Source of the DNA: a virus
DNA length: 25,462 nt
Virus record (IMG/VR): IMGVR_UViG_3300021517_000020
Location: 1 to 25,462 of that record
Reading direction: 5' to 3' (one strand)
Positions within the stretch are counted from its first letter, which is position 1; the number at the start of each line of letters is the position of its first letter. This document shows positions 1-25,462 of the stretch, piece by piece. The notes under the pieces are model-generated. The model was not told the DNA's origin. It worked only from the letters and a program-made list of their open reading frames with translations, and did not search any database. The position numbers and the translations under genes were made by a program.

Positions 1-346
1 CTACGCCGGCGTAATCGGTGTATCCAACGGCCACGCGGTTGGCCATGCCGTCGAGGGACACGCCAAACGACACGCCGGCGTAGCTGATGAGGATCTCGTG
101 CACATAGCCCCACCAGCGCGGGTCGTGCCGCTCGTTGACCACTGTCACCGCCGTGTTCAGAAGGTTTACCAGCAGCTGCATCTGCGGCAGATCATCCTTG
201 CCGCCGGTGGCGCGCATGGTCATCGTCTTGCACCCGCCGATCTCGTGCTTGGTGTAGCCATCCACCAGCCAGCGCGCATTCGGCAAAGCTTGGCCGGTGG
301 AGAAAATGGGCCACAACCTTTGCGGGCGCTGAGGTCGAGCACCCAT
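1..346 (-). CDS. Distal tail/baseplate protein, N-terminal part (runs off left edge)
   Basis: The minus strand is open from an ATG at 346-344 to the left edge, giving the first 115 residues. It begins MGARPQRPQRLW and contains NERHDPRWWGYVHEIL followed by YAGVSFGVSLDGMANRVAVGY. The W-G-x-V-x-E-I segment followed by a 'G-x-S-L-x-x-x-x-N-R-V-x-V-x-Y' strand pattern is the style of siphovirus baseplate/hub proteins (for example the Gp37-like family); I assign this by pattern and position only. The start codon overlaps the stop of the upstream tail gene by one base (TGATG), so the two are translationally coupled. The position after the tape measure and the first distal tail gene fits a tail-tip role. 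The C-terminus is outside the window. Confidence 0.7.
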   Translation of the reverse strand, partial: MGARPQRPQRLWPIFSTGQALPNARWLVDGYTKHEIGGCKTMTMRATGGKDDLPQMQLLVNLLNTAVTVVNERHDPRWWGYVHEILISYAGVSFGVSLDGMANRVAVGYTDYAGV

Positions 347-1752
347 CAGATTGTCAGCCTCCGCGGCCGGTAATAGCCGCTTACCTGAAACGTGCGGGCG
401 ATGGGCGTGTTCGTGGCCGCGGCGTGCAGGAAGTAGAACCGCGCCGATTCGCCCGGCGTGATGAAGATCGGCGGTTGCGGGATGATGTAGCCCTGCCGCC
501 GGTTTGTGCCGTTCAGGATTGAGGCGCTCAGATAGTCCGGCTCCTGGGTGGCCACCTCTTGGTATGCCTGCCCGCCACCCGTGCCGACAGGCGTCCAGTG
601 GTTGTATGCGTCGGCCGGGAACAACTGCACGTAGTCCACGGCCATGCTTGCGTCTGCCGCCGTGGTCTTGCGGGCAAACACCAGGAATGTGTAGCCGCCG
701 ACATTCTCGCTCCCGCCTAGCGCAACGTTGACCGGCGGGATGTTGAGGGCCGGGCCTTCGAGCAGCGCCGTTCCCGGCGCGGCCGCGTAGGCATTCATCC
801 AATCCGTGCGCGCCAGGATCGTGTCGCCGTATCCACCGGCACCGTAGCCCACGCCGAACGCGATCTCGATGGCGCTGGTGGATGTGGGTGCAGTGAAGAA
901 CCGCAGCAGCGGCTTCACGGCCCGCCCGTTGAGCGTGTTGAGCTGCGCCGTGGTCAGCGACCACCCTAACCTGATCGTGTATAGCGGGTCATCAGCCAGC
1001 GCCGTAAACCACCCGGCAACGATGCTGTAAACGGTCGTGGTGTGATATGAGTTGTTCGACGCACCACTGTTGGTGGTATTGCTGCCTGGATTTTGCACGC
1101 CGCTGTTGGTCGCGCTCTCGCATTGCAGCACGCCGTTCCACGTGCCGGTGCTGCCCAACAGCGCGCCGATATGCAGGTCGCTGGCCGGCGTGCCGTTGTT
1201 GTAGTTGTTCGTCACCTCGAAGCGCACGGGCGCAGGCCGGTCGCCCTCGATGGACGCGGCTGTGAGCGCGACAACGTTTGTGCCGGCTGGGTTGTCGCTC
1301 AGGCTCTGCGGGTTGGAGCCGGACGCCCACGGCACGGCAGTCTCGGCGTCGCGCTCCCAATGGCTCACGCGCGTGAAGTTGATGCGCACTTGCGCCGGCC
1401 CCCACATGTTATCCATGTGGGCGTGGCCGCTCAGCACCTCGGAGCGATACAGCGTCTCGGCCCCGTCGGGCCGGTATTGGGCATAGATGCCCAGGTGCCG
1501 CGCCCGGCTGGCCGTGCGGGCCGAGGCATACGCAAACCAGCGATTGAGCGTGGTGAGCAATGTGCGAGCCTGAGCATATGTGACACAGCGCACCAGGGCC
1601 GATTCGGCAACGCGATCCACATAGTCGCCGCGCTCCTCGTCCCACTCCGGCACAGTCGGCCGATACTCGATCAGCGTGGCGGATGCAGACGTGCTATTCA
1701 ACGCCTGCGTGCCGGCCGTGGCGACGTTGTAGAAGTTGAATTCGACGGGCAT
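346..1752 (-). CDS. Tail protein, probably distal tail/baseplate
   Basis: This 468-residue protein follows the tape measure gene after 3 bases, the usual place for a distal tail or baseplate component. The start ATG at 1752 has a GGGAGG Shine-Dalgarno about ten bases upstream. The sequence is beta-rich and Asn/Thr/Ser-rich in the middle (about residues 170-260, including an NNYNNGTPASD stretch). It ends in a compact segment (FQVSGYYRPRRL) like the end of a beta-sandwich. No signal peptide, membrane helix or enzymatic motif is seen. I do not recognise a named family; the role is inferred from gene order and from its coupling to the next baseplate-like gene. It could also be an upper fibre or receptor-binding protein. 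Confidence 0.6.
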   Translation of the reverse strand: MPVEFNFYNVATAGTQALNSTSASATLIEYRPTVPEWDEERGDYVDRVAESALVRCVTYAQARTLLTTLNRWFAYASARTASRARHLGIYAQYRPDGAETLYRSEVLSGHAHMDNMWGPAQVRINFTRVSHWERDAETAVPWASGSNPQSLSDNPAGTNVVALTAASIEGDRPAPVRFEVTNNYNNGTPASDLHIGALLGSTGTWNGVLQCESATNSGVQNPGSNTTNSGASNNSYHTTTVYSIVAGWFTALADDPLYTIRLGWSLTTAQLNTLNGRAVKPLLRFFTAPTSTSAIEIAFGVGYGAGGYGDTILARTDWMNAYAAAPGTALLEGPALNIPPVNVALGGSENVGGYTFLVFARKTTAADASMAVDYVQLFPADAYNHWTPVGTGGGQAYQEVATQEPDYLSASILNGTNRRQGYIIPQPPIFITPGESARFYFLHAAATNTPIARTFQVSGYYRPRRLTI

Positions 1753-1755
1753 CTT

Positions 1756-4002
1756 CTATCCGCGCCTCCCGGTGCGCCGGCGCTGAATCTCGTCCGCCAC
1801 CTGCCAGGCCAGCCGCTGCACGTCCACGTTGTCGTTCACGCGGTCAATGTTGACCGTGACACTAACGCCTGCCCCGCCCATGCCGCCCTCGGTGCTGTTG
1901 GCGATGTCGGCCGACTGCGGCGCGCTGAACACCCGAGACGGTTGATTGAAGAACACCAGCTCCGGCCCACGCTCGCCGACCCACGCCCAGCCCTCGGCGA
2001 CGCCGCCGGATGCATAGCCGGGCGGCGCGGGCGGCGGCGGTTGGCCGACGGTGCGATACACCACGTCGTAATAGATGGTGTGCCGGTCGTGAGCATCGAG
2101 AAATTTCACCAAGTCTTTGGCCTCGCGAAGATCGGCCATACCTTTGATCGTGGCCACCACGTCAACGCCCTGCTTATCCGGCAGCACACCGAGCGCGCCT
2201 TTTAGATCGCCGATCTTCTTCGTCGCTTTGTCCACTGCCGCCTGCACCTCGGCCTGATCAGCAGCAAACTGTTTGCCTGCATCGCCGGCCAAGGCGAACA
2301 GGTCGCCGGTATTGGCAATGCCTTCGCCGATGGATAGGGCCGCCGTGAGGGCTTGCTCCAAGCTGATCGTGCCCTCTTCCTGCGCTTTGGTGGTCGCCTT
2401 GAGCGCCTGCTGAAGCTGGAACTGCTCAAGCGATAGTTCGCCTGTGGCGATGCTGAAAGCCTGCTGTAACTTCTCATTTTTGCTTAACGGTTCCAGGCTT
2501 CCACCCAAGCCACTCTTGACAGCGCCCATACGATCTTCAAGCGCCTTGAGTTGTTCATCCACCTGTTTGATCGCGCCGCTACCACCACCGCCGATTACCT
2601 TTGTCAGGTCGTCCCACGAACGGCCGTAACGCTCATTGGCGGATTTATTGGCCTCGATCTGGTTATAGAGACCCTGATATGCGGCAGTTAAGTCTTTGGC
2701 CTTGGTGGCGTCGCGTATCTGTTGGTTATATCGATCCGAGTCGGCGCGATTTTTTGCGATGAACGCTTGCTGTGACTTTTCCTTGTCTGAAATCTGACGC
2801 CATGCCAGCCGGCCGCCCTCCCACGCACTGTTGACGTTGATACCCTTGCCGCCCGCGCCAGCGATGATAGTCATGGCGCGCTCAATCCCGCCTGCGGCGT
2901 TGAGCCAGCCGCTGACGCTGGCCTGCGCCTTACTCGCACCAGATATAAAACCACTGCCAGCTAGATCGGCGGCGCTACCAGCCGCCTTCGCCTTCGCCTC
3001 GGCGATGGCCATAGCCCGGCTCCCTTCGATTGCACCGTCGCGGATGCGCAGCATCGCCGCGTGTGCGGCATCCCAATCGCGGGCCAGAGCAGCGGCCGCA
3101 ACCGAGGCGCTGCCAGAGTCAACTGCCAACTGCGCCTGTTGAGTGGCGGCGGTTTCGGCCGTCAGGCCAGCGTCCCTGAGGAGGTCAACAACGGTGGTTA
3201 AGACCGGAATCAGTTCCGTTCCCAGCCGCATTTTGAGACCCTCAACTTTTCCATTGAGCGCATCAAGTGCGTCGTCAAGTTTTTTCGCCGACTCCACACC
3301 CTCGGTCGTCACCACCCGGCCCGCTGCCGACATGTCGGCCATCCAGCCCTTGATCGCAGCGCTGCCGCCGTTTAGCACCGGGATCAAGTCCGCGCCGCTT
3401 CGTCCGAACGCATTGATGGCGATGGCCGTTTTCTCTGGCCCGTCTGGCATACGCTGAAACAAATCAGCGATTGCGAATAACTCGGCCTCAACGTTCGCCC
3501 CAGCGCCCTTGATGGTGAAGAGGTTGTCGGCAAACTTCGTCAGCGCGGTATTGACGCTCTCTGTGCTGATCTCGGCATCATTGGCGACAGCCGTGAATGT
3601 GGACAGCGTCTCGACGCCCAAGCCGGTCTTCTGGCTGAGGATGTCGTATTGGATTGCGACATCGGCCGTACTCTTGGCCAAGTCAAATAGCGCCTTGCCG
3701 GCCACGCCCGCTGCGCCAGCGGCTGCCAGGAGAGGGACCGGCAACGCGCCAACCTTGTCGGCCAGAAAGTCCAGTTCGGCAGGAACCGCGTTCTTGAAAC
3801 CCTGCGCGAGTTGCTGTTGCAACTCCTTGCTGCTCTTCTCGAGCCCGGCAAAGGCGGTTTTGAATTTACCACCGAGTTGCTTAACCGCATCGTCCGCGCT
3901 GCGCCCAAGGTCGCGCAGCCCCTTGTTGATGGCGTCAAGGCCCGACGCTTTGCCGCGAGCCTCAACGAGGATTTCGACCTTGCGTGCGCCCGCCCTACCC
4001 AT
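1756..4002 (-). CDS. Tail tape measure protein
   Basis: The protein has about 748 residues from an ATG at 4002 (MGRAGARKVEIL...). A longer reading from a TTG at 4032 is possible, but a G-rich Shine-Dalgarno sits just before the ATG. The N-terminus is helical and coiled-coil-rich (GLDAINKGLRDLGRSADDAVKQ...). An Ala/Gly-rich hydrophobic patch (about residues 95-115) leads into the TP901-type tape measure core (QKTGLGVETLSTF..., NAFGRSGADLIPVL). The C-terminus carries the common end motif of tape measures: YASGGVAEGWAWVGERGPELV followed by SRVFSAPQSAD. Tape measures set tail length and are extruded into the host envelope; this length implies a medium siphovirus tail. No lytic transglycosylase or peptidase domain is visible. 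Cassette 1, of opposite polarity, separates it from the tail assembly chaperone that normally precedes it. Confidence 0.93.
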   Translation of the reverse strand: MGRAGARKVEILVEARGKASGLDAINKGLRDLGRSADDAVKQLGGKFKTAFAGLEKSSKELQQQLAQGFKNAVPAELDFLADKVGALPVPLLAAAGAAGVAGKALFDLAKSTADVAIQYDILSQKTGLGVETLSTFTAVANDAEISTESVNTALTKFADNLFTIKGAGANVEAELFAIADLFQRMPDGPEKTAIAINAFGRSGADLIPVLNGGSAAIKGWMADMSAAGRVVTTEGVESAKKLDDALDALNGKVEGLKMRLGTELIPVLTTVVDLLRDAGLTAETAATQQAQLAVDSGSASVAAAALARDWDAAHAAMLRIRDGAIEGSRAMAIAEAKAKAAGSAADLAGSGFISGASKAQASVSGWLNAAGGIERAMTIIAGAGGKGINVNSAWEGGRLAWRQISDKEKSQQAFIAKNRADSDRYNQQIRDATKAKDLTAAYQGLYNQIEANKSANERYGRSWDDLTKVIGGGGSGAIKQVDEQLKALEDRMGAVKSGLGGSLEPLSKNEKLQQAFSIATGELSLEQFQLQQALKATTKAQEEGTISLEQALTAALSIGEGIANTGDLFALAGDAGKQFAADQAEVQAAVDKATKKIGDLKGALGVLPDKQGVDVVATIKGMADLREAKDLVKFLDAHDRHTIYYDVVYRTVGQPPPPAPPGYASGGVAEGWAWVGERGPELVFFNQPSRVFSAPQSADIANSTEGGMGGAGVSVTVNIDRVNDNVDVQRLAWQVADEIQRRRTGRRG

Positions 4003-4051
4003 GCTGCACCCCCGCCATGCGGCATGGGTCAAACAGCCCGACTAAAAATGT

Positions 4052-4285
4052 ATGAAGAACTCCACAAATTTGCTTGTTGTGCTTGCAATCTGCGCCTTGA
4101 TCGCCGGCGTTTCTACTGTGAGTCAGGCCACGCTTGGTGTGTTCCTTGCTGCCACCGCCGTCTTGCTTGGCGTGTTTGCGCGCATGGCTCAAGCCGAAGC
4201 GCATCACAGGGAGGCTATGGGCGAGCCGCGAAAGCCCGATGCAACCCCTCGATTCAGTGAGGAGAGACCGGACGATCCTTGTTAG
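4052..4285 (+). CDS. Possible small two-helix membrane protein
   Basis: This is a 77-residue plus-strand reading frame beginning MKNSTNLLVVLAICALIAG. Two hydrophobic segments (about residues 7-24 and 28-44) are separated by a short polar turn and followed by a hydrophilic tail ending SEERPDDPC. This is a helical hairpin topology typical of small phage membrane proteins (holin-like or exclusion proteins). There is no clear Shine-Dalgarno before ATG 4052. The 3' end overlaps the convergent ribbon-helix-helix gene by 32 bases. It lies at the tape-measure edge of cassette 1, so it may belong to that accessory locus. It could be a chance frame; the coherent hydrophobic pattern is the main support. 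Confidence 0.45.
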   Translation: MKNSTNLLVVLAICALIAGVSTVSQATLGVFLAATAVLLGVFARMAQAEAHHREAMGEPRKPDATPRFSEERPDDPC

Positions 4286-4454
4286 ACAAATCGTCCAAAG
4301 CAAGGGCGCGCAGATAAGCAGCCGTGGATAGACCCTTGCGTTTTGCGCGCTGAGTGACGCGCGCTTTCTCTTCGTCCGTGAAATACACGTGGACGACTGC
4401 GTCTCTGCTATTGCTCTCGCTAAGGGTCTTGGCTTGCTTATCAGCCTTGCGCAT
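4254..4454 (-). CDS. Ribbon-helix-helix (MobC/CopG-like) small DNA-binding protein
   Basis: The product has 66 residues. The core VVHVYFTDEEKARVTQRAKRK followed by GLSTAAYLRALAL is the strand-helix-helix pattern of ribbon-helix-helix proteins, closest in style to MobC-like and Arc/CopG regulators: a short basic/hydrophobic strand, a turn, then 'G-[LM]-S-x-x-x-Y-[LI]-R'. It is divergent from the cassette 1 operon, across an intergenic region with face-to-face promoters and inverted repeats, so an autorepressor/operon-repressor role is likely. Its own -10 box ends about 6 bases before the ATG, so its mRNA is probably leaderless. It is not obviously homologous to the two smaller regulators of cassettes 2 and 3, although it holds the same position. 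Confidence 0.7.
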   Translation of the reverse strand: MRKADKQAKTLSESNSRDAVVHVYFTDEEKARVTQRAKRKGLSTAAYLRALALDDLSNKDRPVSPH

Positions 4455-4460
4455 ACAGGC

Positions 4461-4531
4461 AGACTACCACTATCCAGGCAGATAGTCAATATCGAATAAG
4501 TATTGACACAATACCAAAATAGTATTAAACT
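4461..4531. promoter_or_regulatory. Divergent promoter/operator region of cassette 1
   Basis: Plus strand: TTGACA (4503-4508), a 17-base spacer and TAAACT (4526-4531). Minus strand: TTGACT (complement of 4484-4489), a 17-base spacer and TAGTCT (complement of 4461-4466). The two -35 boxes form an inverted repeat, GTCAATA (4485-4491) and TATTGAC (4501-4507). A second inverted repeat, AATAC (4510-4514) and GTATT (4522-4526), lies in the plus-strand spacer. This fits a shared operator for the divergent ribbon-helix-helix protein. Promoter calls are by consensus only. Confidence 0.6.
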
Positions 4532-4551
4532 CGCTCTCGTAAATAGGTCGA

Positions 4552-4621
4552 GCCGTGAAAGTGTCACTACCACCTTCACGGCCCTAACCATTCCGACTTC
4601 CAGCTTTAAGGAGAAAGTCTC
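4552..4621 (+). promoter_or_regulatory. Cassette 1 structured 5' leader and Shine-Dalgarno
   Basis: A stem of 12 pairs, 4552-4563 with 4571-4582, has one A-C mismatch and a 7-base loop. It is followed directly by CCCTAACCA and, further on, TTTAAGGAG before ATG 4622. The hairpin-CCCTAACCA-AAGGAG order recurs upstream of the family members in cassettes 2 and 3, although the stem sequence here differs completely. It may act in translation control, RNA stability or protein binding. Confidence 0.6.
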
Positions 4622-4993
4622 ATGGCTACGAGCAAGTTTAACCCCAACCTTCGCAAGGCCGAGCGCCAGGCCATCGGCCAGTTCGAGTATGTGCCGCCCC
4701 GCGCAGCATGGCTCGATTCCCTCGATCAGAACCCCGTTGTCAGCCCCAACTTCGCCGACACAGTCAAGATGCGCGCCGACTGGTTTGTGTGGGAGTGGAT
4801 GAAGGAGAACGCGCCGCCAGAAATCTTGGAACTGCACCGCGCCGCCGATGGCCTGGGCGTGTATTTCATGGAGTTTCAGGCCAGCAAGGGATTTGTCAGC
4901 GAAGACTCGAACACCAGCGTCATTGATCACATCACGCGCGCCGTCAACGCGCTTGACAAGATCGGCGACGACTGGACGAACACGACGCCGTAG
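4622..4993 (+). CDS. Cassette protein, type A copy 1 (unknown function)
   Basis: This is a 123-residue acidic cytosolic-looking protein with no signal peptide or membrane helix; I do not recognise the family. It shares with the cassette 2 copy the N-terminus MATSKFNPNLRKAER, the middle WLDSLDQNPVVSPNF (WVKSLDQNPVISPNF in copy 2), ADWFVWEW and the C-terminus GDDWTNTTP. The first 44 coding bases are identical to those of the cassette 2 copy. Across all four copies the conserved points are W-[LV]-x-[ST/A]-L-x-[EQ]-x-P-x-[IVL]-S-P-x-F, an aromatic/Trp-rich helix, [AN]AP-x-E-[IL], and a C-terminal helix with 'A-x-N-x-L-D-K-[IL]-G'. It has its own promoter, structured leader and strong AAGGAG ribosome site, and is first in a three-gene operon. 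The pattern suggests a small all-alpha effector, perhaps a takeover, exclusion or anti-defence protein; this is inference. Confidence 0.85.
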   Translation: MATSKFNPNLRKAERQAIGQFEYVPPRAAWLDSLDQNPVVSPNFADTVKMRADWFVWEWMKENAPPEILELHRAADGLGVYFMEFQASKGFVSEDSNTSVIDHITRAVNALDKIGDDWTNTTP

Positions 4994-5005
4994 GGGGGGG
5001 ACGAC

Positions 5006-5368
5006 ATGGCTAAAAAGCAAACCAAGGCTGTCGCGGCCCTTGAGGTTATTGGGCTCACCTTCCCCGGCTCGAACTCGAAGGCGTGGCTCGACGCGCTTGT
5101 TGAGCAACCGACCATCAGCCCGCAGTTCGTTGATGGCCTTTGCGGCAAGCTCGACCAAACCTTGTTTGAGTGGCTTCGCCAGCACGCTCCGCATGAGATC
5201 GTCGAGATGCATCAGTGCCGCAGTGCTATGACGGTATTCCTTAGCGAAGCCGCAACTAGTCACGGATTGGTTCACGCCAATTCGAACGAGACGATCATGG
5301 ATTACGTACGGGACGCCATCAACGTCCTGGATAAGATCGGCGCAGGCGACTTCGACATGGAAGGTTAG
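5006..5368 (+). CDS. Cassette protein, type B copy 1 (unknown function)
   Basis: This 120-residue protein is homologous to the gene 12 bases upstream but clearly diverged. WLDALVEQPTISPQF aligns with WLDSLDQNPVVSPNF, and the C-terminus DAINVLDKIGAGDFDMEG matches the cassette 3 protein rather than its neighbour. It contains HQCRSAM (HHCRSSM in cassette 3), a type-B signature. The N-terminus MAKKQTKAVAALEVIG is its own. An unusual run of eight G (4993-5000) overlapping the upstream TAG stop supplies its ribosome site. The tandem of types A and B in one operon suggests duplication followed by divergence, possibly to form a heteromer. Function unknown. Confidence 0.85.
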   Translation: MAKKQTKAVAALEVIGLTFPGSNSKAWLDALVEQPTISPQFVDGLCGKLDQTLFEWLRQHAPHEIVEMHQCRSAMTVFLSEAATSHGLVHANSNETIMDYVRDAINVLDKIGAGDFDMEG

Positions 5369-5377
5369 GAGGGGGAC

Positions 5378-5953
5378 ATGTATACCGCAGGCGTTCAAGT
5401 GAAAGGCGTTGCACCTTTGATGCAACATCGTTACCCGCTGCCCGACTTTGCGACGATTCAGAAGGGCAGCAAGAAGTCCACCGGCGCGAAGGATTACACC
5501 AGCGAGTGGAAGGACTATCTCTACACCAATGGCAGCGGTATCTACCAGCCAGCGATCCACTTTGAGGCGTGCATGCTCAAGGCGGCAACCAGCTTCAAGA
5601 TCGCGGGCAAGAAGGGCAAGAGTTACAAGGACTTGTTTAGCGGCTTTGTGCGCGTGACGCCCGATCACATTGCGCACGGCGTGCCTACGCCGGATGAACT
5701 GGACTTTGACGCCGACAAGTCGCTGTATCTGGATTTGCGGCCGGTTGTGGTTCAGCGCGCCCGCGTAGCCCGCATCCGACCGGTGTTCAAAGAAGGATGG
5801 ACGCTTGACTTTGACATCACCGTTGACGATGACGAACTGCATTGGCAAGTGCTCAAGGATGTGCTGGAGATGGCCGGCCGAACCATCGGCATCGGCGACT
5901 TTCGCCCCCGCTTTGGTCGCTTTACCGTGACCAAGTTTGAGGTTCACCAGTAA
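5378..5953 (+). CDS. Phage/accessory protein with possible RAMP-like C-terminal motif
   Basis: The protein has 191 residues, with GGAGGGGG directly before ATG 5378 and only 9 bases after the type B gene. It opens with a beta-strand and APLMQHRYP (YTAGVQVKGVAPLMQHRYP). It then has WKDYLYTNGSGIYQPAIHFEACMLKAA, a lysine-rich FKIAGKKGKSYKDL, and VVVQRARVARIRP, and it ends with a glycine-rich GRTIGIGDFRPRFGRF followed by a strand. The alternating strands, a helix after 'IYQP-x-x-H', and the terminal G-x-G-D-x-R-P-x-F-G-R-F loop resemble RAMP-fold (Cas5/Cas7-like) proteins. I have seen this general type as uncharacterised phage proteins, but the RAMP assignment is a guess from pattern. The basic character fits nucleic-acid binding. 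It is the last gene of the cassette 1 operon before a repeat region. Confidence 0.8.
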   Translation: MYTAGVQVKGVAPLMQHRYPLPDFATIQKGSKKSTGAKDYTSEWKDYLYTNGSGIYQPAIHFEACMLKAATSFKIAGKKGKSYKDLFSGFVRVTPDHIAHGVPTPDELDFDADKSLYLDLRPVVVQRARVARIRPVFKEGWTLDFDITVDDDELHWQVLKDVLEMAGRTIGIGDFRPRFGRFTVTKFEVHQ

Positions 5954-6125
5954 CTTTGTGGCTCCGGCGTGGAGTGGCAAGGCGGGCTGTGGCATGGCAC
6001 GGTGTGGCACGATGCGGAAGGTCGAGGTGAGGCGCTGCTTTGTGGTTCCGGTCTGGCATGGCAAGGCAAGGCGATGCAAGGTCTGGTCAGGCACGGCGCG
6101 GCTTGGTGTGATATGGCATGGCACG
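5954..6125 (+). repeat. Degenerate GGCA-rich repeat tract, two ~84-base units
   Basis: The stretch between the RAMP-like gene and the first HNH gene is built from short variants of GGCATGGCA, GGCAAGGC and GGCACGG. CTTTGTGG[CT]TCCGG occurs at 5954 and again at 6038, so two imperfect units of about 84 bases lie in tandem. The G-over-C skew on the plus strand is strong. No convincing coding frame uses it. It may be a recombination or slippage scar at the HNH insertion border, or a transcribed spacer. Confidence 0.6.
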
Positions 6126-6129
6126 GTTA

Positions 6130-6196
6130 ACCAATCAGCAAAGGAGACGACACCGTCACGGCAAGAGGCTGTGACGGTGTCGTCTTCCCGTTCGTC
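6130..6196 (+). promoter_or_regulatory. Leader relic plus perfect hairpin before HNH gene (possible bridged ribosome site)
   Basis: AAGGAG (6141-6146) is followed immediately by a perfect 14-base-pair stem (6146-6159 with 6171-6184, 11-base loop). Then 12 bases with no Shine-Dalgarno precede ATG 6197. Folding would place AAGGAG about 12 bases from the ATG. TAACCAA upstream of the AAGGAG resembles the conserved leader of cassettes 2 and 3. There is no T-tract after the stem, so a rho-independent terminator is less likely. Confidence 0.55.
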
Positions 6197-6484
6197 ATGG
6201 CGAACTACTTCACGGTTCCTGATTTGCACAAGCGATTCCCCTGGTATGGCCGGATGCGCCTCGAACAGTGGCGCGTCCTTCGCCAGTGGGTCTACGAGCG
6301 CGACGGCGGCCTGTGCCAATACTGTGGTCGGCGTGTCGAACTTCACAAATGCCATTGCCATCACGTCTTGCCGTTGAGCGAGAACGGGAGCAACCATCCG
6401 ACGAACCTCAAAACTCTGTGCGTTGACTGCCACAAAAAGCGACACCCTCATATGCGCGACATCCACGACCGGCTAACGACCTGA
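6197..6484 (+). CDS. HNH endonuclease (small, McrA-like)
   Basis: The product has 95 residues. A CQYCG pair, the HCHHVLPLSENGSNHPTNLKTLC core (H-H of the first strand and the N-L turn) and CVDCHKKRH give the complete beta-beta-alpha metal HNH fold, with four zinc-binding cysteines (CxxC...CxxC). The N-terminal LRQWVYERDGGLCQYC is the usual approach helix. Such small HNH proteins in phages are homing-type nucleases or packaging-associated nicking enzymes. The large terminase is 10 kb away and this gene sits in an accessory cassette, so a homing or free-standing role is more likely. The gene is convergent with the tail chaperone extension and overlaps its 3' end by 12 bases. Confidence 0.9.
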   Translation: MANYFTVPDLHKRFPWYGRMRLEQWRVLRQWVYERDGGLCQYCGRRVELHKCHCHHVLPLSENGSNHPTNLKTLCVDCHKKRHPHMRDIHDRLTT

Positions 6485-6688
6485 ACGATCCATCTCGATA
6501 ATCAGCGCCCTCATGCGCAACAACCAGGCCGGATCGCATTCCTCAATCTGGCGCTGCGTCCAATGCAGGCGCTGCACAAACCACGCCTCGATCACATCGC
6601 TGGGCAATCCCGGTGCGTCTGGGTGCCCGCGCCTGGCTAGCTCGAAGCCGCCTCGCTCTCTTTCGTTGAGCGAACCGGACCTAAAAAA
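6473..6688 (-). CDS. Tail assembly chaperone, -1 frameshift extension (gpGT-like)
   Basis: After the slippery heptamer the -1 frame is open for 69 further codons (from RSGSLNERERGGFELARRG to ALIIEMDRSGR), stopping at TAG 6475-6473. It has no start of its own. The content is protein-like: ELARRGHPDAPGLPSDVIEAW, WTQRQIEECDPAWLL. In lambda-type siphophages the second frame of the chaperone is made as a minor fusion that binds the tape measure and recruits tail tube subunits. The predicted fusion has about 190 residues (121 from the zero frame plus 69). Its 3' end overlaps the convergent HNH gene. Confidence 0.8.
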   Translation of the reverse strand, partial: FFRSGSLNERERGGFELARRGHPDAPGLPSDVIEAWFVQRLHWTQRQIEECDPAWLLRMRALIIEMDRSGR

Positions 6689-7044
6689 GCCATAGCCGCG
6701 TCTATCAACGGATCAACAGCAATGATGAACTCACGATCTGCATCCATGAGCGTTTCAAGCGCCAGCGGCAACTTGCTACCGTCGTGATCGGTAAACGACC
6801 AGTCGCGCAGGATGACCGATGCCAGCTTGTATGCGTTTGGGATGTCTTTGTCTTCAATGTCCAGTGCGCGCATCCAATGCCGCAACGTCGCCGGCTCGTA
6901 TTCGATCCAGTCGTCGGCGAACGGCGCACCAGCCGAAACGCGCGTGACCGCCTCGCGCTTTGGCTTGCGATAGCGACCCGTGCTGTCTGGGGCATTGGTG
7001 GCGCTGTCTGCCTGTTCGTTTTCGCCCATACTCACGATTACCAC
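6637..7044 (-). CDS. Tail assembly chaperone, zero-frame product (gpG-like)
   Basis: This 135-residue protein lies directly after the tail tube gene (7-base overlap). In siphoviruses that position, upstream of the tape measure, is the tail assembly chaperone. The N-terminal ~40 residues are polar and probably disordered (NEQADSATNAPDSTGRYRKPKR). The rest is an acidic helical domain (YEPATLRHWMRALDIEDKD..., LPLALETLMDADREFI...). A T-TTT-TTA slippery site near codon 121 allows a -1 shift into a 69-codon extension. Normal termination adds only 14 residues after that site. Identification rests on gene order plus the frameshift architecture rather than sequence identity. Confidence 0.8.
   Translation of the reverse strand: MVIVSMGENEQADSATNAPDSTGRYRKPKREAVTRVSAGAPFADDWIEYEPATLRHWMRALDIEDKDIPNAYKLASVILRDWSFTDHDGSKLPLALETLMDADREFIIAVDPLIDAAMAFLGPVRSTKESEAASS
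6682..6688 (-). other. -1 ribosomal slippery site
   Basis: On the minus strand the heptamer T TTT TTA lies exactly in the X-XXY-YYZ register of the zero frame (GCT TTT TTA GGT). Shifting back one base enters the long open extension frame. This is the canonical arrangement for siphovirus tail chaperones. I did not define a downstream pseudoknot. Confidence 0.85.
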
Positions 7045-7724
7045 GTGTCCTTTGTGATGTTCTCGGCCTTGCCGCTGGCACTTATGGAAATCACGCCGTT
7101 GACTGCCGGCGACACGCTGTAGTTCTCACGTGTGAAGTCGAACGTATAGCGTGTCTTCTTCGATGAAGTCGTGCCGCCGGCCGGGCTGAATTCAATCTTC
7201 ATGTAGAGGTTGCGCAACATCTCGTCGAACACATAGTCTGTCAGGCCACCGAAGTGCGAGGTGAATGTCGCGCCCGTTCCGCCGCCGCCCGACGGCGTCA
7301 CCGCCGGCGCGGTGATATAGCCTTCGCCGAACACAAGTGGCCATGCGCCCACAACCGTGCCGAGCGCGCTGTCCACTTCGGCGATGGCCGTGGCTTGCAC
7401 GCCCCCGCTTGGGGGCGCTGCGATGGCCAGCGTCGGCGCAGTGGTGTATTCACTGCCCGGCGCGCTCACGACATAGCGATACACCATGCCGGTAGTGTCG
7501 CTCACAAACGCCGTGAAGTTGAACGACGCTGCGTCCACGCCGCCGATGTTCTTGGCGGTCGTGGTTGCATACACTTCTTGCGTCGTCACGGAGTTGGCAA
7601 ATTCCAACCCGCTCTCGCCCGACATCTCGGCCAGATACAGATAGCCCGCGCCATACAGCCGGCCCGTCAGATTCGGCTTGATGCCGATCTTCGCGCCGTT
7701 GCCGGCCGCCAATCGAATGCCCAT
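7038..7724 (-). CDS. Major tail (tube) protein with inserted Gly-Tyr repeat domain
   Basis: The protein has 228 residues, ATG 7724 with AGGAG upstream. It is placed between the tail completion gene and the tail chaperone, as siphovirus tube proteins are. The outer parts look like a tube fold: RLYGAGYLYLAEMSGESGLEFA at the N-terminus, and TRYTFDFTRENYSVSPAVNGVISISASG at the C-terminus. Between them (about residues 80-145) is an insertion of 'GSEYTTAPTLAI...' and 'GEGYITAPAVTPSGGGGTGA' type. This is the repeated beta motif (G-x-x-Y-x-x-x-P-x-[VL]) often decorating phage virion surfaces. A similar insertion occurs in the adjacent gene. The stop overlaps the next gene's start region by 7 bases. 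Confidence 0.75.
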   Translation of the reverse strand: MGIRLAAGNGAKIGIKPNLTGRLYGAGYLYLAEMSGESGLEFANSVTTQEVYATTTAKNIGGVDAASFNFTAFVSDTTGMVYRYVVSAPGSEYTTAPTLAIAAPPSGGVQATAIAEVDSALGTVVGAWPLVFGEGYITAPAVTPSGGGGTGATFTSHFGGLTDYVFDEMLRNLYMKIEFSPAGGTTSSKKTRYTFDFTRENYSVSPAVNGVISISASGKAENITKDTW

Positions 7725-7753
7725 AGATCACACTCCTGCGTGAAGTCAAAACA

Positions 7754-8443
7754 TCACGCCGAATACTCAGTCATCTGAACGGCGAACACGTTCGCCAGAT
7801 ATTGCGACGTGGCGCTGCCCACGCCTTTAAGCGGCACGCGCCGCACCTCGTCGCGGATCACCATCGCGTCATCGCACGTCTCGTTCAACTTGCGGTTGGC
7901 CGCGACTAGCTCATAGAACACGCCGACAAATTCGCGCGTCATATGCTCGGCCTGGTCGGTCTCCTGCATCAAGCACTGGCAGGCGATGGCATCCAGCGTC
8001 CATATGCGCTGGGTGCGGTTGCCGTAGGCCGTCTGCGCGTTCTCGCCGCCGGCATACGCGAACCACATGAACGGCGCGCTCTCGCTGAACACGGCCGGTA
8101 TCTCGTCATACACGTAGTTGAGATACGGCTGAACGCTCACAGCCGGCGGGCTGGCGTAATCCCGTCCCGGTGCGACCATGGCCACCCGGCTCACCGCCCC
8201 GCCAGCGTCACCATCAACGTGCACCACGCCCTGCGCAAACTCGCCCGGCCCGCCGAACACAAGCCGGTTGCGCAGCGGATATCCGCTGCCGCTAGCGCCG
8301 ACCGTGACGCCCGTCACCCCGCCGCCTGCCGCTGTAGCCGTGAGTGCTGCGCCCGCACCGGTCGTAGCCAGCGCAACCCGGGTGATGCTGGCCAGCGCAT
8401 GAATCGCCGGTCGCACGTCATAGCGCATGCCGTCCAGCATCAT
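7754..8443 (-). CDS. Head-tail joining / tail completion protein with Gly-Tyr insertion
   Basis: The protein has 229 residues and its ATG overlaps the stop of the connector gene by four bases (ATGA). Its position between the connector and the tail tube fits a tail completion (terminator) or neck protein. N-terminal MRYDVRPAIHALASI and the region from about residue 105 (LNYVYDEIPAVFSESAPFMWFAYAGG) look like a small neck domain. C-terminal VFYELVAANRKLNETCDDAMVI and SATSQYLANVFAVQMTEYS finish it. An inserted segment (about residues 30-100) with GASGSGYPLRN and GRDYASPPAVSV is the same type of repeat as in the tail tube protein. I do not recognise a precise family. Confidence 0.65.
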   Translation of the reverse strand: MMLDGMRYDVRPAIHALASITRVALATTGAGAALTATAAGGGVTGVTVGASGSGYPLRNRLVFGGPGEFAQGVVHVDGDAGGAVSRVAMVAPGRDYASPPAVSVQPYLNYVYDEIPAVFSESAPFMWFAYAGGENAQTAYGNRTQRIWTLDAIACQCLMQETDQAEHMTREFVGVFYELVAANRKLNETCDDAMVIRDEVRRVPLKGVGSATSQYLANVFAVQMTEYSA

Positions 8444-9024
8444 GGCCGCACCCTCACCAGCGGATCGAGCGCCTGGCGGATGTCGCTCGGCACGCCCGAC
8501 GGCACGTTGACCTGGCCAAGATCGGGATACGCGATCACTTCAAACGGCGCTTCGCGCTTGTGATACAGGAAGGCCGTCCAACGACAGGCCGCGTAGTTCA
8601 GCACGCTCATGCGCGGGTCGTTCGCCACGCACCCGCCCACGTAGCCCAGCCGGGCGAATAGCCGGCCGCGGCTGATCGGGCTGGATACGTCCACAAAGTG
8701 CAGCACATAGCCGTCTATGAGCAGCGCGCTTAGGTCCAGCACGTGCCAGTTGCGCGCGTCGTTCGACACACTCGCGCTTGTCACGCTCCGGCAGTGGCCC
8801 TTGCTCACGCTGATTTGCAGCACGCCGTCCGCGCCCAGGATCACCTGCTCGCCCCGGCGCATCTCGTTGGCGATGGTCTCATCGTCGAACGAGTGGCCGA
8901 GGTGGCCGTTGATCAAGCCGGTGACGCGGGGGATGCGTTCGCCGATGGCGTTGTCATCCACCTGCGCCGTGCCTTGCTTCACCAGTTCGGCGCGCACTTC
9001 TTCAAGCGTGCAGTAGTCGGCCAT
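8440..9024 (-). CDS. Head-tail connector (gp6/gp15-like adaptor)
   Basis: This 194-residue protein begins MADYCTLEEVRAELVKQG. That is the start style of phage head-tail connector adaptors ('M-x-x-Y-x-T-x-E-x-[VL]-[RK]'), which dock on the portal. The helical N-terminal part (RIPRVTGLINGHLGHSF) and a C-terminal helix with RMSVLNYAACRWTAFLYHKRE match the helical-bundle adaptor family. It lies two genes after the capsid gene, where connector genes are expected. The middle (about residues 60-125) is more beta-rich than usual and may be a decorating insertion. Confidence 0.75.
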   Translation of the reverse strand: MADYCTLEEVRAELVKQGTAQVDDNAIGERIPRVTGLINGHLGHSFDDETIANEMRRGEQVILGADGVLQISVSKGHCRSVTSASVSNDARNWHVLDLSALLIDGYVLHFVDVSSPISRGRLFARLGYVGGCVANDPRMSVLNYAACRWTAFLYHKREAPFEVIAYPDLGQVNVPSGVPSDIRQALDPLVRVRP

Positions 9025-9039
9025 TTCGGGTGCCGGGCT

Positions 9040-9255
9040 TCAGGAGCCGGGTGTCAGGTTTCCCTTTTGTCCTTTCGTCTTTTTCGTCGCTGTTTCGTCT
9101 GCCGGCTCGGTCTCAATCGCCACCAGCATGCCGTTGGCGATGAAGTCAGCGAAGGCCGGCACGTCGGTGTCAGGGATTTCGATCACACCGTCTACGGCGT
9201 CGAACTGCTTGTCGCCGTGGGCGACGCTGGCGTAGTCAGATTTGAATTGAGCCAT
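9040..9255 (-). CDS. Small virion-module protein of unknown function
   Basis: This 71-residue acidic protein lies between the capsid and connector genes. It opens MAQFKSDYASVAHG and includes VDGVIEIPDTDVPAFADFIANGM, resembling a small capsid-associated or 'discoidin-less' head protein that recognises 'Gly-x-I-x-x-P' style inputs; the C-terminal 20 residues are a polar Lys/Thr-rich tail. Conserved position in many siphophages suggests a head accessory protein, but no family can be assigned. Confidence 0.6.
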   Translation of the reverse strand: MAQFKSDYASVAHGDKQFDAVDGVIEIPDTDVPAFADFIANGMLVAIETEPADETATKKTKGQKGNLTPGS

Positions 9256-9273
9256 GTGCTAGTCGAGAGTTGT

Positions 9274-9319
9274 GAGTTCTTAGTTTTGAGTTGGGTTTTC
9301 AACTCAAAACTAAGAACTC
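9274..9319. terminator. Perfect 20-bp A+T-rich hairpin after capsid gene
   Basis: A perfect inverted repeat (9274-9293 with 9300-9319, 6-base loop) fills the gap between the major capsid gene and the next gene. It is A+T-rich in a G+C-rich region. No T-tract follows on the minus strand, so it is more likely an mRNA-stabilising or processing hairpin, or an attenuator, than a full rho-independent terminator. It can form on both strands. Confidence 0.6.
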
Positions 9320-9334
9320 ATACCTAATAACTTC

Positions 9335-10855
9335 CTACACGCCGTTGGCGATGTTGGTGATGACACCGATTGCGCCGGGAAAGTAATGCGCCAGCGCCTG
9401 GTCGGCATACACACCTGTCTCGTAGCGGCGCGTCTGGAGCGGCCAGTCGAGCTGGTAGTAGTCCTGCCGGTAATGGATCTCGGCCACGTTCGGCACCTGG
9501 CTGACCGGATATGGCAGCACGTCGCAGTGCGCCAGGATCGTGCCCGGCGATGCGTTGGGGTGCAGCTCCAGTTTCACCAGCTGTCCGCCGTTCATGGCGT
9601 AGCGATTGAGGTAGCTGCCTACCACGGACCCGGCCGTGATGCTGTTCAGACCGTTGGTGAAATCGCCGGTCATGCGCACGATGGGGCTGCCGCCGTTTTT
9701 GATGACCAGGCTGCTGATGTTGCCGATCTCCTGCGATGACAAGTAGATCACGTTCGGCCCGAGGCGATAGGTATCCCACATCGTCTTGAAGAGCGTCTCG
9801 ATCTGATCTACCGCACCGTCGGCGTTGCTCACAGTCAGCTTCGTGCCCGTGCCAAGCGTGCCGGTGGCCAGTGTCTGGATCGTCGCGCCGCTGCCACTTT
9901 TGAACGCGTGCGTCAGCAGGCCGTCGTATTCATATGTGTTCTGGCTGCGGTCGCTGGTGAACTTTGACGCAATCAACTCATTCGTTGTCGAAAGCGACGT
10001 AAGCAACACGCTGTTGATCGTGGTGATGGCCTGCAACCGCTCCGAGCTGGCCGCGCCGGCATACCACGCATATGCCACCGCGCCACTGACCGGCGTGACG
10101 CTGGCGCTGAGCGTGCTGGTGCTGCCCGTGGTTGCCTGCGAGGCCGCAGCGCTCTTGGTAGCGGTGCCGGGGTTGACCGTGAATGTGTTGCCGTTCGGCT
10201 CGGTTACCGTCTGCACGTCGGGCACACCGGCGGCGACGGACGAACCGAGATAGCCGCCGTGCGTCAGCGCCACACAGATCACGCTATAGGTCGCCGCGGC
10301 AATCGTGCCGCCCGTGGTGGCTGTGGCCGTGGTGGGCGTGGGCGTAGTGCCCAGCGCGACGCCCTGGTCGGAGTTGCCGCCGAAGTTGAGCAGCTCCTCC
10401 TGGATCATCGTCGCCCACAGCAGGTTCTGGCCCATGCGCGCGCGGGCGTCTTCAAACCCCTGCGCGGCATTCTGGGCCTCGAACGTGATGTAGTCCTCCA
10501 GGCCGACGGTCTTATAGGCTTGCAGGCGATCCACTACGGTCGTGCCGACGATGCCGCTACGCCGGCCTTCGGGCACGCCGCCGCGCAGCTTGTTGATGTT
10601 GATGCCGGTCACCGCCTTCCAGCGCGTGGCTGTGTCGCCGTTGCCCTTCACACGCGGCAACTTGTTGCGTAGCGGCGTGATGACCGGAAAGAGCGACTTG
10701 GCCGGCGCTTGCAGGTCGTAGAACACCAGGCCGGTAGCCTGGGTAAACGCCTTAGCCAGCGGGTGGCCGGCCTGGGGCGCGCCCAATGATTTGGCGAACA
10801 GGTCGAGGGTCTCCTGAGACATCTGGCTCAGACCCGCGATTGTGTTTTGATTCAT
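9335..10855 (-). CDS. Major capsid protein with internal Ig-like insertion
   Basis: The protein has 506 residues and follows the protease/scaffold gene, as HK97-fold capsid genes do. The N-terminal region (SQETLDLFAKSLGAP...) is followed by LFPVITPLRNKLPRVKGNGDTATRWKA, the usual entry to the capsid core, and by VGLEDYITFEAQNAAQGFEDARARMGQN (spine helix region). The C-terminal half has VDQIETLFKTMWDTYRLGPNVIYLSSQEI and a final HYRQDYYQLDWPLQTRRYE, typical P-domain/A-domain features. Between about residues 165 and 285 a Thr/Ala/Gly-rich stretch (AATYSVICVALTHGGYLGS... VSGAVAYAWYAGAASSERLQ) is an Ig-like beta-sandwich probably exposed on the capsid surface. The family is longer than a minimal HK97 capsid because of this insertion. 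Confidence 0.88.
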   Translation of the reverse strand: MNQNTIAGLSQMSQETLDLFAKSLGAPQAGHPLAKAFTQATGLVFYDLQAPAKSLFPVITPLRNKLPRVKGNGDTATRWKAVTGININKLRGGVPEGRRSGIVGTTVVDRLQAYKTVGLEDYITFEAQNAAQGFEDARARMGQNLLWATMIQEELLNFGGNSDQGVALGTTPTPTTATATTGGTIAAATYSVICVALTHGGYLGSSVAAGVPDVQTVTEPNGNTFTVNPGTATKSAAASQATTGSTSTLSASVTPVSGAVAYAWYAGAASSERLQAITTINSVLLTSLSTTNELIASKFTSDRSQNTYEYDGLLTHAFKSGSGATIQTLATGTLGTGTKLTVSNADGAVDQIETLFKTMWDTYRLGPNVIYLSSQEIGNISSLVIKNGGSPIVRMTGDFTNGLNSITAGSVVGSYLNRYAMNGGQLVKLELHPNASPGTILAHCDVLPYPVSQVPNVAEIHYRQDYYQLDWPLQTRRYETGVYADQALAHYFPGAIGVITNIANGV

Positions 10856-10882
10856 GGCTGTAAAGCCTCCGTAAGCTGATTG

Positions 10883-12376
10883 CTAGTTGCTGATGCGCGT
10901 GCCCCCGGACGCTTGCACCGCGCGTATCTGCAACAGACTCATCTTCTGTTGCAACGCCTGGCGCAGCGTCGGGTCGCGCTCGTCTTCGATCATTTTGGCG
11001 AGCACGGCCATCTCAGTGCCGGCATCTACGCCCGCACCTCCGGCTCCCAAGCCCACCTCCCGCAATACCGGCCCGGCGATCACCGGCCGCGCCTCAATCT
11101 TTGCGAGACGATCATCGAACGCGCCCAACCGGGCCGTTACCGCATCGAATCGCTTGTTGAGCGTGTCCTGTTCGCCTGCCGCTTTTGCGAGAGCTTGCTC
11201 CTGCGCCTGTGCGCTGCTCGCGTCGATCACTGCTTGGAATTTGGCGAAGACGGCGTCGGCCAGTTTCTCGATCACGTCCTCGCTTGCCGTCGCGCCAGTC
11301 ATGGCTGCATCCACCGCCGCCTGCGCCTGCGCATCAAGATTGCTCTCGACGGCTTCGAGCGCCGTTTTGGCTTCCTGCGCCGCGGCCGTCGCTGCTTCGA
11401 GTTGCGCCGTCGCTGTCGTCAGCCCCTTGCCGACGATGCGCGCGGCTTCTGCCAGGCGCTGGGCGACAAGTGGAGATTGCCCGGCCATGTTGCCGGCGAG
11501 TGAGCTGAGGAACTGCACCGCACTGGCGGCGTCGCTTACGACGTAGCCCGCAAGCGCCGCGTCCCACGCCGGGTCATCGGATTTGGTAAGCGGTTGAGTG
11601 ATGCTGGCCGGGATGATGAAGCCGCCACTGGCAGGCAGACCCGTAATGCCGGTGTAGTGCGTGCCTGTGGTTGTAGTGGCATATGTGATGCCCGCCGAAA
11701 CGCCGGCGGTCTTCTGGACCTCATTGGCCTCAGCGTTGTCGTCGCTCTTTTCGTCCGCGCTTTCGGCATTCGCCTCGCCACTGTTGTCTACGTTGTCTGC
11801 ACCGCCGTCGTCACTACCAGCCGCTTCCCCTTTGTCTACACTGTCTACATTGTCTGCATCGTCTTCCGTGTCTTCTTCACCCTCGGCAAACTTTCGCAAC
11901 TCCTCTACGCCGCCGGCCTTGACCATCGTGAACGTCGCGCCATGCATGCACGGGTTATCCACGAGGCTGATTTCGGACGGCTTGGCCTCATAGCGAACGA
12001 CACCGTTCTCCATTTTGCGCCAGCCGTAAGCACCGCCCACGCTGAAACCGGTGTAAACACCGGCTTCCACCTTCTTCCATTCGGCATCATCTACGATGTG
12101 CGTGCCGATAAATACATATTTGTCGGCATCGTTGAATTGCAAATCAATGACCTTGCCGGCTGCTACAGGCTGGTGCATAGCCCGCACGTTGCCGAGTGAC
12201 CTGCCACCACTGGCTTTCTGGATGGCCTGCGACCACGCTTCGAAATGTGGCTTGCTGGCCGCATAGTCCATCAACTCTTTAGCCTTGTCCGGCGCCTCTT
12301 CGGCAGCCGTGCCCCACACCTCGCGCTTAACAGCGTCCACTTTGGTGATCGGGATGAAGACATTCAGTTCGTCCAT
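10883..12376 (-). CDS. Capsid maturation protease fused to scaffold (XkdF-like)
   Basis: The protein has 497 residues. Residues 1-155 are a prohead protease of the XkdF-like type: ITKVDAVKREVWG, an AMHQPVAAGKVIDL segment (the conserved His), then VEAGVYTGFSVGGAYGW (the Ser region) and YEAKPSEISLVDNPCM, a signature close of this protease family. Residues about 165-215 are a highly acidic Asp/Glu/Asn linker with VDNVDSVDK-like repeats. The remainder (about 270-470) is Ala/Gln-rich coiled coil, the scaffold delta-domain. In the phage, protease and scaffold chaperone capsid assembly and are then degraded. It has a dedicated promoter and structured leader upstream, which is unusual for an internal head gene. 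Confidence 0.85.
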   Translation of the reverse strand: MDELNVFIPITKVDAVKREVWGTAAEEAPDKAKELMDYAASKPHFEAWSQAIQKASGGRSLGNVRAMHQPVAAGKVIDLQFNDADKYVFIGTHIVDDAEWKKVEAGVYTGFSVGGAYGWRKMENGVVRYEAKPSEISLVDNPCMHGATFTMVKAGGVEELRKFAEGEEDTEDDADNVDSVDKGEAAGSDDGGADNVDNSGEANAESADEKSDDNAEANEVQKTAGVSAGITYATTTTGTHYTGITGLPASGGFIIPASITQPLTKSDDPAWDAALAGYVVSDAASAVQFLSSLAGNMAGQSPLVAQRLAEAARIVGKGLTTATAQLEAATAAAQEAKTALEAVESNLDAQAQAAVDAAMTGATASEDVIEKLADAVFAKFQAVIDASSAQAQEQALAKAAGEQDTLNKRFDAVTARLGAFDDRLAKIEARPVIAGPVLREVGLGAGGAGVDAGTEMAVLAKMIEDERDPTLRQALQQKMSLLQIRAVQASGGTRISN

Positions 12377-12412
12377 GCTTTACCTGCTATAGCCCGCTGC
12401 CGGGAAAAGCGA

Positions 12413-12483
12413 AACGCGGGCGCTGAATACGTTTCGAGCATGGCTTTCGCCGTTGCTCTACTCGGTTCTTCAGCGCCCGCGTT
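12413..12483 (-). ncRNA. Structured leader RNA of protease-capsid operon
   Basis: A perfect 15-bp stem (12413-12427 with 12469-12483) encloses an inner stem (12436-12440 with 12454-12458) and a 3-bp stem capped by GAAA as read on the minus strand, a stable GNRA tetraloop that exists only in that strand's RNA. TCGCTTTT follows the outer stem. It lies in the 5' untranslated region of the protease gene, downstream of the 12561-12589 promoter. It could be an attenuator, a stability element or a protein-binding site. Confidence 0.6.
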
Positions 12484-12560
12484 CCTGAAAGTTATAAGGC
12501 TCAATTCCGCCTTGAACTTCGTTTCACGCGCGGCCGTTCGACTCCGCGTTTACGTGTGGG

Positions 12561-12589
12561 ATATTAGCACAGGTGTCCTAACGGGTCAA
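12561..12589 (-). promoter_or_regulatory. Sigma-70-type promoter for protease-capsid genes
   Basis: On the minus strand TTGACC (complement of 12584-12589), a 17-base spacer and TAATAT (complement of 12561-12566) make a good vegetative promoter. The -35 box overlaps the stop codon of the upstream gene. The start of transcription would be near 12553, giving a leader of about 175 bases before ATG 12376. Confidence 0.65.
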
Positions 12590-12969
12590 CGCGGTGTGTC
12601 GGCTTTGTCCTTCCCGTTCGGCCAGAACGCGAGAGGCACCGGCACATAGCCCTCGGTCGCCGCGCGCCACAGTTTTGCGATGAGTAGCTTGGCGTTGTGG
12701 CCGTCGGTGCCGTGGTTGAACTGCGACGCATACAGCAGCGAGAATTGCACCTCGCGTTCCTCGCGCTCGGTCAGACCCTGTATGCCTTTTGGCGCTTTCA
12801 CGACCGCCAACGCGGCCGCCTCCCAGGCATTGCGCACATCATCGCCGATGCCGGCCCATACCGGGATCGGCCGGCCGTCAAACGTGACGCCGCGCCTGGC
12901 CTCGGCATACGCCTCGAGGGCGATCTGACCCAATGTTCTAACGTTCTCTAAAACCCCAGACTCTTCCAT
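12586..12969 (-). CDS. Head-module protein of unknown function
   Basis: This protein has 127 residues from ATG 12969, chosen because GGAGGACAA directly precedes it; a longer frame to 13065 would lie inside the gp10-like gene. It contains LGQIALEAYAEARRGVTFDGRPI, PVWAGIGDDVRNAWEAAALAVV (a helical segment often seen in small phage proteins of this kind) and QFNHGTDGHNAKLLIAKL. It overlaps the gp10-like gene by 22 bases and so is coupled to it. The C-terminus ends LAFWPNGKDKADTPR. Role unknown; position suggests a head or host-interaction accessory protein. Confidence 0.7.
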   Translation of the reverse strand: MEESGVLENVRTLGQIALEAYAEARRGVTFDGRPIPVWAGIGDDVRNAWEAAALAVVKAPKGIQGLTEREEREVQFSLLYASQFNHGTDGHNAKLLIAKLWRAATEGYVPVPLAFWPNGKDKADTPR

Positions 12970-13370
12970 TTGTCCTCCAGTGCTTGCGCAATGGCCTCGA
13001 CCACGTCGTCGAGGTTCTCCTCCACATAGGCCGGAAGTTGCCACCACCGGCCCGCGTGCATCCATGCCTGCTCATCCGGTCCGCCGATGACGTAGGGCGC
13101 ATAGTCGAGATTCGTGCCGATCACACCCAGAATGGCATCGGCCGCGTCGCGCACGCCGGTCGTGATACTTCGACCGAGCGTACCCGTGCGAACGTAGGTG
13201 CTGGCCGGCGGCGCAGGCGGATACGGCGGCAGGTTCTGGTGCAACACATACATGCCGCGCTGCATGCCGGTGCGGATCGTCTCGCGCAACTCGCCGGGCG
13301 TGAGCGCCCGCATGAGTGCGTCGAGCCACGGCATGTCCAGGCCGTTGACGTTGACCTCGAATGTGATCAC
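12948..13370 (-). CDS. HK97-gp10-like tail/neck protein
   Basis: This is a 140-residue protein. The N-terminal strand-helix (ITFEVNVNGLDMPWLDALMRAL) is followed by ETIRTGMQRGMYVLHQNLPPYPPAPPASTYVRTGTLGRSI. That segment is the recognisable gp10-like core: a long helix, a Pro-rich 'YP-x-x-P' loop and 'R-T-G-x-L-x-R-S'. The YAPYVIGGPDEQAWMHAGRWW segment with the conserved 'Y-A-x-Y-V' completes it. Proteins of this family join the neck or act in tail completion. Here it lies upstream of the protease gene and next to cassette 2, not in its more usual place after the connector, so the gene order is rearranged. Confidence 0.85.
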   Translation of the reverse strand: MITFEVNVNGLDMPWLDALMRALTPGELRETIRTGMQRGMYVLHQNLPPYPPAPPASTYVRTGTLGRSITTGVRDAADAILGVIGTNLDYAPYVIGGPDEQAWMHAGRWWQLPAYVEENLDDVVEAIAQALEDKWKSLGF

Positions 13371-13420
13371 TCGTCACCCCCTCTGAAGCACGGGCTGAAC
13401 ATAGCACCGGCAATTCGGAC

Positions 13421-13451
13421 TTGACAAAATGGCCCATGTGAGTAATATTAC
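13421..13451 (+). promoter_or_regulatory. Promoter of cassette 2 with palindromic -10 region
   Basis: TTGACA (13421-13426), a 16-base spacer and TAATAT (13443-13448). The perfect palindrome GTAATATTAC (13442-13451) covers the -10 and is a candidate operator. A GTG start lies exactly 7 bases after the -10 box, so the transcript is expected to be leaderless. Confidence 0.65.
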
Positions 13452-13455
13452 CCTC

Positions 13456-13620
13456 GTGGAATACAGAACGCTCAAGATTTGGACTAGGACATGGGAGATG
13501 CTCAGCAAGGTCAAGGCGCTACTTCTTGTGAGAGAAAGCAGAAGCGAAAGCCTTGTCGAGATCGTGCATCGCCTCGTTGAAGCCGAGTTGAAGCGGCTAG
13601 ACTCCGAAAAGAAGAAGTAA
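13456..13620 (+). CDS. Leaderless ribbon-helix-helix-like regulator, cassette 2
   Basis: This is a 54-residue product from GTG 13456. An upstream ATG at 13429 lies between the -35 and -10 boxes of its own promoter and cannot be the start. VEYRTLKIWTRTWEMLSKVKALL followed by SRSESLVEIVHRLVEAELKRL has the shape of a short ribbon-helix-helix or CopG-type DNA-binding dimer: strand, helix, turn with polar 'RSESL', then a second helix. The cassette 3 counterpart is about 60% identical by eye. It is followed by the structured leader and the type A gene on the same transcript, so an autorepressor of the cassette is likely. Confidence 0.75.
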   Translation: MEYRTLKIWTRTWEMLSKVKALLLVRESRSESLVEIVHRLVEAELKRLDSEKKK

Positions 13621-13630
13621 TCAGAGGAGC

Positions 13631-13691
13631 GGGCTGCACCAGCGCTGTAACGCTGATGTAGCCCTAACCAACCCACTAAGGAGATAGTGAG
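13631..13691 (+). promoter_or_regulatory. Cassette 2 structured leader and Shine-Dalgarno
   Basis: A 14-pair stem (13631-13644 with 13651-13664, 6-base loop) contains one G-T wobble and one C-A mismatch. It is followed by TAACCAACCCACTAAGGAGA and ATG 13692, 27 bases after the stem. The corresponding region of cassette 3 differs at about seven positions, of which one turns the G-T wobble into a G-C pair and another turns an A-T pair into G-T, so pairing is kept there; one other change opens a pair near the stem base. Selection on RNA structure is plausible. Confidence 0.7.
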
Positions 13692-14063
13692 ATGGCTACG
13701 AGCAAGTTTAACCCCAACCTTCGCAAGGCCGAGCGTGAAGCCATCGGCCAGTTCCCCTACGTGCCGCCGCGTGAGGAGTGGGTCAAGTCGCTTGACCAAA
13801 ACCCCGTCATCAGCCCGAACTTCGTGGACACACTGAAGATGCGTGCCGACTGGTTTGTGTGGGAGTGGATCAAAGAGAACGCACCCAAAGAAATCCAAGA
13901 CCTGCAACACTGTGCTGGCACGCTTGAGACCTATTGGCTTGAGTTTGAGGCCAGCAAGGGCTTCGTCAGTGCAGACTCTAATTCCAGCATCCTCAAGAGC
14001 ATCACCGAGTGCATCAACACGCTCGATAAACTCGGCGACGACTGGACGAACACGACGCCGTAG
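13692..14063 (+). CDS. Cassette protein, type A copy 2 (unknown function)
   Basis: This 123-residue protein is the closest relative of the first cassette 1 gene, with the same length. The two share the first 44 bases and about the last 30 bases exactly, but differ much more in the middle (for example DLQHCAGTLETYWLEFEASKGFV here against ELHRAADGLGVYFMEFQASKGFV). This distribution suggests gene conversion or selection at the ends. The ribosome site is TAAGGAGATAGTGAG. No terminator or HNH gene follows; 65 bases later the convergent portal gene ends. Function not known. Confidence 0.85.
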   Translation: MATSKFNPNLRKAEREAIGQFPYVPPREEWVKSLDQNPVISPNFVDTLKMRADWFVWEWIKENAPKEIQDLQHCAGTLETYWLEFEASKGFVSADSNSSILKSITECINTLDKLGDDWTNTTP

Positions 14064-14128
14064 CGTATCTCTGCTGCTTAATCTATGAGCGCGCGCAATC
14101 GAGTGTTTGTAACCTGTGAAACCTTTTG

Positions 14129-16555
14129 TCATTCATCATCAAGAACAGGGGATAGAAAACATCGGCAATTCGGATGCGCCGGCGGATTGTCATACGTATT
14201 ACCGTCATTATCCTCGAACGGCTCGCCCATCGGCCGCACCTGGTCGTGCAGCGCCGAGCACGTAGGACACACACGCTCATCCACGACAGTGAACCATCTG
14301 CGCGCCTCCACACCGGCCGCACTCCAGGCTTGTGTATTGCCCTCCGCAAAGGCCTGCGTGCTCTCGGTCTGCGCGATCGTGCGCGCCCGGCCTGGATCGC
14401 CGACGATCTGCGTGATGCGTGTTGTCAGCGCGTCAAGCGGCTCGCCGCTCTCGGCCCACGCAGCCAACGCACGACGCACGTCCTCGCGCGCCGTCTCGGT
14501 CACACCGCGAATCAACTGACCGGCATATCGCTCGGCCCAAGCCTGCGCGTCGCGGTTGACTTCCTCCCACGACACGCCGGCGAGCAGACGCCCAGGCAGT
14601 TTGAACTGCTTTTCCGTCTGCGTCTCTTTCGCGCCATGCTTGGCCGCAGTGATAAGGTATGCGACCAAGCCCGGCAACAGCGCCGCCTTGAATGCGTCCC
14701 AGAACGTGCTGCCATCATCAGCTAATGCCCGCGCATCAGCTTCACTCTCGATATCCAGCTCGTCAAGCAACTCGCCAGCGCGCTCATCCAGCCACGCGCG
14801 GAAGTCATCTTCAATTTCGCGCCGGCCCCGCGTCGGCTGCTGAGCCTTCAGCAACTCATGAGACGCGAGGCCGAATGTTTTTGGGCCGGCGATCTCCTGG
14901 AACACTGTCGCGATCCCCGGCGCTGACGGCGTGGCGAGTGCGACCAATTGGTCGCGGATGCGCTTTTGCAGGGACGGTGGTATAGCTGCTTTACTCATTG
15001 CCGGCGGCTCGCAATTGGCGGGCTTGCCATCGCGGACACGCCGGCGCACCTTCTCGTGCCAGTGGTCGAGTGCGAGTTTGATGAACTCGACTGGCTGCCC
15101 ATCCTCTTTTTCATCTGGTGGCGCATCACTCAACTTGTCAGCCGGCTCCCGCGTTTCATCGTTCGGATCGTTCGGCTCATTCACGAACTCCGCCCCCCGA
15201 TCCCAGACACCTGACCCCTGATCTTTCGGCGAGAAGATCTCCTCCAACAGCACGGGCACGCCGTTCAAGATCATGAACGGTTTGGCGTTCTCAATTGGCG
15301 CCTGCCCTGCTTTTGCCCGCCAGACGTTAATGTCAATCACGCCGTTCCTGAGTTGCGCCTCCAGCATTTGCTGCTCGGCGACGCGATCCTCCTGCGGGCC
15401 GACGTTGATGGCCTTCAGCACGAGCGGCGCTTTTGTTTGCATGGCTACGATGGGCGCGAACAACCCTTGCAGATACTGCACCATCGGCCCGAAGCCGAGC
15501 CGATACTGCGCGTTCTCTTGGCCCTCCATGAATCCCTTGCCGCCCAGGCCGTTACCGTTGGTCAGGCCTAGCTCGGCCGGGTTGAAGCCGAACGCCCAGC
15601 AAGCCATCTTCAGCATCCACTCGTCGAGCGCCGTCGTCTCCACCGGCCGGCGAAACTCATGAATGGGCAAGTTCGCGCCGTTGGACGGCATGAATTTGAT
15701 GCGGCGCAGGCGCGCCAGGTCGCCAACAAGCAGCGCATCGAAATAGTCCTGGAACTTGCTGATGTCGTCCGGCTTCCAATCGGCAGGCAAGCCGGCCATT
15801 GCCTCAGGCACGTTGGTTTCATCCCAGTATGACGCCTCGCTCAACTTGCGACGCAGCGCCTGATTGATGCGAATCACCATGAACTCGGTTGGCGATTTGC
15901 CGTAAGGCGTCTGGGAGTTGGTGTTGAATGGCTTGTAGGTGAAGCGGTCGCGGGTGAACCATTGCCACGGCTGGCCCTTGACCGTCTGCACGTAGGCCGG
16001 CAGTGGGGGTGCGGGGGTCTTGCCGCGAGCATCGAGCAGCGGCCGGATGAGCGCGCCGTCTATCTGATCTATCGAACGAACTGCGCCGGCGTCACCCACA
16101 TCCTGCCACAGTGATACGGCGTCGATGACGAGCATATCCTCAAGCACCGCGTTCAACCAACTATCGAAATCCCTGTTGCCGTCGGGCTTCTCCCAGAACG
16201 CGCGGAGCTGATCTTTCTCTTTGCCGTAGTCTGTTTTGTCGTCAGGGTTCTTGGGCTGGAAATCCCACTCCAACGCCCGAATCTCGCGTTTGATCGACTC
16301 AATGACGATGCGCACCTCGTCACACAGGTTGGCGAAGTTGCGCAGTTGATCGAACGCAAGCAACCCATAGCCGGCGCGCGGCATGAGATACAGGTTGACG
16401 CCGGGCGGAAAATCGAACACGCGCGGCTGCTCATCCGCCGGCCGCACTGGGCGCATGGGAACGCCGGGACCGAACAGGCCATTGCCGTTCCAGGCCTGTG
16501 CGTATGCATCGGCGCGGTCCGGTTGCGTCGCCGTTGTCAACACCTCATCTGCCAT
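14129..16555 (-). CDS. Portal protein fused to Mu-F/SPP1-gp7-type head protein
   Basis: The protein has about 808 residues from ATG 16555 (a GTG at 16564 is less likely; AAGG precedes the ATG at suitable distance). Residues 1-475 are a portal: NLYLMPRAGYGLLAFDQLRNFANLCDEVRIVIESIKREI at the N-terminus, WFTRDRFTYKPFN, a stem region LARLRRIKFMPSNGANLP, and an EYRLGFGPMVQYLQ-like helix (ENAQYRLGFGP). Residues 600-808 are a Mu gpF-like minor head domain, ending IAQTESTQAFAEGNTQAW followed by CPTCSALHDQVRP and AHPNCRCFLSPV, the CxxC...HPNCRC signature of that family. A helical, acidic linker joins the two. In most phages these are separate genes; the fusion is intact here. Confidence 0.92.
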   Translation of the reverse strand: MADEVLTTATQPDRADAYAQAWNGNGLFGPGVPMRPVRPADEQPRVFDFPPGVNLYLMPRAGYGLLAFDQLRNFANLCDEVRIVIESIKREIRALEWDFQPKNPDDKTDYGKEKDQLRAFWEKPDGNRDFDSWLNAVLEDMLVIDAVSLWQDVGDAGAVRSIDQIDGALIRPLLDARGKTPAPPLPAYVQTVKGQPWQWFTRDRFTYKPFNTNSQTPYGKSPTEFMVIRINQALRRKLSEASYWDETNVPEAMAGLPADWKPDDISKFQDYFDALLVGDLARLRRIKFMPSNGANLPIHEFRRPVETTALDEWMLKMACWAFGFNPAELGLTNGNGLGGKGFMEGQENAQYRLGFGPMVQYLQGLFAPIVAMQTKAPLVLKAINVGPQEDRVAEQQMLEAQLRNGVIDINVWRAKAGQAPIENAKPFMILNGVPVLLEEIFSPKDQGSGVWDRGAEFVNEPNDPNDETREPADKLSDAPPDEKEDGQPVEFIKLALDHWHEKVRRRVRDGKPANCEPPAMSKAAIPPSLQKRIRDQLVALATPSAPGIATVFQEIAGPKTFGLASHELLKAQQPTRGRREIEDDFRAWLDERAGELLDELDIESEADARALADDGSTFWDAFKAALLPGLVAYLITAAKHGAKETQTEKQFKLPGRLLAGVSWEEVNRDAQAWAERYAGQLIRGVTETAREDVRRALAAWAESGEPLDALTTRITQIVGDPGRARTIAQTESTQAFAEGNTQAWSAAGVEARRWFTVVDERVCPTCSALHDQVRPMGEPFEDNDGNTYDNPPAHPNCRCFLSPVLDDE

Positions 16556-18326
16556 TCTGATCACCGCCTTGCAATGCTTGGGTCGTCATGCGTTCGCGTT
16601 CCTGCCGGGCGAATGTCACCCAGCCGGGCTCTCGCATAAATGTCTGGTTGACGAAGCGTGCGGCCGCGCAGTAGTTCTCCGCGTGGGCGTAGTGGTCGGG
16701 GCCGGTCTCGACGTAGCGCGCCACGGCTTCGCCCTTCGCGTTCTTTTCCACCGTGCGCACACTGGCTTTCAGATGAGCGTAGTAGTCGGGCAGGTTGCGA
16801 ATGTTGGCCGGCAACGCATTGAGGCCGTCCAGGAAGAGCGCAAATGTGCCGTCGAGCGTGCGTGTGCGATCAAGCAGCGCCACGCCGCGTTCGTCGCTGA
16901 ATTCCACCGGCTCCGGCGCCTTGGTGTCGCTGGTGTAGTAGCTCAGCCACACCATGCCCGGTTTGCACTTGGCCTGCAACTCGCGCGCCTTGGTCGTCTC
17001 GGGCAAGGCGTCAATCACCGCCGTGGCCACGCCGAAACGGTCAAGCGTCGGCTTGACACTCTCCCAATCCAACTCACCGGCCCACACCTGCCGGCGCTCG
17101 CCGGTCTCCACGTCGAACGCGCGGATGACACAGTGCAACACGCCGCCAACATCAATCCCGGCCACCAGGCGCTCGCTGGTGGATGATGTCGAGTGGATGT
17201 AATCGCGCCGGCAGGCGTCAAGCGTGTCGTCGCCGACGCGCAGGCCACGCGGGCTGTATGGAACGCCTAAATCTTGGTTGAACGCCTCACGGCGCTTGGT
17301 TTCGTCTGTCGTCTGCAAACCGCGCACCAGGTCAAGTAACCGCACGGCCGGGCTGAACAGCTTGGTTAGGTGAAAGCCGATTGCATCAGCCGAGCGTGAT
17401 GGATATGCCGCTACCCACTCACCCGCGGCAAGGTGATTCAACTCCGCGCCGCACTTACGGCATGCGCACCAGGCACGTCCGTCTGCGTGGCCATGCCATG
17501 ACACCGGCCGGCCCATCGCGTCCCACTCGACGACGATGCGGTTGATGTCAACCGTCTGCCGCTCGCCGCATGCCGGGCACGGCACGTGCCATTCGCGCTG
17601 GTCGCAGTCCTGCCACTCAGCATGAATGCCGATGCCCGGATATGTCGGCGTGCTGACGGCTACCTCCTCAGCGATTTGGCTGTGCCCCAGGCGCTTGCGG
17701 GCGATGGCCGGCGCACGCGGGTCAATCTCATCAAACTCATCAAGCATCAGCACGTCGGCGTCGATAGATTTGAGTTGCGGGGCCATGCCGCGATCGTTAA
17801 CCTTGCCGCCGCGAAAATAGATAAACCGGTCGCGGATGCGCTTCAGCGTCACACGATCCGCGCCGCGCTTGCCGTTGTTGCCCGCGCCGCCAGCGCCGTC
17901 CACTACGATCCCAGCCAAATAGTCGCTGGCCTCAATGGCTGGCCCAAGCCGCGCGCTAGAGAAGTCGCTCACATGCGTCTCGGTCGGGAATACATAGAGC
18001 ACTGTCGCCGCGCGCTGGTCGCACGCGTGTAGCGATTTGCTCAGCAGATATTCCGATGCGCCCATTTGCCCGGCTTTCATCACAACCGTCTTCGGCGCGG
18101 CGCAGGTGTAGATGTCCGGCAAAAACGGGTGAATCACAAAGTCCAGCGGCCGGTCGGGGATGAGGAAACGGCGGTGCTCGCGCGTCCAATCCAGGAGCGG
18201 CGCGGCGGGCCGGCGCGTCGCACGCTGCGTCGCCAACTCGCGCATGCGGTTGGCCGCCAGTTCAAGCAATGCCGGCTGCGGCAAATATCGCAGCCAGGAT
18301 TGGGTCGCTTCTAACTGCATCGTCAT
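16545..18326 (-). CDS. Terminase large subunit (GpA family)
   Basis: The protein has 593 residues. An ATPase N-terminal half contains the variant Walker A VVMKAGQMGASEYL and Walker B VLMLDEFDEIDPRA, followed by AVSTPTYPGIGIHAEW. A zinc-binding insert has CPACG and CACRKCG. The nuclease domain shows LVAGIDVGGVLH, AVIDALPETTKAREL and GPDHYAHAENYC, the Asp positions of the RNase H-like fold. It packages DNA through the portal and cuts concatemers. The start overlaps the small terminase gene by 65 bases, and the stop overlaps the portal start. Family usual length and order both fit. Confidence 0.95.
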   Translation of the reverse strand: MTMQLEATQSWLRYLPQPALLELAANRMRELATQRATRRPAAPLLDWTREHRRFLIPDRPLDFVIHPFLPDIYTCAAPKTVVMKAGQMGASEYLLSKSLHACDQRAATVLYVFPTETHVSDFSSARLGPAIEASDYLAGIVVDGAGGAGNNGKRGADRVTLKRIRDRFIYFRGGKVNDRGMAPQLKSIDADVLMLDEFDEIDPRAPAIARKRLGHSQIAEEVAVSTPTYPGIGIHAEWQDCDQREWHVPCPACGERQTVDINRIVVEWDAMGRPVSWHGHADGRAWCACRKCGAELNHLAAGEWVAAYPSRSADAIGFHLTKLFSPAVRLLDLVRGLQTTDETKRREAFNQDLGVPYSPRGLRVGDDTLDACRRDYIHSTSSTSERLVAGIDVGGVLHCVIRAFDVETGERRQVWAGELDWESVKPTLDRFGVATAVIDALPETTKARELQAKCKPGMVWLSYYTSDTKAPEPVEFSDERGVALLDRTRTLDGTFALFLDGLNALPANIRNLPDYYAHLKASVRTVEKNAKGEAVARYVETGPDHYAHAENYCAAARFVNQTFMREPGWVTFARQERERMTTQALQGGDQNGR

Positions 18327-18726
18327 CCAGTCCCATTTGTGCCGCCAACGCCTTCAGTTGGTCGGCCGCTTTCAGGTTTACCGTGTCGCCCTCAGTCGTC
18401 TTTCGTATCTCTGCCGCCGCGGGCACGTCGCCCGACTCGGCCCTTGTCACCATCGCAAACGCGATCATCTCGGCCCATGTTGCCCCGCCGGCGATGAGCG
18501 CCTTGATTCGATCTGCTCTGTTCGCCGGCACGGGCTGCGCCAAAATGTCAAGGTAGGCATGCCGAAGCAACGTGCTGGCCTTGCGCGGCCGGCCGGATGG
18601 GTTGCCACTCTGGCCGGGCTTCCACTGGTGTTCCACCGGCGGGCCTTTCACCCGCCCGCCCCTGTTTCCCGCCTTGCTATCAGCGTTGGCGCGGGCAGTT
18701 TTTGCCTTCTTGTGCGTCACCCTCAT
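18262..18726 (-). CDS. Terminase small subunit (DUF5681-type)
   Basis: This 154-residue basic protein carries HQWKPGQSGNPSGRPRKA at about residues 33-50, the defining DUF5681 motif of small packaging or terminase-adjacent proteins. A helical remainder (KALIAGGATWAEMIAFAMVTRAESGDVPAAAEIRKTTEGD) fits a DNA-recognition subunit. It lies immediately upstream of the large terminase with overlapping frames. It would select the packaging start in the phage genome. The N-terminal ~30 residues are Lys/Arg-rich and probably disordered. Confidence 0.8.
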   Translation of the reverse strand: MRVTHKKAKTARANADSKAGNRGGRVKGPPVEHQWKPGQSGNPSGRPRKASTLLRHAYLDILAQPVPANRADRIKALIAGGATWAEMIAFAMVTRAESGDVPAAAEIRKTTEGDTVNLKAADQLKALAAQMGLDDDAVRSDPILAAIFAAAGIA

Positions 18727-18745
18727 ATCTCCTGATTCAGCATGA

Positions 18746-19054
18746 TCACAGCACTGGACTCGCGCTCACCACGAACACCTTGTCCTCGGCCGCCCGCGCG
18801 GCCCCGTCACCGATAGCGCCATACGCGTGCCGGCCTGCCTGCGCCGTCGTCCACCGGCAGCGATACCTGCCCTGACCCGTTCGCTCGACCGCCGCGTCGG
18901 TGAGATAGGTCAGCGTCATGCTTGTGCCATCCGGCCTGCGCACGATGAATTGCACCGTGGCCGGGTCGTAATACGCGCCGGTGTCGGCGTTCGTGAAGTC
19001 AGCCGCAAGCCATACATCGGTGCGCAGGGTGTAGACGTTTGTCGTGTTGGCCAT
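18746..19054 (-). CDS. Small beta-sandwich virion-like protein
   Basis: This 102-residue protein is beta-rich: VYTLRTDVWLAADFTNADTGAYYDPATVQFIVRRPDG followed by GRYRCRWTTAQAGRHAYGAIG and a final KVFVVSASPVL. The pattern (polar strand, 'D-P-x-x-V-x-F-x-[VI]-x-x-P-D-G', and a 'G-x-Y-x-[CA]' strand) is that of an Ig-like domain of the type found in phage fibre-associated proteins. It lies between a LamG adhesin and the small terminase gene. It is probably a virion or fibre component. Confidence 0.65.
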   Translation of the reverse strand: MANTTNVYTLRTDVWLAADFTNADTGAYYDPATVQFIVRRPDGTSMTLTYLTDAAVERTGQGRYRCRWTTAQAGRHAYGAIGDGAARAAEDKVFVVSASPVL

Positions 19055-19058
19055 GGTG

Positions 19059-20999
19059 TCAGCTTGCTCTTGTGTCGTCCACCGTGGCGCGGTAGGCCGG
19101 GCGGTCGTTCATGCGTGCGCGCAATAGGACGATGACGGGGCCGCTTACAACACCTGAATCGTTGGCTGTGGCGCTATCAGACGCAGCGACAAACACCAAC
19201 AACGATGCGGTCTCCGTCACCGTCACGTTTTCTGACGCCGACGGCGTGCCACTGCTTGGTTGCACCGACGACGACTCAGACGCGATAGCCGTATCCGCCG
19301 CCGCGATCAGCGCCAGGATCGTCGCCAGCTCACTAAACGTCAGCGAGTCCGACGACGCCAACGCCGCCGCGAGGCTGGCCGCATCCGTCGCCGTAACGGT
19401 GTCGCTCGCAGCCAGCGTCACGGCGACACTCGCGCTCTCGGTGAATGTGAACAGGTCAGACGCAGACGGGTTGTCGCCAGTGTTGAGTGATGTCCCTTCG
19501 GTTGCCGTCACGCTATCCGTCGCGCTCAGCGTTGCGATGATCGAGGCCGACTCGCTGGCCGTGATCGAATCGCTGGCGTCCGTGGCCGCGCTGATAACGC
19601 CTGCGCCTTCCGTGGCCGTGGCCATGTCCGATCCCGCCGCCTCGGCCGCAACGCTCGCCGCATCTGTCGCTGATGCGCTGTCGCTGGCCGCGACGCCGGC
19701 TGCGACGATGGCCAACTCCGATGTTGTGCCGCTGTCACTGGCGTCCACGGCCGCGCTTACTGCGCTCGCGCCTTCCGTCGCCGTCGCGCTGTCGGACGAC
19801 GAGATGGGCGTGTTGCCCGTGTCAAGCGAGGATGCGTCCGTGGCCGTGGCGGTGTCGGCTGGCCCGGCCAGCGCGATTGCCGGCGTTCCTTCGGTTGCTG
19901 TCGCGGTCTCGGTGCGCGTCTGCGAGATGTCCAGTTGCGTGCCGAAGGGGAACTGCACCGGCGTCCACACCGGCCCGCTCGGCGATCCGCCCACCAGCAA
20001 CTCGCCGTTCTCGCCATTGCTGCGCCCGCTCCAGTCGTATGCGACTGTACCCACCTGCTCGTTCAGGTGATACAGCCCCATCGTGTTGGCGTCGGGCGTG
20101 AAGCGCGCCGAGGGCCGGGTGAATGAGCCGGTGTAGCGGCGCGAGTCGCTCACCCGAATCTCGCTCAGCGTGCCATTGAACGCCACGCCGACGCCGTGCT
20201 TCTCGCCACCGAAGACGAGATACTCGTTGTTCGCGCCGCTGCCCGGCCGTTCGCCGTCCGGGTAGCTCAGGTTGGTGACGCTGAGTGTGCGCGTGCCCTG
20301 CGACACGCCGTCAACATATGCCTCCAGCGTGCTCGTAGACTGTCGCCACGTCAGCGCGATGTGGTGCGGCAGGTTGTCGCCCACGTCGGCCGTGCCATAT
20401 GTGGTGGCCCACCCGCCGCCGGTGTCGGCCGCGCCGAAACACACCGCCAGAATCGGCCCGCTGCGCCGCGTGACGCCCAGCACGAAGCCGCGCTCGTGGC
20501 CCCAAATATCACGGTCTAGGATGATATTCGAGTAGCGCGCGTCGGCGATGCTGTCCGAGGTGTTGTCGGCGTAGGCGCACTGAATCCAGAACTCCCACGT
20601 GGCGTCGCCGGCCCCCACGTCCACAGACGGATTGGCCGGGCTGTCAAGCTCGATGCGCAGTTTGTCCTGGTTGCTGGCTGTGTTGCCATAGAAGCGCAGC
20701 CCGTAGCCTGCCGCCTCGGCCGCTTGCGCGCGGTCACCCAGCCCAGCCAGGGCGATGCCGCCGTTGGCGTCCGTGGCCGTGGTCGTGTCGGCCGCGCTAA
20801 CGGCCGCGCTAACGGCGCTTGTCCCCTCCGTCGCCGAGATGGCATCAGCGGCCGCCAGCGTGACGGCGATGCTCGACGACTCGGTTGCAGTCGCCGAGTC
20901 GCTGGCGCTGGGCGTGGCCGTTCCGCCCGAGTCGAACAGCGCCGGGTTGAACGGCCGGCGCTGGATCGGCGGAACCGGACGGCGGAAGATGTAGGACAT
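19059..20999 (-). CDS. LamG-type adhesin with ~18-residue tandem repeats
   Basis: This 646-residue protein has a Pro-rich N-terminus (RRPVPPIQRRPFNP), three copies of an ~18-residue unit (SDSATATE-S/G-x-S-x-x-x-x-x-x-A), then a concanavalin-like LamG domain (about residues 95-340: ATWEFWIQCAYADN, NIILDRDIWGHERGFVLG, HIALTWRQSTSTLEAYVDGVSQG, GTLSEIRVSDSRRYTGSF, GLYHLNEQVGT). About 14 more unit copies follow (SDSATATEGASAVSAAVDA-like). The LamG domain interrupts the repeat array. It is probably a fibre or side-tail adhesin binding glycans. No clear Shine-Dalgarno precedes ATG 20999; the gene begins beside the cassette 3 promoter, in the opposite direction. Confidence 0.8.
   Translation of the reverse strand: MSYIFRRPVPPIQRRPFNPALFDSGGTATPSASDSATATESSSIAVTLAAADAISATEGTSAVSAAVSAADTTTATDANGGIALAGLGDRAQAAEAAGYGLRFYGNTASNQDKLRIELDSPANPSVDVGAGDATWEFWIQCAYADNTSDSIADARYSNIILDRDIWGHERGFVLGVTRRSGPILAVCFGAADTGGGWATTYGTADVGDNLPHHIALTWRQSTSTLEAYVDGVSQGTRTLSVTNLSYPDGERPGSGANNEYLVFGGEKHGVGVAFNGTLSEIRVSDSRRYTGSFTRPSARFTPDANTMGLYHLNEQVGTVAYDWSGRSNGENGELLVGGSPSGPVWTPVQFPFGTQLDISQTRTETATATEGTPAIALAGPADTATATDASSLDTGNTPISSSDSATATEGASAVSAAVDASDSGTTSELAIVAAGVAASDSASATDAASVAAEAAGSDMATATEGAGVISAATDASDSITASESASIIATLSATDSVTATEGTSLNTGDNPSASDLFTFTESASVAVTLAASDTVTATDAASLAAALASSDSLTFSELATILALIAAADTAIASESSSVQPSSGTPSASENVTVTETASLLVFVAASDSATANDSGVVSGPVIVLLRARMNDRPAYRATVDDTRAS
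19065..19930 (-). repeat. Tandem repeats (about 54 bases) encoding the adhesin C-terminus
   Basis: About 14 imperfect units of 17-22 codons encode variants of SDSATATE(G/A)ASxVAAAxxA. A further three units lie at about 20750-20925, on the other side of the LamG domain. Variation between units is mostly in the last eight codons. Such arrays expand and contract by recombination and may vary fibre length. Confidence 0.65.
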
Positions 21000-21019
21000 G
21001 CGCTAACTAATTCTCTGTA

Positions 21020-21053
21020 TTGACAATTGCACGCAGTTGCTTACAATCGTGCA
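21020..21053 (+). promoter_or_regulatory. Promoter/operator of cassette 3
   Basis: TTGACA (21020-21025), a 16-base spacer and TACAAT (21042-21047). An inverted repeat TGCACG (21028-21033) and CGTGCA (21048-21053) brackets the -10 box and ends just before the GTG start at 21055, a likely operator. The -10 to GTG distance is 7 bases, identical to cassette 2. Confidence 0.7.
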
Positions 21054-21054
21054 T

Positions 21055-21213
21055 GTGGAATACCAGAACGTGAGAATCTGGCGGACAACCTGGGATGCTC
21101 TTAGCAAGGTCAGAGCGTTATTACTCACCAAAGAGAACAAGCGTGAGACCTTAATGGAGATCGTCAACCGACTTGTCTTGGCTGAACTCGCAAGGCTGGA
21201 GTCCAAAAAGTAA
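21055..21213 (+). CDS. Leaderless ribbon-helix-helix-like regulator, cassette 3
   Basis: This 52-residue product from GTG 21055 starts VEYQNVRIWRTTWDALSKVRALL and continues NKRETLMEIVNRLVLAELARL. It aligns without gaps to the cassette 2 regulator over 50 residues (about 60% identity by eye). The only nearby ATG (21053) is out of frame. The gene is too short to be picked up by most annotation. Promoter spacing predicts a leaderless transcript that also carries the downstream stem-loop and the cassette protein gene. A repressor of its own promoter is the simplest role. Confidence 0.75.
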   Translation: MEYQNVRIWRTTWDALSKVRALLLTKENKRETLMEIVNRLVLAELARLESKK

Positions 21214-21223
21214 CTAGAGGAGC

Positions 21224-21284
21224 GGACTGCACCGGCGCGGGAACGCTGATGCAGCCCTAACCAACCCACTAAGGAGATAGTGAG
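21224..21284 (+). promoter_or_regulatory. Cassette 3 structured leader and Shine-Dalgarno
   Basis: A 14-pair stem (21224-21237 with 21244-21257, 6-base loop) has two mismatches, one of them the same internal C-A mismatch as in cassette 2. TAACCAACCCACTAAGGAGATAGTGAG, from the stem to ATG 21285, is the same as in cassette 2 across its full 27 bases. Confidence 0.7.
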
Positions 21285-21656
21285 ATGGCTACTAACAAGT
21301 CTAACCCAACCACGACCGTTCAGAAGGCAGTGCCAGAGTATCGCCGTGTCAGCGAAAGTAGGCATGAAGCTTGGCTCAAGACGCTCACCGAACAACCCGT
21401 CCTTAGTCCGCATTTCGTCATCGTCCTGCACGATCACATCTCGCAGGCGATCCTCGACTGGCTCATCGCCAATGCACCCTCGGAGCTTGTCACGCTGCAT
21501 CACTGTCGCAGCAGCATGCAGACCTACTACGAAGAGTTTGAGGCCAGCAATGGCTTCGTCAGTGAACTCACTAACATGGGTTTCATGGACACCGTGCGAG
21601 ACGCAATCAACACGCTCGACAAGATCGGCGCCGGCGACTTCGAGACGATGGGTTAG
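21285..21656 (+). CDS. Cassette protein, mosaic A/B copy (unknown function)
   Basis: This 123-residue protein has a type A-like start (MATNKSNP) and type A leader. Its core and C-terminus follow type B: WLKTLTEQPVLSPHF, LVTLHHCRSSM, TVRDAINTLDKIGAGDFETMG. FEASNGFVS within it is a type A feature again (FEASKGFVS). It therefore looks recombinant between the two branches. Acidic, soluble, no signal peptide. It is followed after 6 bases by an HNH gene on the same strand. Function unknown. Confidence 0.85.
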   Translation: MATNKSNPTTTVQKAVPEYRRVSESRHEAWLKTLTEQPVLSPHFVIVLHDHISQAILDWLIANAPSELVTLHHCRSSMQTYYEEFEASNGFVSELTNMGFMDTVRDAINTLDKIGAGDFETMG

Positions 21657-21662
21657 TTTGTC

Positions 21663-22106
21663 ATGACAGACGCCAATAAGCCTAGAGATAACTATTTGCG
21701 CGACTATTACCAAAGGAATCGCGAGAGACTTTTGGAGCGTCAGCGTATAAGGTATCACGCCAATCGAGACAAGGAACGAGCCTATCGCGTGCGCCGAAGT
21801 CGGCAATACAAAGCCGAAGTTATTCAAGCATACGGCGGTGCGTGTGCTTGCTGCGGCGAAACGCAAATAGAGTTCCTTTCGATTGACCATATCAATGGCA
21901 AAGGGAAGCAGCACCGTAAAAACGCGAGTGGCGTCGGTCATCAGTTTTTTGCATGGCTAAAACGACAAGGCTATCCAAAAGAAGGACTGCGCGTTTTGTG
22001 CCACAACTGCAACCAAGCTATCGGTCTATACGGTTACTGCCCCCATCAATCAGACATTGACTTCCTCAATCCGCCTTTTTGGGTTGAAGCCACTAAGCCA
22101 GAGTAA
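21663..22106 (+). CDS. HNH homing-type endonuclease
   Basis: The protein has 147 residues. The first ~65 residues are a basic Arg/Tyr/Asn-rich helix (NYLRDYYQRNRERLLERQRIRYHANRDKERAYR), a typical DNA-gripping arm. The catalytic region follows: CACCGETQIEFLSIDHINGKGKQHR, GYPKEGLRVLCHNCNQAIGLYGYCPH. These give CxxC, D-H-I-N-G, the N-x-x-x-G-L-Y-G-Y-C-P-H end and the second CxxC of a family frequent in phage and organellar HNH nucleases. It is unrelated in sequence to the HNH gene of cassette 1. G+C is visibly lower than in the structural genes, which suggests recent arrival. The 3' end overlaps the convergent tail gene by 14 bases. Confidence 0.88.
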   Translation: MTDANKPRDNYLRDYYQRNRERLLERQRIRYHANRDKERAYRVRRSRQYKAEVIQAYGGACACCGETQIEFLSIDHINGKGKQHRKNASGVGHQFFAWLKRQGYPKEGLRVLCHNCNQAIGLYGYCPHQSDIDFLNPPFWVEATKPE

Positions 22107-22722
22107 TCGTGACCGTGAATGTCCACGTCGCGGCAGAGGTTTTTGTACCAAGACTCTCTACCCTTCTGTTAAGCATTCTCCCCGTAGCGGCCGTGGCCGA
22201 ATTAAAGACAGCCCATTCCTGCCAGGCCCAGTTGCCCTGCGACGTGCCGAACGTCGAGCGGAACGTGATCGTCGCCGCGCCGCTCGTGGTCGCGTCGGTG
22301 TGCGTCGGGTAGGTTGCGTCCATGGCCACGCGCAGCAGGTTGGTGGACGCCTGCAGGTCGGTCTGCGTGGCGGCCGCGGCCGTGGTGCTGTCGCCCGAAC
22401 CGATGGCCGCGCGCGCGTTAGAGAAGTAGGTCAGCGCCTGCCCGGCCGTGGTCGTGCCGTTTCCTATCAGGCACTGCCACATGCAACTCGCGCCGCCATA
22501 CATCAGCAGATTGCCCTCACGCACAATCGGCACTTCTGCCCAAGCATGCTGAAAGCGGCTGACCGGCGCGCCGGCCTTCAGCGCCCGCGAGATTTTGTCC
22601 CCGGGGTCGGTGAACTTGTGCACCGACCAGTTCACCCGCCACAGCAGGCCGTCGTGCGTGGCGGGCATAGCCGCGATGTTCGCGCTCTCTCGCGTGCTGA
22701 TTCCGTCGTTCCTCATGCTCAT
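22093..22722 (-). CDS. Virion/tail-associated protein of unknown function
   Basis: The protein has 209 residues from ATG 22722 (GGAGGACA upstream); the start overlaps the preceding stop as ATGA. Contents include HDGLLWRVNWSVHKFTDPGDKI, HAWAEVPIVREGNLLMYGGASCMWQCLIGNGTTTAG, a polar Ala/Thr stretch (GDSTTAAAATQTDLQAST), WAWQEWAVFNSATAATGRMLNRR and TWTFTVTITLA at the end. The last part resembles the C-terminal beta domain of phage tail-fibre proteins, which often reads 'W-x-[EW]-x-x-[LV]-F-N-S'. I infer a fibre or receptor-binding component; it lies upstream of the LamG adhesin. Confidence 0.65.
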   Translation of the reverse strand: MSMRNDGISTRESANIAAMPATHDGLLWRVNWSVHKFTDPGDKISRALKAGAPVSRFQHAWAEVPIVREGNLLMYGGASCMWQCLIGNGTTTAGQALTYFSNARAAIGSGDSTTAAAATQTDLQASTNLLRVAMDATYPTHTDATTSGAATITFRSTFGTSQGNWAWQEWAVFNSATAATGRMLNRRVESLGTKTSAATWTFTVTITLA

Positions 22723-22910
22723 GGTTTGTCCTCCGCTGAAATCTGATCTGATGCCGGCGGGATAGCTACGTCCACCCCTTGCACCTTCGCAGCCAGCTTC
22801 AGGATGATCGCGCGCAACTGATACGCGTCCGATCCGGCCGTGAAGCTCGCCATGTCCGTGGCCGCCTCGGCCACGATCTGTTTCTCTGCATCTGTCAAAA
22901 AGTCGAACAT
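22719..22910 (-). CDS. Small helical protein, unknown
   Basis: This 63-residue protein starts at ATG 22910 with GGAGG seven bases upstream; an earlier in-frame ATG at 22961 would overlap the preceding gene. It is helical and acidic: FDFLTDAEKQIVAEAATDMASF, SDAYQLRAIILKLAAKVQGV, VAIPPASDQISAEDKP. It is coupled by ATGA to the next gene. A chaperone or linker for the following fibre protein is possible, but nothing in the sequence decides it. Confidence 0.7.
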   Translation of the reverse strand: MFDFLTDAEKQIVAEAATDMASFTAGSDAYQLRAIILKLAAKVQGVDVAIPPASDQISAEDKP

Positions 22911-22938
22911 GCGATACCTCCAAACGCCAGCCGAGAGG

Positions 22939-23382
22939 CTAGCCAATCTCAAGCCATTCAATGCCTGCGCTGATGTTGACTGCCGCGCCTGGCGCTGCTG
23001 GCAAAAACAAACCGATACGTTCTGACGGCGCTAGCTCCGGCCGCAGTTCAGGAATCAATATCCTGTCCATGCCGGGGATGTAGTTGATCGTCCGCTCCCA
23101 CAACACATCACCGGCCGTTCCCTCGGCTGTGTGGTTATTCGTCGCGGTGGAGAGCGCCGTGGGGTGGCCACTGATCTTCACCGGTGTGAACGATGTGCCC
23201 GTTCCGGCCGTCGTGCGCTTGATGAGTTGCAGCCGGATGTTCGTGGACGTGGTGCTCGTGATGTCCACATACGCCGACTGCATGATGGCCGCGCATGTTG
23301 ATGCAACGTTGAGTTGCACCAGCGTGCGCGATGCGCTGATAGATACGTTGTCCAGCCGCGCAATGTAAATTCCTCGTGGCAT
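22939..23382 (-). CDS. Beta-rich virion protein, unknown
   Basis: The protein has 147 residues with GAGGAGG shortly before ATG 23382. Sequence: RGIYIARLDNVSISASRTLVQLNVASTCAAIMQSAYVDIT, IRLQLIKRTTAGTGTSFTPVKISGHPTA, AEGTAGDVLWERTINYIPGMDRILIPELRPELAPSERIGLFLPAA. This is the general form of single-domain jelly-roll virion surface or fibre tip proteins found in clusters like this one. No enzymatic motif. The neighbours on both sides are also fibre-like. Confidence 0.65.
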   Translation of the reverse strand: MPRGIYIARLDNVSISASRTLVQLNVASTCAAIMQSAYVDITSTTSTNIRLQLIKRTTAGTGTSFTPVKISGHPTALSTATNNHTAEGTAGDVLWERTINYIPGMDRILIPELRPELAPSERIGLFLPAAPGAAVNISAGIEWLEIG

Positions 23383-23397
23383 ATGTGCCTCCTCTAG

Positions 23398-24087
23398 CTA
23401 ACGCGCAAGCCCTGGCCACATGTCCCGGCGCAGCGCATACGCGACCTCGAATTCGGGATAGAACGACGGAACTGCGTCGTTGATATTGCCGCCGCCAAAA
23501 TCATCGGCGCGTGTGGTTGCGCCGTTGAAACCTAGTCCAATCCGGCCCGCCGCCGTGATACGGCTAGCATTCGTGTCGCTGATGTCCGCGCCGAGTTGCG
23601 CCCAACTACCCCCGCTTGCGCGGTACCATGCCTGAATGGTGACCGTCGCGCCACTGCCGATTGCGCGCAGCCCGAACGCATCACCGTTGGAGATCGTCTG
23701 TGTGCGCGTCGCCAGTGATGTGCCACTCTCGTTAATGACGCGGTTGATGTCCCATGTGTGGTTTGTGCCGCCGGCGTTACCGTTGATGATGATTTCGTAT
23801 GCGTCCGCTCCTGATGTGCCTGGACCCTGTGCGCGCAACCACAGATACACGACCTCGCCGTTAGCCGGTCTCACTGGCAGCGTGACAAACACTTCGCTAT
23901 CCGGCCCCGGCGTGGATTGGTTCCAATAGCGTTCACGGTAGTCACCAGCAGGCCCATACGCCTGGTTGCTGGAAATACCAAAGGTCGACGTGCCCGAATA
24001 CAGACCCGTCGTCCAGTTGGCACTGGAGTCACCCAGGGTATCAGCACGAGTGAAGGTGTCTAGGACGCCGCTGTCGCCGAATGCCAT
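23398..24087 (-). CDS. LamG/concanavalin-like virion protein
   Basis: The protein has 229 residues, beginning FGDSGVLDTFTRADTLGDSSANWT, a start typical of phage LamG-like lectin domains ('D-x-F-x-R-x-[ND]-x-x-L-G-x-x-W'). It continues VFVTLPVRPANGEVVYLWLRAQG, YEIIINGNAGGTNHTWDINRV, GDAFGLRAIGSGATVTIQAWYRASGGSWAQL, GRIGLGFNGATTRADDFGGG. That is the full jelly-roll order through the final 'D-D-F-G-G'. ATG 24087 has no clear Shine-Dalgarno; ATCATCA repeats precede it. Probably a carbohydrate-binding virion surface protein. Confidence 0.8.
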   Translation of the reverse strand: MAFGDSGVLDTFTRADTLGDSSANWTTGLYSGTSTFGISSNQAYGPAGDYRERYWNQSTPGPDSEVFVTLPVRPANGEVVYLWLRAQGPGTSGADAYEIIINGNAGGTNHTWDINRVINESGTSLATRTQTISNGDAFGLRAIGSGATVTIQAWYRASGGSWAQLGADISDTNASRITAAGRIGLGFNGATTRADDFGGGNINDAVPSFYPEFEVAYALRRDMWPGLAR

Positions 24088-24115
24088 GATTGATGATTGA
24101 TGATTGCTACGCCAA

Positions 24116-24376
24116 TTAGGCGAACGAATTGAACAGCCAGTCCTCCAGGTTGTCCGGCCGCGACCTCACCACCAGCACGGTAAGAGCCAGCAGCCGGTCG
24201 TTGCGCGTCGCCCAATCCACCAGCGCGTTCGCCTTGCCCAGCGCCGTTTGCCCGCGCAGCTCGTCCCACGTCGCGCCGGCCTCGGCTGCCAACGCCTCCA
24301 GCTCGTCTAAGTTGAAGCGCCGGCTCAAGACCGTGCGCAGGCGCGCCGCAGCCGAATTTGCACGGCCCGCCCTCAC
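24116..24376 (-). CDS. Stand-alone effector-associated (death-like) domain protein
   Basis: This 86-residue product from GTG 24376 overlaps the previous stop (GTGA). ARLRTVLSRRFNLDELEALAAEAG, TWDELRGQTALGKANALVDWATRN and DRLLALTVLVVRSRPDNLEDWL follow the helical pattern of bacterial effector-associated domains (EADs): 'L-x-x-x-F-x-x-x-E-L', 'L-x-x-x-x-x-x-K-x-x-x-L-V-x-W-x-x-x-x-x-R-L' and 'P-x-N'. In host conflict and apoptosis-like systems these domains recruit effectors by homotypic contact. Here no effector is fused, so it could be an adaptor or a decoy. Family call is from pattern; other small helical phage proteins are not excluded. Confidence 0.65.
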   Translation of the reverse strand: MRAGRANSAAARLRTVLSRRFNLDELEALAAEAGATWDELRGQTALGKANALVDWATRNDRLLALTVLVVRSRPDNLEDWLFNSFA

Positions 24377-24675
24377 TCGTTTGGGAATCGCCCGCCTGAT
24401 GCCCCATCAATCTTTGCGTCCATCACGGCCACATGCGTGGCCAGCGTCTGCAATACGCCGGATTGCTCACGCTGCGTATTGCTGATGTCCCTCTGGCTGC
24501 GTGCACTCTCGCGCAGGCTGTCACTAATCTCGCGCTGGTTCTGGCTGATTGCCTTCATGCTCATCGTGATCTCGCGCTGCGATGCCAGCATGGCGATGAG
24601 CGCGATAACGATGAGAACGCCCAGACCGACTACGATCACAAGCGCCAGTTGCAAATACCTGCTATCTGTGTCCAC
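24373..24675 (-). CDS. Membrane-anchored coiled-coil protein
   Basis: This 100-residue product from GTG 24675 has an N-terminal transmembrane helix (LQLALVIVVGLGVLIVIALIAML, about residues 8-30). A coiled-coil follows with a regular repeat (SQNQREISDSLRESARSQRDISNTQREQ), and a polar end DAKIDGASGGRFPNE. It lies beside the holin-like gene. A holin accessory, spanin-like or exclusion role is possible. No signal peptidase or lipobox motif is seen. The four-base GTGA overlap with the EAD gene suggests co-translation. Confidence 0.65.
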   Translation of the reverse strand: MDTDSRYLQLALVIVVGLGVLIVIALIAMLASQREITMSMKAISQNQREISDSLRESARSQRDISNTQREQSGVLQTLATHVAVMDAKIDGASGGRFPNE

Positions 24676-24708
24676 TGTTCACCGTGTCTGCCTCACGGCA
24701 ACTGCGTC

Positions 24709-25005
24709 CTATGCCCCAGCCTTCGCCTTCGGCGCAATCAGATACGTCGCCTGGTTGGCCACCAGCGCGGCGATGAAGCTGTTCACCAGCGCCACCAGGC
24801 CGGCCTGAGTGCACGACACGTTGTCAATGATGTTGGCGCAGCTCAAACCCAGTGCGCCGGCCGCTACCGCCAGCAGCAGCACGGCCATGATGAGACGCTT
24901 CGCCGTCGGCGGCTTTGCATCGAACCAATCGCTCAGGCCCGGCACATACGAGAATGCCAGCGACGAGAGGACGCCGGCGATTGCGGACAACGACTCTGAT
25001 GTCAT
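24709..25005 (-). CDS. Holin-like membrane protein
   Basis: This 98-residue protein has a weakly hydrophobic N-terminal stretch (AGVLSSLAFSYVPGL), a clear helix (RLIMAVLLLAVAAGALGLSC, about 37-56) and a third segment (GLVALVNSFIAALVANQATYLIA). Its short polar ends suggest three membrane passes or fewer. AAGGAG is placed well before ATG 25005, and the start overlaps the preceding stop as ATGA. Size, topology and position near the end of a morphogenesis cluster fit a holin; no endolysin lies in the window. Confidence 0.6.
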   Translation of the reverse strand: MTSESLSAIAGVLSSLAFSYVPGLSDWFDAKPPTAKRLIMAVLLLAVAAGALGLSCANIIDNVSCTQAGLVALVNSFIAALVANQATYLIAPKAKAGA

Positions 25006-25262
25006 GAAGAGAACTCCTTTTTTTTGCGCTGATATAGCGCGCCAAACAATGCCTGCGGCAGCGGATATATCTCGCCGCCCTCGCCGACCACCAGATAGTC
25101 ACCCGGCCGGCCGCGCAGCAGGTGACCATCGAGCAATACCTCAAACGCCTGGCTGATCTGCACAGCGCCGACCGCGACGGCCGTTGTGCGCACTTCTGTG
25201 AACGCCAGCATTGCTGGGTTGATCACTTCCCCGTCAATCGCCACGATGCATCTCATGCTCAT
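25002..25262 (-). CDS. Small phage protein with PGDYLV motif
   Basis: The start is uncertain: ATG 25262 or 25256 is used because a longer frame would run through a terminator. It has about 86 residues. Core FEVLLDGHLLRGRPGDYLVVGEGGEIYPLPQALFGALY fits the 'P-G-D-[WY]-[LI]-V-x-G-x-x-G-E-x-Y-P-[CL]-x-P-x-x-F-x-x-x-Y' pattern of small prophage and phage proteins of unknown role, often near lysis genes. It ends in a Lys-rich tail coded by a run of eight A on the minus strand. ATGA overlap with the holin-like gene suggests co-translation. Confidence 0.65.
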   Translation of the reverse strand: MSMRCIVAIDGEVINPAMLAFTEVRTTAVAVGAVQISQAFEVLLDGHLLRGRPGDYLVVGEGGEIYPLPQALFGALYQRKKKEFSS

Positions 25263-25286
25263 GCCTGTTGTTCGCATGCCAAACCG

Positions 25287-25347
25287 GAAAACAAAAGCGG
25301 CGGCGACCAATTCATGACTCCCACCGGAGGTCACTGGTCGCCGCCGC
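25287..25347 (-). terminator. Rho-independent terminator
   Basis: On the minus strand a perfect 13-bp G+C-rich outer stem (25335-25347 with 25297-25309) and a weaker inner stem are followed by TTTTGTTTT (25287-25296 region). It ends transcripts from the right just before the PGDYLV gene, so either the late operon has its own promoter to the left or antitermination acts here. Confidence 0.8.
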
Positions 25348-25401
25348 AATACTGCTGGCTGGCTATGTGATTTGCCCGCTCAGTATATCCCGTTTCAGTC
25401 G

Positions 25402-25462
25402 CTAGTCGCCACATTCGAGGTGATCCACACACACCTCGTATTTCACCGTTTGCCCGACGGCC
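25402..25462 (-). CDS. C-terminal end of an unknown protein (runs off right edge)
   Basis: The last 19 codons of a minus-strand frame read AVGQTVKYEVCVDHLECGD then stop (TAG 25404-25402). Two cysteines are spaced by six residues. The terminator lies 55 bases after the stop, as expected for a final gene in a transcript. Function unknown. Confidence 0.45.
   Translation of the reverse strand, partial: AVGQTVKYEVCVDHLECGD

Follow-up and report, generated by a model that had tools for sequence, protein, structure and literature searches.

Organization of the Three Cassettes

The analyzed window, 25,462 nt in length, is the whole of the 25.5-kb IMG/VR phage record IMGVR_UViG_3300021517_000020, whose recognizable structural genes are encoded on the minus strand. 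Relatives of its terminase were found in 20 IMG/VR records (44–59% identity, plus one short match) and in two Chloroflexota MAGs, one of Anaerolinea and one of Ardenticatenia (52–55% identity). Therefore, the host of the phage probably belongs to the phylum Chloroflexota, with the nearest phage relatives residing in Anaerolineae and Ardenticatenia. To our knowledge, almost no laboratory work has been done on phages of Chloroflexota.

Three plus-strand cassettes interrupt the minus-strand late genes: cassette 1 (approximately 4503–6484), cassette 2 (13421–14063), and cassette 3 (21020–22106). The genes flanking cassette 2 overlap directly in two related phages, L020 (8191/8198) and L022 (3171/3174); hence, cassette 2 is an insertion between genes that are adjacent in the relatives. 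Judged from the sequence, the cassettes are moron-like; this term is preferred to moron because a terminator of their own was not detected, with no terminator-like site found past the end of either cassette 2 or cassette 3.

Both strands of the whole window were scanned for strong sigma70-type promoters, with a threshold of at least 10 of the 12 consensus positions. Exactly three matches were obtained, each heading one cassette on the plus strand: TTGACA-17-TAAACT at 4503–4531 (cassette 1), TTGACA-16-TAATAT at 13421–13448 (cassette 2), and TTGACA-16-TACAAT at 21020–21047 (cassette 3). All three share the TTGACA -35 box and match 10–11 of the 12 positions, being predicted purely by consensus match. 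No sigma70-like promoter reaching at least 10/12 was found on the minus strand of the window, so a single transcript probably reads through the cassettes from the late genes on one side to those on the other. If the late genes indeed share one transcript, the minus strand would be transcribed through the cassettes.

Each cassette encodes a member of a family of 120–123-aa orphan proteins, and cassette 1 has an additional, fourth copy in tandem. The three 123-aa proteins are encoded on the plus strand at 4622–4993 (copy 1), 13692–14063 (copy 2), and 21285–21656 (copy 3), and the 120-aa fourth paralogue, also on the plus strand, at 5006–5368. In relation to copy 2, the identity amounts to 72% for copy 1 and to 39% and 32% for the remaining copies. 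Searches of Pfam, NCBIfam, and PADLOC gave no match to the family and PHROG only a non-significant one; the defense-system models likewise gave no hit to any orphan protein. The fold is predicted to be all-helical, and the structural search with the 123-aa protein gave no hit below an E value of 0.7.

Cassettes 2 and 3 carry a small plus-strand ORF ahead of the orphan gene, encoding a basic polypeptide of 54 aa in cassette 2 (13456–13620) and one of 52 aa in cassette 3 (21055–21213), 60% identical to each other. Both ORFs start with GTG placed exactly 7 nt past the -10 box; hence, the ORFs at 13456 and 21055 are probably translated from leaderless messages. By eye, the product looks like a ribbon-helix-helix (RHH) protein. 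No library gave a significant family match to it and none supported the RHH assignment; the monomer model is all-helical, lacks a structural match, and does not confirm RHH. A clear RHH match, of the NikA type, was obtained for the gene at 4254–4454, divergent to cassette 1. Cassette 3 also encodes an endonuclease VII/HNH-like protein (21663–22106, plus strand) and cassette 1 an HNH endonuclease (6197–6484, plus strand) preceded by its own strong hairpin. The latter, of approximately 17 bp (6139–6186), lies inside cassette 1 directly 5' of the HNH gene and its 5' base overlaps AAAGGAG, so that the Shine–Dalgarno sequence may be covered, as in T4 homing endonucleases. Degenerate repeats of the TGGCAYGG type occupy the segment 5963–6127 between a plus-strand gene and the HNH gene.

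The cassettes are mosaic. Cassettes 1 and 2 are alike where the coding sequence begins, with 57 of its first 60 nt shared, and cassettes 2 and 3 are alike in the leader, which is 90% identical between them in comparison to approximately 70% and 67% for the genes on its two sides.

Architecture of the Orphan Gene Leaders

Ahead of the promoter-proximal orphan genes lie inverted repeats forming stem-loops, listed here without an assigned strand, at 4550–4584 (cassette 1), 13631–13664 (cassette 2), and 21224–21257 (cassette 3). The first-pass annotation described those of cassettes 2 and 3 as 14-pair stems with a shared internal C-A mismatch. The 14 positions and the common mismatch (at position 9) hold; the number of standard pairs read on the plus strand is only 13 in cassette 2, one of them being G-U, and 12 in cassette 3, in which two mismatches of the A-C type occur. 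On the minus strand, 13 of the 14 positions pair in cassette 3. The other constant features ascribed to these two leaders were all recovered: the loop of 6 nt, the distance of 27 nt between the stem and the ATG, and the linker with AAGGAG, identical at 27 of 27 positions.

The stem of cassette 1 was aligned to those of cassettes 2 and 3 by anchoring on the shared CCCTAACC. So anchored, it falls into register with them over the same 14 positions, has a loop longer by one base (7 nt), and pairs at 12/14 positions on the plus strand and 14/14 on the minus strand. The same placement had been claimed for cassette 1, and this is correct in relation to the motif CCCTAACCA, common to all three leaders, but not in relation to the ATG, which is separated by 39 nt from its 12-position stem. 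The window contains exactly three copies of the motif itself, one in each leader, on the plus strand at 4582–4590, 13662–13670, and 21255–21263. The stem of cassette 1 begins approximately 18 nt past the -10 box, hence near the predicted 5' end of the message, and those of cassettes 2 and 3 begin 10 nt past the stop codon of the small ORF.

To estimate chance pairing, the stem was anchored at CCC and the 60 nt upstream were shuffled 20,000 times, with only Watson–Crick pairs counted. The resulting P values were 5e-5 for cassette 1, 5e-5 for cassette 2, and 1e-3 for cassette 3; the values for the first two cassettes indicate that the hairpin is real and exceeds chance. No Rfam match was found anywhere in the window.

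Only 12 nt precede the ATG of the fourth paralogue (5006–5368), and the leader element is absent there, which ties the element to the cassette heads and not to every family member; the suggestion that it controls each member of the family was consequently abandoned.

Between the first stem and the coding sequence, a second, shorter hairpin is present in cassette 2 (CACTA-AGGAGA-TAGTG, 13674–13689, plus strand) and in identical form in cassette 3 (21267–21282, plus strand), with the Shine–Dalgarno sequence in the loop. Five of its six bases have an unpaired probability of approximately 0.96–1.0. Covering of the ribosome-binding site (RBS) of the I-TevI type, with the Shine–Dalgarno sequence sequestered in a stem, was not seen in these two cassettes. 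In both, TAACCA, the 3' end of CCCTAACCA, is able to pair with TGGCTA across the start codon with one mismatch. The corresponding TAAGGAG of cassette 1 (4607–4613, plus strand) is partly paired in the predicted fold; its context folds unlike that of cassettes 2 and 3, and a comparable but different arrangement is possible there.

Pairing Is Retained While the Arms Differ

The arms are largely different in cassette 1, and CCCTAACCA is invariant across the three cassettes. Between cassettes 2 and 3, the stem-loop differs at 5 of 34 positions and the linker at 0 of 27 (Fisher P = 0.06). With the arms drifting while the motif and the linker stay fixed, it looks as if pairing, rather than the arm sequence, were under selection in the stem. 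The comparison of cassette 1 with cassettes 2 and 3 revealed five pairs changed on both sides when read on the plus strand and six on the minus strand, versus 0–1 and 0–2, respectively, in the controls with slid partners. All these compensatory differences fall between cassette 1 and cassettes 2/3, thus on one branch: the three leaders include two close relatives and amount to only two independent sequences, and the double changes may represent one divergence or two independent stems. In both cases, the arms have changed and the pairing has been retained.

The first-pass annotation had drawn its evidence from elsewhere, from the changes between cassettes 2 and 3 that preserve pairing. Two of the three stem changes between these cassettes keep the pair, 54% of transitions are expected to do so, and the probability of at least two in three is 0.56; these substitutions are thus uninformative. 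The idea of a selected, pairing-dependent cis-acting element in the leader survives on the cassette 1 versus cassettes 2/3 comparison and not on the changes it was originally based on.

The mosaic structure raises the question of whether the leaders have any regulatory function, since recent recombination between paralogous cassettes could account for their likeness and the stems could be by-products or remnants of old terminators. The sharing of the coding start by cassettes 1 and 2 and of the leader by cassettes 2 and 3 is in line with such exchange. However, the arms of cassettes 1 and 2 differ and yet pair at the same anchored place, each with P of about 5e-5, which conversion leaves unexplained, and we regard this origin as improbable.

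Folding of the Two Strands

The leader of each cassette was folded on both strands. On the plus strand, the energies for cassettes 1, 2, and 3 were -35.3, -31.2, and -26.2 kcal/mol (z of -3.8, -3.2, and -2.5), whereas on the minus strand they were -54.7, -40.8, and -40.0 kcal/mol (z of -7.1, -5.2, and -6.4). The minus strand folds better in three of three leaders because the A-C mismatches of the plus strand become G-U pairs. This applies also to the internal C-A mismatch and to the opened basal pair, both of which are G-U on the minus strand, so that the action as a plus-strand leader RNA, proposed at first, does not follow from the fold. It also illustrates how an assumed coding strand can mislead the reading of a hairpin, the apparent mismatches being G-U pairs on the opposite strand. 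In a coarse-step scan across the window, equally low z values were reached by approximately 0.3–1.3% of minus-strand and 2–6% of plus-strand windows, a rough comparison as the window lengths differ.

These results bring forward the possibility that the minus strand is the functional one, with the late transcript carrying two back-to-back hairpins opposite the Shine–Dalgarno sequence and the start codon and acting as an antisense regulator or a processing site. Besides the z values, 96.7% of cells are paired on the minus strand versus 86.7% on the plus strand, six double-changed pairs were counted against five, and the read-through of the late transcript, probable in the absence of strong minus-strand promoters, would supply the RNA. 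On the other hand, the tally of A-C versus G-U on the plus strand (7:2, P = 0.18) is not significant, the changes between cassettes 2 and 3 lean slightly to the plus strand, and neither an antisense promoter nor a U-tract terminator was found on the minus strand near the leaders. Altogether, a functional minus strand seems somewhat unlikely, although it is the foremost competitor of the plus-strand reading. Its most specific form, in which the moron would be expressed from its own promoter and shut off when late transcription passes, due to the two-hairpin antisense element of the late transcript over the moron RBS, is to be considered unlikely.

The non-significant tally also fits an inverted repeat acting as DNA, which is indifferent to G-U versus A-C. 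The repeat might then be an operator for the small upstream protein in cassettes 2 and 3 or for the divergent NikA-like RHH protein in cassette 1. The position of the small basic ORF directly upstream in the former and the clear NikA-type match in the latter fit this proposal. Nevertheless, nowhere in the leader is variation greater than in the arms, next to the fixed CCCTAACCA and linker, the opposite of what is anticipated for a sequence-specific site; the repeat of cassettes 2 and 3 lies approximately 180 nt downstream of the promoter; and the small ORF was recognized as RHH by no library, its model being without a match. A DNA operator is hence quite unlikely.

Several other foldbacks were noticed in the window. 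The segment 12411–12495, 5' of the minus-strand gene 10883–12376, gave the strongest minus-strand foldback in the fold scan (z of -10) and the second strongest on the plus strand (z of -7.5); its 15-nt arms, AACGCGGGCGCTGAA and TTCAGCGCCCGCGTT, enclose a further hairpin with a GAAA cap, and it has no Rfam match. A 26-nt AT-rich inverted repeat, 92% complementary, is located at 9268–9325 between two minus-strand genes and is probably a terminator. In cassette 1, the -10 region (4526–4538) is complementary to codons 3–6 of the orphan gene (4628–4640) over approximately 11 pairs, better on the minus strand; in the predicted minus-strand fold, this pairing closes a three-way junction, and it is absent from the folds of cassettes 2 and 3.

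Relatives of the Gene and Its Leader

No relatives of the leader were found in IMG/VR (by protein, alignment, and DNA pattern), GTDB contigs, phage and plasmid collections, or the 396 and 400 genomes around an Anaerolineae MAG. Several of these negative searches represent one method each, and the fragmentary state of virus records makes an empty result weigh little. The covariance model of the leaders gave nothing convincing in the related phages and two MAGs. Two DNA-pattern matches (L034 and L035) were dismissed as chance, lying inside an unrelated coding gene. An integron attC-like site was ruled out by inspection, as one GTTAGG-like core was present without a partner.

The same searches provided a single credible distant relative of the orphan protein, L028, in an Anaerolineae-class genome; the E value of 2e-7 refers to this one genome out of the 396 that were searched. 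It adjoins a probable tape-measure gene, as judged from the sequence. Upstream of it lies a small ORF of the DNA-binding type (a weak match to HTH_17 that stays under the curated cut-off), with hairpins in between: several strong ones occupy 1255–1497 of L028 before the orphan homologue, and the largest of them favors the plus strand (-50.8 vs. -37.2 kcal/mol).

The hairpin of the L028 homologue is followed by TTTTGCCGTTT, and in the cassettes a GC-rich stem stands just past the stop codon of the small ORF; both would suit an intrinsic terminator, or an attenuator, in the gap that separates the small ORF from the orphan gene. Against this, no terminator-like site was detected on either strand at the leaders of cassettes 2 and 3, and none at that of cassette 1, which makes this role very improbable.

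A Putative Two-Part Leader RNA and Its Known Counterparts

The reading that we favor, tentatively and with a probability of about 0.42, is a structured RNA leader in the orphan gene's own message, combining a stabilizing or separating stem with an initiation hairpin. The promoter-proximal orphan copies would carry a conserved two-part foldback leader, in cassettes opposing the direction of the late genes. The first part would be the 14-position stem, free in its arm sequence and ending at CCCTAACC; the second, the short hairpin with the Shine–Dalgarno sequence in the loop, able, through CCCTAACCA, to close across the start codon. Such a leader most likely acts as RNA within the messenger of the orphan gene itself. 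In cassettes 2 and 3, the stem could shield the downstream message from decay or separate it from the upstream sequence, and the second hairpin might set or modulate initiation. The choice of RNA over DNA and of the plus over the minus strand is inferred from these data, as is the stabilizing and initiation role.

Three known systems are worth comparing. The P22 moron pid (PMC3573128) is an orphan late-region gene opposing its neighbors, with an AAGGAG Shine–Dalgarno sequence and an empty site in related phages. The present cassettes likewise combine an orphan gene in the late region, opposed transcription, AAGGAG, and, for cassette 2, an empty site. In contrast to pid (PMC3573128), here three cassettes with one gene family reside in one genome, two of them have an extra small ORF, and a terminator was not found; furthermore, the passages on pid that were consulted mention no structured leader.

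In Aeromonas phage 25, a very stable hairpin is predicted 5' of the RBS of seg43(25) without covering it, and its effect was left undetermined there (PMC2988022). The similarity lies in the hairpin upstream of an uncovered RBS of an inserted phage gene, and HNH-type genes are found in the present cassettes as well. Unlike seg43(25) and the genes behind the T4 leader hairpins (PMC2988022), the gene behind the hairpin is an orphan and not a nuclease. The hairpins of T4 homing endonucleases work by covering the RBS (PMC2988022), which the large stem described here does not.

In plasmid pMV158, RNAII is encoded between copG and repB as a separate antisense transcript ending in a rho-independent terminator (PMC4485353). 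Cassettes 2 and 3 would have a similar order: first a small ORF that is possibly RHH-like, next a stem-loop in the intergenic region that folds on either strand, and last the controlled gene. It is this layout that the antisense reading of the late transcript would share with RNAII. In contrast to pMV158 (PMC4485353), neither an antisense promoter nor a U-tract was found here, and the orphan product is not a recognizable replication initiator.

If the antisense reading were true, the cassettes would harbor a compact switch coupling the silence of the moron to late gene expression. The three cassettes suggest that a portable leader, in which pairing is kept while the sequence drifts, can travel within gene cassettes inserted into phages.
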